Part shown: positions 1 to 64,000 of the stretch, piece by piece | How the letters are laid out: every line of letters begins with the position of its first letter | How positions within the stretch are numbered: position 1 is the first letter of the stretch | Source of the DNA: Rubripirellula lacrimiformis | Lineage (GTDB): Bacteria; Planctomycetota; Planctomycetia; Pirellulales; Pirellulaceae | Assembly: GCF_007741535.1 (NCBI RefSeq) | Contig: NZ_CP036525.1 | Location: 6,138,001-6,202,000, forward strand | Length of the DNA: 64,000 bases | Direction: 5' to 3' | Made by a program: the position numbers and the translations under genes | The notes under the pieces: generated by a model | Seen by the model: only the letters and a program-made list of their open reading frames with translations | The model's database searches: none | Told to the model about the DNA's origin: nothing

Positions 1-1050
1 ATACTGCCAGGTCGCCGGATCAGGTTTCGCCCCCCATTGCTGTTTGAACTTGAACGTACCGCCGCCCTCGCTGCTGCGTCCAAAATCGAACGTCCCGCTG
101 CTACGCTGAATCGCTCGTTCCAGCAGATGCCAGTACATCCGCATATTCGCGTTCTTGCGATTGAACTGCTGTCGACAACTCGCACTGGGGACTTCCGTGG
201 TTCCGTTGCCATGGACAAGCAGGGCGCCCGCCGCCGCAATGCCATCGTGATGTAAAACGCATAGCTCCGCATCACCCTGAAATGAATTCAAGATGGCGGA
301 AAACAAGCGTTTTGAAAAAACAGGCGTGCCGAGATCACGCATATTTTGCGCGAACACGTCATAAAACGGATCCAGCAGCTCGGCCCCACCGAAGGTCACG
401 TCAAACGTCTCGGTCAACGATTTTTTTATTTGGCTGCGAACCTTTGACTTGAATGACTTCATCAATGCTTCGCAGTCACTTGGCAAAGCGAGTCGCATGT
501 GCACCTTGTCGGTTCGTTCGAAATTAAATCGATCGTGCGCAAAGGGAATCTCGTGCCGCAGTTCCAGATGCTTGACGTCCAGTTCGTCGGCGAGTCGGCA
601 GGCTGCGTCCACCAAAAGGTTGCCAGCAGTCTTGTCTCGGCACCACAGTCCTCCGGTGTTGAGGTATGGCAAACTGACTAAGAATTTCCCGAACAGTGGG
701 CCGCGTACCAACATCAGAGGCAAACCACCGACCGGGCCATCATCGGTAACGGCTTCGAGCCAAAATGGAACGTGCCCCAAACCGCTCGACAGAGCCTCCA
801 TCCAAGGCCAACGATGGGCGGCCAAGCGTGGCGATGGGGCGTCCTGCCAGGAGGCGTCGGTTGACATCGCACAAAACTGTTGACGCACCCGATCGATCGC
901 CGCGCGATCGCGATAGGTTTGGACGCAGCAATTTTCGACCGGTGCAGATTCGACCGGTGCAGATTCGATCGGTGCAGATTCGATCGGTGCAGATTCGTGC
1001 GGTGCAGATTCGTGCGGTGCAGGGACGTGCGGCGATGGAGGGGAAGACAT
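1..1050 (-). CDS. FemAB-like acyltransferase, PEP-CTERM-associated type (3' end cut by window)
   Basis: This minus-strand frame is open from an ATG at 1050 to the window edge: 350 codons with the C-terminus missing. The body reads like the FemAB-related proteins of exosortase/PEP-CTERM loci, with a GNAT-fold core, the stretch FKSKVRSQIKKS near residue 180 and the late motif FGRSSEGGGTFKFKQQWGA just before the edge. Family members are thought to add amino acids or similar acyl groups to cell-envelope polymers; the substrate here is unknown. An in-frame TGA lies five codons upstream, so 1050 is the earliest ATG. Residues about 10-39 are six imperfect pentapeptides (ESAPV, ESAPI, ESAPH) encoded by a 15-bp minisatellite. 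That tail is unusual for the family. It lies downstream of the patatin-like gene on the same strand. Family assignment is fairly sure; function is inferred. Confidence 0.8.
   Translation of the reverse strand, partial: MSSPPSPHVPAPHESAPHESAPIESAPIESAPVESAPVENCCVQTYRDRAAIDRVRQQFCAMSTDASWQDAPSPRLAAHRWPWMEALSSGLGHVPFWLEAVTDDGPVGGLPLMLVRGPLFGKFLVSLPYLNTGGLWCRDKTAGNLLVDAACRLADELDVKHLELRHEIPFAHDRFNFERTDKVHMRLALPSDCEALMKSFKSKVRSQIKKSLTETFDVTFGGAELLDPFYDVFAQNMRDLGTPVFSKRLFSAILNSFQGDAELCVLHHDGIAAAGALLVHGNGTTEVPSASCRQQFNRKNANMRMYWHLLERAIQRSSGTFDFGRSSEGGGTFKFKQQWGAKPDPATWQY
934..1023. repeat. 15-bp minisatellite, six units, inside FemAB-like N-terminus
   Basis: Six consecutive units of TTCGACCGGTGCAGA and close variants occupy 934-1023. 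Each unit is 15 bp, so copy-number changes would keep the frame and add or remove one pentapeptide (ESAPV type on the minus strand). The unit drifts stepwise from GACC to GATC to GTGC. Confidence 0.9.
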
Positions 1051-1159
1051 GGATGTGCGAACTCAACCGCCTGTCGACAAACGAAACTGATGAACTTGGT
1101 GCGATTGCCACGTCATTGCGAGAAACCGACTCCGCAAAGCCGGCCCGGCCACTACGCAG

Positions 1160-1180
1160 CGAAGTCCGAAACGGACTTCG
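1160..1180. terminator. Hairpin between patatin-like and FemAB-like genes
   Basis: A perfect 9-bp stem, CGAAGTCCG / CGGACTTCG, with an AAA loop sits in the 223-bp gap after the patatin-like stop (1274) and before the FemAB-like start (1050). It could end transcription of the upstream minus-strand gene, but no T-tract follows on either strand. It may instead be a dispersed palindromic repeat. Confidence 0.3.
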
Positions 1181-1273
1181 GCGGCGTTCCGGACGGGACG
1201 CCAGGGCCTCGAGATAGAAAGGAGGAGAACGAGACGCTGATATCGGCTGGCGATTTTAACACTCGGCCCCGCC

Positions 1274-2413
1274 TTAGACCACTCGTTTTGGCTTTCTAGC
1301 ACAGGAAAACCGGGAATCGATTTTCGCGAAACAATCGGTCGCCGCGGAGTATCCCGATTCGATCAACCGATCAGGCAAACTAAAGTCAAACCAAGGTGTT
1401 GATCCGAACTGCGGACGGATGACAAGATCGGCCGACGCTAGCTGAAAATCCCTCATTTGCTGTTCGGCGAGTTCTTGAAAACGTAGAACCGACTCAATCG
1501 CGGTTCGACAATTTGGAAAAGATGACGTTGACCTGCCAACATCCACGACGATCAGTCGTGACGTTTTCGAACCGTCGCCGGCACCGTTCTGGCTAATGAT
1601 TTGACGGGCCAAATCGCAAGGGACGGCGTCATAGACGCCTAAATCGGCTAGTTGAGCCGTTCCACGATTCACCGCAGGGAAGACCCCGGGAATTGACATC
1701 GAACATCGCACGGCTTCACGAAGGGATCCTCGAGAGAGACAAACGCGTTGCCCCGTTTGGACGTCCACGGCGAGCAGGTGCAGGGGCGTCGACAAATCTT
1801 CGATCCCGACGTCCGGTAATAGATTATCGATGATGCAACGCAGAACCGAATCGGGCAGAATCGAAGGCTGTCGAGCGGCGCGAAAGAGCAGCGTCTGCAC
1901 CCACATAAAATTACGCAGTTTCCCTCGCCGATTGCCCCTGGGCCGGGACGTCTCGGATTCGGGGTCGCAGGCCACTCCCAAAACTTGTCGCTGCAGTCGG
2001 TCGCAAGCCGGGGAATTCAAAAACCGCCGAGATTCCGCTTCGGCCATATCCACATTGCGATGCACGGCGAATAAGGAAGCCATCAACGCCCCCATGCTGA
2101 CGCCGATGATGCGTTCGACATGAATGCCCGACTCGCCAATCGCTCGCATCGCTCCGAGGTGTGCCAGTCCTCTCGCTCCTCCGCCGCCAAGTAGCACCGT
2201 CGCCGGCAAACTGCGTTCTGCGGATTTAGCGTCTATCGAAGCGAAGGAAGTGGCCAGCATGGAATCAATCACCAGAGGTGTCGAAGCGAGAATAAGCATG
2301 GTGCGGCGCAACAACATTCCGCACGTGGTCAAAGTTAGGTCGGTATTCACAAGAAGTGGTGATTTTGCCGGTCCCGGGTGCCCCATATGGCGGGCAGCGG
2401 TCGGCACATTCAT
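1274..2413 (-). CDS. Patatin-like phospholipase family protein
   Basis: A patatin-type serine hydrolase, probably cleaving acyl chains from lipids. The oxyanion motif LLGGGGARGLAHLG (about residues 74-87) is followed by the nucleophile elbow GVSMG (about 103-107). The partner aspartate of the Ser-Asp dyad is probably in LADLGVYDAVP, which reads D-L-G rather than the usual D-G-G/A. The protein has 379 residues from an ATG at 2413. A TTG at 2422 and later in-frame ATGs, notably one starting MLLRRTMLILAST, are alternatives, and the last would give a signal-like N-terminus. No clear Shine-Dalgarno site decides this. It sits between the Wza-like and FemAB-like genes on the same strand. A role in the envelope is plausible but not shown. 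Confidence 0.85.
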   Translation of the reverse strand: MNVPTAARHMGHPGPAKSPLLVNTDLTLTTCGMLLRRTMLILASTPLVIDSMLATSFASIDAKSAERSLPATVLLGGGGARGLAHLGAMRAIGESGIHVERIIGVSMGALMASLFAVHRNVDMAEAESRRFLNSPACDRLQRQVLGVACDPESETSRPRGNRRGKLRNFMWVQTLLFRAARQPSILPDSVLRCIIDNLLPDVGIEDLSTPLHLLAVDVQTGQRVCLSRGSLREAVRCSMSIPGVFPAVNRGTAQLADLGVYDAVPCDLARQIISQNGAGDGSKTSRLIVVDVGRSTSSFPNCRTAIESVLRFQELAEQQMRDFQLASADLVIRPQFGSTPWFDFSLPDRLIESGYSAATDCFAKIDSRFSCARKPKRVV

Positions 2414-2751
2414 CAAAACCAAGATGACCGGGCCAACCGTTCATCTTGAAAAGGAGCCACGGGGTGATCAATCGCAACGATTCAGCTGCAGGCCGAATCA
2501 AGGACGCACATCACGCCGGATTGGCACAAACAGCGTCATTGTCAAACGACCTTTGGACTGCAATGAAATTTTCGATTGCGTCCGCCGATCCGGCATCTAC
2601 GCCGTTTGCTTGATCCGGCCTACGCAAAAACGCAGCGTCAAAACTGATGCTTCAGGTTCTAAAATTCAGTTCAAATCGATCCCTCGGCCAAATGGACCAA
2701 TAGTGACGATCGAGTGATTGCTCCGGTGTAGTCGCATGCTCGACTGGCGGA
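2414..2751. other. Intergenic stretch, no gene supported
   Basis: 338 bp between the patatin-like gene and the Wza-like gene, both on the minus strand. Open frames here have no recognisable domain and no start signal. A short direct repeat of GATCCGGC..TACGC type occurs near 2590-2630. No terminator hairpin is obvious. Confidence 0.5.
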
Positions 2752-4050
2752 TCAGTTTCGGAACAGTTGTTGCAGCCCGTAGGTAAAGAAGGTGAACATG
2801 CCCAAGTTGGTAGATTCCTCGCAACGACTGTGACGAAGCAGCAGTTTGTCGCCGGGGCGGATCAAAAGCCTTTCACTGTGGCAGTGGATCGCTGTTCCCA
2901 GATCGACCTCGATCGTGGTTTCGCGGCCCCCGCCTAGATCGCGAAAGATAAACAATTGAGTGGGAGGAACGGTCACGCTGCCGATCAGCCCACCGCCAGA
3001 GCCACTTGCGCCGTAAGAATAGCCCGCGATCGACATCGCTTCGAACACGTCGATGTCATAGTCGCGCGGCAGCAGGTGTTCGCCCGGCGGCAGCAGTCCG
3101 GCGGTGTAGAAAACTTCCGTATCCCGGTTGGAAACGTAGACGATATCCCCCTCTTCGAGGATCACGTCTTCAGCGGTCAACTGGATCATTTCGCCGCGTC
3201 GTTTTCGCAGCGGAATGATCTTGTCGGGCCCATCGATCCATTCATCACTGCTGGGCTGAAAACTCGTGTGCCCGCTGGAACCATCGGCATACAGCATGCC
3301 GGTGATTTCGAGGTCGTCCATTGTGACCAGATGGCTTTGCTCTACCGTACGGCGCCGATAGATTCGAACTTCGTTCTTGGCCCGAAGCCCTGGCAAACCG
3401 CCGGTCGCCATCAAAGCATTCAGAACATCGTTCTTGTACGCTTCCAATAGGACCGGGCCACCGGACGCTTCGCGATCGTTGCCGCGAAGTGCTCCACCAC
3501 CGTCACCGCCGGTGTCCTCGCGAACCACCAACACCTGGATCTGCCGTGGTGAAATCAGTGTTACCGACGGAACCTCGCTGTCAGCATCCAGCATTTGCCT
3601 CGATATATAAGCGGCATGGATACGGGCGGCTGCCTCATCGAAGGTCAGGCCCTTCACACTGACCAACCCGGCACCTGGAACCGTGATGATGCCACCCGAA
3701 GCGACAGCCAACGGGGTTCCGATGGCGGGACGAAGAATCGAGGCATCCGGAAAAACCACCGGTGGAGCGATCGGCGGCTCGCTGGCCTTTCGAAATGGCA
3801 GGACCGTTTCCACAAACAACCCGATGACGTCGCCCTCGTCGAGCCGATAAGCCGTCGGACTAGGCTGCGAAAGTCGCGAGATGTCAATCCGAACCAGATC
3901 GCTCTTACGTTCTGGACGAAGGCTGGGGGAAATCGAGGAAGCGGGCGTTCCCTTGATCGGGAATGTGAGACTGGAACAGCCGCAGAGCAGCAGACACCCG
4001 CCGCACAATGCGACGCCGAAACTCCAAGATGGTCCCTTGAGTTCTCCCAC
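2752..4050 (-). CDS. Wza-like polysaccharide export lipoprotein
   Basis: Outer-membrane polysaccharide exporter of the Poly_export/SLBB family. It begins with a lipoprotein signal peptide ending in the lipobox LLCGC (about residue 24), then a Poly_export region (AYRLDEGDVIGLFV), then SLBB-like segments including EEGDIVYVSNRD and RPGDKLLLRHS near the C-terminus. The start is taken as GTG at 4050, because AAGGAGG at 4058-4064 lies seven bases ahead of it; a TTG at 4056 is too close to that site. The 432-residue length fits the family. It should form the exit channel for the polymer made by the rest of the locus. It is separated from the Wzz/kinase and polymerase genes by about 35-50 kb, and is divergent from the flavoprotein gene at 4440. 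Confidence 0.9.
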   Translation of the reverse strand: MGELKGPSWSFGVALCGGCLLLCGCSSLTFPIKGTPASSISPSLRPERKSDLVRIDISRLSQPSPTAYRLDEGDVIGLFVETVLPFRKASEPPIAPPVVFPDASILRPAIGTPLAVASGGIITVPGAGLVSVKGLTFDEAAARIHAAYISRQMLDADSEVPSVTLISPRQIQVLVVREDTGGDGGGALRGNDREASGGPVLLEAYKNDVLNALMATGGLPGLRAKNEVRIYRRRTVEQSHLVTMDDLEITGMLYADGSSGHTSFQPSSDEWIDGPDKIIPLRKRRGEMIQLTAEDVILEEGDIVYVSNRDTEVFYTAGLLPPGEHLLPRDYDIDVFEAMSIAGYSYGASGSGGGLIGSVTVPPTQLFIFRDLGGGRETTIEVDLGTAIHCHSERLLIRPGDKLLLRHSRCEESTNLGMFTFFTYGLQQLFRN

Positions 4051-4439
4051 GTTCAACCCTCCTTGCTAGCCGACATAAATCCGGGCATCCGTTGCCCAAC
4101 TCGATACCGCTTGCGAGCGATGACGAGAGTCATCTTGTTTTCGACGGTTACCGGTCCCCAGCTCGCAACGAATTCCGCCGGGGACAATGGAACGGGGGCA
4201 TCGGGCGATTCCAAGCGAAAAAAACGGTAGAAACCTATCTGCAAGCATCTCTGGTGAATTCGGCATATCCGGCAAGCAAGGTGAGTTCCCAGGCCACCAA
4301 AACTGCTTTCACCGGGCCAGCCAGCAACACGCGGGAAATGATCGGGAAGATTTGCATCGTTCGGGTCAAGAGCCCCCCCGGCCACACCGATTCACAGACG
4401 GTACCCTCCCCCCTCGCGAGTTCAGTTGCGACAACGACG
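4051..4439. other. Divergent intergenic region between Wza-like gene and flavoprotein gene
   Basis: 389 bp between two diverging genes, so promoters for both should lie here. The plus-strand frame of the flavoprotein stays open back to 4092, but the added 116 residues show no domain and look noncoding. No operator or confident -35/-10 pair could be picked by eye. Confidence 0.4.
4058..4064 (-). promoter_or_regulatory. Strong Shine-Dalgarno site fixing the GTG start of the Wza-like gene
   Basis: The minus strand reads AAGGAGG seven bases before GTG at 4050. It is one of the few consensus ribosome binding sites in the window and it decides the start over the nearby TTG. Confidence 0.75.
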
Positions 4440-6188
4440 ATGACAAACAACACCAACCGGTCGCCCGTCCATCCGGGCACTGATCCACAGGACTCGATCG
4501 CCCCCGTCGAAACCGAACGGGTTGATGTGGCACGGCGTCCAGAGGAATCCTCGGCAGCCCCTTGCGCCAACATGGGTGAGTCGACCCGAAATGCCCTGGA
4601 GGCCTGGGGCTACGCCATCGGCAGCGACCGAGTCATTACCGATCGCGAAATCTTGGAACGTCATGGTCGCAGCGCGATCGATTCGCGACATCGAGCTGGC
4701 GCACTGCTGCGGCCTCGCTTCGCCGATGAAGTCGCTGAAATCGTGCGCATTGCTGCTCGCTTCCAGGTGCCGGTGCATCCCATCAGCACCGGTCGAAATT
4801 GGGGATACGGCGCCGCCAGCCCGAGCGTGGAGGGTGGGGTCGTCCTGGACCTTTCGTCCCTGCAGGCAGTGCGGTTTGTCGATCGCGACCTCGGTTTGGT
4901 GGAAGTAGAACCAGGGGTGACGCAGGGGATGCTGTATCAGTTCTTGTTGACCCAAGACGATCGCTGGATGACGCCCGTGCATGGTGGCGGGCCCGACTGT
5001 TCGATCTTGGGCAATGCACTGGAACGTGGCTATGGACTCACGCCCACCGCCGACCATTTCGCGGCACTGACGTCCATCGAGGCCGTGTTGGCAGACGGTT
5101 CGAATTACCGTTCCGCATTCCATGCCCTCGATGCGCCTTTGATCGGATCTGCCCATCGCTGGGGCATCGGACCGTACGTCGAAGGATTGTTCAGCCAAGG
5201 AAATTTTGGTGTCGTCACCAAGGCCACGTTTGCCCTGCAGCGCCGCCCCCAGCACACCGAGGCGTTCTTCATCCGGCTGAAAGACGACACGGCGTTGGAA
5301 GCAATGGTGGAATCATTGCGGACGGTCCTCTCGTCGCTGTCGGCATCGGTCACCGGCGTCAACCTGATGAATGACCGCCGAGTGTTATCGATGTCGCGCC
5401 CCTATCCCATCGACGACGTTCCCGAGGGCGCTGTCATCAGTGACCAGCAGTGTGCTGCCATGACGCGAGAAGCTGGCATCAGTCGCTGGACATTGGCCGG
5501 CATCCTCCACTGTCCATCCCGCATGCGTCGACCGGTCCGCAGGGAACTGCGACGATTGCTGCCGCCCCAATCCGGCACCCCGATCCATTTCAATCGCAGG
5601 CGTCTTTCGGCCGCGAACTCTTTGCTGCGATTTTTGCCATTTCGCGTCGGCGGCATCGCCGGGCAGTTGCGATCGATCGACGCCTTGATCGACCTCGCCG
5701 ACGGATCCCCTAGACGGGTCGCCCTACCGCTGGCCTATTGGCTGCGTGGGAAATCCCCCACCGCCATCCAGCCAATCAATCCGGCCCACGACGGCTGCGG
5801 ATTGATCTGGTACAGCCCCCTGGTCCCGATGAAGGGTGAGATCGCCAGAAGCTACGTCGACATGGTCGACCGAGTTTGCAAGGCACATGGGATTGAACCG
5901 CTGATCACGCTGACCAGCCTTTCCGACCGTCTGATGGATTCAACCGTGCCGATCCTGTTCCGCCCCGAAAAACCAGGCGAATCGCAGCGAGCGCAAGCCT
6001 GTTACGAAGCGCTGCTAGCCGGCGGTCGAGAACTAGGCTGCCTGCCGTACCGACTAAGCCATCAGTCGACCGGACCGCTGTTGGCCGATGCATCCCCCGG
6101 ACATTTCGACGTCATCACAAAGCTCCGCCAAAGCCTCGATCCCAACAACATCATTTCGCCCGGGCACTTACGAATCTCGGCTTACTAA
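4440..6188 (+). CDS. FAD-linked oxidase of the VAO/PCMH (4-cresol dehydrogenase/vanillyl-alcohol oxidase) type
   Basis: A flavoprotein with a FAD_binding_4 domain. VHPISTGRNWGYGAASP (about residues 110-125) matches the pyrophosphate-binding loop, and GGGPDCSILGNALERGYG (about 182-199) matches the GGG..S.IGN..ERG.GYTP motif of vanillyl-alcohol oxidase and p-cresol methylhydroxylase. The C-terminus ends LDPNNIISPGHLRISAY, the usual LDP.N.l.PG ending of the family. The start at 4440 (MTNNTN) gives 582 residues; the frame is open upstream to 4092 without convincing content. The substrate is unknown. Family enzymes oxidise phenols or sugars, so it might act on a glycan, an aglycone or an unrelated aromatic. 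It is monocistronic and convergent with a gene remnant that overlaps it by four bases. Confidence 0.82.
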   Translation: MTNNTNRSPVHPGTDPQDSIAPVETERVDVARRPEESSAAPCANMGESTRNALEAWGYAIGSDRVITDREILERHGRSAIDSRHRAGALLRPRFADEVAEIVRIAARFQVPVHPISTGRNWGYGAASPSVEGGVVLDLSSLQAVRFVDRDLGLVEVEPGVTQGMLYQFLLTQDDRWMTPVHGGGPDCSILGNALERGYGLTPTADHFAALTSIEAVLADGSNYRSAFHALDAPLIGSAHRWGIGPYVEGLFSQGNFGVVTKATFALQRRPQHTEAFFIRLKDDTALEAMVESLRTVLSSLSASVTGVNLMNDRRVLSMSRPYPIDDVPEGAVISDQQCAAMTREAGISRWTLAGILHCPSRMRRPVRRELRRLLPPQSGTPIHFNRRRLSAANSLLRFLPFRVGGIAGQLRSIDALIDLADGSPRRVALPLAYWLRGKSPTAIQPINPAHDGCGLIWYSPLVPMKGEIARSYVDMVDRVCKAHGIEPLITLTSLSDRLMDSTVPILFRPEKPGESQRAQACYEALLAGGRELGCLPYRLSHQSTGPLLADASPGHFDVITKLRQSLDPNNIISPGHLRISAY

Positions 6189-6415
6189 ATCGACCAACCG
6201 TTACGCGTCAGAATGTGCTGGTTCAGCGGGAATTGGAAATCGACCGATGGCTTGAAACGTAATTTGATGGCGTCCTCCCGCCTCGTGATCCACGCCTCCA
6301 GTGTGGAAGGTTTTTCGCTTTGTGGCGTATCCCGAAAGGGAAAGGTGGCGGTCATCGACTGGCGACAACCGCCTGCCTTTCGGTCTACGCACTTGATGCG
6401 GCGCTCAGGTTGCAC
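6185..6415 (-). pseudogene. Possible C-terminal remnant of a gene interrupted near the IS3 element
   Basis: A 76-codon minus-strand frame ends at 6185, overlapping the flavoprotein stop by four bases. The last 50 or so residues (ending LNQHILTRNGWSI) have the texture of a real protein C-terminus. The frame runs to the edge of the IS3-family element, as if the rest of the gene had been displaced. No domain was recognised and no matching N-terminal part was found on the far side of the element. Chance coding is quite possible. Confidence 0.3.
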
Positions 6416-6462
6416 CTCTGCAGAGCCCTATCCTCCGACCAAGCGTAGACATTCTCGTCTGA

Positions 6463-7458
6463 TCATCCGGCAACTGCAAGTTCGCTGTCACTACTGCGCG
6501 ACGTCGAACGCCGACGCATCCGAGCTTCTTCGAGTTTACGGTCTCGTTCGAAGTGAATTTCCGGTGCCAATCCGGCCAGGAAGTCAGCCGGCGTAACGTA
6601 GCCGATCGCGCTGTGAAGCCTGACCTCGTTGTAGTGATGGACATACTCCGAGATCAGCTTGATCGCTTCGGCGGCATTTCGTGGACAGTTCGGACGAATG
6701 CTTTCAACCTTGAGCGACTTGTGCCACCGCTCGAGCTTGCCGTTGCTCTGTGGATAGTACGGACTGGTTTTTACATGCGTCATCCCGCTGTGACGGACGA
6801 ACGACTTGAAGTCACCGGCGACGAATTGAGGACCGTTGTCGCTGATGATCCGAGGCTTCACGCCGGGGTGTTTTTCCAAAGCCGCTTGGCAGACGATTTC
6901 CACGTCCAGTTCGGTCATCGACTCGCGTAGTTCATGATGCACGATGTACCGGCTGTAGCCATCGAGAATCGTGATCAAGTAGAAGAACGTCCCGCCAGCA
7001 TTGATGTAGGAAATGTCGACATGCCAGTGCGCATGGGCTTTCAGCGGATGCTTGAATCCGTTTCCTTTTTGCGATGCCTTGTTGCTTTTTCGATCCAGTC
7101 GGCCTGCGGCCTTGAGCACGCGGTAGACCGTCGACGGAGCGACCGCCACCACGTCTTCATCGAGCATCATGAACGTCAGCCTTCGGTAACCTTCGAGCGG
7201 GTTTTTGTCGTGAAAATCGACGATCGCCTGCTTCTCCCAGTCTTCCAGCCACCATTCCCTGGGAACTTTGCCGTTGTGGGCATTCACCTTGCCGTAACGT
7301 CGCTTCCAGTTGTGATACTTGCTGGTGGGCAGCTCGATCCATCGCAAGAGCTGACCGATTCCGATCTCAGTTCGTTCGTGCCAGTACTTGGTGTAGTCGA
7401 CGATTTGGTCTCGCGTGTCATGGGGAACCCATCGACCTTTCAGAGTTCCCCATTGTCT
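6463..7458 (-). CDS. IS3-family transposase OrfB (DDE catalytic part, read by -1 frameshift)
   Basis: Catalytic domain of the transposase. The rve/DDE core shows the first aspartate in HWHVDISYI, the second in RIISDNGPQF and the glutamate in SNGKLERWHKSLK, with the spacing usual for IS3 OrfB. The helix-turn-helix and HTH_21 region (EGYRRLTFMMLDEDV) precedes it. The frame is open from the slippery run at 7458, and translated residues upstream of the internal TTG at 7347 (IVDYTKYWHERTEIG) look like normal OrfB sequence. Expression as an OrfAB fusion by frameshifting is therefore likely, rather than from 7347. No stop or deletion is seen. Confidence 0.88.
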   Translation of the reverse strand, partial: RQWGTLKGRWVPHDTRDQIVDYTKYWHERTEIGIGQLLRWIELPTSKYHNWKRRYGKVNAHNGKVPREWWLEDWEKQAIVDFHDKNPLEGYRRLTFMMLDEDVVAVAPSTVYRVLKAAGRLDRKSNKASQKGNGFKHPLKAHAHWHVDISYINAGGTFFYLITILDGYSRYIVHHELRESMTELDVEIVCQAALEKHPGVKPRIISDNGPQFVAGDFKSFVRHSGMTHVKTSPYYPQSNGKLERWHKSLKVESIRPNCPRNAAEAIKLISEYVHHYNEVRLHSAIGYVTPADFLAGLAPEIHFERDRKLEEARMRRRSTSRSSDSELAVAG

Positions 7459-7754
7459 TTTTTTGAGCGGATGTTCTCCTCCATCAACTCGGAAATCACC
7501 TCGTTCTTAGCGATGAGTTTCTCACGCAGTTCGATGACCGTGCGATCGGTTTTCACCTTGCCGGCCTTGGTCGAGCGGGGCGTTTCAAAAGCCCGTTCAG
7601 CTTGGCTCATGACGGCATTGACCCAGTTGTGGATCAACGTCGGTTGAACCTGCATCTGGTCGGCGATCTGGGAAACAGGAACTTTGTCGACAAGGTGCTT
7701 GCGGACGGCGGCAGCCTTTTCAGCAGCCGAGAAAGAGCGTCGTTTTCGTGTCAT
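7440..7754 (-). CDS. IS3-family transposase OrfA (HTH DNA-binding part)
   Basis: A 104-residue protein starting RKRRSFSAAEKAAAVRKHL, the HTH_Tnp_1 type fold that binds the ends of the element, followed by a leucine/lysine-rich coiled segment. The ATG at 7754 follows GAGGAG with eight bases of spacing. It ends at a TGA shortly after the A7G slippery run. Confidence 0.88.
   Translation of the reverse strand: MTRKRRSFSAAEKAAAVRKHLVDKVPVSQIADQMQVQPTLIHNWVNAVMSQAERAFETPRSTKAGKVKTDRTVIELREKLIAKNEVISELMEENIRSKKDNGEL
7458..7464 (-). promoter_or_regulatory. A7G slippery sequence for programmed -1 frameshift
   Basis: On the minus strand the orfA frame reads TCA AAA AAA GAC. A -1 slip on the A run moves to AGA CAA TGG, the orfB frame. 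Seven adenines followed by G is a well-known IS3-family frameshift signal. Confidence 0.75.
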
Positions 7755-7787
7755 TGTGAAATCTCCTCAAGTGAAAATAGCTCACCA

Positions 7788-8574
7788 TTGGCAGATTTCC
7801 AATTTCAAGAGAGGCAGCACAAGAATACCAACCCCATACGCCGGTAAGGCTTCCAGCAACGAGAGTGCACCAGACTTTAGCGTAACCCGACGGTATGCGA
7901 GGGGATTGCGGCCCCATACCATGCCTACGCATCGGGTTGCCATCTTTTCAAGCAGGCCGACTTCGTTCCGCCAGCATCTGCGGCGATAGCACTCAATGCC
8001 AACATCGGCAATCTCCATGTCACCTGATCCGTCGACACCATCGCGGCGTAAGGGTGGCCTGTCATGGATGATTGCGGACGAACCCCGCAGTTCAGTGAAC
8101 GCGCAGCCTCGTGACTGCCAAAGGGTTCGCTCCCCAAATTTTCCGCGCGCGAAGGAGTGCCTGGCCTTGACTCGGCCGTGCCGGAAAGCTGGCCCAGTTG
8201 CAATTCCCCCGTTTCCAATTCCCCCGTTTCCACTGCCACCGTTTCCACTGCCACCGTTTCCACTGCCACCGTTTCCACTGCCACCGTTTACTCCAGCCAA
8301 CACGTGGGCAATCCAACACGCGATCCTTTGAGATCGTGCGGCCCTCCCCTAACAACCGGCAACATCCCGATAACCAACACCCCTTAACCGCCCTATCAAA
8401 AGTTCTGCAGTCGATCGTATCTCACGCCCCCCCAAAACATGACCTAGCGTTTTCTCAACACCGTCGCCAGCGAACTTTGCGTAAGCCTTCGTTTCGTATC
8501 GCAAAGCTACAGCGTCGACGGCGTGCCGGCCCAATCTTCCTAACAAGGGAACGGCAAAGTTTCAGGAACCTACC
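7788..8574. other. Intergenic region between IS3 element and methyltransferase
   Basis: 787 bp without a supported gene. Several short frames on both strands cross it, but all depend on the 15-bp repeat array at 8206-8294 or lack any domain. The stretch 7870-7990 contains a run around GCGAGGGGATTGCGGCCCC that resembles dispersed intergenic repeats rather than coding sequence. It may hold remains of sequence displaced by the IS. Confidence 0.45.
8206..8294. repeat. 15-bp minisatellite, about six units
   Basis: Units CCCCCGTTTCCAATT, CCCCCGTTTCCACTG and three copies of CCACCGTTTCCACTG, then a partial unit. On the minus strand the array could encode VAVET, GGSGN or WQWKR pentapeptides depending on frame. 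No surrounding gene is convincing. The unit length equals that of two coding minisatellites in this window. Confidence 0.85.
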
Positions 8575-9330
8575 ATGTTGAGGCGTTTTCAGATGGCTAC
8601 AGAAGTGCAGTTGGCAAACCCACTTTTACGCACCGAACTTGCTAACACCAAACGCCGTCCCAGTCCCGCAAAAAGGTTCTGGAATTGGTACGCCAAGTTC
8701 TACGGATCCGTCGAGAATCTCGCTCCGCACAAGCGCATGATCAACGCGGTGGCTGCGCTCGTACCAGATTCTGCACAATCGATTCTCGACATGGGGTGCG
8801 GAAGCGGAGCTCTTCTTCAAGAGCTAAGAAAAAGTCGCCCTGACGCAAATCTAAGTGGGATCGATTTTAGCGACGAAATGCTGGCGAGGGCACAGAAACG
8901 AGTTCCTGACTTCGATGCCTGCCAAGGTAACCTCGATACGCCGCTTTCGTACTCAGATGCACAATTTGATTGCATTGTGTGTACGAACGCTCTCTATGCA
9001 GTTGATTCGCCACAAAACCTCGTGTCTGAAATGTTAAGAGTTGTCAAAAAATCGGGCGTAGTTGTTGTCTCAACCCCCAAACGCCGAGCACGGGGAACCA
9101 AAATCCTTCGCGGCCACTTGATGGAGGTTTCATTCATCCAGGGAATCATTGACATGGCAAGATTCGCGACTTGCGTCATTCCGAACGTGCTGATTGAACG
9201 CTACGCGAAGGACCGACGCTATCACTTCCTAACTCGCAACGAAGTAGAAAACTTAGGCGGCCAAATCTCGATACACGCAGACACCTTCGCGGACCAAAAC
9301 TGGCTCTTTACAATCGCCCCCCCGAAGTAA
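8575..9330 (+). CDS. Class I SAM-dependent methyltransferase
   Basis: A 251-residue methyltransferase. Motif I is SILDMGCGSGALLQEL (about residues 64-79), followed by an acidic residue after strand 2 (LSGIDFSDEML) and motif FDCIVCTNALYAV (about 126-138), typical of UbiE/Methyltransf_11 enzymes. ATG at 8575 has AGGAA eight bases upstream; a second ATG at 8593 is possible. The acceptor is unknown. It stands alone, convergent with the PEP-CTERM gene, with a strong hairpin between them. The gene looks richer in A/T than its neighbours, which may mean recent acquisition. Confidence 0.85.
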   Translation: MLRRFQMATEVQLANPLLRTELANTKRRPSPAKRFWNWYAKFYGSVENLAPHKRMINAVAALVPDSAQSILDMGCGSGALLQELRKSRPDANLSGIDFSDEMLARAQKRVPDFDACQGNLDTPLSYSDAQFDCIVCTNALYAVDSPQNLVSEMLRVVKKSGVVVVSTPKRRARGTKILRGHLMEVSFIQGIIDMARFATCVIPNVLIERYAKDRRYHFLTRNEVENLGGQISIHADTFADQNWLFTIAPPK

Positions 9331-9340
9331 CCATACCTAC

Positions 9341-9383
9341 GAAATCAGCCATGTCGGCAAGATACCGACATGGCTGTGATTTC
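9341..9383. terminator. Bidirectional hairpin terminator between convergent genes
   Basis: GCCATGTCGG at 9348-9357 pairs perfectly with CCGACATGGC at 9365-9374 around a 7-base loop. The stem is extended by GAAATCA against TGTGATTTC with a bulge. It lies just after the methyltransferase stop (9330) and before the stop of the convergent PEP-CTERM gene (9420), so it can serve both. Confidence 0.75.
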
Positions 9384-9419
9384 ATTCCCATTACAGGAAA
9401 CTCAGCAGGACGTCACACC

Positions 9420-10295
9420 TTAGCTAAGGTGGCGTCGGCGTCGGTGCAGAACACCAGCCGCAAAAAGGCCGGCAAACGCAAGAAGCGTTCCAGGTTCTGG
9501 GACGGCTGCCAAGCTAGCTGTTGACAGTTGACTAATGCTCAAACTGTGCAGAGTGTTTCCGCTAAGGAAAACAGCCCCTGTGGTGATGCCCGTAAATGTC
9601 AGGGGCCCCGTGTCTGCGTTCCCACTCAGGGACACACCTACCAAGCTAGGGTCATCCAAAGTAACGGTAGCGCCATTCACTTGGATGGACAACGCAGTGG
9701 ATGCAGTGGCAAGACGATTCGCTGGAGGCGCGATCGAGTTGACAACCGCGTCGATGGTCGCATCGAATGCAAGTCGGTAATAACCCGATTGGGCGACAGT
9801 GAGAAAAATCGAGCTCGAGCCGAGGGACGAACTGACGGAGTCACCGACACTAAAATCAGCTGCTTCAATTTCAGCAACGGAGTAAGTGTTCAGCCCCCCC
9901 GGAGCGACTAGCGACCCGGTCGTAAGCGTGTCGCTTCTTGCAAAAGCTGATGTTGCTGGGATCGGAACCGTTTGCGCAAACGTGTTCTCTGCAGGCGCGG
10001 TTTCGGCTCCGGATGTGATGAAAGCTTGAACCGTATCCGAGATTGGAACTGGCACGGGGAAGCTACCGAACTGCTGATTGTCCACGCCGTTAAGTGTCGC
10101 TGTATTGACTGCAAAAAGCGTCGATGAAACAACTGTCAATCCCGCACCCGTCACGTTCGTGAAGGTGCCAGTCGGACTAGTGGAACGCTGGACACGCATG
10201 CCAGTCGTGGTGATCAAAGCACTACCAAAAACACCTGCTTGAACAGGAACGGCAAACAGGGCAAGCATGCCCAAGCACAAAAATTTACGTAACAT
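9420..10295 (-). CDS. PEP-CTERM sorting domain protein, secreted
   Basis: A 291-residue exported protein. It has a signal peptide (MLRKFLCLGMLALFAVPVQA), a Ser/Thr-rich body, and a C-terminal PEP-CTERM tail: VPEPGTLLAFAG, a hydrophobic stretch, then HRRRRHLS. This tail is the recognition signal for exosortases, and an exosortase gene lies at 59307-60305. ATG at 10295 is preferred because AAAGGT lies about nine bases upstream and the signal peptide begins there; the longer frame from 10343 is not. The function of the body is unknown. Such proteins are thought to be processed and held at the surface together with the exopolysaccharide. Confidence 0.88.
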   Translation of the reverse strand: MLRKFLCLGMLALFAVPVQAGVFGSALITTTGMRVQRSTSPTGTFTNVTGAGLTVVSSTLFAVNTATLNGVDNQQFGSFPVPVPISDTVQAFITSGAETAPAENTFAQTVPIPATSAFARSDTLTTGSLVAPGGLNTYSVAEIEAADFSVGDSVSSSLGSSSIFLTVAQSGYYRLAFDATIDAVVNSIAPPANRLATASTALSIQVNGATVTLDDPSLVGVSLSGNADTGPLTFTGITTGAVFLSGNTLHSLSISQLSTASLAAVPEPGTLLAFAGLFAAGVLHRRRRHLS

Positions 10296-10353
10296 TCTAT
10301 AATACCTTTTGATTGAAAAACTCTTAAAAACCAACGCGCACACGCATACGTCG

Positions 10354-10692
10354 CTAAGAGGGCTTCAAAAGGTGGTCTAGAAGCGGGGTTGGCGGCAGCG
10401 TCGCGTTGGCGACGCTCAATCGCTCGGGCATTTCGTTTGCCGTGGGCACGATGACGCGGTCCGCGGCAATCGCGGCCAGGACGACTACCGTCGTCGGCGT
10501 CGAAACCGCCATCGAAGCGTCCAGTCCATCACTGTCCTGAATCGCTGGCGCGTCGACCAGTTCATCACCCGCCATTGAAAACGTGGACTGCACAGCAGTC
10601 GGAGCATCGCCCTCGAATACGATCACCCCTGCACTCGCCAGCGGGCTGGCAAGCAACAAAAGGGCGACGGCGATGAAGATCCGAGGGTTCAT
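10354..10692 (-). CDS. Small secreted protein of unknown function
   Basis: A 112-residue protein with a clear signal peptide, MNPRIFIAVALLLLASPLASA, from ATG at 10692. The mature part is acidic to neutral, rich in Ala, Val and Thr, with no cysteine and no recognised domain or C-terminal anchor. It is 58 bp upstream of the PEP-CTERM gene on the same strand, so the two may be co-transcribed. I do not recognise the family. Confidence 0.6.
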   Translation of the reverse strand: MNPRIFIAVALLLLASPLASAGVIVFEGDAPTAVQSTFSMAGDELVDAPAIQDSDGLDASMAVSTPTTVVVLAAIAADRVIVPTANEMPERLSVANATLPPTPLLDHLLKPS

Positions 10693-10800
10693 GACGGCAA
10701 TCCTACCCCCCCCCGACTGAGACAGCAAGCGGTAATTCGGATTCTGAGGAAATTTCCGGGAGTATCAGCAAGTCCTGCTGAAACGTCGCGGAACTCGCCA

Positions 10801-11235
10801 ATGGCTTGTCGGCTTAGTGAGCCGCGACGCGCAAGAGAACGTCCGGCTTACAACAGCTTCGGAGAGGTAAAGATATCGCCCCCTCACCCCAACCCTCTCC
10901 CCCACGTTGAACGCGAGCGGAACTCGCGTTCAACGAGGTGGAGAGGGGGCAAAACGAGGTGGGGAGATGCTGCGGTTGGTTGGTTTTCTTTTGCCCCCTC
11001 TCCCCCTGGATTATCGAAGTGGAGCTTCGATTATTCAGGGGGATGAGGGCTGGGGTGAGGGGGCGGTGGTAACGCTGAATCCGTGGGCCCCGCCCCCATG
11101 GCAGGATGATTTTGCCTCTCCGAGCCTGTCGTAAGCTGGACGCTCTCGTAAGCGGCTGGGTGTCTCCCGTCGCCTCACAGCCAGCGGCTCACCATTGCCG
11201 GTGAAGTTTCGACTAAACCGACAAACCGTCAACGC
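10801..11235. repeat. Composite intergenic palindromic repeat element
   Basis: Two outer arms carry the same sequence in opposite orientation: GTCCGGCTTACAACAGC near 10840-10857, and its near-complement GCCTGTCGTAAGCTGGAC near 11124-11142. Inside are two hairpins: one around GTTGAACGCGAG / CTCGCGTTCAAC (about 10905-10935), the other around CGAAGTGGAGCTTCG (about 11017-11031), set in C/T- and G-rich flanks. The right-hand part is homologous to the interior of the element at 12885-13091. It separates the small secreted protein from the nucleotide-sugar genes. Confidence 0.75.
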
Positions 11236-11249
11236 CCTGTTGATTGAGT

Positions 11250-11303
11250 AACCCGCTGCGTGAGCGAGGGATTCGATGGGATCCCTCGCTCACGCAGCGG
11301 GTT
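11250..11303. repeat. Perfect 23-bp inverted repeat
   Basis: The 23-base arm 11250-11272, starting AACCCGCTGCGTGAGCG, pairs without mismatch with 11281-11303. The same sequence heads each unit of the 182-bp tandem array at 47681-48250, there with two changes in the right arm. It lies upstream of the UDP-sugar dehydrogenase and could act as a terminator or be a mobile palindrome. Confidence 0.85.
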
Positions 11304-11371
11304 AGGATTTGCACGCGAAGTTCAGGAAAACGACTAAGCAACAAGCCGCCATGTGTTTCGTTTTGTCGGTT

Positions 11372-11400
11372 GGCCGAAACTCTTGGCGAGTTCCACTACG
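11372..11400. repeat. Single arm of the CGTAGCGGAA palindromic family
   Basis: The complement of 11372-11400 reads CGTAGTGGAACTCGCCAAGA followed by GTTTCGGCC, matching arms at 21229-21257, 36772-36842 and 56569-56639. Only one arm is seen here. Confidence 0.7.
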
Positions 11401-11542
11401 AAGCCGGCCGAACGGGCCGTGAAAAATTTTGGGCGTTGTTCCGTACTAGTGGTTTTCATCCGAAAAGCGGCACGTAGAATATTCGATCGTGCCCCTAGGA
11501 CAGGGGGCGTCTTCACCGGGCATTTGAACGAAAGCAATTCGA

Positions 11543-12886
11543 TTGACTACCGCCACACAAGCCAGCGCCGCCACCCAGTTTGTCGACAAAATCACTGATC
11601 GAACCGCTAAAATCGGGGTAATCGGCCTCGGTTATGTCGGGCTACCACTGCTGGACGCTTTCATTAGCAAACAGTTTTCATGCGTCGGTTTCGACGTCGA
11701 CCAGACCAAAGTCGACGCATTGGCAGCGAGAACCAGCTACATCAAGCACATCGCTGACTCCAAGATCGCAGCCTGGTACGACCAACAACGTTTCGACGCA
11801 ACATCGGACATGAGCCGGTTGAGCGAGCCGGATGTGTTGCTGATCTGTGTGCCGACGCCGCTGGACGATGCTCGCGATCCCGACTTGAAGTACGTGATCT
11901 CGACGTGCGAAAAGATCGCCAAAACGCTGCGTCCGGGTCAACTGGTGGTGCTGGAGAGCACCACGTACCCGACGACAACCCGCGACGTGATGATCCCGAT
12001 CCTAGAGCGATCGGGGCTGAAAGCGGGCGATGACTTCTTTGTCGCTTATAGCCCCGAACGGGAAGACCCTGGCAATCCGGACTTCTCCGCCGCGGGAATC
12101 CCCAAAGTCGTCGGCGCAATCAATGACGACAGCCTTCTGGTCGCCTGCAAACTCTACGACGCGGCAGTCGCCGGCACGGTGCCTGTCAGCAGCTGCGAGG
12201 TCGCCGAGGCCGCCAAGGTACTCGAGAACATTTACCGAGCCGTCAACATTGCGTTGGTGAATGAATTGAAGGTGCTGTTCGATGCGATGGGCATCGACGT
12301 CTGGGAAGTCATCAACGCGGCGAAAACCAAACCGTTCGGATTCCAAGCATTCTATCCGGGCCCCGGATTGGGCGGCCACTGTATCCCGATCGATCCGTTC
12401 TACCTGTCTTGGTTGGCTCGAAAACAAGGACTCAACGCGCGGTTCATCGAATTGGCCGGTGAAGTCAATCGATCGATGCCCGACTATGTCGTCCAACGAA
12501 CCAGCCTATTCTTGAACGAATTTTCGAAATCGATTCGCGGCAGCAAAATCTGCTTGCTGGGGATCGCGTACAAAAAAGACGTTGACGACCCCCGGGAAAG
12601 TCCATCGTTTGACCTGCTGACTCGGTTGCTGGCAATGGGCGCGGAGGTCACCTACAGCGATCCGCACGTGCCGAAGTTACCGGCGATGCGGCATTATGAT
12701 TTGCCCGCGATGAAGTCGGAAGAATTGTCTGCCGAGTTCTTGGCTTCTCAGGACGCAGTGTTGATCGCCACCGGCCATACCGACTTTGATTACGATACCA
12801 TCGTCCAACATTCGCACTTGGTGATCGACACTCGCAACGCGACGGAGGGAATCGCCGTCGGCCGCGAAAAGATCCGCAAGACTTAG
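11543..12886 (+). CDS. UDP-N-acetylglucosamine 6-dehydrogenase-like (WbpA/WecC family)
   Basis: A nucleotide-sugar dehydrogenase of 447 residues that oxidises C6 of a UDP-sugar twice, using NAD. The Rossmann motif GVIGLGYVGLP (about residues 25-35) begins the NAD domain. The catalytic cysteine is in GPGLGGHCIPIDP (about 270-282), and the C-terminal UDP-binding domain contains LLGIAYKKDVDDPRESPS. SYIKHI after the second strand is typical of the WbpA-type branch acting on UDP-GlcNAc. TTG at 11543 is the only start near the N-terminal motif. With the epimerase and wecB downstream it should feed UDP-amino-uronic acids to the locus. Its TAG stop overlaps the left end of a repeat element. Confidence 0.9.
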   Translation: MTTATQASAATQFVDKITDRTAKIGVIGLGYVGLPLLDAFISKQFSCVGFDVDQTKVDALAARTSYIKHIADSKIAAWYDQQRFDATSDMSRLSEPDVLLICVPTPLDDARDPDLKYVISTCEKIAKTLRPGQLVVLESTTYPTTTRDVMIPILERSGLKAGDDFFVAYSPEREDPGNPDFSAAGIPKVVGAINDDSLLVACKLYDAAVAGTVPVSSCEVAEAAKVLENIYRAVNIALVNELKVLFDAMGIDVWEVINAAKTKPFGFQAFYPGPGLGGHCIPIDPFYLSWLARKQGLNARFIELAGEVNRSMPDYVVQRTSLFLNEFSKSIRGSKICLLGIAYKKDVDDPRESPSFDLLTRLLAMGAEVTYSDPHVPKLPAMRHYDLPAMKSEELSAEFLASQDAVLIATGHTDFDYDTIVQHSHLVIDTRNATEGIAVGREKIRKT

Positions 12887-13091
12887 CGGCTTGTTGATTG
12901 AGTGAGCCGAGAAAATCATTGGGGGGATGCCAAATTCGGTGGCCGAGGCCACCGGCATGATGCTTTCGCCTCTCCGAGGCTGTTGTAAGCCGGACGTTCT
13001 CGTAAGCGGCCGGGCATCCCCGATTTCCCGTGGCCTTACGGCCAGCGGCTCACAATGGCTGTCGAAAGTTCGACTCAATCAACAGGCCGCT
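12885..13091. repeat. MITE-like element with 19-bp terminal inverted repeats
   Basis: The ends AGCGGCTTGTTGATTGAGT (12885-12903) and, on the opposite strand, AGCGGCCTGTTGATTGAGT (13091-13073) match at 18 of 19 bases. The 207-bp element contains an inner palindrome GGTGGCCGAGGCCACC and a stretch CTCCGAGGCTGTTGTAAGCC shared with 10801-11235. It has no gene of its own. The left end falls inside the stop codon of the UDP-sugar dehydrogenase. Confidence 0.75.
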
Positions 13092-13176
13092 TGCGGCCGA
13101 AACGGCCAATGGGCCGGACGACTCCTAACTACCTGCTTACAAACTCCACGATCTCTCATCCTTCGGAAGTCTCGTT

Positions 13177-14145
13177 TTGTCGCGTTATCTTGTCACCGGT
13201 TGCGCAGGCTTCATTGCCTCGCGAGTTGCTGCGATGTTGTTGCAGCAAGGTCATCAGGTCGTCGGCGTCGACAACCTGAATGACTACTACGATGTTTCGC
13301 TGAAACAACATCGTGTCGACTCATTGACCGATCAGCGGTTCACGTTCCGGCGGATGGACATTGAAAACACCGCTGATGTAGACAGCCTGTTTGACGAGCC
13401 GTTCGACGCGGTGTTGAACTTGGCGGCGCGGGCGGGGGTGCGGTACAGCATGGAAAACCCCCACGTTTATGTGCGCACGAATATGATCGGAACGCTGAAT
13501 TTGCTAGAAGCAATGCAGCGGACGGGCACGCCAAAGTTCGTGCTGGCGTCGACGTCTTCGTTGTATGCCGGTGGCCCAATGCCGTTTTCAGAAACGCTGC
13601 CCGTTAACACGCCGATTTCGTCCTACGCGGCGTCCAAGAAGGGTGCCGAGATGCTGGCTCATTCACACCACCATCTGTATGGCATCGACGTTTCGGTCTG
13701 CCGTTACTTCACGGTCTACGGACCGGCGGGACGCCCCGACATGTGCATCTTTCGATTCATTCACTGGATCGCCAGTGAACAGCCCATCGAGCTGTTCGGC
13801 GACGGCACCCAGTCTCGCGATTTCACCTACGTCGACGACATTGCCCGCGGCACCATCGCGGCGATCAAGAACGTGGGATACCAGGTGTTCAATCTTGGCG
13901 GCGGCAACAATCCGGTTTCGCTATTGGAGATTATCGCGAAGCTAGAGGATTTGATCGGCAAGAAAGCCAAGCTGGAACATCGCGAGTTCCACAAAGCCGA
14001 TATCAAGGTGACTCAAGCCGACGTCTCGCGGGCCGCCGAAGTCCTTGGCTGGAAACCCCGCGTCGGACTCGACGATGGGCTAGCGGCTTGTGTGGACTGG
14101 TACCGGGAAAACCAACCTTGGTCGTCTCAAATCTCGCTGCCCTGA
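13177..14145 (+). CDS. NAD-dependent nucleotide-sugar epimerase (UDP-glucuronate 4-epimerase-like)
   Basis: An extended short-chain dehydrogenase of 322 residues. The NAD motif is VTGCAGFIASRV (about residues 5-16), the catalytic YAASK lies near 150-154, and VDNLNDYYDVSLKQ after the second strand is characteristic of UDP-glucuronate 4-epimerases. Given the WbpA-like and WecB-like neighbours, the true substrate may be an N-acetylated uronic acid. The TTG start at 13177 has GGAAG seven bases upstream. The MITE-like element separates it from the dehydrogenase, but all three sugar genes run in the same direction. Confidence 0.88.
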   Translation: MSRYLVTGCAGFIASRVAAMLLQQGHQVVGVDNLNDYYDVSLKQHRVDSLTDQRFTFRRMDIENTADVDSLFDEPFDAVLNLAARAGVRYSMENPHVYVRTNMIGTLNLLEAMQRTGTPKFVLASTSSLYAGGPMPFSETLPVNTPISSYAASKKGAEMLAHSHHHLYGIDVSVCRYFTVYGPAGRPDMCIFRFIHWIASEQPIELFGDGTQSRDFTYVDDIARGTIAAIKNVGYQVFNLGGGNNPVSLLEIIAKLEDLIGKKAKLEHREFHKADIKVTQADVSRAAEVLGWKPRVGLDDGLAACVDWYRENQPWSSQISLP

Positions 14146-14300
14146 ACCGTTTGTATTACCGTCTTTAGGCGGAATCCCGCCCCATCGCCAAAACAATCCG
14201 GCTAAAGACCGATACTACGAACGTTTGCTAGAGTGTTTCCGCGAGATGATCGCGCCGCGTCTTAGTGGGATTCGCGTGGCAGCAGAGGCCCATTCCCAAG

Positions 14301-14426
14301 TTAGCAACGAGCGACCAATAAGTGTCGCGTTTAAGTCATCTCTCCCCCGCCGTGCAGCGGTTTGCGGAGGAGAGAGTTAGAGAGAGTGGGGAAGCAAGCG
14401 ACATTGATTGATCGCTCGTTGCTTAA
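14301..14426. repeat. Long inverted repeat upstream of wecB
   Basis: TTAGCAACGAGCGACCAATA (from 14301) and the complement of the right arm, TTAAGCAACGAGCGATCAAT (14426 backwards), are near matches. Inside, C/T-rich CTCTCCCCCGC and G/A-rich GCGGAGGAGAGAG can also pair. The rest of the 342-bp gap between epimerase and wecB shows no gene. It may form a structured leader, or be another dispersed palindrome. Confidence 0.65.
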
Positions 14427-14487
14427 GTCATAACCGGTGCCACGGGCCGTGAACGGTTTCGCTAACTCAAACTAGAAAAGCTGAACT

Positions 14488-15600
14488 TTGAAAAAACACT
14501 TCGCATTGGTTGCCGGTGCTCGCCCCAACTTCATGAAGATCGCACCGATCTTACGCTCACTCGATCGATATACCGAGGTGAAAACCTCGCTGATCCATAC
14601 CGGTCAGCACTACGACCACAATCTGTCGGACGTGTTTTTCGAGGATCTTGGCATCCGCCGTCCCGATGTTTCGCTGGGAGTCGGATCAGGTTCCCACGCG
14701 GCGCAGACGGCTGAGGTCATGGTCGCGATTGAACGGTGGATTGAAACGTCCGCGACCGACGGCCAGCCCGTGGATCAGATGGTGGTGGTCGGCGATGTCA
14801 ATTCGACGATGGCGGCGGCCATCGCGGCGACAAAATTGCATGTGCCAGTGGCCCACGTGGAAGCGGGATTGAGAAGTTTCGACCGTCGGATGCCAGAGGA
14901 AATCAATCGGCTGGTGACCGATTCGATATCGACCCAATTGTTTTGCAGCGAACCGGCGGGGATTGAAAATCTAAGCCGGGAAGGGCATCCACCCGAACGA
15001 CTGCACCTGGTCGGCAATGTGATGATCGATACGCTGCTGCAACACTTGCCGGCGGCCCAAAAGCGATCGACACTCCAGTCGCTGGGGCTAAGCGTCGGTC
15101 AGTACGGCGTGATCACCATGCACCGACCATCCAACGTTGACGACGCAGAGATACTGTCGGCGTTGTTGAAGGTGCTGGTCGAGATGTCGTCACAATTACC
15201 GATGATCTTTCCCGTGCATCCGCGGACGAAAAGCCGCATCGAACAATTTGGACTCAGTCCCATCCTGGATCGCTGCGATTCGATCCATTTGGTCGACCCA
15301 ATGGGTTACCTGGACTTTCTGGCACTGACATCGCAGGCCAAGGTAATCGTGACGGATTCCGGCGGACTGCAGGAAGAGTCCACGGCGCTGGGCGTGCCAT
15401 GCTTGACGATGCGGGAGAACACCGAGCGGCCGATCACCGTGGACAGCGGCAGCGGTGTCCTGATCGGCAATTCGGCCGATCAGCTGCAGCAGCAACTGCA
15501 ACAGGTCCTGACCGGTAATTACGACGTCGGCCACTGCCCCGAACTTTGGGATGGGCACGCCGCCGACCGAATCGCTAAACAGCTTGTGGCGAACCATTAG
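14488..15600 (+). CDS. wecB: UDP-N-acetylglucosamine 2-epimerase
   Basis: Non-hydrolysing UDP-GlcNAc 2-epimerase (370 residues) that makes UDP-ManNAc. Family motifs are in order: GARPNFMKIAPI (about 8-19), HTGQHYDHNLSD (about 37-48), HVEAGLRSFDRRMPEEINR (about 126-144), MHRPSNVDD (about 211-219), and TDSGGLQEESTALGVPCLTMR (about 290-310). TTG at 14488 is forced, because an in-frame TGA lies two codons before it. UDP-ManNAc could be oxidised to UDP-ManNAcA by the dehydrogenase at 11543-12886. Length and motifs are fully normal. Confidence 0.95.
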   Translation: MKKHFALVAGARPNFMKIAPILRSLDRYTEVKTSLIHTGQHYDHNLSDVFFEDLGIRRPDVSLGVGSGSHAAQTAEVMVAIERWIETSATDGQPVDQMVVVGDVNSTMAAAIAATKLHVPVAHVEAGLRSFDRRMPEEINRLVTDSISTQLFCSEPAGIENLSREGHPPERLHLVGNVMIDTLLQHLPAAQKRSTLQSLGLSVGQYGVITMHRPSNVDDAEILSALLKVLVEMSSQLPMIFPVHPRTKSRIEQFGLSPILDRCDSIHLVDPMGYLDFLALTSQAKVIVTDSGGLQEESTALGVPCLTMRENTERPITVDSGSGVLIGNSADQLQQQLQQVLTGNYDVGHCPELWDGHAADRIAKQLVANH

Positions 15601-15763
15601 CGTTAAGCAAACGAGGGTATATGCGCATTGCACCTGACGTAGGGGTTCAGGTAAAATGGGGAGGATCTACAGCCGATCCACTGGTTCGACCAGGGTTATC
15701 TGCGGGCTGCCTTCTCTTTCGTAACATACCCACTATCGCGGCTCTTTAGGTCGTGTCTCCAGC

Positions 15764-18703
15764 ATGAACATTGCCCTCCGGCGCAGTCAAGCGCGTCGTC
15801 TGAACGTTGAATCCCTCGAGTCTCGGCGTTTACTTGCCGGAAACCTATCGCTGGGCGAAGTTTCATTAGATGAATCGGGGCAGGTATCTGCCGCAGTAGC
15901 TATCAATGTTCCAGCATTGCCGATATCCGCACTATCAATGTCGATGGGCGAGCAGATGTCGCACAGTGGTGTGACGGTAACCCCCACAGAAGTCATCACC
16001 CATCACGATCGTATTCCACGATTCGCGGCGAATCCCACATTCATCGCGGTAACGGACGGCGACTGGTCGGATCCACCAACATGGCAAAACAGCGAAATAC
16101 CAGGTCCGGGCGCCATTGTTTCGGTGCCGCAGGGACGAACGGTCATTTACGATGTTGACAGTGATGTGCGGATCGACGCGATCGAGATCAGTGGTCATCT
16201 TAAATTCGCGACCGACACGCCGACGTCGTTATGGCTGAACGAGATCATGGTGATGCCCCACGGCAGCCTGACCATCGGTACGGCCGGTCAACCAATCCAA
16301 GGCAATGTCAAAGCGGAGATCGTCTTCACCGACACGCCGCAAGCCGACGGTCATCATTTCAAGACAGGCACGGTAGAAAACCCGGGCATTGATCCCTCTC
16401 AGTGGGGAAACGGGCTGATTGTTCTTGGAGGGCTAGACATCTACGGTGCCGAAAAAACAGCACATGTCCGAAGTCAAGCCGATCTTGAAAGTGGAGCTAC
16501 GAAAATTGACTTTCAAACGCTTCCAGCAAACTGGACGCTCGGCGATACGCTTTTGCTTCCGGAAACCTCTCAAACGCCCATTACCAAGAAAGGTATTCAG
16601 ATTAACGAATCGGAAACCGTTCTGATCGCCTCGCTTGAGAATGGCCAAGTGCAAACGGAAACGGCATTAAAGTATGACCATTACGGTATTACAGAGAATA
16701 GCTTTGACATCAACCGTTTTGCGCATGTTGCCAACTTGAGTCGTAACGTTCGCATTCGCAGTGAGAATCCGGAAGGCGTGCGCGGCCATGTAGCGGCAAC
16801 TGCCGGAGCGATCGTCCATTTGGAAAACGCGGAATTTGTCGGATTAGGTCGGACAAGTTCAGATGAGTTCGTTGACGATACGGTGACAGAAACGTCCGGG
16901 AATCTGGTCCAAATTGGTAGAAACGTCGCTGGTCGCTATTCGGTTCACCTTCATCACTTAAGTCATCCTGCAATGGTTGATGGAATCGTCGTCAGGGACG
17001 CTAGGAAATGGGGCATCGTTGTCCATGAAACAAACGACAGCACCATCCGAGACAGCATTGTTTACGATGTCGACGGCGCAGGAATCGTAACGGAGTCAGG
17101 CAATGAAACCGGAAACCGTTTTGAAAACAATCTGGTGATACAGGTCAATGGTGGACATCAAACTGACGATCCTCGCGCCGGCGCAGTTGAGGCGAAGGAT
17201 GCGGTCGGAAAACGGTTTATTGAAATTGGAAATGACGGTTCCGGCTTCTGGCTTCGCGCTTCCGAAGGCGAGTTCATTGGCAACACCGTATACGATGCCG
17301 TTGGTTACGGGTTTAACTTCAACGGCTATTATCGAACGCCGGATATATCAAAAGTCCATCGCCAACTGGACGTTTTCAAAGATAACGAGGCGGTCTCAAG
17401 CAAGGGAGGTCTTTGGTTCTCTTGGTCTCAAGGCCAGTTTGATATTGATAACTACGCTCCGAATCCCGTTCGCAATTTCCTCGCTTGGCATGTTTCGCAT
17501 GACGGGCTGAAAACTTACCACGACGCGAATTTAGGCGTTGACGGCTTCGTCGTGATTGGCAATCCCTCGGTTTCTAGCCGTAACGAAGGTAGTCCATTCA
17601 CTTTTGATACCCGAGCCAATTCGGGGATTTGGATGGGAAACGTAACGTATGAAAATTACAACCACGTTGGGAAGAACGTTAAGATCGAGGGGATGAATTT
17701 TGGGATTGTCGCTCCGATCAACGCAGGCGACCAAGGAATGCAGTTGCACGATGTGACACTTCGCAATTATGTCAATATAGCTTTTCCTCGGGAGGCAGAC
17801 CCCGATGCCATCTTCTTGAGCGATGTCTCATTCTTACCGTCGCACGTAAGTAAGATCGCTGCTTCAATGCCCGAGCAGACAGCGAATGTTTGGGATGAAG
17901 ATACCGGGATATTGATCGCTGGAACGATGAGTAGCGATCTTCCGCCCGGTGTAGTACCGCGGTTGCCTGTCGAGTGGAATCAAACCAGCGATGGCAGGTT
18001 GATCATTCGCTCGGGTGAATCATCCGACTCAATTGCGGTGAGAGTTGTCGACGACCTATTTTTGTTCACGATCAACTCGCAGGAATTCCAGATACCGGTC
18101 GAAGGGATTCATCAATTTACCTTTTTCGGCGGCGATGGCGATGATCTGTTTGTCAACGACACAAATGTGCGTTTAGTTGCGTTAGGCGGTGCAGGACGGG
18201 ACACAATCCTGGGCGGCGGCGGCGATGATTCGATTCTCGGTGGCGACGACGACGATTTCCTTGATGGACGCGGTGGCGATGACGTCCTACAAGGAAACGA
18301 CGGGAATGACGTCATCTTCGGTGGTGATGGTGCTGATCGAATTCGTGCTGGTGCTGGTGACGACTGGATTGATGGAGGCGGTGGTTCGGACCCCGTCCTG
18401 GCAGGGGGAGAAGGAAACGACTTCATTAGCGGGGGATTGGGAGATGATGTCTTGGTCGGTGGGAACGGAAATGACCGTCTTGACGGCGGCGATGGGGACG
18501 ATCTACTTGCAGGGCAAAGTGGTCATGACATTTTGTTTGGTCGACTAGGTGACGACATACTTTCCGGCGGCGACGATGACGACTGGCTCGATGGCGGCGA
18601 AGGCATTGATAAATTGCGAGGCGGCCTGGGCGAAGATATCATCCTGTTCGATCAAATCGATTCAGTTATCGACGGCGAGGATCTTCGTCCACAACTTTTT
18701 TAA
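15764..18703 (+). CDS. Secreted G8-domain, beta-helix and RTX-repeat protein with planctomycete N-terminal motif
   Basis: A 979-residue exported protein. The N-terminus carries VESLESRRLLAG (about residues 15-26), the conserved motif of planctomycete extracellular proteins. A G8-like domain follows (about 85-190, with DGDWSDPPTWQN and GRTVIYDVDSDVRIDAIEI), then a right-handed beta-helix region (about 280-640), then about a dozen hemolysin-type calcium-binding nonapeptides of GGDGDD.L.G type (about 805-960). It ends near residue 979 without an anchor. G8/beta-helix proteins often bind or cut polysaccharides, so it may act on the polymer. It follows wecB, and its last 38 bp overlap the 3' end of the convergent GT4 gene. 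Confidence 0.85.
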   Translation: MNIALRRSQARRLNVESLESRRLLAGNLSLGEVSLDESGQVSAAVAINVPALPISALSMSMGEQMSHSGVTVTPTEVITHHDRIPRFAANPTFIAVTDGDWSDPPTWQNSEIPGPGAIVSVPQGRTVIYDVDSDVRIDAIEISGHLKFATDTPTSLWLNEIMVMPHGSLTIGTAGQPIQGNVKAEIVFTDTPQADGHHFKTGTVENPGIDPSQWGNGLIVLGGLDIYGAEKTAHVRSQADLESGATKIDFQTLPANWTLGDTLLLPETSQTPITKKGIQINESETVLIASLENGQVQTETALKYDHYGITENSFDINRFAHVANLSRNVRIRSENPEGVRGHVAATAGAIVHLENAEFVGLGRTSSDEFVDDTVTETSGNLVQIGRNVAGRYSVHLHHLSHPAMVDGIVVRDARKWGIVVHETNDSTIRDSIVYDVDGAGIVTESGNETGNRFENNLVIQVNGGHQTDDPRAGAVEAKDAVGKRFIEIGNDGSGFWLRASEGEFIGNTVYDAVGYGFNFNGYYRTPDISKVHRQLDVFKDNEAVSSKGGLWFSWSQGQFDIDNYAPNPVRNFLAWHVSHDGLKTYHDANLGVDGFVVIGNPSVSSRNEGSPFTFDTRANSGIWMGNVTYENYNHVGKNVKIEGMNFGIVAPINAGDQGMQLHDVTLRNYVNIAFPREADPDAIFLSDVSFLPSHVSKIAASMPEQTANVWDEDTGILIAGTMSSDLPPGVVPRLPVEWNQTSDGRLIIRSGESSDSIAVRVVDDLFLFTINSQEFQIPVEGIHQFTFFGGDGDDLFVNDTNVRLVALGGAGRDTILGGGGDDSILGGDDDDFLDGRGGDDVLQGNDGNDVIFGGDGADRIRAGAGDDWIDGGGGSDPVLAGGEGNDFISGGLGDDVLVGGNGNDRLDGGDGDDLLAGQSGHDILFGRLGDDILSGGDDDDWLDGGEGIDKLRGGLGEDIILFDQIDSVIDGEDLRPQLF

Positions 18704-19901
18704 GCGAATCGATTACTTCCCCGGCAATGGACACCCAATTACGGTCGGTCTCAATCTTACGTCGAGCGTAGTGCTTTATTTTCGCGGTTAGCTCTGGCTG
18801 ATTGATGAGAGACGCAATCGCCTTTGCAAGAGATCCGGCGTCGTTGGGTGCGAATAGCACTCCGTCGATGCCATCTTCAATCACGTCGCGGATATTGGCA
18901 GTGTTTGCAGCGACGGTTGGAATGCCCATCGCCATGGACTCTAAAATTTTCATAGGCGATGCATAGAAAGTTGCCATTGGACTAGCCGTGATATCCATCG
19001 CAGCCAAATGAGATTGAATTGCCGCGTGGACAACCCGACCGGTGAAGGTCACCCGGTTTTCCAAGTGCTTATCGGCAACGATCGCCTCTAGGTCATGTTG
19101 AATCGGACCGTCCCCAATGATCAGAAGATGGATCGAAGAATCGGTTTTCGCCAACTGGCCGAATGCGTCGATTAGTAGGTCGATACCATGCCAGTTGCGA
19201 AGAATACCTAGGAAACCAATGACAGTTTTGTCGACTAAGCCGAGCGATCTTCGCACTTCGGCGCCGCAGCATTTAGGATGAAACTTGTCCGGATCTGCTC
19301 CGTTAGGAAGCACGAGAATGCGATCCGCAGGCACGCCCCGTTCGTCAACGAGGAACTGCTTCAGGGGTGTGGAGACAGCGACAACACGATCAGCGGCGCA
19401 GCAAATTGACCGCTCATAGCGAATGGCAAGCTGGTCCATCCTTAGCCGACGTTTTTCCGATTGCATGGTTCGTTCCAAAGCAACTGGGGCATTGACCTCC
19501 AAGCAAACTGGGACCCCCATGCCGCGCCCCACGTCAACTGCTGCGGATGAAAAGCTGTTGTAACGGTCGTAGATGAAATCTGGTTGGAACTGCGCCACCG
19601 CTGTGCGAAGGCGTCGTTTTGCAAACACATTGTAGCCCAGTTCGGCGATTTCGTACGCAACGCCGGGAAGCCAGCGACTGACCCCGGACCATCGCTGCTG
19701 CGATCGATCGGTTGGCTGACTGGAGATCTGCTGCGCGGTCTCGCTGGTGGTTTCTCGTTCGGGCTGACGCGACGGAGTTTCGCCCACCAAAGCCACCACC
19801 CGCACCTCATGCCCCAGCTCCCGAAAAGCAGCGACCATTTCGCGGATGTGGATGCCCTCGGCACCGTCGCCGAGGGTGCGGTGATGATAAAGAATTCGCA
19901 T
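18666..19901 (-). CDS. Glycosyltransferase family 4 (GT-B fold)
   Basis: A 411-residue retaining-type glycosyltransferase. The start MRILYHHRTLGDGAEGIHI is at ATG 19901, 11 bp after the stop of the upstream aminotransferase-like gene; the longer frame from 20015 would overlap that gene. The Glycos_transf_1 domain shows VIGFLGILRNWHGIDLLI and the late motif ASPMKILESMAMGIPTVA, which holds the E-x7-E pattern. The N-terminal signature YHHRT.GDGAEG.HI.EM is shared with the GT4 at 27862-29034. The donor and acceptor are unknown. It is the last gene of the long minus-strand run and overlaps the G8/RTX gene tail to tail. Confidence 0.9.
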   Translation of the reverse strand: MRILYHHRTLGDGAEGIHIREMVAAFRELGHEVRVVALVGETPSRQPERETTSETAQQISSQPTDRSQQRWSGVSRWLPGVAYEIAELGYNVFAKRRLRTAVAQFQPDFIYDRYNSFSSAAVDVGRGMGVPVCLEVNAPVALERTMQSEKRRLRMDQLAIRYERSICCAADRVVAVSTPLKQFLVDERGVPADRILVLPNGADPDKFHPKCCGAEVRRSLGLVDKTVIGFLGILRNWHGIDLLIDAFGQLAKTDSSIHLLIIGDGPIQHDLEAIVADKHLENRVTFTGRVVHAAIQSHLAAMDITASPMATFYASPMKILESMAMGIPTVAANTANIRDVIEDGIDGVLFAPNDAGSLAKAIASLINQPELTAKIKHYARRKIETDRNWVSIAGEVIDSLKKVVDEDPRRR

Positions 19902-19912
19902 GCGGCTATTTT

Positions 19913-21109
19913 TCAAGTTAGGTTGAGCGTAATGCGATGCAGTGAATCGATCAATGTCTCGATCTCGCGGGCTGTATTGTAGATCCCCAGGCTGGCCCGC
20001 ACCGTGGGTCGCCAACCGTGGGATTCATGCGCAGGCTGGGCACAGTGAAATCCACTGCGGACGCACACGTTTTCGCGGTTCGAAAGCATTCGTGCGACCC
20101 CATGGGCTTCAAGGCCGTCCACTTGAAACGCCACGATCGCGCCGCGGTCTGCCGCCAGCTCCGGTCCGCGAACCTTTACTTGGGGTATCGATCGGAGCCC
20201 ATCAAGCAACCGCGCCGTTAGCCTTCGTTCGCCTTGCTCGATCGCGTCAAACCCAATGTCACTGATGAATTCACAAGCAGCGGCTAGCCCAATCACCGCT
20301 TCGAAGCAGGCGGTGCCCGCTTCCAGACGCATCGGAGTCTCGGCCAGCACGCACCCCGCGCGATCAACACTGTCGACCATCCCGCCGCCGTACAACGTAG
20401 GCTGCAATGCTCGCAGTCGGGCACGTTTGGCGTACAGCACTCCCAGTCCCGTCGGGCCTCCCAGTTTGTGCCCCGAGAAACAGGCATAGTCGCAATCCAG
20501 ATCGCGGACGTTGATCGGTTCGTGGGCGATCGATTGGTTGACGTCAAGCAGCACATCGCATCCGGCCTGCCGAGCGATTTGTGTCAATTCACCTACAGGC
20601 TGACGGTTCCCAAACGAATTTCCAATCGTACTGAACGCAAACAGTTCTGGACGTCCCGCATTGATCAGCCGTGATGCTGCATCAAGTTCGATGCTACCAT
20701 CGTCGAGCGTGGGCAGTGCGTGAAAGTCGTGGCGATGGCGCCACGGCAGTAGATTGCTGTGGTGCTCACCCTCTGACCCAACAACGACCGTTCCCGCCGG
20801 CAAACTAGACGCGACAAGATTGATAGCTTCGGTCGCGTTGCGAACAAAAACGATCTGGTCGGGCTCTGCATGGATAAAGTCGGCGATCGTCTGCCGGCCT
20901 TCCGCATACCGGTCCGCCGCGTCATCCGCCATCACGTGCACTGCCCGCCCTACCGTACCAGCTGTTTGCTCGTAGCACGCGCAGACCGCATCGATGACGG
21001 CCTGCGGTTTCAAATAGGTTGCCGCCGAGTCGAGGTAGATGACGGGTCGGCCCGCAATCTTTCGATTCAGGGCCGGAAAGTGGTCGCGAATGTCGGCAAG
21101 ATCGAGCAT
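19913..21109 (-). CDS. SufS-like class V PLP-dependent aminotransferase/cysteine desulfurase family protein
   Basis: A 398-residue fold-type I PLP enzyme. The Schiff-base lysine is in FSGHKLGGPTGLGVLY (about residue 214), and the catalytic-type cysteine is in RSGFHCAQPAH (about 355), both as in SufS/CsdA. The aspartate loop reads LLDVNQSIAH instead of the usual DGAQ, and no SUF or NifU gene is nearby. It sits 11 bp upstream of a GT4. It could supply sulfur or act on an amino-sugar precursor. Desulfurase activity is expected from the motifs, while a role in the glycan is inference only. Confidence 0.85.
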   Translation of the reverse strand: MLDLADIRDHFPALNRKIAGRPVIYLDSAATYLKPQAVIDAVCACYEQTAGTVGRAVHVMADDAADRYAEGRQTIADFIHAEPDQIVFVRNATEAINLVASSLPAGTVVVGSEGEHHSNLLPWRHRHDFHALPTLDDGSIELDAASRLINAGRPELFAFSTIGNSFGNRQPVGELTQIARQAGCDVLLDVNQSIAHEPINVRDLDCDYACFSGHKLGGPTGLGVLYAKRARLRALQPTLYGGGMVDSVDRAGCVLAETPMRLEAGTACFEAVIGLAAACEFISDIGFDAIEQGERRLTARLLDGLRSIPQVKVRGPELAADRGAIVAFQVDGLEAHGVARMLSNRENVCVRSGFHCAQPAHESHGWRPTVRASLGIYNTAREIETLIDSLHRITLNLT

Positions 21110-21467
21110 GACAAGGTTCTTAAGTGTGGAGCGGGAACGTTTTCAGCCTTGCCGATAGATTCACAACCTAGTGGCCACCGAATATTTAGTTGGGGGCGAG
21201 CCGTTTCGACAAACGCTGTAGGGCATTTCGTAGCGGAAGTCGCCAAGACTTTCGGTGATCCCACAGCCTAGGTCGAAATTTCAGGTGAGTTCAGCAATGG
21301 AAAATCGCCCAAAACGTGGGGATTGATTGCTTTATCTCGCTACAGTTTGACGCCATCGGCTTGTTGTTTTAGCCGAACTTTCAACGGTAATGGTGAGCCG
21401 CTTGCCGTGAGGTCACTGGCAATGAGGGACACATCAGAAAGGAAGCAGACTCTTGTCCCGCGCGATC
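21110..21467. other. Intergenic region with two repeat fragments
   Basis: 358 bp between the PaaK-like and SufS-like genes. It holds an arm of the CGTAGCGGAA family at 21229-21257 and, at about 21350-21430, a fragment whose complement (AGCGGCTCACCATTACCG) matches 11183-11200 and 13044-13060. No gene is supported. The insertion splits what may otherwise have been one operon. Confidence 0.6.
21229..21257. repeat. Single arm of the CGTAGCGGAA palindromic family
   Basis: It reads CGTAGCGGAAGTCGCCAAGA then CTTTCGGTG and matches arms at 11372-11400, 36772-36842 and 56569-56639. Confidence 0.75.
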
Positions 21468-22925
21468 TTAGCAACGCGATGGCCGTCGCTTACTGTGCCG
21501 GAACTTGCCCGATGATTCGGGTTGAATCGCATCGGCAGTGCGCACCGAGATGCGTCGCGTGTCTCCCGCCCAGGCCTGGAATCGTGCAGCCAGTTCGTCT
21601 TCGTTGACAGTGGCGTTGGCGGCGGGCACGACCCGCAGGGTCCATTTGCCCGCCTGATTTTCAGACAGCTGGAAATCCTGTATCTCGGGCAACGCCGAAA
21701 AAAAGTTCGAGATCACTTCCGCGCTCAAAACCGTTCCGGCAGAGGTCTGCAGAGCATCATCGACGCGGCCCTCCAGTTGGATTTGCATGGTATTGCGGCC
21801 GCAAGGACAGGGCTCCGAAGCGATTCTGGCCAGGTCGCCGATGTCGTACCGGATGATCGGCATCGCATGGTTATGCAGGTCGGTGACCAACACTCTGCCT
21901 AGTTCGCCAGCAGGCACTGCCTGGTCGTCCGTATCGACGACTTCGATCACGTGCTGGCTCATCAGCAGGTGCATCCCGTCTGCGACGCGGCAATCGAACG
22001 CCATCGGCCCCATTTCACGGCTTCCGTAGTGCTCTCGCAGCACGCCCCGAAAGGCGGATTCGACATTCTCGCGCCAGGAGCGAGGGAAATTTGCTCCCAT
22101 CGGTCGGACAATCGGGATCGGCGGCGGAAGGTCACCCGTTCGGTGAATGTAGCCGGCGATCGCACGAAGGTATTCCGGCAGCGCGGTAAACTGCAGGGGT
22201 CGAAGACGACGAAGAGCCGCGACGCATTCTCGCAGCTCGTCATCAGCACCTTCGAGCCGGAGGGGCGGTAAGACCGTTTTCGGGCAAATCCATGTATCCA
22301 TCACCAATCCGCGCAGGTCGCTGATCGATGACCGATTCCATGCGACGCGCCGACTGGCGAGCGAAAATAGCTGTTGGGATACCGAATCGGCCCGGTCACT
22401 CTCAATCCCACAGTGCACACTACAGGCATCTGGCGGGATTGAGATCTCGCGAGTCCCAAATCGATAAGGGCTGTCCTCGGTCATCGCGACCATGATCGCA
22501 GCCCGTTCGTGATCACGTCGCTGAAAATCATGAATGACCATGACTCGGCGAGTCGTGCCCCGGGTTCCCACGTACTGCCAGTCCTTGCTGCGCCGACTCT
22601 CGGTCGCGAATCCGTCGGGGAAATGAGTTTCCAGGTCGCCTTTGCTGGTGACAGGAAAGCGTTGTAGGTCCTGCAGACAGGTAAATTGTGATGGGGAAAC
22701 GTCTCTCTCCCGCCAGCGTTGACGATAAAACGGCGACTCACGTTCAGCCAACTGCAGCAATTCAGTCAACCGATTCAGTTGATATTCCTGAATTCGAGCG
22801 GTAGGCCATCTCTGTTGCCTGCGGATGCGGCGAGCCAAAGATATGGTTTTGCTCCGCGTCGGGGCAAGCATCAGCGGCAAGCCAATGGCTTGGAAAGCTC
22901 GACCATAGAGTGAGGACAGACGCAT
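21468..22925 (-). CDS. PaaK/CapK-like adenylate-forming ligase
   Basis: A 485-residue member of the phenylacetate-CoA ligase-like group often found in capsule loci (CapK). It shows the family layout: an N-terminal helical part (YQLNRLTELLQLAERESPFY), a degenerate P-loop YVGTRGTTRRVMV (about 117-129), HYGSREMGPMAFDC (about 300-313), then MPIIRYDIGDLARI (about 360-373) followed by a CPCGR zinc-like motif and GRVDD. The usual SSGTTG loop is altered to TRGTTR. It probably activates a carboxylic acid as an adenylate; the acid is not known. It lies 21 bp downstream of a methyltransferase on the same strand. Confidence 0.85.
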   Translation of the reverse strand: MRLSSLYGRAFQAIGLPLMLAPTRSKTISLARRIRRQQRWPTARIQEYQLNRLTELLQLAERESPFYRQRWRERDVSPSQFTCLQDLQRFPVTSKGDLETHFPDGFATESRRSKDWQYVGTRGTTRRVMVIHDFQRRDHERAAIMVAMTEDSPYRFGTREISIPPDACSVHCGIESDRADSVSQQLFSLASRRVAWNRSSISDLRGLVMDTWICPKTVLPPLRLEGADDELRECVAALRRLRPLQFTALPEYLRAIAGYIHRTGDLPPPIPIVRPMGANFPRSWRENVESAFRGVLREHYGSREMGPMAFDCRVADGMHLLMSQHVIEVVDTDDQAVPAGELGRVLVTDLHNHAMPIIRYDIGDLARIASEPCPCGRNTMQIQLEGRVDDALQTSAGTVLSAEVISNFFSALPEIQDFQLSENQAGKWTLRVVPAANATVNEDELAARFQAWAGDTRRISVRTADAIQPESSGKFRHSKRRPSRC

Positions 22926-22946
22926 AGTGCTTATCGTTTGACAGGG

Positions 22947-23708
22947 CTATCGTTTGACAAGGACGCAATCAACGATGGAAGTCAGAAACTCTCGTGTCCA
23001 TCGATGATGGAGCCAGCGGACCGCATCGATCGGGCGAGCGATCATCCATTCAACTTTGAACGGGCTGTCTTCTACGATTCGCTCAAATCTTGCGATCGTC
23101 ATTTGGTTCAAACCACCGTCCACCTCCGCGAATCTCATGGCACCATCATCGCGGAAGTCTCGCCGCCATTGACAGAGAGCGGATTCCGAAAATACCAGGT
23201 GTGCCCAAGGAAACGGGGCGAAAAGATGTCCACCGCGGGGATGATACCAAGTGGGACCAAAGGAGACGATTACTTGACCACCGGGATCGAGCAAATTGGA
23301 CATTGATTGCAGGACTCCCGCAGGATCTGCGAAGTGCTCGAACGCATCCATTGAAATGACGACATCGGCGCGCGTCTCTGGCAAACTGGTTGCAAAATGA
23401 CAGCGATCGGCAAACCCTGCCTCGACCGCTCGTTGGCGGGCATCGTCAAGGACGCATTCACGGATGTCGATTCCCGCAACGTTGGTGAAGCCTTCCGAGG
23501 CCAAATGGATCGCCCCGTCACCATGGCCACAACCAAAGTCAACAACCATTTGTGACTTAAGCGATTGCCATCGACGGTCGCCAATGATATTTTTCAGCCG
23601 CTCCGGATAACCGGTCAAGTGAGCGCCACGCGAATTGGACACCTGACGCTTGCCGGGGAAACAACGACGCAAAAAATGATAGGAAACGGCGTCACAGAGA
23701 TCCAGCAT
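22947..23708 (-). CDS. Class I SAM-dependent methyltransferase
   Basis: 253 residues with motif I MVVDFGCGHGDGAIHLA (about 53-69), acidic loop VAGIDIRECVL (about 77-87) and motif ADVVISMDAFEHF (about 112-124). The start ATG at 23708 overlaps the TGA of the upstream GT2 as TGATG, pointing to translational coupling; a GTG one codon earlier is possible. The C-terminal part (WYHPRGGHLFAPFPW) is typical of sugar or lipid-linked glycan methyltransferases. The acceptor position is unknown. Confidence 0.87.
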   Translation of the reverse strand: MLDLCDAVSYHFLRRCFPGKRQVSNSRGAHLTGYPERLKNIIGDRRWQSLKSQMVVDFGCGHGDGAIHLASEGFTNVAGIDIRECVLDDARQRAVEAGFADRCHFATSLPETRADVVISMDAFEHFADPAGVLQSMSNLLDPGGQVIVSFGPTWYHPRGGHLFAPFPWAHLVFSESALCQWRRDFRDDGAMRFAEVDGGLNQMTIARFERIVEDSPFKVEWMIARPIDAVRWLHHRWTREFLTSIVDCVLVKR

Positions 23709-24877
23709 CACCTTTCGGTCCCCGTCATTTTGCGACTTACATCTCCTTCAACTCGCCGAGCCTTTTCCCACTGAGGCGGCTGACGATTCAAAACGCCCCG
23801 CAGAATCCCCCATGCCATCGCAATTTGGCTCAAACCGAAATAGAAAAATATGCCGTCCAGTGCAGTTGAACGCAGACGCGGGACGACCAGCGCCAGCAGC
23901 ATTCCGCCGATGAGAATCCCCAGCGATAGTAGCGTTTCCGAATACATCAGACTGTCCCGGGCCAACAAGATGCTACAGCCAAGCAGAATGGTGATCAGGA
24001 GCGGCGAGATCCACCGAAGCAGTTTGTGAGAGATGAACTGGAACCAGATCGCGCACTGGTTCCAACGCGGCACGTTGCCACGTCGCAGCAGTTGGACGGC
24101 CCCCGCTGCGATCCGGACACGCCGGTGGAATTCTTGTCGAGACGAGGGCGTTCCGGTCTCTGACGCAGTCGCGGTAGGCTCGTAAACAATCCGTCGCGAC
24201 GCACGTAGTACGTTCATCGAAATTAGGAAGTCGTCCAGGATGGTATCGGTGGGAATCGGCTGGAACAGTTCGCGGCGGAGGGCGTACATGCCGCCGTCAA
24301 CGCCCATCACGCTACTGAGCTGCGATTCCGCTCGTTGGATCCGGCGTTCTAGCCGGTAGTACAACGATTCGCCCGAGCGAAATTGCTGATCGCTGCCGAT
24401 CAGCCGGACGGCGCCAGTGACGGCACCCACTTTTTCATCGCGAAAGTGTTTGACCAATTGCTGAACCGCATCGGTTCGCAGTGACACATTCGCGTCGGTC
24501 AACAGTAGCGTCGGGTAGGCGGCCTCGGTGACCATCTGGTTGACCGCCGCTGCTTTTCCACCACGGACCTCGCAGCCGATCACGCGGACGCGGGCGTCCG
24601 TTATCCGTCGCGCGGTTTCCGCCGTCGCGTCAACGCTGCCGTCGTCGAAAATGATCAGTTCAAGTTTGTCCGCAGGATAATCCAGGGCAAAAAAATTCTC
24701 GATCTTCGGCCCGATCACCGTGTCTTCATTGTGCGCAGCCACCAGGATGCTGACCGGGGGGCGGGCATCGCAGGACAATGCTGCGCCGCGCCGTGGCACT
24801 AGCATCGCCAACACGGGGTAGATCACGTAGGTGTGCAGCAGCAGTGCCAATGCTACCCAGAACAGCAGTTGAATCAT
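23708..24877 (-). CDS. Membrane glycosyltransferase family 2
   Basis: A 389-residue processive-type GT2 with one N-terminal and several C-terminal membrane segments. The GT-A domain shows PVSILVAAHNEDTVI, LIIFDDGSVDAT, LLLTDANVSL and the acceptor-side DTILDDFLIS, then a basic RRVRIAAG element. ATG at 24877 overlaps the stop of the upstream GT2 as ATGA, so 24877 is preferred over the longer frame from 24892. It is a sequence relative of the adjacent upstream gene, suggesting a tandem duplication. It adds a sugar at the inner membrane; donor unknown. Confidence 0.9.
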   Translation of the reverse strand: MIQLLFWVALALLLHTYVIYPVLAMLVPRRGAALSCDARPPVSILVAAHNEDTVIGPKIENFFALDYPADKLELIIFDDGSVDATAETARRITDARVRVIGCEVRGGKAAAVNQMVTEAAYPTLLLTDANVSLRTDAVQQLVKHFRDEKVGAVTGAVRLIGSDQQFRSGESLYYRLERRIQRAESQLSSVMGVDGGMYALRRELFQPIPTDTILDDFLISMNVLRASRRIVYEPTATASETGTPSSRQEFHRRVRIAAGAVQLLRRGNVPRWNQCAIWFQFISHKLLRWISPLLITILLGCSILLARDSLMYSETLLSLGILIGGMLLALVVPRLRSTALDGIFFYFGLSQIAMAWGILRGVLNRQPPQWEKARRVEGDVSRKMTGTER

Positions 24878-26037
24878 CGCTCTGGCTTCCAAACACCGAT
24901 GGCGTGGCCTGAGGCCAGTAGCGCCAGTCCCATCGCCGAAGCCACATTCACTAGCAAAAAATAGTACGCAACGTACACCAAACGAACGCGACGAAAGAAT
25001 GGAATCACGTACGCAAGTGCCAACCCGTATCCGAGCAACTGCAGGAATAGCAGCCCGGTATAGATCCAGCCCAAGTCACCACTGGCCCATTCGTTCCCCG
25101 CCAGCACCGCCGCACTGACCAACATCAGCAGCAGAAAAAGCGGGCACAGCCAGCGCAAAACCTTATGTGCCAGCAACTGCGGCGCGAACCAGCCCACGCG
25201 GAATGGATTCAGCGTGGATGGCACCTTCCAAACAGCCCGCATGCTGCGATTGACAATCCGTCGTTTGCGGCGGAACTCTCCGCTAAAATCGGGCGCGGCG
25301 TCTTCGAAGCAAACCGCCTCGTGGTCAAACACCCCGCGGTACCCCTTGGCGACGACCTTCAAGGGCAACAGGAAATCGTTGATATCCTCCGCGCTAAGCG
25401 GCTCGAACAGTTCCCTGCGGAGGGCATAGATCGCACCATCAGCGCCGACGACGCTGCTCAATCGGCTCTCCCACGCCTTCATCAACAACTCCATCGACCA
25501 ATACAGATTCTCTGAATCGGACGAAGACGACTGGTCGCCGTCGGTGTAGCTTTGTCGGCCCACGGAGTAGCCCACCCGCGGATCATCAAAGTGTCGCAGC
25601 AGCTTGCTCAGCGCATCCGGCTGAAACATGGAATTGGCATCGGTAAAGACGAGAATCTCACCGTTGGCTTCGGGGCAATAGCGAGACAACCCAGCGGACT
25701 TGCCGAGCCGAGGGTCTTGCCGGCGAAGTTGCACGCGAGGGTCCGTAAACCCCGCCACAATTTCATCCGTCCGGTCTTCCGAACCGTCCGAGATCACGAG
25801 GATCTCGAGCAGCTCGCTTGGATAGTCCAGCGCCAGCGAGTTTTCCAGCTTTTGCCGGATGACATCCTCCTCATTGAAGGCACTGATCACCAACGTTGCG
25901 GTGGGAGTCGCATGCCCAGCCGCGCATCGGCTGCGCAGTCGAGACATCGCAAACAAGCCAACGGGATACAACACGAGCGGAATTGCAACCGCCAGCGCTG
26001 CCAACCAAAATACAATTTGAAGAGCAATCACGAGCAA
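24874..26037 (-). CDS. Membrane glycosyltransferase family 2
   Basis: A 387-residue GT2 with an N-terminal membrane segment, a GT-A domain (TATLVISAFNEEDVI, LVISDGSEDRTD, LVFTDANSMF, EDINDFLLPL) and three or four C-terminal membrane segments. It shares the order and spacing of motifs, and the YALRRELF stretch, with the next gene, as expected for tandem paralogues. The start is TTG at 26037 or GTG at 26031. It ends ATGA-coupled to the following GT2. Confidence 0.9.
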   Translation of the reverse strand: MLVIALQIVFWLAALAVAIPLVLYPVGLFAMSRLRSRCAAGHATPTATLVISAFNEEDVIRQKLENSLALDYPSELLEILVISDGSEDRTDEIVAGFTDPRVQLRRQDPRLGKSAGLSRYCPEANGEILVFTDANSMFQPDALSKLLRHFDDPRVGYSVGRQSYTDGDQSSSSDSENLYWSMELLMKAWESRLSSVVGADGAIYALRRELFEPLSAEDINDFLLPLKVVAKGYRGVFDHEAVCFEDAAPDFSGEFRRKRRIVNRSMRAVWKVPSTLNPFRVGWFAPQLLAHKVLRWLCPLFLLLMLVSAAVLAGNEWASGDLGWIYTGLLFLQLLGYGLALAYVIPFFRRVRLVYVAYYFLLVNVASAMGLALLASGHAIGVWKPER

Positions 26038-26131
26038 CGACGATCCGCAGGAATGTAAAAATTAGTCATTCGGATTTGTCTGGATCTGCACGCGAGCTTT
26101 GTGTTCACGTTTGTACTTTGTGGACAGTTCA

Positions 26132-27865
26132 TTAATTCGCCAAACGAGTATCTGCGTCATACTCGCAGGCGCCAATATCAGCAGCACTTCCGGTTGTTCT
26201 AGGCTTACCCCAAAAATCTGTCCGAACGCCCGTGTTTGCGCTGCTCGCGTTAACTTCAGGGCCATCGACAGTCGGGATTAGATGTCGATTTAAACTAGGT
26301 GCCGCCTCAATGCGCTGGTCGTCAACGGAGGGGCCGGCCCCCAGTCCATAATAAAGGTTGTTTTTGATCACTAGTGACTTGCTGCCAGGGACAAGATAGA
26401 TGTAGCCTGAGCCATCCGCCACGTGGAGGATATTGTTTTCGATTTCGACCGAAAGCACGTCTTCACCACCGACTGTGATAGCGTTCTCCACACAATTCAC
26501 CAAAGTGTTGTGGAATATTGAAGCTTTTCCATTCAGGCAGTAAATTGCAGCCGCGCTAGGCGAGTTTTTCCAGCCCGCACCTAAGACTATATTGTTGAAA
26601 ACGAAGGCTCGATCAGGCTCTGTTTCACCCTGTTGTTGATCCCACGACATTGAATAGATGCCTATGCCGCGACCAGCAAACAAAGTGCAGTCAATTAGGT
26701 TGTGGTGGATGTCATGTTGTTTGCATGACCGGCCGGGCGGGATTCGATTGCCTTGGTGGTTAACTACTAGCATTGGCCCCTCCGCATAATCGTTGTCGTA
26801 TGCGTAATTCCAGCCCAGTTCGACTCCTTTGACGACCGATGGGTTGCCTGAAATATATATTGCGTGATCAAGTTTATTGTTGGTTCTCCCGCCATGCGAG
26901 CTGTTGCCTAGTACCGACATGTTGCTTCCGAAGGTAGCGATCGGAGCAGTCCCACTACCAAACTCTTGGCATCCCACGCAGTCGTTTCCAACGGCACGAA
27001 TCCCATGTCCTCGCTCGCCATCATTAGAGCCAAGAAACAAGCAGGTCTTCGATGCTCTTAGACGAAACTTTGAGATGGTCCAGTAATTTCTTGCCAATAC
27101 GAAATTCCCGGCTAAGGGGGATTCGCCTTCACTCACCCTGGTGTCAATGGTCGCGACTTCGCCAGGGAAAGAAACGAGAGCGATTGGAGCGTCAGCAAGT
27201 CCGTCCTTCGAGTTTCCTCTCGTAAGATAAAAATTCTGCTTGCCCGTAAAAAACTTCTTGTTATACGGAGATGCGGTTTCGCGGAAATACAGGACATCCC
27301 CCGGTTCCAGCGACTTCACAGCCACGTTCGGGCTTGCCCAGGGAGCTTCGAAGGAGCCATCGCCGGGCGACTGCGCATCTGCATCGACAAAGCAAATTCT
27401 TCCGCTGATAATGCTGAAAGGAAGCTCCTCAGAAGTTTTGCCTCCAACCGTTACCGTGATTGAACCGACTCCATTCTCGCACTCACCTCTGAGCCAGAAA
27501 GTAATTCTCTTCAGGAAGAACACGTCATAGGAATCTGCATTCCATTCCGCGTAATCAGCGTCCATGGTCAACTTAATTCCGTTAACAGTAATGTAACTGT
27601 CGCCTCTAGTTTTTTCGAAACCGCTTCCCCAGACCGTAATTGCCGCACCCCGCTTGGGGTCACTTGCAGACCATCCCGTTTTGGCAGCATGGGTGAGGTC
27701 GGAGAAATGCAGTTTCGGACTCACGCCTTCGCTCGAATTTGGAATGCTCTTTTCCAGAGCAAAGTGCAAATCAGTCGCCAGAGACTTGCTAGGAGATTGC
27801 AATAGTAAACTCGCCATTGCGGACACGACCGCTGTGAGTAGTAGCAATGCCTGGTAAAGTTTCAT
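26132..27865 (-). CDS. Secreted TIG-like and parallel beta-helix protein
   Basis: 577 residues with an N-terminal signal peptide or anchor (KLYQALLLLTAVVSAMASLLL). An IPT/TIG-like immunoglobulin-fold segment comes next (AAITVWGSGFEKTRGDSYITV, about residues 73-93), then a right-handed parallel beta-helix (about 180-540) with repeated turns such as IYISGNPSVVKGVEL, FNNIVLGAG and EIENNILHV. Proteins of this fold in polysaccharide loci can be lyases, epimerases or chain-binding factors; no catalytic triad could be assigned. ATG at 27865 overlaps the stop of the upstream GT4 as ATGA, so it is made with the biosynthesis genes. Its codons look more A/T-rich than those of flanking GTs. Confidence 0.82.
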   Translation of the reverse strand: MKLYQALLLLTAVVSAMASLLLQSPSKSLATDLHFALEKSIPNSSEGVSPKLHFSDLTHAAKTGWSASDPKRGAAITVWGSGFEKTRGDSYITVNGIKLTMDADYAEWNADSYDVFFLKRITFWLRGECENGVGSITVTVGGKTSEELPFSIISGRICFVDADAQSPGDGSFEAPWASPNVAVKSLEPGDVLYFRETASPYNKKFFTGKQNFYLTRGNSKDGLADAPIALVSFPGEVATIDTRVSEGESPLAGNFVLARNYWTISKFRLRASKTCLFLGSNDGERGHGIRAVGNDCVGCQEFGSGTAPIATFGSNMSVLGNSSHGGRTNNKLDHAIYISGNPSVVKGVELGWNYAYDNDYAEGPMLVVNHQGNRIPPGRSCKQHDIHHNLIDCTLFAGRGIGIYSMSWDQQQGETEPDRAFVFNNIVLGAGWKNSPSAAAIYCLNGKASIFHNTLVNCVENAITVGGEDVLSVEIENNILHVADGSGYIYLVPGSKSLVIKNNLYYGLGAGPSVDDQRIEAAPSLNRHLIPTVDGPEVNASSANTGVRTDFWGKPRTTGSAADIGACEYDADTRLAN

Positions 27866-29034
27866 TTCTTGATTTCGCTCAGTCTTGTAAGTATCATTCG
27901 GGCATTATCCGTCCACTTTCGCTGCGCTAGCACAAATTCGCGGGCAGTTTTGCCGATGCGTTTTCGCCGTTCAGCATTTTCGCATGCGTAGACGATTGCA
28001 CCGGCGAAAGCATCGTCATCGCCTGCCTCAAAGAGCAATCCGGTTTCATTGTCGCAAAGGATTTCTTCAATTGGAGGTAGCCGGGGAGCAATGCATAGTT
28101 TGCCTAGTGCCATGTATTCAAGTATTTTCATGGGCGATCCCCAGTCATTGGAGTGGGGCATAAGGCCAATGTCCATTGCATCTATCAATGCATTGACCTT
28201 GTCGTGGTCGACACCTCCAGTCAGCACCAGCCTGCTTCCGATGCCCTGTCTCAACTTGACTGCATTTAGTGAAGATTCAAGCTCTCCCGACCCCACTATC
28301 AAAAAAACTGAATGAGGGACTTGCGAAAGAATGTAGGGGATCTTTCGTGTCAACATATCAACGCCGTGCCACCGCCGGAGCGATCCAACAAAGCCAATCA
28401 CAATATCGGAGTCGCCAATTCCTAGAGTCGCTCGGTTCGCGACTGGATCAGACTCAAGACTTCGGATCACACGTTCGTTAATTGCGTTCGGGGTAATCAA
28501 GACCGGGACCTTTTCTTCGGTGCGGTCCAGTACGCATTGTCGCAGTGGCGATGACACTACTGCAATTAGTGTGCTGTTACGGAAGGCCCACTTTTCAATT
28601 GCTTTGCAAATGAACGGAAATGCTAATCTTCTTCGGTTAAAACGCCCGGCATAGGTGGAATTCACTTCCAGGACGATCGGGACTCCCAATACGCGAGAAA
28701 CGAGTGGGCCCGCAATGTGGTAGCAGGAGTAACGCTCGTAAAGCAGTTGCGGACGAATTCGCAGCGTCGCAGTCAAGAGACGGGGTGTCGAAATCAGGTT
28801 GTATGCAATTTCGAATATTTGACGGACTGCAATCCTGCACCACCCTAACAGGCCCTGGGAGTCTTTAGACGAAATCCCAGTCATTCCCAATTTAAGGCCA
28901 GCGGGGCGGTTCGCTACACGTGGACAACATATCTCGACTTCGTGCTCAAGTTCCCGAAATGCACCGATCATCTCGTTGATGTGCACGCCCTCGGCGCCGT
29001 CACCCCGTGTGCGGTGGTGGTAAATGATTTTCAT
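27862..29034 (-). CDS. Glycosyltransferase family 4
   Basis: 390 residues starting MKIIYHHRTRGDGAEGVHI at ATG 29034. The Glycos_transf_1 domain shows VIGFVGSLRRWHGVDMLT and, later, GSPMKILEYMALGKLCIAP with the E-x7-type pattern. It is closely similar to the GT4 at 18666-19901 over the N-terminus and the WHG and SPMKILE motifs, so the two are probably paralogues. The stop is ATGA-coupled to the TIG/beta-helix gene. Sugar specificity is not predictable by eye. Confidence 0.9.
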   Translation of the reverse strand: MKIIYHHRTRGDGAEGVHINEMIGAFRELEHEVEICCPRVANRPAGLKLGMTGISSKDSQGLLGWCRIAVRQIFEIAYNLISTPRLLTATLRIRPQLLYERYSCYHIAGPLVSRVLGVPIVLEVNSTYAGRFNRRRLAFPFICKAIEKWAFRNSTLIAVVSSPLRQCVLDRTEEKVPVLITPNAINERVIRSLESDPVANRATLGIGDSDIVIGFVGSLRRWHGVDMLTRKIPYILSQVPHSVFLIVGSGELESSLNAVKLRQGIGSRLVLTGGVDHDKVNALIDAMDIGLMPHSNDWGSPMKILEYMALGKLCIAPRLPPIEEILCDNETGLLFEAGDDDAFAGAIVYACENAERRKRIGKTAREFVLAQRKWTDNARMILTRLSEIKK

Positions 29035-29247
29035 GCTTTTTGGAATGCGAGCGGTGAAATTCGCCGATGTGGGAAACACAGAGCCGAAAAACTAGGCCTT
29101 AGACAATAACGGAAGTTTTCGCTTGTTTTACAGTCATCGGCATCGCCGCCGAATGCTGTGAATCGCTGGCTGTTGCCCGAGGCTACGACCGAGTTGTTCA
29201 TGCGGCGTGCAAGTCGAGCTTGCGTTAGGTTTTTAAGTCGAGAGCGA

Positions 29248-30417
29248 TCAGCCATTGCGAGAACTCATGAACTGCAAGACGCTATTAGCGACCCCGGACC
29301 AAGTGCGACCATCCATGCGACTGGAAATTTGGCTGGCGTCCCAGTCTTTTTCAAGGGATTTTTCTAACGCGACTGCAAAGGCCTGGTGGTCACCCGGTGA
29401 AACAACGTAACCTTCAATTGCGTCTCGGATCTCTTGCGGATTGCTGCCGACGGACGTGGCGACAACCGGAGTTCCCGTCGCCAACGCCTCCAGTACCGCA
29501 TTGCAACAGCCTTCGCGATGGCTTGCCAGTGCGAACACATTAGCGGCTTGCAGCCAGACTGCAACTTCGTCCGGCGGTCTCGCTCCGATCTTGAAGACCA
29601 GATCTTCACACCCTAACGACGCGATGAGCAGGTCGATTTGCTGCACGGCGCTGACATCACTGGCGGATCCGATCAGCACCAGTCGTGCTCCCAAGTCTCG
29701 CGGCAACGCGGCGAACGCTTTTAAAAGCACCTCGTGCCCTTTGACCGCCTTGAGATTCGCGACGCAAACGATCAGAGGTCCATCAAGCGGTTGGTCGAGT
29801 TCCATTCTCGCTGCCTCACGATCGCCTGGATGAAAGAGGTCCCCGTCAATCCCGTTTGCAATGACGGCAATGTTGCTCTTGGGTACGCCGGCATCGACAG
29901 CAGCGTTACGCAGTGATTCGCTCACCGCGATAACGCCAGCGCAATGCGATAGCGCTTCGACTAGCTGAGGCTTGACGCTGGGGATCCGAAAACGGTCGAT
30001 TTCGAGTCCACGCATGGTGATGAAGCAAGGCAAGCCGCGCTGCTTTGCTGCCAGGTAGCAACCAACGCCCTCGGGGTATCCGAAATGAGCGTCAATGACC
30101 GCGTTGGACGAAACCGAATCGTCCATTCCATCTAGCCATTTCTCAACACAGCGTTGCAGCCAACGCCCATCGATCCGTTTGGCAACGCCGGGCAAGTAGA
30201 ACATGTCTTCAAAATCCACCGGCAGCTGGGAACCAGTGAGTGGTTGATCAGCGAAGCGAGGGCGAATGAAGGGGAACCAAGGTTGCGGGCAGAGCGCCCG
30301 CACGTTGGCGAGTTCAGCCATCTTTTCCAGCCGCCGATGGACGAATAGCCCGAGCAGAGGATCTCGGCGACTCGGTAGATTGGTGCAAACGCTGAGAATA
30401 TTCGACGGCGGATTCAT
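29248..30417 (-). CDS. Glycosyltransferase family 4
   Basis: 389 residues from ATG at 30417 (MNPPSNILSVCTNLPS). It has an N-terminal GT-B domain ending in HFGYPEGVGCYLAAKQRG and FITMRGLEID, then a C-terminal domain with GDLFHPGDREAARMEL and SHREGCCNAVLEALATGTPVV, where the E-x7-E pair is plain. The start overlaps the TGA of the upstream SGNH-like gene by one base (TGATG). It is a distinct subfamily from the two YHHRT-type enzymes nearby. Confidence 0.9.
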   Translation of the reverse strand: MNPPSNILSVCTNLPSRRDPLLGLFVHRRLEKMAELANVRALCPQPWFPFIRPRFADQPLTGSQLPVDFEDMFYLPGVAKRIDGRWLQRCVEKWLDGMDDSVSSNAVIDAHFGYPEGVGCYLAAKQRGLPCFITMRGLEIDRFRIPSVKPQLVEALSHCAGVIAVSESLRNAAVDAGVPKSNIAVIANGIDGDLFHPGDREAARMELDQPLDGPLIVCVANLKAVKGHEVLLKAFAALPRDLGARLVLIGSASDVSAVQQIDLLIASLGCEDLVFKIGARPPDEVAVWLQAANVFALASHREGCCNAVLEALATGTPVVATSVGSNPQEIRDAIEGYVVSPGDHQAFAVALEKSLEKDWDASQISSRMDGRTWSGVANSVLQFMSSRNG

Positions 30418-31718
30418 CAGTTCTCCACCGGCATATCTCGTTTGGCCGAGCTGCGACGCCCCACGCCTTTCGACGGTTGATAGTCGGCCCGCGCTTTTCG
30501 CTGCAAATTTAATTGCTGCTGAATGTTCGTTGGCGTAATCGCAGTTCCCCACTCACCGCGGTCTCCTTGGCTCGCAGCGTCCTGGTTCAGCATTCTCACG
30601 AACATTTGATCACCCAGCGCTTGCCGGTAATGACCCGATTCCCAGTACCATTTCATGACGGTTTTCTTGTCACCGGCCGCAGGTGGCGTTTCGGTTGAAT
30701 ATGGGTTGAACGAGGCAAAATCCCAGAGCTGAACTCCAGGCCTATCGCAGATTTCGCTGAGTTCGACTTTCCACTCTTCAAAATCACCCCAATGCCCACT
30801 CGTTTCAAAAATTCGTAAGACATCGGCGTGGTAGGGATGGATGAACACGAGGATCCGGATGTTTCGGCTGGTTGCCAGTGACAGTAAGTCTTCGATCGCG
30901 GTTAGTTCGTCGGACTGTTCCAATGGCGGCGCTACGCGATCAGCGCACTTCTTAGCATATTCCTCATTTTTTTGCCGGAACAATGCGGCCTGACCCTCAT
31001 TGTGAATCAGTGTCCGAAAGGCCGCACCGGAATTGAAACCCTGCGTGGAAATATCGGCGGCATTGGAGTTACCTTGGGCCAGGACCGTCAACAACGAGTC
31101 TTGGAGTGCAGAGAGTGAAAGCGCGGCAGCGCATATGTCGTTAGCTCTTTGCGATGTCCGATTCCAATCCCATCCGCTCCCGTCGTCAACCGAGCTGAGT
31201 CGGTTGTAAACCGACGAATCGGTTCCGCTGTCTCCCGAGCCATCGCCGTCTTCACTCGATTGAAGTCCTGGTGCTCTCAAAAAATTCAGGAAATCAACAC
31301 CCAACACAACTGTCGTTGGCGAAGACGTGGACAGCGCATGCTCAAAATATCGCAGCGCGAGTTCCGACCCCGAACCTGGTTGGCCAAGGTTATAGGCGGG
31401 CCGAAATTGTGGGGGAATCGCATCACTTCGAGGATCCAGGCCAATATCGACGCGTGAATTGCCGAGGAACAAGGTTTCGTAATCATCACGCTCAACCCCG
31501 TAGGCTTTGGCCATCCGGACCTTCCGGATCGCTTGTGGTTTCAACACACTCCAACCCACGATCCGGGACGTCCCAAAGCGTAGGTAGGGATCGATCCACA
31601 CGTCGATGGCAGCGACGCAGACCAGCATGCCAATAACGCAGGCGAACATGCGACGGGTGTATTGACTGAACTGCGTCGCAGTTTCGAACTCGTCGCCATG
31701 TTCGGAGTTTAGATGCAT
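30417..31718 (-). CDS. SGNH-like membrane-anchored protein, likely partner of the MBOAT acyltransferase
   Basis: 433 residues with one N-terminal membrane helix (FACVIGMLVCVAAIDVWI, about 25-42). The periplasmic part has LFLGNSRVDIGLDP (about 83-96), a block I-like segment with N-S in place of G-D-S, YNLGQPGSGSELA (block II-like), and YWESGHYRQALGDQM (about 355-370), with an x-x-H ending as in SGNH hydrolases. AlgX/AlgJ-type proteins with this pattern work with MBOAT proteins in glycan O-acetylation. The MBOAT gene lies 25 bp upstream, which supports that role. The altered block I leaves catalysis uncertain. Confidence 0.72.
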   Translation of the reverse strand: MHLNSEHGDEFETATQFSQYTRRMFACVIGMLVCVAAIDVWIDPYLRFGTSRIVGWSVLKPQAIRKVRMAKAYGVERDDYETLFLGNSRVDIGLDPRSDAIPPQFRPAYNLGQPGSGSELALRYFEHALSTSSPTTVVLGVDFLNFLRAPGLQSSEDGDGSGDSGTDSSVYNRLSSVDDGSGWDWNRTSQRANDICAAALSLSALQDSLLTVLAQGNSNAADISTQGFNSGAAFRTLIHNEGQAALFRQKNEEYAKKCADRVAPPLEQSDELTAIEDLLSLATSRNIRILVFIHPYHADVLRIFETSGHWGDFEEWKVELSEICDRPGVQLWDFASFNPYSTETPPAAGDKKTVMKWYWESGHYRQALGDQMFVRMLNQDAASQGDRGEWGTAITPTNIQQQLNLQRKARADYQPSKGVGRRSSAKRDMPVEN

Positions 31719-31743
31719 ATTACGAATAATACCGTACCGATCC

Positions 31744-33297
31744 TTAGAACTGAAAGTAAAGAAATTCCGAAACTTCGGCCAGTGACAGAATTCCCGCCCC
31801 AGCGATAACGCTGATCACTACGGACCAAAAAGCTGTGGGTCGCCACCGTAGTGGCAGTGATACACCAAAACCGGCCTCCGGTAACGCTTTCGTCTTGGAC
31901 GCATTGGAATACTCCCAGGCCGGCTCGAGCCGGCTCAGAAACTCTTGGGTCGTCGGAAGCAGCCAAACGATTGCCGCCAAAGCGACGATCCAGAGCACTG
32001 CAAACACGAACTGCGTCCCGCTGCTACTGTCCAATCCAATCCCATAGTCGGCGATCGTTGCTCCCGTCAGTCCGATGCGCGCGGCGATGGCATCGGGGAC
32101 CGAAATGCCGTTTCTTCCTGCCATTGCCGACACGATGCGGTTGGCGGATTCCAGTGACGAAGCTCGGAAATAGGCCCAGGCGAAATGAACTGCGATGTAG
32201 GTGACCAGACATGCCGCGAAGCGATAAACGAGCACACGCTTCCACGCTCCAAACGACGATGTTGCTTGGCTCCACCGCTGCTGGATTACCAAGTACATCC
32301 CATGCAGCAGCCCCCACAAGACAAAGGTCCAACCCGCACCATGCCAGAGTCCGCCGAGCAACATCGTGATCAATAGATTGCGGTATCGAGCGGCAGCGCC
32401 GTAGCGATTGCCACCCAAAGGGATGTACAAGTAATCTCGCAAAAAACGCGACAACGTGATGTGCCAACGTCGCCAGAAATCACTGATCGTTTCGGCGCGG
32501 TAAGGCGAGAAGAAATTAAGCGGAAGCTTGATGCCGAACATCCGGGCCGCACCGATTGCCATGTCGGAGTAACCCGAGAAATCAAAGTAGATTTGGAATC
32601 CGTACGCCAGCACGCCTGTCCATGCGTGCAAAAACGTCGCCGATTGCCAAGCATCCGGATGATCAAACAGGGCGTTTGCGTACGGAGCTACCCCGTCCGC
32701 AAGCACAGCCTTTTTAAACAGTCCCAACGCGAAAATCGTTGCTCCCACGGACATGTCGCCAGCGGTGCCGCGGGTCGTGGAGCGGAGCTGGGGCATGATC
32801 TCCGCGTGATGGACAATCGGCCCCGCAATCAGTTGCGGAAAAAAACTGACAAACAAGCCGTATTCACCAAGTCCATAGGCCTGGGATTTTCCGGAGTAAC
32901 AATCTGCCAAATATGCGATCTGTTGGAACGTAAAGAACGAGATCGCCAGCGGAAGTGCGACATCAATAAAGCTGGACTCAGCGCCAGTGAGGTGCGTTAT
33001 GTTCTCGACGAAGAAGCCCGCGTACTTGTAGTAACCAATCAAACAAAGATTGGCTGAAACGGCAAGCCATAGCAATGGCTTTGTAGGGCGTAATCGCAGC
33101 CTTTCGCCCATCACATAGTTGAAACCAATCGTGGACAACAGCAGCGGCAGATAGATCGGGTTCCACCAAGCATAGAAGAATAGCGAACACGCCAGCAGCC
33201 AAATGACTCGGTAGCGGTAATTGCCCACCAACAACCGATCGCCCAGCAGAGCGATTGGAAGCAGCAGGAAAATAAATTCATAAGAGTTGAATAACAC
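31744..33297 (-). CDS. MBOAT-family O-acyltransferase (AlgI-like)
   Basis: A 517-residue polytopic membrane protein with about ten or more helices. It carries the MBOAT signature, with the conserved histidine in GGLWHGAGWTFVLWG (about residue 318) and a second histidine in GLLHGMYLV. RRWHITLSRFLRDYLYIPLG (about 266-285) is the typical AlgI loop. It should move an acyl group across the inner membrane onto the polymer or its repeat unit. The start is GTG at 33297; no ATG is near. It lies between the SGNH-like gene and the SGNH-carbamoyltransferase fusion, forming a three-gene decoration module. Confidence 0.92.
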   Translation of the reverse strand: MLFNSYEFIFLLLPIALLGDRLLVGNYRYRVIWLLACSLFFYAWWNPIYLPLLLSTIGFNYVMGERLRLRPTKPLLWLAVSANLCLIGYYKYAGFFVENITHLTGAESSFIDVALPLAISFFTFQQIAYLADCYSGKSQAYGLGEYGLFVSFFPQLIAGPIVHHAEIMPQLRSTTRGTAGDMSVGATIFALGLFKKAVLADGVAPYANALFDHPDAWQSATFLHAWTGVLAYGFQIYFDFSGYSDMAIGAARMFGIKLPLNFFSPYRAETISDFWRRWHITLSRFLRDYLYIPLGGNRYGAAARYRNLLITMLLGGLWHGAGWTFVLWGLLHGMYLVIQQRWSQATSSFGAWKRVLVYRFAACLVTYIAVHFAWAYFRASSLESANRIVSAMAGRNGISVPDAIAARIGLTGATIADYGIGLDSSSGTQFVFAVLWIVALAAIVWLLPTTQEFLSRLEPAWEYSNASKTKALPEAGFGVSLPLRWRPTAFWSVVISVIAGAGILSLAEVSEFLYFQF

Positions 33298-33306
33298 GCT
33301 CTATGC

Positions 33307-36300
33307 TCAAAACATCACGTAGACCGACTCTGAAAGTTCAGCATCCTGATCCTCGGCGAGCGGGTATTTCGCTGCGATCTCCAGCATCTGACGAACAACG
33401 TCGCGAAACTTCGTTGTATCCGATGCGTATCGCCAGCGGTCAGCGATCGCATCAGCCAGGGCCGCGGGATCCAATGGGTCGGCACGGAACGCGGGATCGA
33501 ATTCGAACGAGCGCCCACGTTCCACTGAATCGTCAACGGACTCCCACCGACTGTCGGCCAATCTCTCCTTTCGCTGCGGAATGGTGGGCATGCCCGCACG
33601 TGTTGACTGCTCTACCGCTGGCCAGAAGGCCTTGTCGAACATGCGATCAATTTGCCGGTGCAACGGGTCATCTTTGTTCTCAACCGCAACTGCCATGACA
33701 TCTTCGTTCTCTAATCCCTCGCCTTTCCCCTCGGGCCAGGACGGCTGATCGGCTTTCCGCAAAACAAAATTGCCCAGCGCCAGAACGTCCATTTCCGTCC
33801 GCATGAAACATCGGTATGCGTCGTAAGGAGTGCAGACGATCGGCTCACCACGAACGTTGAACGAGGTGTTGACCAGGATTCCGTAGCCAGTATCCGCCTC
33901 GAACTGCTTGATCAAGTCATAAAACGCAGCGTGGTGTTCCCGTCGCACCGTTTGGATCCGAGCGGAATAGTCAACGTGCGTGACGGCAGGAATGTCCGAA
34001 CGAGCTTGGCGGACAATGGGGAGCAAATCTTCCGCATCCAACGTCGTTGATGGATCCGGCGGCAACCGATGTTCCTCGCGTACTGGCGCCACCAGCAGCA
34101 TGTAGGGGCTCTCGCCATCGAGATCGAAGTAATCAGAAGCTCGTTCCTTCAGGACTGCCGGTGCAAAGGGGCGAAACGATTCGCGGTATTTGATCCTCAG
34201 GTTCAGCGTGGTCTGCATTTCGCGATTTCGGACGTCACCCAGGATCGATCGTGCGCCCAAGGATCGAGGCCCAAACTCCAGACGTCCCGAGAAATGTCCA
34301 ACGACCTTTCCGTCGGCCAGTGCCGACGACAACACTTTCTCACGCTCGCCATCAGCCAACTCCTCGTACGGATAGCCGTGTGTGTCCAGGTATGATTTGA
34401 TCTCGTCCGTGGAAAATCCAGGGCCTAGGTAGGACCCGCCTTGATCGGATAACTCGGAACGCGGTCCACGGGGTTGCCCGAAATACGTGTGCCACGTATC
34501 CAGCGCGACGCCCAAAGCGCAACCCGAATCGCCTGCGGCAGGTTGAATCCAAAGGTCGTCAAAGACCCCCTCCCGCAGTAGCTTTCCATTGGCGACGCAG
34601 TTCAGAGCAACACCCCCGGCGAGGCAGAGGTTTTTCTCACCGGTCAGCTCGCGAGCATGCGAGGCCATCCGTATCACCGCTATCTCTGTAACTTCTTGGA
34701 TCGAACGGGCGATGTCCATTTCACGGCGGGTGATCCGGCTCTCGGGGTCACGTCGGGGTCCGCCGAATAGTTCATCGAACTTATCCGCAGTCGTACTCAC
34801 GTCACGCAGGAACGCGAAGTAGTCCATGTTCAGCGCAACCGAACCGTCGTCCTTGATGTCGACGATATTGTCGAGAATGGTCTGCGTGTAGATGGGCTCG
34901 CCGTAGGGCGCAAGGCCCATCATCTTGTACTCACCTGAATTCACTTTGAAACCCGTGAAGTGCGTAAACGCCGAGTACAGCAATCCAAGTGAATCAGTAA
35001 AATTCATCTCCCGCAGGATTTCCAGATCTGCGCCGCTGCCCTTGCCAATGGACGCTGTGGCCCATTCGCCCACGCCATCAATGGTTAGGATCGCAGCAGA
35101 TTCAAATGGAGACGGGTAGTAGCAGCTCGCGGCATGCGAGCGGTGATGATTGCCTTGCAGGATCAGACCTTCATAGTTCAACGATTCTCGAACGATGCGT
35201 GGGAACTGCAGTTTGTACCGCGCCCAATCGGGAACGATGTGACTCCACATCTTTCGGGAACTCTGGCGGTCCGTCGATGCCAGGCTATGGAGAATACGCT
35301 CGAACGTGAGTGAAGAATCATCGTAAAACGCGACCGCCTTCAAATCCTTGTGAGACACTTGGGCATGTTCAAGGCAGAAATTGATTGCCTGGTTGGGGAA
35401 CCGACGATCGTTCTTGACGCGGCTGAATCGCTCTTCTTCGGCAGCAGCCACAATCTCGCCATCGCGAATGAGCGCCGCAGCGGAGTTATGGTAGAAGGCA
35501 CTGATCCCGAGGATCGCCTCTGAGGACGAGCCAACGTGCACCGCGGGTGTCTTCTCAACTTGCTCAGGTGCCTTCGTCAGAGTCGCAGCCAAGCAGTCCA
35601 ATCGGGGTCGAATGAAGCTAGCCATCTGTTCGGCTACCAATCGGTTTGCATAGGGCGTGAAATGCCCGCCCTGCTCGAAGCTGAGTTTGAGTCGTTCCTC
35701 GTAAGGCAACTTGATCAGGGTGCTGGAAACGTCGCCCACATAGATCGATCCCGATGGATTGGCGATCGATTCGAACAGCGGTTGGTAGATGGGCTCCATC
35801 CCCACGAGATAGAAATCGCGGGTCGGGATCGGAAAGATGAACACCGGCAGCGGTTGAGCCTGATCAATGAACCGTCGAAGTATCGCCGACATCAGCTTCC
35901 AGCCCTTTGTGTCGTCGGACTGAATATCGGGGTAGGGATGGTGTCCCCGCATGCGCTTGAATTCCGTGATCAAACGAGATCCTGCATCGGAAAACAGTGC
36001 TGACTTGCGGACCTGTTTCAGGCCCGGAATCATCGAATAGACATCATGAATCTTCGCGAGAAGATCGTCGTCGCGTTTTCCATTCTGCGCCGTTGCGTCG
36101 TCTTCGACTTCCGCTCGCTCTATCGGCACGGGAACTTGGTGCAATGCCAATTCACCGTTGGACAGTTCGAAATAGGGTTTGGGGACGCGTACTTTTTTTC
36201 CGGTCACGCGGTCCACCGATGGTCGGTGACTGGTTTGAATCCGGTGAAAACTATCAATTTGCACACAGATCACGATGGCATCCGCTTCGATGTCCTTCGC

Positions 36301-36642
36301 GTACGATTCATGAATCAGAGCGTGTTGATCGGTGCCTGAGCCCGAAACACCGAAGTTAAAAACTTCGCAATCGAGCAGCTTGGCAAGCTGGTCGGAATAG
36401 CGGTCGGCGTTGCACACATTATCGCCAGCGGTGTAGGAATCACCGAACATCAGAATTCTGGGTTTATCACCTCTCCGGGTAACAAACTCCTGGTCAGAGC
36501 GGAAACCGGCGGAATTGGTTTTGACAAAATATCCACCTGCTTCGTTACTCAAACGAGCAAACTGATTGGGAACGAAACGGTGTCCGACCCGCTCGTCATG
36601 CTGGATCAACATGCGGTGAGTGGATTGTTTGAGTAGGAACAT
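33307..36642 (-). CDS. SGNH hydrolase - NodU/CmcH-type carbamoyltransferase fusion
   Basis: One 1,111-residue frame with two enzyme parts. Residues about 1-360 form an SGNH/GDSL-like domain: ILMFGDSYTAGDN (block I, about 63-75), FNFGVSGSGTDQH (about 95-107) and EQGGHFTPYANRL with a block V-like histidine (about 325-337). From about 378 the carbamoyltransferase begins with ILGISAFYHNSAAALIRDG, continues with LILQGNHHRSHAAS, LTIDGVGEW and LCLAGGVALNCVANGKL, and carries the C-terminal domain with HFSGRLEFGPRSLGARSILG. Typical NodU/CmcH proteins are about 550-620 residues and lack the SGNH part. It is expected to transfer carbamoyl from carbamoyl phosphate to a hydroxyl on the glycan. No frameshift joins the halves. 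A fused partner on the neighbouring MBOAT module is a striking arrangement. Confidence 0.88.
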   Translation of the reverse strand: MFLLKQSTHRMLIQHDERVGHRFVPNQFARLSNEAGGYFVKTNSAGFRSDQEFVTRRGDKPRILMFGDSYTAGDNVCNADRYSDQLAKLLDCEVFNFGVSGSGTDQHALIHESYAKDIEADAIVICVQIDSFHRIQTSHRPSVDRVTGKKVRVPKPYFELSNGELALHQVPVPIERAEVEDDATAQNGKRDDDLLAKIHDVYSMIPGLKQVRKSALFSDAGSRLITEFKRMRGHHPYPDIQSDDTKGWKLMSAILRRFIDQAQPLPVFIFPIPTRDFYLVGMEPIYQPLFESIANPSGSIYVGDVSSTLIKLPYEERLKLSFEQGGHFTPYANRLVAEQMASFIRPRLDCLAATLTKAPEQVEKTPAVHVGSSSEAILGISAFYHNSAAALIRDGEIVAAAEEERFSRVKNDRRFPNQAINFCLEHAQVSHKDLKAVAFYDDSSLTFERILHSLASTDRQSSRKMWSHIVPDWARYKLQFPRIVRESLNYEGLILQGNHHRSHAASCYYPSPFESAAILTIDGVGEWATASIGKGSGADLEILREMNFTDSLGLLYSAFTHFTGFKVNSGEYKMMGLAPYGEPIYTQTILDNIVDIKDDGSVALNMDYFAFLRDVSTTADKFDELFGGPRRDPESRITRREMDIARSIQEVTEIAVIRMASHARELTGEKNLCLAGGVALNCVANGKLLREGVFDDLWIQPAAGDSGCALGVALDTWHTYFGQPRGPRSELSDQGGSYLGPGFSTDEIKSYLDTHGYPYEELADGEREKVLSSALADGKVVGHFSGRLEFGPRSLGARSILGDVRNREMQTTLNLRIKYRESFRPFAPAVLKERASDYFDLDGESPYMLLVAPVREEHRLPPDPSTTLDAEDLLPIVRQARSDIPAVTHVDYSARIQTVRREHHAAFYDLIKQFEADTGYGILVNTSFNVRGEPIVCTPYDAYRCFMRTEMDVLALGNFVLRKADQPSWPEGKGEGLENEDVMAVAVENKDDPLHRQIDRMFDKAFWPAVEQSTRAGMPTIPQRKERLADSRWESVDDSVERGRSFEFDPAFRADPLDPAALADAIADRWRYASDTTKFRDVVRQMLEIAAKYPLAEDQDAELSESVYVMF

Positions 36643-36771
36643 GAAAAACTAACTATTTAAGTACTGAGTCGGTTCAGCATCTTGCTTAGCAATTGCTGAA
36701 AAGTGTTTCGATTCAATGGGTGTGTAAACGAGAGCCTGGGCCACTCAGCGAGTGTCCGAAATAGAACTGCC

Positions 36772-36842
36772 CGTAGCGGAACTGGTCAAGATTTTTGTCC
36801 CCATCGGCAGACGAGCGGAAGTATTGATGACTTCCGCTACCG
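36772..36842. repeat. Palindromic repeat of the CGTAGCGGAA family
   Basis: The left arm CGTAGCGGAACTGGTCAAGA at 36772 faces a right arm ending TGACTTCCGCTA at 36840. The family matches 11372-11400, 21229-21257 and 56569-56639. Its right arm touches the 3' end of the GT4 gene (stop at 36837). It could also act as a terminator region. The rest of the 194-bp gap has no gene. Confidence 0.7.
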
Positions 36843-37997
36843 TAGGTCAGCAGCACTGTTCCACAATGCTGCGTATTCTGAGAACATGCGACTAATTGGA
36901 TAGTGCTCGCAGACATGATCGCGGTTATTTCGTCCGATGTCTTGGCGACGCTGGGCGTTGATCGACATCTCTCGAATGGCGGCGGCGTAACCATCGACGT
37001 CCTGATGAGAGAAAACGAACTCCGTATTGGACGGGCTCAACATCAAACGGTTGTCAGCGATGTCGGTTGTGATCACGGGCAACCCCGTCGCCATCGCCTC
37101 AAGGAGCGAGTTGGACGCCGCTTCTGATTTTGAGGTCGTTACGTAAACGTCAGCGGCTTGGAATGCAAATCGCGGCTGGTCGGCATAACCGTGGAAGTAG
37201 ACTGAGTCGTGGATTCCCAGTTCGGTCGCGAGCGACTCGAGTGACTGCCGCTCAGGTCCGTCGCCGAACAGTGCCAGCCGATCACCGGGCCGGTGCCCCT
37301 GTGCGAACGCCCGGATCAACATCGTTATATTCTTGCTGGGGCGGAGGGAACCAATGTATGCAAACACGACCCCGTCTGCGGGACCTTTGATCCGCATTCG
37401 AAGTTCATCGTTTTCGCCGGGAGCGAACTTGGCCGTATCCACGCCGGTTTTAATGAACGCCAACTGGTCTTGCTTGACGCCATATTTGCGCAGGCAAAGA
37501 TCGCGGAGGGTGAACGATGTCACCACGACGCGGTGACACGATGGCAGTAGCCAACGTCGCATTTTCGTGCGGCGAGCGCCCTTACCATCGATGTCGACAG
37601 ACAATCCGCACTCATTGTGAATGACAGGGCGGAAGCGAGCCAATTTTGCGGCCAGCACCGCGTCGGTGGCACCCCAATTGTAGGTCAATATCACGGCCGG
37701 ATTGATTGCACGAATGCACCGCCATAGATCGATCGGATACCGCAGCGGGCCGCGTTTCGGGGGCCCCGCAATTACCGGGACCTTGGCGGATTCGTCGAGG
37801 AACGCCGCAGCACCGTTCCGGCCGTTGATGGACAAGACCGCATGCCCACCGCCAGGTCCCATGGCGTTGATCGTGCGTGTCACACGCAGTTCCGCACCGC
37901 CGCGACCATAGCCAGGAAACACGTGCAGGAAGCGAATGGGAGTTCGGCCCCGTAAAGCCATCGGGGCATCTTCCGCCGTTGTGATGGATTCGCTCAT
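36837..37997 (-). CDS. Glycosyltransferase family 4
   Basis: 386 residues with an N-terminal motif FLHVFPGYGRGGAELRVTR, where the glycine-rich loop of GT4 enzymes is clear, and the C-terminal SEAASNSLLEAMATGLPVI with its E-x7-E pair. AFAQGHRPGDRLALFGDGPE is the usual nucleotide-sugar site. The ATG at 37997 overlaps the upstream GT4 stop as ATGA. Specificity is unknown. Confidence 0.9.
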   Translation of the reverse strand: MSESITTAEDAPMALRGRTPIRFLHVFPGYGRGGAELRVTRTINAMGPGGGHAVLSINGRNGAAAFLDESAKVPVIAGPPKRGPLRYPIDLWRCIRAINPAVILTYNWGATDAVLAAKLARFRPVIHNECGLSVDIDGKGARRTKMRRWLLPSCHRVVVTSFTLRDLCLRKYGVKQDQLAFIKTGVDTAKFAPGENDELRMRIKGPADGVVFAYIGSLRPSKNITMLIRAFAQGHRPGDRLALFGDGPERQSLESLATELGIHDSVYFHGYADQPRFAFQAADVYVTTSKSEAASNSLLEAMATGLPVITTDIADNRLMLSPSNTEFVFSHQDVDGYAAAIREMSINAQRRQDIGRNNRDHVCEHYPISRMFSEYAALWNSAADLR

Positions 37998-39415
37998 CGT
38001 TGTGAATTCGCCGAATCTGGCTTGGCGGACACCCGATCAAAAACGTCTGCCAGTCTGCTGGTCAGTTGCTCTCCATCAAACTCCGCGGCGACGTCGTCCC
38101 ATCGCGGTTGCGACCGATCAGGACCGATCATTTGCAGGATGGCTTTTGTGATGCTGTCCACGTTCCCATCATCCGCGATGGTTCCGATTTGGAATTCATT
38201 GACGATCCTCGAGACCGCTCCCGGCACGCAGATCGCAAGAATGGGCTTTCGAAAAAGTATCATTTCAAACAGCTTGCCGGGAACCTGCAGCGCGGTGCCC
38301 GGTTGCAACAGAACAAACCCGTCGACTTCGGCCATGCGCCGCATCATTTGGTCGTGCGGGACGGGAGGATGAACTTCCACCTGGTCCGCCACACCTCGCT
38401 GCTGAGCGTAGTTTTGCAAATTAAACCCGGGATCACAGAAGCCGACCTGCTCGAGTACGACCTGCACATTGCGTTGTTTTAGATTGGCGATGGCATCGAC
38501 AATCGGCCGCGGGTCACGATTGCGATACAGACTTCCCGGATGCAGCAGGCGGAATGGCCGATTCTCTTGAGGCAGCGATGTCGCTTCCTCCAGGTAGGTC
38601 GCAACTCGAGACCGTATTTCGGGGTCGAACCCGTTGGGGATCGTAACGAAACGCTCGCGCGGCAGATTTGAATAGTGCTTTACAAAGTCTTGTTCCAGTT
38701 CGTCCGTGTTCAGGATCACGGCCGCAGCATCCCGCACACATTTTTCTTCCAACCTTGCGACCCATCGATTCGCGAGCCAAGACTTGTTGCGTGGTCCCCA
38801 GGGAACGCGGGTCCAGGGGTCGCGAAAATCGAGAACGAGCGGAATACCAGCTTGTCGTGCAATTTCACGTCCGACAAGCAACGACGAAAATGGTGGCGCG
38901 GTTGCATAAACAAGAGATATTTTATTTTTATGGACGATCTCAAGTCCTTTCGAAACGGCATCGTTCTTCCAGCCTACTCGATTGTCTGGGATCGCGAAGA
39001 GCAGTTCCACCATCTGCCGGCGTAGCTTACCCAATGGCAATTTAAGACGATCGAAACGACCTTGCGATTGTGTGGGAATTGACTCGACGGGGCAGCCCGC
39101 TGATTGCCTAGCACTTCGCAATGTTGAAGCGGAGTCGTTTCTCGGATCAGCCTTTCGCAGATTGCGAATTCGATCTTTCATCGCATCTTCCGGGCGAATC
39201 AGTTCTACTTGAAGCACGTCGGTGCTATGGGGGATTTTGTCAGCGAGAGCAAGGTCCAGGCGAGAGTCTTCATCCGGCAGAGAGGTCAGAACGGATACAT
39301 GCCAATTGCTATCGGCCAAGAACCGGGTGAACCGAAGCGTGCGATGCACGCCAGCGGTGGCCGATGGCGGGAAATTAAACGCCACGATCAGCCCATTGCT
39401 TTCACTGTTTGTCAT
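37994..39415 (-). CDS. Glycosyltransferase family 4 (WbuB-like)
   Basis: 473 residues starting MTNSESNGLIVAFNFPPSAT at ATG 39415, which overlaps the polymerase stop as ATGA; the longer frame from 39547 is therefore rejected. The N-terminal domain is long (about 240 residues, including IPLVLDFRDPWTRVPWGP) as in WbuB-type enzymes. The C-terminal part has LLHPGSLYRNRDPRPIVDAI and FEMILFRKPILAICVPG. Such enzymes often add N-acetyl-amino sugars, which would fit the UDP-amino-uronic acid genes, but this is inference. Confidence 0.88.
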   Translation of the reverse strand: MTNSESNGLIVAFNFPPSATAGVHRTLRFTRFLADSNWHVSVLTSLPDEDSRLDLALADKIPHSTDVLQVELIRPEDAMKDRIRNLRKADPRNDSASTLRSARQSAGCPVESIPTQSQGRFDRLKLPLGKLRRQMVELLFAIPDNRVGWKNDAVSKGLEIVHKNKISLVYATAPPFSSLLVGREIARQAGIPLVLDFRDPWTRVPWGPRNKSWLANRWVARLEEKCVRDAAAVILNTDELEQDFVKHYSNLPRERFVTIPNGFDPEIRSRVATYLEEATSLPQENRPFRLLHPGSLYRNRDPRPIVDAIANLKQRNVQVVLEQVGFCDPGFNLQNYAQQRGVADQVEVHPPVPHDQMMRRMAEVDGFVLLQPGTALQVPGKLFEMILFRKPILAICVPGAVSRIVNEFQIGTIADDGNVDSITKAILQMIGPDRSQPRWDDVAAEFDGEQLTSRLADVFDRVSAKPDSANSQR

Positions 39416-40764
39416 TGAACTATTGAAGGCTCCACGTCCTGAGGGTCCAAATCGGACATTTCCGTCTGAAGAATCGTCGAGGCATCCACAGACGCGATGT
39501 GCAGGCGAGTGTAGGCAAGACAGCATGCTGCCAACCAAAGAAACCATTCGCCGTCCAATACACTCGTGAACATGCAGGTTACGAGTTGCCCAACCATGAC
39601 AGAAATTAGTACCGAACCCAGGAAAGCATGCGTTTCATTGCCGCTCACTAAGTAACGCTTCGACGTATGCCAAGCCGAGAAACATGCAAACGCCAGAATC
39701 GACATCAGTAAAGCTAGGCCTTGAATCCCCCATCCGCCCGCAATATCCAAGGGCCCGTTGTGAACCGAGCGAAAGTTAGGATTGAAATGAGCAATGTACT
39801 CAAGACCGCGGGGACTTGTAAAAGTTGCCTCACCGCCGGAACCCAGCGGATAGTCGGCGATCATCTTTATACCGGCTTCCCAATAATCCAATCTTTCGGC
39901 TGCTGAATTATCACGTTCTTCCGCATCGGCAAATATGGATCCAAACCGACTCCAGATGTTTTGGTCGTTCGCCAGCAACAACATCGCTACCATCCCGAGA
40001 ACACAGAGCGTAATCGCACGTTTGCGGGTTTTCCCCCGAGACATAAAAACGATTGTCACCCCCGCAGTGATTAGGCCAAGGTATGCGCCGCGACTATTGC
40101 AGCGGAGGATTGATTCCAGGATCAAGGGAGCGAAGACTAGTGACGCGATGCCAAAGCGTCTGTCTCGCATGGCAATTACAAAGTAGCCGGCAAGGACGAG
40201 CCCCATCGACAAAACAGCGGCGGTTCCATTCGAGCCCTGAGCTCCGGGAAACTGAATACCCTCCAGGCGTCCACCCTCCATCGCTCCTTGGCCGGCGAGA
40301 ACAACCTGATAGCCGACGAAACCACATCCGGCAACCATTCCAAATAGCAACAGTTCAAGATCTTGCTGGCTGCGGATAGTCAGATACAGCAATCCTGTCG
40401 CAAGGCATCCCTTCCAGAGTATATCGAAGACTTGGGCACTTTCTGGAGGATAGTTTGCGAGAAAACTGTTGACGAAAAACGCGTTGACGGAGATTGCCAA
40501 TAGAGTCCAGAAAAACTTTCGGTCGGACGTGGCAAATTGTGGGCGATCCGCCCACGTCATGAAATTAGCGACTACGAGTATCAACGCAGCGACGAGGCTC
40601 CATCGCATCGTCAGCGAAGTGAGTAGTCCACCGCCAAACCACCAAAATACGGGGCTTGCGTAAAACACCATCAAATGCCCCAGCCCGGCATAGATGGGCC
40701 TTCGAAGTGACGCAAGCGACAGTCCCAGAAAGACCATCAACCAAAGTAACGCAGTCGAATTCAT
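39412..40764 (-). CDS. O-antigen ligase/Wzy-like polymerase family membrane protein
   Basis: A 450-residue polytopic protein with about ten to twelve membrane helices. The Wzy_C-type signature lies in ILRCNSRGAYLGLITAG (about residues 216-232) and in the large periplasmic loop NFRSVHNGPLDIAGGWG (about 332-348), where the H-N-x3-D pattern is typical of O-antigen ligase-like polymerases. It should join lipid-linked repeat units in the periplasm. ATG at 40764; the 3' end is ATGA-coupled to the WbuB-like GT. Its position between GTs and a methyltransferase suits the polymerase of the locus. Confidence 0.85.
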   Translation of the reverse strand: MNSTALLWLMVFLGLSLASLRRPIYAGLGHLMVFYASPVFWWFGGGLLTSLTMRWSLVAALILVVANFMTWADRPQFATSDRKFFWTLLAISVNAFFVNSFLANYPPESAQVFDILWKGCLATGLLYLTIRSQQDLELLLFGMVAGCGFVGYQVVLAGQGAMEGGRLEGIQFPGAQGSNGTAAVLSMGLVLAGYFVIAMRDRRFGIASLVFAPLILESILRCNSRGAYLGLITAGVTIVFMSRGKTRKRAITLCVLGMVAMLLLANDQNIWSRFGSIFADAEERDNSAAERLDYWEAGIKMIADYPLGSGGEATFTSPRGLEYIAHFNPNFRSVHNGPLDIAGGWGIQGLALLMSILAFACFSAWHTSKRYLVSGNETHAFLGSVLISVMVGQLVTCMFTSVLDGEWFLWLAACCLAYTRLHIASVDASTILQTEMSDLDPQDVEPSIVQ

Positions 40765-40785
40765 GCCAACATGTTCTCTGTACTG

Positions 40786-41559
40786 CTACTTGTAAGCATG
40801 AAAAATGAACTCGCCCATCAACACAAAGTTGACGGGCGATGTTCCAACCAAACCACCGAACTTTCTAAGTCGATGGGGTATGGGATACGAGACCTCGAAT
40901 CTTGAGAACCCCGCTTCTTTAAATATGCTTTCCCAAACAGCGGGCTGTTGATGGATCTGCCAATCGATCGTTCGTTGGGTAAGACACCAACTTCTAGGGT
41001 AACCGAGTCGCCTCAACTGCGTCCACAGGCATAAACGACAGGCATCGGTCGCGATGACGACGCCGCCTTTGTTCAGTAGGCCGTGCAGCTTGCTCGCAAT
41101 CTTGACGTAGGTGTTGAACACCTCCTGATGCCGCGCTGCGTTGAGCGGGGTCTCGTAGAGATGGTTTAGAACGGCGATCATCACGATGACGTCGAAAGAC
41201 TCACCGCCAAAATTCATCGTGTTGAAGTTATCACGACGCAGGTCAACGTTTTTGAGCCCAAGTGATTTGATTCGCTGGGCTTGCGCTTCGATCACGCCGG
41301 ACGTCGACCCCTCCATCTCGGGTTCGACACTTACCACCTTTTCTGCACCGGCAAGACCGCAGTGTAAACTGATCAGGCCACGGCCGCTCCCGATTTCTAG
41401 AACGGAGCGACCCTGTAACTCAAGATCGCCAAATAGTCGATTCAAGTAACTTTCATAAGCGGGCGGATTTTGATGTCCGTCTTCAGCCTGGAACTGTTCT
41501 TTCAGTCGATGACGCTTTAGCGAATCATCGGTGGTTTGTTTTTGCATGATTGATTGCAT
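40786..41559 (-). CDS. Class I SAM-dependent methyltransferase
   Basis: 257 residues with motif I VLEIGSGRGLISLHC (about 55-69), acidic motif VVSVEPEMEGS (about 75-85) and motif SFDVIVMIAVLNHLYET (about 118-134). It starts at ATG 41559 (an ATG at 41547 is also in frame). It lies 21 bp upstream of the polymerase gene on the same strand. It may methylate a sugar or lipid carrier; the target is unknown. Confidence 0.86.
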   Translation of the reverse strand: MQSIMQKQTTDDSLKRHRLKEQFQAEDGHQNPPAYESYLNRLFGDLELQGRSVLEIGSGRGLISLHCGLAGAEKVVSVEPEMEGSTSGVIEAQAQRIKSLGLKNVDLRRDNFNTMNFGGESFDVIVMIAVLNHLYETPLNAARHQEVFNTYVKIASKLHGLLNKGGVVIATDACRLCLWTQLRRLGYPRSWCLTQRTIDWQIHQQPAVWESIFKEAGFSRFEVSYPIPHRLRKFGGLVGTSPVNFVLMGEFIFHAYK

Positions 41560-41630
41560 GTCTGTTCGAGGCGAGTGAGCGTGGTCTGCAATTGAGATGT
41601 TCGCAGTTGCAAATTGCTCAGAACGAAAAC

Positions 41631-42779
41631 TTAACTCTTTGTTGCAATTGTGGTGTACATTTCCTCGTAGCCCTGCACCATCGTCCGCAGGCAGTACACG
41701 TCGCGTTGCCGAGTCATGGCATACGCAGCGTAACTGCGTCGCATCGACGCGTTTGCCATTGTGATCATCGCATGCGTAAGGGCGAGTTCATCGTTGGGAG
41801 CGACGACGATGCCTGCAGCGTCCGGCCGGCTAATCATTTCAAACGCATCGCCCACGTCGGTGGCGATCACTGGCAGCCCAGCAGCCATCGCCTCAATCAT
41901 CGATTGACTCATGCCTTCGCTGTGACTGCAGTTAACAAAAACATCCATCGCGGCCAGATAGGGCCATGGGTCCCACTGGTGCCCCGGTAGATGAACAGTG
42001 ACCGCATCAACATGGGCCATTGCCAGTTGTTCTAGCTCTGCCAGGCACGGGCCGTCACCCACCAAGACTAAGTGAACGGGTTCGCTGATCGTCGGACGGG
42101 CTGCGGCTAACGCACGGATTGCCAGCTCCAGGTTCTTGACCGTGGATAGTCTCGCCACGCTGCCAAACACCAGCTCATCCCTGCTGATGCCAAGTGACTG
42201 ACGAGTCGACGCCCTCATCTCGGGCAGCTGATCATTGGGGTAGCGAGGATCCAAGCCGTTCGGAATGACGTGAATGCGAGACAAGTCAGAGCGTGTAATC
42301 GCAGTGACCTTTTTGGCGACACAATACGCGTTCGTGGTAAGTGCGATACGACGACATGCCCAGCGCATCGTTGCCGCTCGAATTTTTCGTTTCAACGGAC
42401 CGCAGGAATTTGACCCCAATACGGTACCCCGTTCACCATGGACATGAATGGCCTCGCCATAGCGGCGTGCGCCAAAATAGGTTTCGAGCAGCGTCGCCCA
42501 GTTGTGGGAATGGACAATATCTGGCTGCAGTCGTTGCAGGACATCGGTTATCGCGGTGACAGCATGCCAGCTATTTCCGGACCGCAGTCCCAATTCGATC
42601 AGTTCTACATCATCCGCGGTGATCCAGCGTCGCGCCGCGCCGATACCATCCAAGCAGATAACGCTAACGCGGAACCGGTCTCGTGAGAGCCCATTCGCTA
42701 AATTCGCGATGTAACGCTCCATGCCGCCCACATCTAAGCGAAGCACCACTAGAACGACATGAATGCGTTTGATACCCAA
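41631..42779 (-). CDS. Glycosyltransferase family 4
   Basis: 382 residues from TTG at 42779, with GGGAA nine bases upstream. The N-terminus reads VVLVVLRLDVGGMERYIANLA, the G-G-M/A-E loop of GT4 enzymes. HSEGMSQSMIEAMAAGLPVI (about 295-315) carries the E-x7-E pattern. It is similar to glycosyltransferases of sugar-transferase/exosortase loci. It stands 71 bp upstream of the methyltransferase on the same strand. Confidence 0.9.
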   Translation of the reverse strand: MGIKRIHVVLVVLRLDVGGMERYIANLANGLSRDRFRVSVICLDGIGAARRWITADDVELIELGLRSGNSWHAVTAITDVLQRLQPDIVHSHNWATLLETYFGARRYGEAIHVHGERGTVLGSNSCGPLKRKIRAATMRWACRRIALTTNAYCVAKKVTAITRSDLSRIHVIPNGLDPRYPNDQLPEMRASTRQSLGISRDELVFGSVARLSTVKNLELAIRALAAARPTISEPVHLVLVGDGPCLAELEQLAMAHVDAVTVHLPGHQWDPWPYLAAMDVFVNCSHSEGMSQSMIEAMAAGLPVIATDVGDAFEMISRPDAAGIVVAPNDELALTHAMITMANASMRRSYAAYAMTRQRDVYCLRTMVQGYEEMYTTIATKS

Positions 42780-42968
42780 TCAGGCGTTCCCGGTCAGTAT
42801 TTCGCGAGCAAAGAACTTAAGTTGTTCCGCAGCATTCGTTTACGCATCTGAGGGCAAGGAAAACATCGCGAACCGCTAGCAATGCTTAAGCCCGTAAAAA
42901 CAGGGTGTTTCAGCGATGGCCGGGAATCACTGTTACCCAACGGAACTTTTCGACTTAGGGTGATGGGC

Positions 42969-44738
42969 CTATCTCGAAGCCAGGAACGGTGAGATTCCCA
43001 AGGTCAATTGCGGATGTTGTAGCAGGCGAGACAATGAGTTCAGCCCCAACAACACTTCGTCATTAACCGCTCCGTTATTCTCAAGCACATCAATCGCTTG
43101 CAATGTGGCGGACATATCGACGTATCGTGAACTATCACCTGACTCCAGATTCCGACGAAGCGTTGCTATATACCCCTCGCGGACAAGATTGCTCGCGCAA
43201 ACCGATCGCCGAAGCTTGGGATATCTCCTCAAGCCAGCCCTATAAAGCTTAGGTTTCAGAAACGCCTTACTCAGAGCGATTAGCTGGGACGACTCCTCTA
43301 CTCGTGGTTCCGAGTACGCTTTGCCACCATGATCATGATCTGGGTCCTGTAATCTCCTTGCCGCCTCGCCAAACGTGTGGCGACCGCAACGAAACTGAGG
43401 CGGACATCGAGCTACCCATTTCCAAATTGATGGATGCAATACCGGCGTCGAAGATGGGGCTTGCTCCATCCACGCCAATAGTGTCGCAAAATGTATTTGC
43501 CTGGAAATTTGACCTAGCACTATCGAGTCTAGCGTCGTTTCCAGCGTCCCCGACACCGTCGTCTGAATCGAGTCGAAAACAGCTTTGGTCGCGTTTTCGA
43601 GTAGATCCCTGCCATTCGGTTTCAACAAAGTCCAAAGGAAGTCAAATCCGCCAGAATTCTTCCTCCCAATACATAAGTCAAAAATATCTGCCTTCTCGCC
43701 AACGAGCGCCCTAAGTCGGCGGCGAGCAGGTGGAATGGCATCGGAACGCTTTAAAAAATATCCTTTCAAAAGCGTGTCAAAGAGGTACCCATTGACAACA
43801 AATTTGCACTTTGGGTTAAAAACGCCTCCAAGGATCTGGAAATGTGTCGCAAATTGGGAATCAAGTAGCCCGCCGGTGAGAAAACAGGCGTATTCCGCAA
43901 CGTTGCTCCAGTGTTTTTCCGGGAACGTCACCTTGGTCCAGGCCACACCTGCTGCGGTCGCCAAGGACTCTGCCTGCTCGGTCTCGGAACGCCGCAAGTC
44001 GAACGTTATCGCCGAGTCTAAATGGCTCAACCGGGCTAGCAGCAGTTCGGAATCTGACCCTCCTGAAAAAAACAGTGAGCATGGCGTTGCGTCAACCTCA
44101 GCTAGGCTCTGGGACATCGCACTGGCAAGCGCTGCCACGGCTTCTTCTTGAGACGAAAATTGTCGCTCTTCCTTAGCTGGATCTGGACCGTTAAACGATA
44201 AACGATTTGCATCAATTTCAAACATTTCGCCCGGCCGCAAGCTTCTAACGCCGTGGATCGTAGTTGCACGCGTTGGAAGCGAACCAAACGCAACCGCAAA
44301 CAGCAGGTTTCCCACGTCTGGTTCAGCATCATTGCAATTTACCGCGTGGGACCACAGTTTATCGGATATGTATACTCTTCCGTTATGCTCTCCAACGAAC
44401 AATTCGCGAGATGCCTGATTGTCAACAAAGGCGATCGCATTGGATGAATCGTGTTCAATCGCAATGCCGCGAAAACTCCCCGAAGTGCTCGCAAGCCACT
44501 CGAAGACACTTTCGCCATCCCTTGGCAACCTATCAGGGAAACCATCAACGAGCAGGAATCTTTCTCGCGACTCGACAATTGCTAACTGCGGGATCTCCTT
44601 GTTCAATGCAATGACGAGAGCTTTATATCTACCAAACAACCTCTTAATCACAGTATCGTGATCGAAACTTATGGTAGACAGCACATGCTCGGCCGGAAGT
44701 TCATTGCTTCGGTCGAAAACGAAAGTAAAACCAGGCAT
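42969..44738 (-). CDS. Asparagine-synthase-like protein lacking the N-terminal glutaminase cysteine
   Basis: 589 residues. The N-terminal half resembles the class II amidotransferase fold (GFTFVFDRS, FEWLASTSGSFRGIAI, DNQASRELFV), but residue 2 is Pro (MPGF) where active enzymes need Cys2. The synthetase half has an intact PP-loop, LFFSGGSDSELLLARL (about residues 221-236), that binds ATP. Such proteins in polysaccharide or lasso-peptide loci can form amides with ammonia or other amines, or have lost activity. The region looks more A/T-rich than its neighbours. It may amidate uronic acids of the glycan. It has 189 bp of gene-free DNA downstream and 137 bp upstream. Confidence 0.78.
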   Translation of the reverse strand: MPGFTFVFDRSNELPAEHVLSTISFDHDTVIKRLFGRYKALVIALNKEIPQLAIVESRERFLLVDGFPDRLPRDGESVFEWLASTSGSFRGIAIEHDSSNAIAFVDNQASRELFVGEHNGRVYISDKLWSHAVNCNDAEPDVGNLLFAVAFGSLPTRATTIHGVRSLRPGEMFEIDANRLSFNGPDPAKEERQFSSQEEAVAALASAMSQSLAEVDATPCSLFFSGGSDSELLLARLSHLDSAITFDLRRSETEQAESLATAAGVAWTKVTFPEKHWSNVAEYACFLTGGLLDSQFATHFQILGGVFNPKCKFVVNGYLFDTLLKGYFLKRSDAIPPARRRLRALVGEKADIFDLCIGRKNSGGFDFLWTLLKPNGRDLLENATKAVFDSIQTTVSGTLETTLDSIVLGQISRQIHFATLLAWMEQAPSSTPVLHPSIWKWVARCPPQFRCGRHTFGEAARRLQDPDHDHGGKAYSEPRVEESSQLIALSKAFLKPKLYRAGLRRYPKLRRSVCASNLVREGYIATLRRNLESGDSSRYVDMSATLQAIDVLENNGAVNDEVLLGLNSLSRLLQHPQLTLGISPFLASR

Positions 44739-44875
44739 TTTAGAAAAGCATCATATCAAAAAACGAACGTCGCCGAGCTTCGCAGCAGCTAATCTCAAGA
44801 TACCGTCACGTGTAGAAGAGGCAAACGATCTGACAGTTCTGTATTTAGCACCGCTAGTCACTGCCGGCTTAGCGT

Positions 44876-45523
44876 TTACTCAACAAGCTGATCTCGACGC
44901 ACGCCATCGAAGAGGTAATACACAACGCCTTCACGGTGTGTCCCTGCTAAGCCCCAAACGCTGAAATCATCAAACAATCCGCCGTACCGTTCCGTCACCT
45001 CTCGGCATGACGCGAAGTGCCGCACATGACTGACGTAAGGGAAGTTTGGTATCGTACACAAACAACGCGTGCCCGCCTTGATCCGCTGAATCATTTCCAG
45101 ATCCTGCTCGATGTGCTCAAGCACCTCAGTGCACACAACCGTGTCGTACGACGCGTCGGTGAGAATAGGGGACTGAATCGCATCGGCGGTCTCGAAACGG
45201 TAGTTAGCGAGACCCTTTTGGGTAGCTTGCCGGATACCTTCTTGGCTGATGTCTACGCCTAAATAGCCTAGGTTTAGATCGCGATACAGAAGTTCGGCAA
45301 ACTGCCCGGAACCACAGCCGATCTCAAGAACCTGGCTCGCTCCGCCCGTTCGCAAACGCTCTACCAGCACAGTCCACAGGAAATAATAACGCGATTGCCA
45401 AAATGGTTTGCGATACTCTTCTGATGAGGCGTACATATCATCATAAAACCCCGGTTGCTGCTGACCTACGGACTCGGGCTTTTTGCCAATTCCCAATGCG
45501 GACTTGATGGTTTGCTTGATCAT
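44876..45523 (-). CDS. Class I SAM-dependent methyltransferase
   Basis: About 215 residues with motif I QVLEIGCGSGQFAELLY (about 64-80), acidic motif YLGVDISQEGI (about 87-97) and motif YDTVVCTEVLEHIEQD (about 127-142). ATG at 45523 or TTG at 45529, the latter with GGA at better spacing, could start it. It lies 23-29 bp after the flippase gene stop on the same strand. The acceptor is unknown. Confidence 0.85.
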   Translation of the reverse strand: MIKQTIKSALGIGKKPESVGQQQPGFYDDMYASSEEYRKPFWQSRYYFLWTVLVERLRTGGASQVLEIGCGSGQFAELLYRDLNLGYLGVDISQEGIRQATQKGLANYRFETADAIQSPILTDASYDTVVCTEVLEHIEQDLEMIQRIKAGTRCLCTIPNFPYVSHVRHFASCREVTERYGGLFDDFSVWGLAGTHREGVVYYLFDGVRRDQLVE

Positions 45524-45552
45524 TTTCAACGTTTTTTCCTTTTTGATTTACG

Positions 45553-47097
45553 TCACCGAGAGAACGCGATACGAGGAAGCGAAACTAGCTTGCCTAGCAC
45601 CACTGACCGTTGCGCCGTTGAGAGCAAAAGCAGCCCCAACGGCATCGAGATCACAACTACGGCGATTCCCCTGGAAGCAAACGCAGGCCAGGTTGCTGGC
45701 GCAGCCGTAACCTGCGTCATTAGCTGCATCGCACCCAGCAACAGCATTCCAAAAATCACTGGCCGAACAGCTAACTCGGCGAGCAACCGGCTGTACCGGA
45801 TGCCGAGGACTTTACAGTGCAATGGCAGGTGATATCCGAATCCCATAATCGCGGCCGGAATGGCTGTCCCGATGGCCACACCAATGACGCCTAGCCAACG
45901 ACCGCAAACCAAACTTAACACAAGGTTCAAAGCGGCCTCGGCAAACAAGAAGAACGCCAATCGCTTGAGCTGCCCGTCAGCGAGAATCAACTGGATTCCA
46001 GCTCGCTGCAGCCCGACGAAAGCAAAGGCGATCCCCAGCGCAAGAAATAACGCAGGAGCCTGAGCGCGTATCGCTTCGGTTTCCGCACCGCCACCCAACC
46101 AAAGCAAAAGGAAGGGAGTGATCCAGGTCGCCCCCACGATCACGATTGCAATCGATGTTGCAAAGATGATCCGCGTGGCACCGATGTACAGGTCTCGCAA
46201 ATGCTCGCGATTCCCATCTGCCTTCAACTGGACCATCGTCGGAAATAAAATCCGCACAGACATGACAATTATCCGGTCACCATACTCCACCAGCGCACTA
46301 GCAATCCCAAACGGAACCACGGCCGCCGCCGAAAACAAAACGCCTATGACCAATGCATCGGAAAAACAGATTAGTCTCCGACTGATGTGAATCAGAAAAT
46401 TCCACACTCCGACGTTGCTGAGCTCGCTCAGTTCCGACCGATTCAATTTTGGTACGACGCCGCGGATCCCGGGCAGCAGGTATATCGCCAGGCGCGAACG
46501 GATCACGCTGTCAATCACATTGCTAATCAGCAATACCACGCTGAGCGCCAACAGGCCGCCGCCATTGACCAAGGCCAGGTAAGTCAATCCCGCGGACAGC
46601 AGGCGAGTCACCACGGCGAGCCCGTTGGCAATATCGTAGCGCTGCAGACCGACCAGAACCGCACCGTAGGGGGCAAACGGCATCTGTAGACCCACGGACA
46701 CCGCCTGTACCAAGATGACAATCCATAACCCTGACTGCACTGCGGGGGCCATCTCGACTGCGCGGGGCAGCACCCACCCCAACGCGCCTCCAATCACCGT
46801 CACCAGCAGGCCAAGGCACGCCAACATCGGGACTGCCGCGCCTAAATGACCGCGGACAGCATCGATGTCGCCCGCGGCGATTCGCCGAGTGATCGACTGT
46901 GTCAGCCCGGCGCGCAGTCCCATATCCACCAAGCCGTAGTAGCCCACAGTGGCTTGCAGCAGCAACCACACCCCGTAGGCCTCAGTGCCAAGGGCACCAA
47001 TGACAAAAGGCGTCAGGAAAAATGTGACGACTAGTTGGCTGGCAAAACCGACCCAACTTGATGCCAAATTGCGGACAACCGTCCTGGCGACGCTCAA
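45553..47097 (-). CDS. Wzx-like lipid-linked repeat-unit flippase
   Basis: 514 residues with about 12-14 membrane helices of the MATE/polysaccharide-synthase fold, starting with LVVTFFLTPFVIGALGTEAYG. It carries oligosaccharide repeat units on the lipid carrier across the inner membrane. TTG at 47097 is chosen because GGGAG lies nine bases upstream and the membrane domain begins soon after; the 86 residues added by the frame back to 47355 have no membrane or domain character. It heads the long minus-strand glycan operon, just after the big repeat region. Confidence 0.88.
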   Translation of the reverse strand: MSVARTVVRNLASSWVGFASQLVVTFFLTPFVIGALGTEAYGVWLLLQATVGYYGLVDMGLRAGLTQSITRRIAAGDIDAVRGHLGAAVPMLACLGLLVTVIGGALGWVLPRAVEMAPAVQSGLWIVILVQAVSVGLQMPFAPYGAVLVGLQRYDIANGLAVVTRLLSAGLTYLALVNGGGLLALSVVLLISNVIDSVIRSRLAIYLLPGIRGVVPKLNRSELSELSNVGVWNFLIHISRRLICFSDALVIGVLFSAAAVVPFGIASALVEYGDRIIVMSVRILFPTMVQLKADGNREHLRDLYIGATRIIFATSIAIVIVGATWITPFLLLWLGGGAETEAIRAQAPALFLALGIAFAFVGLQRAGIQLILADGQLKRLAFFLFAEAALNLVLSLVCGRWLGVIGVAIGTAIPAAIMGFGYHLPLHCKVLGIRYSRLLAELAVRPVIFGMLLLGAMQLMTQVTAAPATWPAFASRGIAVVVISMPLGLLLLSTAQRSVVLGKLVSLPRIAFSR

Positions 47098-48363
47098 GAA
47101 CTGCAACTCCCGAGAACGAAACAAAACATATAAACTGCGCCGCTGAAAATGAATCGAATGGCGACCACGGCAGCAGCCTTTTAAAATGGCGCTCTGCAAT
47201 CCACCACTGGACCGCAGCAAGCGAAGGGACACATGCCGGTCCGCGCGGACTTCGTCCACTTGGGTGACACGCGAAACGCGTTTCAACCAGGGCGGAGAGT
47301 TAGTGTAATTGGGGAGAGGATCCTGTGGCCGCTTTGTTTGCGACAACTCCGTCACGAGGCCAGATAAACATTGGGGCGGGGTTGTGGCGGGCTGTTACAG
47401 GACCGCCGAACTCGCCCACTGTCTTGCTGAATCTGGACGAACGCGGGCCGCTCTTGCCTGGCCTACCGGTGACGGCAGCTCTGCTTGGCGGGGTCTCTCA
47501 TCCTTGCTGCAGAACTTATCCGATGAGACCGTTTCCGCAAGCGAAGCAATCCACCACGGATCCGGTTTTTGCAACACTGCGGTTTACGGCATGTTGATCG
47601 AATCCAATTGCAAACTTCGCAACCATCCAGCTTGCTGGAAAACCGAAGTGGGAGCGGGAACATTTGCCGGCCAATGCGAGTCCTCGCTCACGCTTCGGGT
47701 TGTGAAATTTAGCTCAATCGAATACTCGCTCAAATGGATGAACAGTTACCTAATTTCATGGTTAGGTGCTCGGGCGTTGGCACCGGTTCTTGGGGGACGT
47801 AACCGCGACTAACGCTCTGTTGATTTGTTAACCCGCTGCGTGAGCGAGGGACTCGAGGTGATCCCTCGCTCACGCTTCGGGTTGTGAAATTTAGTTCAAT
47901 CGAACACTCGCTCAAATGGATGAACAGTTACCTAATTCCATGGTTAGGTGCTCGGGCGTTGGCACCGGTTCTTGGGGGACGAAACCGCGACTAACGCTCT
48001 GTTGATTTGTTAACCCGCTGCGTGAGCGAGGGACTCGAGGTGATCCCTCGCTCACGCTTCGGGTTGTGAAGTTTCGTTCAATCGAGCACTCGCTCAAATG
48101 GATGAACAGTTACCTAATTTCATGGTTAGGTGCTGGAGCGATCGCACCGGTTCTTGGGTGACGTAACCGAGGCTAGCGTTCTGTCGATTCAGTAACCCGC
48201 TGCGTGAGCGAGGGACTCGAGGCGATCCCTCGCTCTCGCTTCGGGTTGTGACTTAAATACGAAGCCCAGGAAACCAGCTCAATCAATAGGCCACTTACGC
48301 CAAGGCGGACCATTGCCATGAAAACTTCATCGGCAATGGCTCACCGCGACAGAACCGATTGCC
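47098..48363. other. Large intergenic region rich in repeats
   Basis: About 1.27 kb between the flippase start and the 3' end of the sugar transferase-deacetylase gene. Its centre is the 182-bp tandem array (47681-48250). The flanks include a fragment near 48285-48350 (GGCAATGGCTCACC) related to the MITE-like family. Short open frames inside the array repeat with it and are not taken as genes. The promoter of the flippase operon should lie in the first 300 bases, but no clear box was found. Confidence 0.55.
47681..48250. repeat. 182-bp tandem repeat array, about three copies
   Basis: The head of each unit, AACCCGCTGCGTGAGCG, occurs at 47830, 48012 and 48194, exactly 182 bases apart, and a partial first copy starts near 47681. 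Each unit has a stem (CGTGAGCGAGGGA / TCCCTCGCTCACG) followed by about 110 bases of unique sequence ending GGACG[T/A]AACCG. The third copy has diverged most. The same stem occurs alone at 11250-11303. Confidence 0.9.
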
Positions 48364-50244
48364 TCATCCCAATGGACTGGCACTGCCACGGCCGTTTCCG
48401 CCCATCGTGGCCTCTTGCCACTGGTGCGTGACGTTGGCCATTGAATTGAATTGGTGGCAATGAAGCATGCGACGCAGACGACGTTCCGTTTTTTCGAGCC
48501 CAACGTAGTGACGGAATCGACTCTTGATGCCCACTTTGGTGATCCGTGGCTGATCGGGGTCGTATTCCCAAGGATGCGTGTAGAACATTGCTGGCCGACC
48601 CTGCGAGCGGACTGAATCGATTGCCGCGCTGGTCATGTGGTATGGGAACAGTCGGAAGTATCCACCGCCGATCGGTACCGATACGCCCTGGACACTGCCG
48701 ATCGAAGGCGGGAACTCTAGAATCGTTCCGTTATCCGTCCGCAGTTTATGAATATGTTTTTGGGCAGCGGGCATCCCGTAGCGGTCGTGGTGCCGAATCG
48801 GGAAAATACTGCTGTCGGACTTGTATCCCAGCTGAGTCAACACGTCCAACGCCCAAGTCGTGTCTTCGACAATGGAAAAGCTTGGGGCGCGGTAGGCTGT
48901 CACCTCGACGCCACAGGCACTCGCGATCGCATCGCGACTCTCGATCAAATCTTCCGCAAACTCATCGGGCGTGATGTTGTAATTCAGGCGGTGCCAGTAG
49001 CCATGGCTGGCGATCTGGTGGCCGGCGGCAGCAATCCGCTTGACCAACGACGGGTAACGATCGGCGACCCAACCGAGCACGAAGAACGTGCCATGCACCT
49101 CGCTTTCTTCCATCAGCTGAAGCAACCGCATCGTATTGGATTCGACTCGACTGGTCAGCCGATCCCAATCTTTCCGCAGGACACGTTTTTCGAAAGCGGT
49201 GACCTGGAAGTAGTCTTCCACGTCAACGGTCAACGCGTTGTCGATCGTCTTCATCGCCTCGCGTGACACGGCGGACACTTCCATGGATTCCGCGGCCGAG
49301 ACCGCTGGTTCGTCTCGATCACCTTCGCGTTTCAGAATCACACGTGCGAAACGATGCATGCGATCAGACCGCTGGCGTAGGGCCCACGGCACCAATCGAC
49401 CATGGTCCATCCGCGATTCGTCCAGCAGGTTCGCATCCAACAATAACCCCCGACGACACAAGCTTAACGTCCGCATCACGGTTTCCCCCTGAATGCCGAA
49501 CATTCGCATGCCCGTGGCCAGGATCAAACGGATGTCGAGCCAAGCATTCGCGTTCTCGATGTAGTAGAGATCGAAGATCAATTTGCGGCGCACATCGTCC
49601 AGCGTTTGATCCGGTTTGAGATTGACTTGAGCCAAGCCTGTCAGCCCAGGCTTGACGCTGTGCCTGTTGTCATAACCGGCGACTTCCCGCGACAGCCTTA
49701 GAACGATTTCGGGGCGTTCGGGCCGCGGCCCCGTCAACGTCATCTCGCCGAGCAGGACATTGACCAACTGAGGCCACTCGTCCATATGAAGCGCACGCAG
49801 CCACTTGCCAACCGGGGTGATCCGATCATCGCCTTCGGCACACCAAACCGCCTTGCCATCCGATTCACTATCCACTCGCATGCTGCGAAATTTGTAGACC
49901 GTAAAGACGCGTCCATTCAGCCCCACACGCTCTTGCTTATACACCGCCGGCCCGGGCGATGTGAAGCGAATCAGTGCATAGATCAGCAACATCCATGGCG
50001 ACAGCACCAGCAAAAGTCCGAGCCCAAGCATTCGCTCGACCGCATACTTGAACCGGAAATAACGAGCACGCTGGTGCGTTTCCCACGGGCTAAACCGCAT
50101 TGCCGGCGGCGAGGAAGTGGCAACAGGACGTCGTCGCCGCCCCCCCCGAGGTGCTCGAAAAAGCGCCGCGGACGGCGACGCGGGGGATGCATGGGGCGAT
50201 GCATCCGATAACTGTTCGGCGTCAATTTTGTGTGCTTGCGACAT
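48364..50244 (-). CDS. Sugar transferase - PEP-CTERM-type polysaccharide deacetylase fusion
   Basis: A 626-residue protein made of two functions normally separate. Residues about 65-280 are a bacterial sugar transferase (polyprenyl-phosphate glycosylphosphotransferase): a membrane stretch, then PGPAVYKQERVGLNGR, FRSMR and MTLTGPRPERPEI. From about 338 it is a NodB-like deacetylase of the exosortase-locus type: LTVDVEDYFQV with the metal aspartate, HGTFFVLGWVADRYP, and HQIASHGYWH with two metal histidines. The C-terminus FNSMANVTHQW matches the DUF3473-like tail. It starts the glycan and later deacetylates it, if both parts work. ATG at 50244 has AGGAAG six bases upstream; the frame from 50322 is rejected. 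A fusion of these two is uncommon. Confidence 0.9.
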   Translation of the reverse strand: MSQAHKIDAEQLSDASPHASPASPSAALFRAPRGGRRRRPVATSSPPAMRFSPWETHQRARYFRFKYAVERMLGLGLLLVLSPWMLLIYALIRFTSPGPAVYKQERVGLNGRVFTVYKFRSMRVDSESDGKAVWCAEGDDRITPVGKWLRALHMDEWPQLVNVLLGEMTLTGPRPERPEIVLRLSREVAGYDNRHSVKPGLTGLAQVNLKPDQTLDDVRRKLIFDLYYIENANAWLDIRLILATGMRMFGIQGETVMRTLSLCRRGLLLDANLLDESRMDHGRLVPWALRQRSDRMHRFARVILKREGDRDEPAVSAAESMEVSAVSREAMKTIDNALTVDVEDYFQVTAFEKRVLRKDWDRLTSRVESNTMRLLQLMEESEVHGTFFVLGWVADRYPSLVKRIAAAGHQIASHGYWHRLNYNITPDEFAEDLIESRDAIASACGVEVTAYRAPSFSIVEDTTWALDVLTQLGYKSDSSIFPIRHHDRYGMPAAQKHIHKLRTDNGTILEFPPSIGSVQGVSVPIGGGYFRLFPYHMTSAAIDSVRSQGRPAMFYTHPWEYDPDQPRITKVGIKSRFRHYVGLEKTERRLRRMLHCHQFNSMANVTHQWQEATMGGNGRGSASPLG

Positions 50245-50379
50245 GGTGCTTCCTGACAATTCAGGGGCTCTTTTGGGGCATCGGCGGGGCGGTGGGGCAC
50301 GGGTGGTTCTGCTGCGATCCACGCAGTCCTGGGGAACGATTCGGGCGGGGCCCCCCAGCGGGGCATCCGAGAAGTGTTC

Positions 50380-51093
50380 TTATCGTAGCAGAGGCTTCAC
50401 GATCGGCAACCATGAAGCCAGGAAATCGGCGCAGGGATCGAAATCTTCCGTCGCGATCGGACCAGCGATTTGGATTTTGTAGAGGTCGTCGGTCATCCAA
50501 ACGCGGGGATATTTTGCCGCCACCCAGGGACCACCGTCGGACCAGGCGTACCAGGATTGGAGCGATGGTGTGGGTTCTCTGTTCTGGGAAAATTCAACCG
50601 ACCAGAGCTTGTTGCGAACACTGTCGGCCGCCACCGTTTCCTCTCTTCGCGGGCGAGTTTGCTCGGTCCCAGCACCGCTGTAGCAGACTTCGGGAGTATG
50701 CACCGCGATCGGCCCACGGGGGCCGAAGAAGATGGCGGCATTGACGATCGCCCCGGTCCCGGCATGGCGGTACGAACGTATATCACTTCCGTAGCAGCGG
50801 AGCATCTCGGCCGCCTGTTCGTCGAGCGAATCTTGGTGGACCAAACGCCAATCCCCCACCACTTCGGGCAAACTGGAGAATTGATCTCCAATGGCAGTTT
50901 TTTCTGCGGCGACCGACCAACGTCCGTTCAGGAGGCCATGGGCAACAGCAGAGAAAAGCGTCAGCGCGATCAGGATCACGAAGGCGGTGCGACGCGCGGG
51001 GACACGACCAACATCGCCACCGGCAGCGACGGCGCTGTCCGCAATCGCATCATCGACAGCTGCGTTTTCACGAGGGGAATTTGTCGTTGTCAT
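50380..51093 (-). CDS. EpsI-like exosortase-associated protein
   Basis: 237 residues with one N-terminal membrane helix (FVILIALTLFSAVAHGLL, about 37-54) and an outer domain of the EpsI type (DUF3485), with GPIAVHTPEVCYSGAG (about 124-139) carrying the typical H-x-P-E-V-C-Y core. EpsI proteins are found with exosortases, fused or beside them; here the two genes are about 8 kb apart in the same locus and same strand. ATG at 51093 lies four bases after the TPR gene stop, so they are one transcript. The role is a processing or assembly factor, not settled in the family. Confidence 0.88.
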   Translation of the reverse strand: MTTTNSPRENAAVDDAIADSAVAAGGDVGRVPARRTAFVILIALTLFSAVAHGLLNGRWSVAAEKTAIGDQFSSLPEVVGDWRLVHQDSLDEQAAEMLRCYGSDIRSYRHAGTGAIVNAAIFFGPRGPIAVHTPEVCYSGAGTEQTRPRREETVAADSVRNKLWSVEFSQNREPTPSLQSWYAWSDGGPWVAAKYPRVWMTDDLYKIQIAGPIATEDFDPCADFLASWLPIVKPLLR

Positions 51094-51097
51094 CGGC

Positions 51098-54000
51098 CTA
51101 CTTAATTACCTGTAACGCGGATTCGAAGTCTTCACGCATCTCTTGCCACTGCTGGCGTTCTGTTTCAGTGAGCCCATTGGGATCGAGCCGCTCCTGGTCG
51201 ATCTGCCCCCACAGGGCACGAGCGTCATCCACCCGCTTTTGCCCCAAAAGGGCCAGCACCGAATGGAACTGAAAACGAGGTTCTTCGGCCGACGTGAGCG
51301 CCTCGCGGAACACTGCTTCGGCCTCGCCGAAGCGTCCCGCCTTCATCAAGACAACACCCTTGGTATCGAGAACCTCTGGATTTCGATTGGTCAATTTCAG
51401 CGCTTGGTCGATCGGCTCGATCCCCTCGGCCTCGCGTCCGCCGATCTCCGAAAATGCCATCGCCAAGTTGTTCAGTGTTCGCACTCGATCGGGTTGCAGG
51501 CGCCGAACCTGTGTGAATAGTTCGACCGCGCGAAGAAACTCCCCCTGTTGCATCATCAGGGTCGCGACACCCTCCAAAAGTGCCGATGAATTCGGGAATT
51601 TCGCGGTCGCGTCACTCAGCACGCTCGACTGCGCCTCCGTCAGCTTGCTGCCTGTTTCCCCAAGCAACGACTCGGCCAATAGGATCGCCGATTGCAGGTC
51701 ACCGTGCTGCTTGTGATGTTTCATCGAAATCTCGCTGGCTTGCTGGAAACGCTTCAACTGGTTCAGCGCAAGCACCAGATCGGGCAGGGCCTCTGCATTC
51801 TGCTGGTAAGCCTGTTCCAGCCATCCAATCGCTTCGTCACCGAAACCGACGCCCAGCAGCACGCGACCGGCGAGCAAGCCCGACGCACCGGCCCCCAACT
51901 GTCCACGTTCTTCGCCGTCGTACAGCGACACCCAGTCTTCGATCAAGTTGGGCAATTGATCACCTTGCCCCTTGGCGCGAGCGAGTCGAACGGTCAGGTC
52001 CAGGGCTGCCATCGCCGAGCCCGCTTGGCGACGGAGGCTTTCCAGCAGCGACGCAACCTTGGCATGATCTCCAGCATCGCCAAATTGCAGCAGCAGCAAA
52101 CCATAGCGGTGCAAATCGACCGGCAACGGCGTCGCAGTTTGCAGCAGATCTTCGAACAGAGCCTGTGCTTCGGTCCGATAGGCTTTCCACTGCACCGAAT
52201 TGCGATCCTCTGCCTGAGCCAGCAAGTCCGACAAAACAACGGCCTGCACTCGCGCGGCATCCTCAGCGACATCACCGCCTTCTCGCACCAGTTCACGCAA
52301 CTGGTCCAGCGAATCACGTCGTTGCTTTTCGGTGCCGCGGACGACCAGCAGCGCGGCGTACAGCAAACGGTTCTCGGCGGACGCTTGGCCAGCCCCCTTC
52401 AACAGCGATTCGATCTCAGCCCAATCCACATCCTCGCCTTCGCGGGCGGCCAAAGACCGCGCCAGTTCTCCCCGCAGGTCGGCGCGTTGTGGAAACTCTT
52501 TCTGCAGGTTTCGCAGCACCGTAATCTCGTCATCGGATTGCTTGGTGGCACGATACAGCCCGACCAGGAGGCGACGGGCCTTGAAGGTGGGGCGCGCGTC
52601 GTTGGCTTCCTTTGCCTTCGCGATTGCTGCGTCGAGCCGCCCGGCGGCGATGTCGGCGCGGGCAGAGAGCAACAAGCGATCGGCATTTTCCAGACCAGAC
52701 GACTGGTCCACCAACTGCTGCACTTCATTGATCCGCGCCTGATCGCCCGATTCAAGAGCGAGATCCATCTTAATCGTGGCGACCTGGAGCGGATCGGCGG
52801 TGGGCGATTCGGTGAGCCGACGGAGCGCATCCTGGGCGATTTCCGCAAATGCATCCGCCTCCGCACCGACGGACATTTTGGCGGCGACAGACGCGGTACG
52901 AGCAAGGACGTCCCAGCGGTTGGGATCACCAGCGGCGGATTCGGCCTCCCGCTGCGCCGTCTGGACCGCTTCGGCAATATCGCCGCTGCCAAGAGAGACT
53001 TGGATTTGGCGGGTAGCGTAACGATCGATGGACGCCATGGATTGGCGAGCGGACGACCGAATGAACTCGCTGGCGTCTCCATATCGCCCGGCTTGAATCA
53101 ATCGCTCCAGATACCGCTGCCGGGTGCGAGGTTGCCGATCACCGGCGTCGAGTGCTTGGGAGTAGAGCTCAAGAGACTGGTCGATCCGCCCGTCCAGCGC
53201 CGCAATCTCGGCACGCAGTGCGATCGCTCGCCCCCAACGGGGACGACGATCGATAATCTCGTCGACGAGCCGGGTCGCCGGACGAATCGCTTCTCGGATA
53301 GCCAGCTTGCTCTCGGCTTCCGCCGACTCACCTCGATCGCGCAAGCCGGCAATCAGTTCCTCCGCCTCTAACAAACGCCACTGAGTTCCCTGTTCCCCTT
53401 CGAGCGAACGAAGTTCTGCTGTCCAGAAGTCAATCGCCGCATCGGCTCCGCTAGGCGCATCAGCCCCCGACCGGCCTTTGACGGACGCGAGACCGGAAGC
53501 ATCCTCGCTGGTTGCCAGCAGACTGGCCAAACGGACCAGGTCAAACAAGTGCGAGGGGGTCCGTTGGGCGGGAGCGATGGTGGCAAGCGCGGCATAGGCA
53601 CGCGGCCAATCACCAGCAACAACCGCCTCGCGATAGGCCGTTTCGGACCAATGAGTAGCCGCATCATCAGCGACGCTCGCCGCACCGATCAATCGATCCA
53701 AATTCTTGCCGATCGGACGATTCTTGATCGCATCGATCTTGACCGCGACCAAATGAAACAGCGGGGCCTGGTCGCCAACGCGTTGCTCCAATTGCTTGAC
53801 CGCGATTGCCGTGGCATCATCGCTATCGAGTCCCGCCAAACGTTCGGCGACGAAGGCATAGGTAAGCGCCGATTCATCAGGAGCATTGGCAAGGGCAACC
53901 AATTGGTCGCGGTAACCGTCCGAGTTCCAATATTGCTCGATCGACTGCCCCGGTGGCGGAAGTTGCGTTTTCAGGACGCGAAGCCGGGACAGAACTTCAT

Positions 54001-56290
54001 CGGAAATATCAACGTCGGTTTCCGAAAGGTTGGAAAGCGCCTGAACCATCGACCGGACTGCCGAGAAATCCTGTCGTTCCGGCGGGCGACTGGCCTGCTC
54101 TGCCAGCGACGCTTCAATCACCGCAAGCAAATAGACCGGCTGTTGCGAATCCCCCATCTGCCGCCATTGATCGGCAGCACGCGCCGAACTGCCTGCGCGC
54201 CCGGTTGCAACGGCCAATCGAGCCAGCAACGTTGAATCGCCGGGGACGAACTTAAGAGCGTCCTGCAGCATCATCGGAGCTTGATCGTTAAGCCCGACGC
54301 TTTCGTAAAGATCAGCCAAACGCGTCGCCACTCTAACACGTTCATCCGACGGCACCTCGGCAACGCTATCCAAAGCGGATTGCAGGAGTTCAATCGCCGC
54401 TAGCATGCTGGGGACCGAATCGTCACCCGCAAGTTTCAACTCACTGTCCAAGACGATGAAACGCCACCGAGCGGTCTCGATCTGCCGTCCCAGCATGGAC
54501 CTTTGAGCCTTGGAAAACTGCGTGGTTGAAGTCTGCAGCAAGCGGCTGGATGCCTTCTCAATCGCCCGGCCGTACTCGGCGACGGCGGCCCCCGCACGCT
54601 GCAGCGTCCATGGGCCTGCGTTACCACTGACGTCGCCGGACGTAGCGACGGAATCAGCCGAGCCGGGACGACGCGAATCCGATGCGCCACCAAGGATCGC
54701 GGCGCGCGCCGTTGTCATCGCGATGGCCGCGGTCAAGTTCAGGCTTGGCTCTCCCAAACGCGATTGACCGGACTGCCAAACTTCAACCGCCCGCTCGACT
54801 TCATCACGACTAAGAGCGAAACGCCCGGCGTTATCGTGCACCGCCTCGATCATTTGCGGGACAATTCCCGGAACATCCAGTGTGGTCAGCAGATCGAACC
54901 ACGACTGGACCATCGCAACGCGATCCGCGGAATCCAACGCCTCTTCATCACCACCTGCGCTGACTGCGGCGCCGACCAGTTCAGTCGCGCGAGCGAGCAA
55001 CTGGTAATGCCAAAAAGGGGGCGAAAGCTGAGCGCCAAAGTCGATTTCAATGGCGGATGCCGCATCTGCCGACACAGCAACGCCTTCCTCCTGCACACCT
55101 TCTGCGTCCCGCCAGATGTTCAACTCGTTGGCAGAATTTGTAGCTGCACGAACGATCCAATCGAGGGTCTTCGCCGAAGGAATTTCGGGCGCATTCGCTT
55201 CGTCTAAGCCCCGGGAGGCCCCGCTGCCGCTTGAGCCTGGAAACTGGTAAGCCAACAAAATCAATTTCGCCCGAGGCGAATCAGCTTGGCCAAGCCGCTG
55301 CAGGGATTGCTCGATCCAAGACTTCCACTGCGGATCCAGCCCGGAAACTCCGTTTTCGCGAACTGCGAATTTCCCGGGGTCTCGGCGGACCCAGCGCAAG
55401 AACACGTCCAAAAGATCCAGATCCGATGGATCGAGCGTGAGTGCTTTCTGCAGCACATCTGTCGCCGGACGTTGCGCTAAGCCCGACCAGTAATCCTTAT
55501 CCGCAAGCGGTTCTGCTTCCGAGGACGCACCGCCATCCTCGCTCGCATTCTCGTCAAGCTGACCAATCTTCGCCAATGCCAAGAATTCGTGGGCAGCCGC
55601 ATCCGTCTGCGGAGCGTCGAGCAAGATGGTCTGCCGCTCAGCTTCCGCCAACCAATTGCCACCCATCTGAATGAGACGGCGGATCAACCGATACCGAAGT
55701 TGCTGCGCATCTTCGAGGGAACCATCCCCCAACGTTGCCAGCGCACCGGACAGCGCGCGACGGGCGTTGTTGATGGCGGCCGCCTGCTGTTCCAGCGGTG
55801 CATCGGCGACCGCATCGTCGGCTGACACTCCGGTTCGCACGATGGCTTCGGTGTCCCCAGGACGCAACAAGAGATAACGCTGCAACCACTGGCTTTCGGC
55901 CAAATGATCGCCGCGACTGCGGGACTCGTCCGCCCGGTCCGCAAACACGGTGGCAGTCTTGCCAGAGTGATAAAAATACGACGCCGCAGCAGCCACCATC
56001 AGCACCGCAAAGATGGCCGCTGACTTGATCGCGAACGGAACATTGAAACGCCACTTTTGCCGTCGCGACACTAGCTTTTGGGCGTGAAAATCCGACACGG
56101 ACTTCGACTGCACCCCGGCATCGCGCCCGGTCGACTGACCTCCGCCCGCTGATGTGCTGCCCGCTGATGTGCTGCCCGCTGATGTGCTGCCCGCTGATGT
56201 GCTGCCCGCTGATGCGCTGCCCGCTGATGCGCTGCCCGGAGATGCACTGCCAGGCGCATGAGAATCGCGGGAGGAGTGATTCGTTTTCAT
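51098..56290 (-). CDS. Giant membrane-anchored TPR protein of the exosortase locus (PrsT-like)
   Basis: A 1,730-residue protein with a low-complexity N-terminus (about residues 14-48, GSASA/GSTSA pentapeptides), one membrane helix (IKSAAIFAVLMVAAAASYFYH, about 88-108), and many tetratricopeptide-like helical repeats up to the C-terminus (for example AKFPNSSALLEGVATLMMQ and QLFTQVRRLQPDRVRTLNN-type units near the end). It recalls the TPR proteins (PrsT) of PEP-CTERM loci but is about twice their usual length. It probably scaffolds the export machinery in the periplasm. It ends four bases before EpsI. The 5' minisatellite makes its N-terminus variable in length. Long frames on the other strand are shadows. 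Confidence 0.85.
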   Translation of the reverse strand: MKTNHSSRDSHAPGSASPGSASAGSASAGSTSAGSTSAGSTSAGSTSAGGGQSTGRDAGVQSKSVSDFHAQKLVSRRQKWRFNVPFAIKSAAIFAVLMVAAAASYFYHSGKTATVFADRADESRSRGDHLAESQWLQRYLLLRPGDTEAIVRTGVSADDAVADAPLEQQAAAINNARRALSGALATLGDGSLEDAQQLRYRLIRRLIQMGGNWLAEAERQTILLDAPQTDAAAHEFLALAKIGQLDENASEDGGASSEAEPLADKDYWSGLAQRPATDVLQKALTLDPSDLDLLDVFLRWVRRDPGKFAVRENGVSGLDPQWKSWIEQSLQRLGQADSPRAKLILLAYQFPGSSGSGASRGLDEANAPEIPSAKTLDWIVRAATNSANELNIWRDAEGVQEEGVAVSADAASAIEIDFGAQLSPPFWHYQLLARATELVGAAVSAGGDEEALDSADRVAMVQSWFDLLTTLDVPGIVPQMIEAVHDNAGRFALSRDEVERAVEVWQSGQSRLGEPSLNLTAAIAMTTARAAILGGASDSRRPGSADSVATSGDVSGNAGPWTLQRAGAAVAEYGRAIEKASSRLLQTSTTQFSKAQRSMLGRQIETARWRFIVLDSELKLAGDDSVPSMLAAIELLQSALDSVAEVPSDERVRVATRLADLYESVGLNDQAPMMLQDALKFVPGDSTLLARLAVATGRAGSSARAADQWRQMGDSQQPVYLLAVIEASLAEQASRPPERQDFSAVRSMVQALSNLSETDVDISDEVLSRLRVLKTQLPPPGQSIEQYWNSDGYRDQLVALANAPDESALTYAFVAERLAGLDSDDATAIAVKQLEQRVGDQAPLFHLVAVKIDAIKNRPIGKNLDRLIGAASVADDAATHWSETAYREAVVAGDWPRAYAALATIAPAQRTPSHLFDLVRLASLLATSEDASGLASVKGRSGADAPSGADAAIDFWTAELRSLEGEQGTQWRLLEAEELIAGLRDRGESAEAESKLAIREAIRPATRLVDEIIDRRPRWGRAIALRAEIAALDGRIDQSLELYSQALDAGDRQPRTRQRYLERLIQAGRYGDASEFIRSSARQSMASIDRYATRQIQVSLGSGDIAEAVQTAQREAESAAGDPNRWDVLARTASVAAKMSVGAEADAFAEIAQDALRRLTESPTADPLQVATIKMDLALESGDQARINEVQQLVDQSSGLENADRLLLSARADIAAGRLDAAIAKAKEANDARPTFKARRLLVGLYRATKQSDDEITVLRNLQKEFPQRADLRGELARSLAAREGEDVDWAEIESLLKGAGQASAENRLLYAALLVVRGTEKQRRDSLDQLRELVREGGDVAEDAARVQAVVLSDLLAQAEDRNSVQWKAYRTEAQALFEDLLQTATPLPVDLHRYGLLLLQFGDAGDHAKVASLLESLRRQAGSAMAALDLTVRLARAKGQGDQLPNLIEDWVSLYDGEERGQLGAGASGLLAGRVLLGVGFGDEAIGWLEQAYQQNAEALPDLVLALNQLKRFQQASEISMKHHKQHGDLQSAILLAESLLGETGSKLTEAQSSVLSDATAKFPNSSALLEGVATLMMQQGEFLRAVELFTQVRRLQPDRVRTLNNLAMAFSEIGGREAEGIEPIDQALKLTNRNPEVLDTKGVVLMKAGRFGEAEAVFREALTSAEEPRFQFHSVLALLGQKRVDDARALWGQIDQERLDPNGLTETERQQWQEMREDFESALQVIK
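56146..56250. repeat. 15-bp minisatellite, seven units, in TPR protein N-terminus
   Basis: Units of CCGCTGATGTGCTGC with variants (GATGCG, GGAGATGCAC) repeat seven times. On the minus strand each unit encodes GSTSA or GSASA. The 15-bp size keeps the frame on expansion or contraction. Confidence 0.9.
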
Positions 56291-56697
56291 AGGTTATGGG
56301 GCGGGAGCGGAGGGCGGGGGGAGGCTTGATGAACCGCGGCAGGTACAAGACGAGCACGGCACTTTGAAATGTCGCGATTCAGTGGTGTCGGTCGAACGGG
56401 CTGATGCTGCGAACCAGAGCTCGCCGAGTGCTTTATCGCAACGAGGAATTTAGTTTTGCTTGGTTAGCCGTTTGGGCGTTAGCCCCGGTCCTTGGGTGAC
56501 GAAACCGAGGCTAGCGACTGAACGCCGCCGCTGTGAAGAATTCATCCCGCACGTTTTGGGCGGTTATTCGTAGCGGAACTCGTCAAGAGTTTCGGCCTAG
56601 GATGTGAGACCACCGAAAGTCTTGACGACCTCCGCTACGCAATGCTTCACTGCGTTGCGTGAGACAGCTAACTCGAACATTCAAATGCGACAAAGCA
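56291..56697. other. Intergenic region with repeats between TPR and kinase genes
   Basis: 407 bp between two same-strand genes. The part 56455-56520 (GGTCCTTGGGTGACGAAACC) is homologous to the second half of the 182-bp array units, and 56569-56639 is a palindrome. No gene is supported. A promoter for the TPR gene may lie next to 56290. Confidence 0.6.
56569..56639. repeat. Palindromic repeat of the CGTAGCGGAA family
   Basis: Left arm CGTAGCGGAACTCGTCAAGA (56569) with GTTTCGG; right arm CCGAAAGTCTTGACGACCTC (56613) with CGCTACG. The two 27-base arms pair with three mismatches over an 17-base loop. Related arms occur at three other places in the window. Confidence 0.85.
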
Positions 56698-59040
56698 CTA
56701 GGACTCGATCGCGGAGTAATGGTAATCACCGTAACGGTAGGCATAAGCCCGTGAGGTCACTCCGCTAAAAATCGTGCCGGTCACATTAGCACCGGCCGAT
56801 TCGAGACGTCGTGAGGTCCGTTCAAGCGAATCCATGCGAGTCCGATCTCGCATGACGCACAACAACGTCACATCGGTCGCCGCGGCAAGCGCCAACGTTT
56901 CCCCGGCCGACAGAACCGGTGCGGTGTCAAACACGATGAAGTCATATTGCTGCAGAGCTTGTTCGATCAATGTTTCGATTCCGGATTGAGTGATCAAACG
57001 GTGGGGGCTCGCATCCAAACGCCCCGCTGGCAGGACATGCACCAAATTACCAAGCGACCGATTGATCGCATCTTTCAGTTCCACTCGACCGCCGAGCACT
57101 CCGGTCAACCCGGGCGATAGATCGATCCCGAATACATCGTGCAAATCGGGACATCGGGTATCACCATCGACCAACAAAACGGTCTTGTTGCTTGCCTTGG
57201 CCAGCGACACCGCCAATTGCGCCGCAGCCGTGCTTTTGCCTTCGCCCGACATGCTGCTACAGATCGCGATGGTCCGGGCGCCGCGTGTCTGTTGGGACAG
57301 GAACAAATTCGCTCGCAAGGCATCGACACTTTCTTCAAAAATCCGCCGCCCCTTCGAATTCCGAGGATCGATTGGCGCACGAGTCAGTTCGCCCACAACC
57401 GGGGCCAAAACCGCGCAGCGGTCTACGGCATTAGCGTCGGTGATTCGCTGCGTCCGCATCTCCCACAGCAAACCGACCAGGAAGGGAATCGCGAAGCAGG
57501 CTCCGGACGCCATCAGGATTTTCTTCGTTGGAATGCTTTCGACCGGTGCCCGCGGTGGCGTAGCTTCGGCGAGCGACCGGACCGCACCGTCCTGACGCCT
57601 CTCCGTCCGGATTTCGGCGACCCGTTGACGCAACTTATCGAGCACGCCATTGCCCACCGCTAAATCCTCCTCTGCGAACTGCAATTCCGCCGCATCCCCA
57701 CCAAGCTGCTCCAAACGAACCCGTTCGCGGTCGTAGTGCGTATTGAGGACCGCCAGCCTAGCTTCCAACTCTTTGCGAGCTAGCTGAGCTGTTTCTTGGT
57801 CAATCTTCATAGCGGCCTGACGCATTGCCACCGCCTTGCGTTTCGCCAGTTGTTGATCGGCCAAAAATTGGTCGCGTTGCAGTTGAACCTCAGCATCGAC
57901 CGCTGCCAACTCTTGCTTGTAAATCGTTTCGGCACGGTCCTCCAATTCCGCCTGCACGCGTTCGCGAGCTGCTGTAAGAGCCTCTTCAACCTTGCCCTCC
58001 CAAAGAGCCTGGTCCGCCACGATTCCCCGGTAGTGTTCGCGATTGATGCGGACCAAATCAGAAGCTTCCATATTCAGCCGAAGACCTTCGTAGTAGGCGG
58101 CCTTTTTGCGAGCCTGCAGGACATCGGCATCGGTCTGGGCCATCCGGTCCACATCGTTGCTAGAAATTGACTGACGTCGCACCTCTCGCCGAACCGGAAC
58201 AAACGCGACACCGGCAGCATCCAAATCCATGACGGAAACGCTGTCGGCTGCCGCCAAATCACTAACGTTTTCGATTTCCACCTCGTTCGCCATCGCCTCG
58301 GAGGCGTCCAGAACCGAAAGCTTGACTTCGATGTCCGTGATTTTCGATCGCAATTCGGCGAACAGCGCAAGACTACTTTCATCCTCTGCCACCGAAAGCC
58401 GAGCCGCCGGATTGAAGCCGAGAGTACGCTCGGACAGCGATTGGACGCGAGACTGCCGATTCGACACCTCGGCCTCCCATCGCTGAATTTCGGGCTCGAG
58501 CCACCTCTCTAGGTTATTCGTCCGCTTGCTGTCGAACGCATCACGCTGCCTCAAATACGCATTGACCACCGCGTTGCAAACCTTCGCCGCCATGTCTCGG
58601 TCAGAGTCTTCGTAACTGACCAACATCTGTGTCTTGGCCCCCGCGCTTTGCACCGACAAGTTCTTGCGAAGCTGGGCCTCCGCTGTCTCCGGATCACTCA
58701 GGCTAGGCGCTGAACGCAGATCGGGGTCGCTAAGAACAGGGTCCAAAACGATCGGGTTGAGAAAAAGCGCTCGCTCGGTCCGCACCAGATCGTCAACCAT
58801 AGGCATCACGCCCTTAAAAACTACATAGTCCTGATTGGCTTCCAAAAGGTGGATCGCCTTGTACCGCGGCACGAAGGTTTTCAGCACCACAAACCCGGCG
58901 AGGGATGCGAGCACTAAACCGATTGGCACAGCCCAGAACCAGCACCTTCGGACGGTCACCCATAGCATCCAAGGATCAAAACTGGCGCCAGACGCGGCGT
59001 CACCGATTGATGCCGAAGAAGCGGAACGAGATGGATGCAT
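56698..59040 (-). CDS. Wzz-type chain-length regulator fused to bacterial tyrosine kinase (BY-kinase)
   Basis: 780 residues. An N-terminal Wzz domain starts with a membrane helix (FWAVPIGLVLASLAGFVVL), is followed by a long coiled-coil periplasmic region (about 150-460), and closes with a second helix near 520. The cytoplasmic kinase has Walker A SSMSGEGKSTA (about 593-603), Walker A' VLLVDGDTRCPDL (about 619-631) and Walker B FIVFDTAPVL (about 702-711). The tail holds a tyrosine cluster, YAYRYGDYHY (about 766-775), the usual autophosphorylation site. It should set chain length together with the polymerase. No low-molecular-weight or PHP phosphatase is in the window. It is 266 bp downstream of the exosortase gene. 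Confidence 0.93.
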   Translation of the reverse strand: MHPSRSASSASIGDAASGASFDPWMLWVTVRRCWFWAVPIGLVLASLAGFVVLKTFVPRYKAIHLLEANQDYVVFKGVMPMVDDLVRTERALFLNPIVLDPVLSDPDLRSAPSLSDPETAEAQLRKNLSVQSAGAKTQMLVSYEDSDRDMAAKVCNAVVNAYLRQRDAFDSKRTNNLERWLEPEIQRWEAEVSNRQSRVQSLSERTLGFNPAARLSVAEDESSLALFAELRSKITDIEVKLSVLDASEAMANEVEIENVSDLAAADSVSVMDLDAAGVAFVPVRREVRRQSISSNDVDRMAQTDADVLQARKKAAYYEGLRLNMEASDLVRINREHYRGIVADQALWEGKVEEALTAARERVQAELEDRAETIYKQELAAVDAEVQLQRDQFLADQQLAKRKAVAMRQAAMKIDQETAQLARKELEARLAVLNTHYDRERVRLEQLGGDAAELQFAEEDLAVGNGVLDKLRQRVAEIRTERRQDGAVRSLAEATPPRAPVESIPTKKILMASGACFAIPFLVGLLWEMRTQRITDANAVDRCAVLAPVVGELTRAPIDPRNSKGRRIFEESVDALRANLFLSQQTRGARTIAICSSMSGEGKSTAAAQLAVSLAKASNKTVLLVDGDTRCPDLHDVFGIDLSPGLTGVLGGRVELKDAINRSLGNLVHVLPAGRLDASPHRLITQSGIETLIEQALQQYDFIVFDTAPVLSAGETLALAAATDVTLLCVMRDRTRMDSLERTSRRLESAGANVTGTIFSGVTSRAYAYRYGDYHYSAIES

Positions 59041-59306
59041 AGTGGTTCTAGTAACAGGCGGAAATGCGATGACATCAAAGGAAGACTGCGGCCCAGAAAA
59101 GGACGGGCGTGACCGGCTAGATCGCAGAAACGGAGAGGGAGAGGGGAGGGGTCAGCGGGGGGGAAGGAACCAGTTCTATTCAGCAGAACGCGTGATCTGG
59201 AGGAAAGTACGCATCGAACATGAGAAAATTTGAGCATTTTGTTCAAGCGGAACTCATGCAGACAAAGCAGGCCCAAACGCCAGCGACCCTGCGAACTCTG
59301 AATCAT

Positions 59307-60305
59307 TCAAGCCGGCTGCAAAAAGTCTCTAGCGACGACCTGCTCCAGCGGCCGATAAACCGTCGACCAATACCAATACACTGCGTACATCAAGGCAAAC
59401 CCGAGCGGAATCATCAACAGGCCCGAGTAGTCATGGATCGCGTGACGCAAATCGGCCGACTGCGTCCACTGATACAACCAACCCGTCGCCACAATCCGTG
59501 TAGAGTTCGCCACCAAAGCCACTGGGATGACCGACAAAATCAACACCAGCCGGTCTCCCCAATTCCGAGCAGAAACGGCCGCAAAGTAATACGCCGTCGC
59601 CATCAACCCCACGAAAATCCGCAGCCCGCTGCAGGCCGGTTCGATATTCAACTTCTCCGCTCCAACCCAAATCAGGTGCCCTTCGGCGACCGCTGGTTGG
59701 CCAATGACTCTCAAGCCCGCCGTGCTAATCGCGGTGGCGACCCCCTGCAGCTGAAAACTCAACAGACTTTCTGCTTGATACGGGATGGGAATCGCAAAAA
59801 ACAGAAATGCGATGGCAGGAATCGACCAAACCAATGCCGCCCTACCGAAAACCACCCAAACACAGCCCCCGATCAGAAAAACGAACGACCAAGCATCCAT
59901 GAAATCGGCGTAGATCAAGCGACCAACAACTCGAACCGCAATCGCGAACCCCACCAACCATAGCCCTGACCAGCAGACCCCGCCGGACGAGATCCCCGGA
60001 AACGAATCTCGCCGCGCCAAAGCGATCGACAGTGCCAAGGGCAATACAATCCAACCGTGCGAATAATCTGGTTCCCGGATCCAGTTTTCGGCCACCCACT
60101 GAAGCGTTGGCCAATAGGCATACGCCATCGCCGCCAACAAGACAAAGAGAAAAACACCATGGCTGGCAACCCAGGCCATTGGCGAGGGGCGACACAGGGG
60201 ACTCGCTTCCGTCTTCTTGGATCTGGAACGGGGCTCCGATTCGCCAGCAAACGCCCGCTGATCAATCGCAATTGTTGGCCGAACTTTTTTTCTTCGACGG
60301 GCCAT
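59307..60305 (-). CDS. Exosortase (EpsH family)
   Basis: A 332-residue polytopic membrane transpeptidase-like enzyme with about eight helices. The predicted active site is complete: Cys in EPACSGLRIF (about residue 225), Arg in NSTRIVATG (about 269) and His in HDYSGLLMIPLG (about 291). It should cleave PEP-CTERM proteins such as the one at 9420-10295 during export. ATG at 60305 (MARRRKKVRPTIAID) is chosen over the longer frame from 60464, whose first 53 residues have no membrane or domain character. It may belong to a planctomycete subclass, but its class was not tested. It is the first gene of the core operon. Confidence 0.92.
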   Translation of the reverse strand: MARRRKKVRPTIAIDQRAFAGESEPRSRSKKTEASPLCRPSPMAWVASHGVFLFVLLAAMAYAYWPTLQWVAENWIREPDYSHGWIVLPLALSIALARRDSFPGISSGGVCWSGLWLVGFAIAVRVVGRLIYADFMDAWSFVFLIGGCVWVVFGRAALVWSIPAIAFLFFAIPIPYQAESLLSFQLQGVATAISTAGLRVIGQPAVAEGHLIWVGAEKLNIEPACSGLRIFVGLMATAYYFAAVSARNWGDRLVLILSVIPVALVANSTRIVATGWLYQWTQSADLRHAIHDYSGLLMIPLGFALMYAVYWYWSTVYRPLEQVVARDFLQPA

Positions 60306-60672
60306 GGCAGGTGTTGAACTTGGAAAACTAGGTTTTAAAAAGGAAGCCTGTTTGCACGGGCGGTAGTAGGCAAACGTATCGCTCGTATCGCTGCACCAGG
60401 AACAACTGTGACTCCGCACACACAGATGAATCGCACTGCCGACGGCGGGCGGGCGGAGCAGCATACTGATCTTGATCCCCCCATCCTAGCCATGTAGGCT
60501 GTCCTGTCAAGAATCACTTTCTCGTCTCGAGAGGGGGAGTGCAAAAGTGCTTTTCACGACGTTATAAAAAGACCGTAAGGCATCGCTGGCGGCGTCCAAG
60601 GCGACGCATTCGATGAAAATGATTCGAAGGAATTGACGCGATCTCTTTTCCGCAGCCGCTCGATTCGTTGAC
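60306..60672. other. Divergent intergenic region upstream of the exosortase
   Basis: 367 bp between diverging genes; the promoter of the exosortase operon should lie here. No clear -35/-10 boxes or operator palindromes were found. The exosortase frame stays open to 60464 but the added part looks noncoding. Confidence 0.4.
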
Positions 60673-61761
60673 GTGGACAAAAACGTGAATCGTTATGGTG
60701 AGTTATCAACTTCGCCCCTTCACACCTACGCCGAGCCGGAGCGTGGTAAACATGCAGTGGACACTGCCGCAATTCGGCAGGCCCCATGGGAATGGACGGC
60801 GTGTCGGTACGAAAGCGACACAAAGGGAACACAAAGGAGTGCTCCATTTTCCGAATCCTTCGGACTGCTAGGCACTTCGCGACATTGCCAGGTTCAGCTT
60901 GCAGACCCCCATGCCGGTCGGGCGGTCTATCTAGTTGTCATTCGGGGTAGCGTGATCGAAGCTTGGCCCATCTGCCCCCTCGCCTTTTCAATATGGGGAG
61001 TGATCCTGCCCGGAACGAAATTACTCGTGGGGCGATCGCGAGTACGGCTACTTGTTGAAAGCGAGGGACTCGACAGTGTGCCTTCCAGGCCCGGCTTGTT
61101 TGATCCAGATGCGAACTCAGGACCGGAGTCGTCTTCGATTGAAAAGCTGGCCGAGCCCTCGAGCCACAGCGACGAAACCGGGCATGCAAGCGCCGGAGAT
61201 TTGGCAATTTTCGTAAAGGACAGGATGCTGGTCAAACGCTTCCGCGAAGGGGTCACCATCGTTGGCGACGACCACCCGAGCATCCTGCGAATCGGGGGCT
61301 GTGGCCTGAAACGATGCGACCACGCGATCCTCCATCATATGAAGCGACTCTGGATCATCGAATTGGACCTGGAACGGCTGGATCAGGGAGAACCGAAAAT
61401 CCAAGAACTCTCTCTGGACTGCCCGCCGATTCATCGCGGGGGCCTCGTCTACCTTCGCGGAACACCCGAGAAACTGAAGCGATACCAAGAGTTGCTTCGC
61501 CAAAGAAGCCAAACGGAAGATTCATTCACAACAAGCACCACAAATCAAGCCGACCTCACGGGCCTCGTCCGCGAGAATATCGACATCACAGAAATTGTCG
61601 CAGAGGGACTGGTAAGCTATAGCCAGAAGCGGAAGCGTGTTTCTCGAATCTTACATCTGGCGCTCAAGCTTATGCTGTTTGCGGCATGCATCGCAACGAG
61701 CATGGCCGTCATTGCCGGAGGCATCTGGCCGATCATCCGAACTGTTTGGCAAACGATTTAG
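60673..61761 (+). CDS. FHA-like domain membrane protein
   Basis: 362 residues. The N-terminal third has an FHA-like pattern: FGLLGTSRHCQVQLADPHAG (about 56-75) and GTKLLVGRSRVRLLV (about 114-128). A second similar stretch, VTIVGDDHPSILRIGGCG with RCDHAILHHM (about 193-225), suggests a second FHA-like fold. A single membrane helix closes the protein (LMLFAACIATSMAVIAGGIW, about 332-351). FHA domains bind phosphothreonine. Whether the phosphopeptide-binding residues are intact is not clear. The start is GTG at 60673; no Shine-Dalgarno site is evident. It is divergent from the exosortase and not clearly linked to the pathway. Confidence 0.55.
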   Translation: MDKNVNRYGELSTSPLHTYAEPERGKHAVDTAAIRQAPWEWTACRYESDTKGTQRSAPFSESFGLLGTSRHCQVQLADPHAGRAVYLVVIRGSVIEAWPICPLAFSIWGVILPGTKLLVGRSRVRLLVESEGLDSVPSRPGLFDPDANSGPESSSIEKLAEPSSHSDETGHASAGDLAIFVKDRMLVKRFREGVTIVGDDHPSILRIGGCGLKRCDHAILHHMKRLWIIELDLERLDQGEPKIQELSLDCPPIHRGGLVYLRGTPEKLKRYQELLRQRSQTEDSFTTSTTNQADLTGLVRENIDITEIVAEGLVSYSQKRKRVSRILHLALKLMLFAACIATSMAVIAGGIWPIIRTVWQTI

Positions 61762-61844
61762 AGGGGTGATTGCCACTCGTCCATGAACACTCAACACCGA
61801 TCCATCCGAAACATTCGCTGCCTACTAGGCCGAAGGCCTTCCCC

Positions 61845-61958
61845 ATGATGCGTGTATGGGTAGCAGTCGCGTGTTTTTTCCTGGGGAGTGCGATCCTGTT
61901 CGTACTTCTGGCGATCTTCAGCCCAAAGATACGAGACAGGAAAAAGCCTCGCCGATAA
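61845..61958 (+). CDS. Possible single-helix membrane microprotein
   Basis: A 37-residue frame from ATG at 61845 (MMRVWVAVACFFLG...) with one strong hydrophobic helix followed by a basic tail (KIRDRKKPRR). Topology is plausible for a small membrane protein. There is no Shine-Dalgarno site, and the frame also runs 25 codons upstream. It lies 84 bp after the FHA-like gene. Chance is not excluded. Confidence 0.3.
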   Translation: MMRVWVAVACFFLGSAILFVLLAIFSPKIRDRKKPRR

Positions 61959-62109
61959 GCGACACGCCCCTGACAAGGAATCGACCAGACACTCTCCAAT
62001 GCTGCTCGTCGAAGTGGACTATTCCGGAACCACATTACCAGGTGTTCGGCCAGTTGCTCCGATGCCTCGACAAGCGATGCCCCCCCGAAAGTCAAATCAG
62101 GGAACACCA

Positions 62110-62895
62110 CTACAACCATCCGCCGCTGGGCAATCCATCCAGTGCGGCGCGGACGGCCGCGACCAGCGTCCGATTGGTCACCGGGTAATCCGATGCGTCG
62201 ACGGGGCCAGCCTGGTCGTGACGGCTATCGCGAAACGTTCCGTGCACTTGGTCGCAACCGGTGACTCGGATCAACGGCACGACGTTGTCCGGCGTGATCC
62301 CAGCACCGGGCAGGACTTCAATCTTGCCAGCCGATGCGATCTGGATTTGCTGGATCGCGGTACGCCCATGCCATGCGGTAGCTTGACGCCCCGACGTTAG
62401 CACCCGATGGACACCGATGTCGATCAATTGCTGCAACGCATCGCCCTGATCCGGCACGACGTCGAACGCGCGGTGGCAGACAACTTGCTGTTGGTCCGCC
62501 GTGCGGCAAACCTGCCCCAACCAGTCCAGGTCCAACGTTCCTGCCGCCGTTAGGCAGCCAACCGCGACCCCGTCGGCGCCCAGCGACAACAGGGATTCGA
62601 CATCACGCATCATCACGCGACGTTCGGTGCCCGAGTACCCGAACCCGGCGCCACGTGGACGTATCAAAGCAATGATCGGAACATCGACGGCCTGCCTCGC
62701 CTGGACCATCAGCCCGACGCTGGGCGTCAGACCACCTGTCTGAATCGCCTGACACAATTCCAAACGATCGGCGCCGCCCGCAACGGCATCGATCGCCGAC
62801 TGAACCGAATCAACACAAACCTCGATCAGACGCTGGGGGGACAATGCGATTCCTGCATGTTGGGGTTTGAACGCAAATTCTAAAACCAGATCCAT
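62110..62895 (-). CDS. cutC: CutC-family protein
   Basis: 261 residues of the CutC TIM-barrel family, once linked to copper homeostasis although its reaction is unsettled. Conserved stretches are LIEVCVDSVQSAIDAVAGGA (about 21-40) with RLELCQAIQTGGLTPS next, VPIIALIRPRGAGF (about 74-87) and VHRVLTSGRQATAWHG (about 160-175). ATG at 62895 (MDLVLEFAFKP) is chosen; the frame continues to 63105 without typical sequence. It is divergent from the PI-PLC-like gene and not part of the glycan locus. Confidence 0.92.
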   Translation of the reverse strand: MDLVLEFAFKPQHAGIALSPQRLIEVCVDSVQSAIDAVAGGADRLELCQAIQTGGLTPSVGLMVQARQAVDVPIIALIRPRGAGFGYSGTERRVMMRDVESLLSLGADGVAVGCLTAAGTLDLDWLGQVCRTADQQQVVCHRAFDVVPDQGDALQQLIDIGVHRVLTSGRQATAWHGRTAIQQIQIASAGKIEVLPGAGITPDNVVPLIRVTGCDQVHGTFRDSRHDQAGPVDASDYPVTNRTLVAAVRAALDGLPSGGWL

Positions 62896-63045
62896 CACTG
62901 CTGCTGCGGCGATCCAATCCGTGTCGACCGATTCAAACGACGGTCGCCCTAGGCATATACTGTGGTGGCTGTTGCCTGCTTCGCCCAGGTGCGGCCATGA
63001 CTTTTGCCGCTCGAACGCCATCCCCCAATACCGAGAATCGTACCC

Positions 63046-64000
63046 GTGATCATTTTCCGAACGATGTTGGCTGTCGCCTGCTTGGCGAGCGTCGCGCAAG
63101 CACAACAGCCGCTGCTACGTGCACATGCTCACAACGATTATGAACATGACCGCCCTCTGCTGGATGCGTTGGACCAAGGGTTTTGCAGCGTGGAGGCGGA
63201 CGTCTACTTGGTCGACGGCAAGCTATTGGTCGCTCATGATCGCAAAGACCTGCGTCCCGATCGCACTCTTTCGGCACTGTATTTGGATCCGCTTCGCAAA
63301 CGAGTCCAGGACAACGACGGGCACGTTTATCCGGTGAAAACACCCTTCTATTTGATGATCGATTTCAAGAGCGAAGCCGAATCAACCTACGCCGCGTTGG
63401 ACCAAGTCTTGTCAGGCTATGACGAAATGATTTCGGTCGTGCGAGATGGAAAGCTACATCCGAAGGCGATCCAAGTGATCGTATCGGGCAATCGCCCATC
63501 GGAAACGATGGCAAGCCAGTCGGTCCGCTATGCGGGATACGATGGCCGCATCAGCGATTTGGAATCAAACGCTCCTGATCATTTGATGCCAATGATTAGT
63601 GATAACTGGAAGAATCATTTCCAATGGCGGGGCAAGGGAGAATTCGGCGACGACGAGCAACAGAAGCTGACGAGCATCATCGAAAAAGTTCACGCCGCCG
63701 GGCGACGAGTGCGTTTCTGGGCCACGCCGGATCATGTTGATATGTGGCGGATGCTGAATCAGGTCGGTGCCGATGCCATCAACACCGATGACTTGGCCGG
63801 CCTGGCTACTTTCTTGCGAGAATCCGAAACCGCAACGGACTCTGCCGACGCACCCGCCCAAGCAACCATCATCGGAAAATGGTTGGTGGAGGATATCGAA
63901 CAGCACGGCGTCATCGACCGGGCTCAAACGACGATTGAATTTGCCAAAGATGGAACGGTAACAGGCAGCACCTGTGTCAACCGCTACAACGCAAAGGCGA
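63046..64000 (+). CDS. PI-PLC-like phosphodiesterase with C-terminal META-like segment (3' end cut by window)
   Basis: 318 codons to the window edge. A signal peptide (IIFRTMLAVACLASVAQA) leads into a glycerophosphodiesterase/PI-PLC-like TIM barrel: LRAHAHNDYEHDRPLLDAL (about 25-43), VEADVYLVDGKLLVAHD (about 49-65) with the acid/His pairs, and VHAAGRRVRFWATPDHVDMW (about 220-239). A META-domain-like segment begins near residue 281 (IIGKWLVEDIEQ, then TTIEFAKDGTVTGSTCVNRY). GTG at 63046 or ATG at 63064 may start it. It is secreted and probably hydrolyses a phosphodiester. The 3' end is missing. Confidence 0.82.
   Translation, partial: MIIFRTMLAVACLASVAQAQQPLLRAHAHNDYEHDRPLLDALDQGFCSVEADVYLVDGKLLVAHDRKDLRPDRTLSALYLDPLRKRVQDNDGHVYPVKTPFYLMIDFKSEAESTYAALDQVLSGYDEMISVVRDGKLHPKAIQVIVSGNRPSETMASQSVRYAGYDGRISDLESNAPDHLMPMISDNWKNHFQWRGKGEFGDDEQQKLTSIIEKVHAAGRRVRFWATPDHVDMWRMLNQVGADAINTDDLAGLATFLRESETATDSADAPAQATIIGKWLVEDIEQHGVIDRAQTTIEFAKDGTVTGSTCVNRYNAKA

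What the first reader, a model, noticed from the sequence alone, without database searches (positions are those of the whole stretch)
33307..36642. SGNH-hydrolase and carbamoyltransferase fused in one protein
The 1,111-residue frame joins an SGNH-like domain to a complete NodU/CmcH-type carbamoyltransferase. Family carbamoyltransferases are usually about half this length. A fusion could pair removal or transfer of one group with addition of carbamoyl on the same glycan, or place the SGNH domain as an acyl carrier/transferase.
Basis: partly seen in the sequence, partly recalled or inferred. Interest (0 to 1): 0.72.

Follow-up and report, generated by a model that had tools for sequence, protein, structure and literature searches.

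The report
Three-part carbamoyl-transfer enzyme fusion
A bacterium makes one long protein that seems to load a small chemical tag (carbamoyl) onto its own tail and hand it to a second built-in enzyme that may place it on the cell's slime sugars, a kind of relay described for other tags in membrane machines; the relay itself is not yet tested.

Summary
The fusion is real. All 114 listed full-length fusion relatives keep the tail tyrosine. In many other bacteria the same parts are separate neighbouring genes in the same order. Of 52 loci found by the SGNH motif alone, 44 carry a CT fused or nearby, 4 are cut by contig ends, 4 lack it; a tail was present in 38 of 38 testable loci (pattern widened after seeing tails). 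The tail resembles the published 'acyl shuttle' FXYXXF of MBOAT-SGNH systems, whose tyrosine carries the acyl group to the SGNH serine; the neighbouring MBOAT ends FLYFQF. Best reading: a carbamoyl relay, CT to Tyr1108 to Ser69 to a polysaccharide hydroxyl. CT activity is well supported; the relay is inference without experiment. Against it: -6 is Ser, not Phe; the query's SGNH lacks the canonical Asn and Asp; AlphaFold does not place the tail. The listings of nine searches of the held library showed no paper linking CTs to this motif.

The parts
33307..36642 (-). SGNH-CT-tail fusion gene, 1,111 aa
35593..36615 (-). SGNH-fold domain, residues 10-350 (Ser69 codon 36436-36438; His327 codon 35662-35664; Asp130 at the block III Asn position; Gly325 at the block V Asp position)
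33754..35514 (-). Class III O-carbamoyltransferase, residues 377-963; catalytic His385 and Fe ligands His499, His503, Asp522, Asp705 conserved
33343..33675 (-). Third domain (CEXT), residues 990-1100, partly helical; homologous to a separate small gene that follows CT in other bacteria, which has no significant Pfam match
33310..33327 (-). C-terminal hexapeptide SVYVMF, residues 1106-1111, Tyr1108 (codon 33319-33321): proposed carbamoyl shuttle
31744..33297 (-). MBOAT O-acyltransferase, 9 bp downstream, ends in the shuttle motif FLYFQF (31747-31764); probably a separate acylation system
30417..31718 (-). Probable SGNH-like partner of the MBOAT (GNSR motif read by eye; no Pfam match)
   Evidence: inference

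Best explanation
The protein is a self-contained O-carbamoylation machine of an exosortase-type exopolysaccharide locus. The CT part uses ATP and carbamoyl phosphate to make carbamoyl-AMP (known for its class). Instead of placing the group directly on the final acceptor, it carbamoylates the phenol of Tyr1108 in the C-terminal tail; the tail swings to the SGNH domain, whose Ser69 takes the group (His327 as base), and the SGNH domain passes it to a hydroxyl of a cytosolic polysaccharide precursor. This is the logic of MBOAT-SGNH systems (Dlt, Pat), with a soluble CT in place of the membrane MBOAT and with activator, shuttle and transferase fused in one chain. Shown here: domains, conserved CT active site, conserved Ser/His/Tyr, gene linkage, gene order, one clade of fused CTs. 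Inferred: carbamoyl-Tyr and carbamoyl-Ser intermediates, acceptor, cytosolic location.
For: Fusions occur in 6 phyla by record title and their CT domains form one clade (15 of 59 rows, 100/100). Separate-gene version in the same order SGNH-CT-small protein; hhalign fused CEXT vs separate gene: 98.1%, E 1e-13, 109 columns. Linkage: 52 loci found with SGNH-only patterns: 14 fused, 22 CT adjacent downstream, 4 CT 1.4-1.5 kb downstream, 4 CT upstream within 1.4 kb, 4 contig ends, 4 none; the own genome has 24 GDSL_2 matches (one is this gene) and 2 CTs. Tail: 38 of 38 testable loci, by a pattern widened after seeing tails; Tyr at -4 and aromatic end in 114 of 114 listed proteins over 1,060 aa; hexapeptide mean column identity 0.91 against 0.43 for the CEXT body. 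The published F-x-Y-x-x-F-COOH motif (PMC12148441, passages) scanned over 13,105 ORFs: 49 hits against 0.18 expected from composition; 9 are repeat copies; of 40 distinct, 3 are MBOATs, 2 look like chance, 35 lie in CT loci. Ser69 116/117, His327 117/117. Residues matching GdmN H27, H133, H137, D156, D333 are invariant in 97 rows.
Against: No experiment. The fused family has Ser, not Phe, at -6 in 107 of 114, so the window protein misses the strict motif. The block III Asn position is Asp in 114/117 fusions, and in the query's 11-row clade the block V Asp is Gly, so Ser69 may be weak or dead. The tail is not placed by AlphaFold (pLDDT 50-58). The best SGNH fold match, CgnD, is a slow peptide-cleaving hydrolase. 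Related CTs (GdmN, TobZ) act on small acceptors without shuttle. All parts here look cytosolic, so a membrane-crossing shuttle is not needed. 4 of 48 informative SGNH loci have no CT. 9 of 34 DUF5989 tail proteins have no CT within 3 kb; only 2 of 14 CT loci of the membrane type showed an SGNH gene (a limited search); the tail pattern was near 11 of 30 CTs in a phylum sample.
Confidence: 0.55

Rival explanations
1. The CT carbamoylates the glycan directly; the SGNH domain is a catalytically weak acceptor-binding module and the tail a docking or regulatory peptide.
For: The query's SGNH lacks canonical Asn and Asp; GdmN is solved with acceptor and carbamoyl adenylate together; CT core is complete.
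Against: Ser and His are near-invariant (116/117, 117/117), more than a scaffold needs; the tail keeps Tyr at the same register as a proven acyl-Tyr motif and stays 91% conserved though already covalently attached.
Confidence: 0.22
2. The SGNH domain is an editing esterase that removes carbamoyl (decarbamoylase), tuning the degree of modification.
For: The GDSL gene listed with a CT in a published cyanobacterial cluster was proposed to do this (PMC2679770, passages); GDSL proteins are usually hydrolases.
Against: In the passages read that proposal rests on homology; fixed 1:1 fusion of maker and eraser would be futile; the altered active site argues against hydrolysis; it does not explain the tail.
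Confidence: 0.13
3. The SGNH domain acts on another acyl group (for example acetyl) of the same glycan, unrelated in chemistry to carbamoylation.
For: An MBOAT lies directly downstream in the window and in L037, and nearby in L026.
Against: The SGNH-CT link persists in loci where no MBOAT was recognised with the window's MBOAT as query.
Confidence: 0.07

Closest known systems
Class III O-carbamoyltransferases (NodU/CmcH, TobZ, GdmN, NovN, VtdB; PF02543+PF16861)
   Same: Residues about 382-965 align to the solved enzymes (best E 2e-83; Foldseek prob 1.0); catalytic His and four Fe ligands conserved
   Different: Those solved enzymes modify small molecules; here an SGNH domain precedes and a tail domain follows
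MBOAT-SGNH acyl-shuttle systems (PatA/PatB, DltB/DltX/DltD)
   Same: SGNH protein plus a C-terminal peptide with an invariant Tyr four residues from the end and a terminal aromatic
   Different: Activator is a soluble CT, not an MBOAT; group would be carbamoyl; all parts look cytosolic and are fused; -6 is Ser, not Phe
AT3-SGNH fusions (OatA type)
   Same: Activator and SGNH transferase fused in one chain, acyl-Tyr intermediate (PMC12148441 passages)
CgnD of crocagin biosynthesis (PDB 8a2n)
   Different: 15% identity; CgnD cleaves a leader peptide; the related clusters reported have a glycosyltransferase in place of the CT
CT - SxtJ - DUF5989 (- GDSL) gene sets
   Same: CT followed by a small protein ending FIYxxF and, in L122, a GDSL protein; PMC2679770 lists sxtI (carbamoylation), J and K (unknown), L (GDSL, proposed decarbamoylation) (passages)
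   Different: Partners look like membrane proteins; these CTs fall outside the SGNH-paired/fused clade

Membership tests
Class III O-carbamoyltransferase | Both Pfam domains above cut-off | tested here: met
   273.5 vs 24 and 233.4 vs 27 bits
Class III O-carbamoyltransferase | Catalytic His and HxxxH/D/D Fe site | tested here: met
   H385, H499, H503, D522, D705 invariant in 97 rows and aligned to GdmN H27, H133, H137, D156, D333
Class III O-carbamoyltransferase | Carbamoyl transfer activity | not testable with these tools
   needs biochemistry
NodU equivalog (NF041651) | Score above 1000 bits | tested here: not met
   136.9 bits
SGNH hydrolase (canonical) | SGNH fold | tested here: met
SGNH hydrolase (canonical) | Block I Ser, block II Gly, block V His | tested here: met
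   116/117 (S69), 114/117 (G98; G101 117/117) and 117/117 (H327)
SGNH hydrolase (canonical) | Block III Asn (oxyanion hole) | tested here: not met
   Query has Asp130-Ser131; Asp130 in 114/117 fusions. In 86 shorter relatives the aligned residue is Glu in 81 and the next is Asn in 84, so a one-residue shift could restore an Asn there, but not in the query
SGNH hydrolase (canonical) | Block V Asp | tested here: not met
   Gly in 104/117 fusions incl. the query; Asp in 81/86 shorter relatives
MBOAT/DltX acyl-shuttle systems | C-terminal FXYXXF | tested here: not met
   Query tail SVYVMF lacks the -6 Phe; Tyr and terminal aromatic present; strict motif met by several unfused CEXT genes and DUF5989 genes
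MBOAT/DltX acyl-shuttle systems | MBOAT activator | tested here: not met
   CT takes that place; the MBOAT next door has its own tail
MBOAT/DltX acyl-shuttle systems | Acyl-Tyr intermediate handed to SGNH Ser | not testable with these tools
   needs labelling or mass spectrometry

The most novel reading that the evidence does not exclude
Carbamoyltransferase-SGNH systems are a further, soluble class of tyrosine-shuttle acyl-transfer machine: CT charges the tyrosine of a C-terminal aromatic tail (carried by CEXT, by the small protein DUF5989, or fused to CT as here) and an SGNH enzyme delivers carbamoyl to the acceptor. The window protein is the complete machine in one chain, and DUF5989 becomes a DltX-like carbamoyl carrier.
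Probability: 0.42. Interest if true: 0.9.

Novelty: new variant of a known kind. Interest (0 to 1): 0.72.

Why it matters
If true, the tyrosine-shuttle logic, known for membrane acylation of envelope polymers (D-Ala, acetyl), extends to soluble enzymes and to carbamoyl, explains why SGNH genes of this subfamily sit beside carbamoyltransferases, gives a function to families without one (CEXT, DUF5989), and offers a single soluble polypeptide in which all relay steps can be assayed without membranes.

Tried and rejected
MBOAT as a fixed partner: beside the fusion in the window and L037 and nearby in L026, but in no other fused locus with the window's MBOAT as phmmer query at E 1e-8 within the DNA held; not part of the core. 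PDB sequence searches with SGNH profiles gave only weak partial hits, so folds were used. CEXT, a 386-aa gene of L038 and several small partners gave no significant Pfam hit (CEXT: 15 members scanned, best E 0.04); the 386-aa gene is amidohydrolase-like by NCBIfam below cut-offs. 'Every CT has the tail' was tested and dropped: 11 of 30 CT-centred planctomycete loci (1.5 kb flanks) match a tail pattern downstream, 12 with L115 by eye; L093 has one upstream. 'Membrane-type CTs always have an SGNH': 2 of 14 loci, one on the opposite strand; the search used only two SGNH queries and my own profile. Literature: 0 papers hold DUF5989; listings for SGNH or GDSL with carbamoyltransferase showed no paper describing the fusion (one search listed 15 of 414), and shuttle/DltX with carbamoyl terms showed none linking them (one search listed 10 of 11); this covers only the held open-access library. 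The SGNH tree's fused group has weak support (77/37), unlike the CT tree; in the CT tree the join of fused and paired CTs is 90/73. Trees left out CT pieces under about 450 aa and SGNH pieces under about 220 aa or weaker than E 1e-25. The tail count of 38/38 leaves out 8 loci without CT or SGNH hit on the plus strand and 6 untestable ones, 3 of which also show a tail. The standalone set of 86 includes some fragments.

Full report
WHAT IS THERE. The frame at 33307-36642 lies on the minus strand, starts with ATG, has no internal stop and gives 1,111 residues. The window is part of a single-contig 8.54 Mb genome. Two 'same genus' genomes hold contigs whose lengths equal those of records named Rubripirellula tenax and R. 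reticaptiva, so the host is probably a Rubripirellula (Planctomycetota); the genome itself is unnamed. The surroundings look like an exosortase-type exopolysaccharide locus: exosortase, DUF3485, sugar transferase, several glycosyltransferases, O-antigen-ligase/Wzy-like and flippase-like proteins, methyltransferases, UDP-sugar dehydrogenase and UDP-GlcNAc 2-epimerase. Nine bases downstream is an MBOAT acyltransferase.

CONSERVATION. Residues 1-375 as query, with candidate lengths set by the whole protein, give 199 clusters at E<=1e-3, of which 120 are listed; 116 of the 120 exceed 1,000 aa. In 117 aligned fusions (116 plus the query) Ser69 is kept in 116 and His327 in 117, but the block III Asn position is Asp in 114, and the block V Asp position is Gly in 104. 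In 86 shorter relatives (mostly unfused, some fragments) Ser is present in all 84 that have the position, the block V Asp in 81, and the block III position is Glu in 81, followed by Asn in 84; a one-residue shift could therefore restore an Asn there, but the query has Asp-Ser. In the 51-row locus tree the Asp loss and the acid-Ser pair are shared by all 11 rows of one clade (100/99) holding the query, while the five other fused rows (L031, two in L034, L035, L036) keep D-x-H. Precedents for altered SGNH sites (Ser-His dyads; oxyanion holes without the block III Asn, including the transferase PatB1) are in the review PMC9487903 (passages), in whose main text a search for 'carbamoyl' found nothing. 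The CT catalytic His and the four iron ligands of GdmN (PMC9633730, passages) align to H385, H499, H503, D522 and D705, all invariant in 97 rows.

ONE FUSION, AND THE SAME PARTS UNFUSED. A scan of a collection of 84,980 species genomes with two SGNH-derived peptide patterns, no CT sequence involved, confirmed 52 loci. Fourteen are SGNH-CT fusions (one cut by a contig end); 22 have the CT directly downstream (at most 235 bp), 4 have it 1.4-1.5 kb downstream (an intervening gene is seen in L043 and L053), 4 have it upstream within 1.4 kb, 4 end at a contig edge, and 4 have none (L068, L072, L073, L074; 29-36% identity). By record title the fused hosts are Planctomycetota, Acidobacteriota, Verrucomicrobiota, Lentisphaerota, Nitrospirota and Myxococcota; unfused ones include Pseudomonadota, Myxococcota, Gemmatimonadota, Spirochaetota, Thermodesulfobacteriota and Planctomycetota. 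In a 59-row CT tree the 15 fused CTs are one clade (100/100) joined (90/73) to a group of SGNH-paired CTs (94/90); the CTs of the DUF5989 type, including the second CT of the window's own genome, lie outside the 39-row fused-plus-paired clade (100/100). Directly after the unfused CT, its first possible start usually overlapping the CT stop codon, comes a gene of mostly 100-130 aa; profile comparison relates it to the fusion's third domain (98.1%, E 1e-13, 109 columns). The gene order equals the domain order.

THE TAIL. These small proteins and the fusions end alike: SPFIYVMF, SDFVYAMY, SESVYVMF. All 114 listed proteins over 1,060 aa have Tyr at -4 and an aromatic last residue. Mean column identity is 0.91 for the hexapeptide and 0.43 for residues 990-1100. 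Of the 52 loci, 38 were testable for SGNH, a complete CT and downstream sequence, and all 38 have such a tail; 6 were untestable and 8 had no CT or SGNH on the plus strand. That pattern was widened after seeing tails. PMC12148441 (abstract and passages) reports that MBOAT-SGNH systems use a C-terminal FXYXXF 'acyl shuttle' (in the PatA C-terminus, or on the microprotein DltX) whose Tyr is acylated and delivers the group to the SGNH protein. Scanning that published motif, not one of mine, over 13,105 six-frame ORFs in the loci and window gave 49 hits against 0.18 expected from composition; 9 are second copies of a locus, and of the 40 distinct, 3 are MBOATs (one is the window's), 2 look like chance and 35 lie in CT loci. 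The loci were chosen for CT or SGNH, so this tells which proteins in them carry the motif, not its frequency in genomes. The fused family itself misses the strict motif because -6 is Ser in 107 of 114.

A MEMBRANE VARIANT. Many planctomycete CTs are followed by a 135-138 aa protein (SxtJ by Pfam in L066 and L122, not recognised in L075) and by DUF5989, which also ends like APFIYTLF. In 59 genomes, 25 of 34 DUF5989 matches lie within 3 kb of a CT. L122 reads CT, SxtJ, DUF5989, then a GDSL protein with an N-terminal hydrophobic stretch read by eye. PMC2679770 lists sxtI (carbamoylation), J and K (unknown) and L (GDSL, proposed to decarbamoylate) (passages); in PMC3037375 (passages) a cluster with a truncated CT also lacks the GDSL gene. 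But only 2 of 14 such CT loci showed an SGNH gene in a limited search, and 11 of 30 CT-centred loci have the tail pattern nearby, so the membrane variant is less certain.

HOW IT MOST LIKELY WORKS. CT makes carbamoyl-AMP (class property), charges Tyr1108, the tail reaches the SGNH Ser69, and the SGNH domain transfers carbamoyl to a hydroxyl of a cytosolic polysaccharide precursor. Carbamoyl-serine esters are slow to hydrolyse (general knowledge of serine-hydrolase carbamates, recalled), which would suit a transferase with a weakened triad. The rivals are direct carbamoylation with a scaffold SGNH, decarbamoylation, and an unrelated acyl activity; each is set out with its refuting test.

NOVELTY. 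The domains are known; several databases hold the fusion under the name carbamoyltransferase. The listings of nine searches showed no paper that describes the fusion or links CTs to the shuttle motif (open-access library only). I class it as a new variant of a known kind: it would work like the shuttle systems, but membership is not claimed, since the strict motif and the MBOAT are not met.

Noticed in passing
window 48364-50322 (-): One 652-aa protein joins a bacterial sugar transferase (PF02397) to a polysaccharide deacetylase with DUF3473.
   Followed up: no
window 31744-33297 and 30417-31718 (-): A second shuttle-type system beside the fusion: MBOAT ending FLYFQF with an SGNH-like neighbour; both also follow the fusion in Stieleria L037.
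   Followed up: partly
window 15764-18703 (+): 979-aa predicted extracellular protein with G8, CEMIP beta-helix and RTX calcium-binding repeats.
   Followed up: no
L056 10903-13137 and L061 11102-13309: CT frame that runs on into a tail (SPFIYAMF) without the SGNH domain, which is the gene before: possible intermediates between separate genes and the full fusion.
   Followed up: partly
L034 6637-13294: Two full SGNH-CT-tail fusions in tandem in a Verrucomicrobia contig.
   Followed up: no
L064 10027-12802: In a contig named Candidatus Burkholderia humilis the SGNH and CT frames are interrupted while a tail gene ending SNFIYAMY remains open.
   Followed up: no
L116 8516-8749 (G000:C1:5836518-5836658): A second DUF5989 tail protein in the window's genome with no CT near; 9 of 34 DUF5989 matches in the phylum sample have no CT within 3 kb.
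   Followed up: partly
L043 11154-12311, L053 10992-12272, L038 8552-9709: A gene of similar start lies between SGNH and CT in L043 and L053 (Trinickia) and between two SGNH genes in L038; the L038 protein is amidohydrolase-like below cut-offs.
   Followed up: partly
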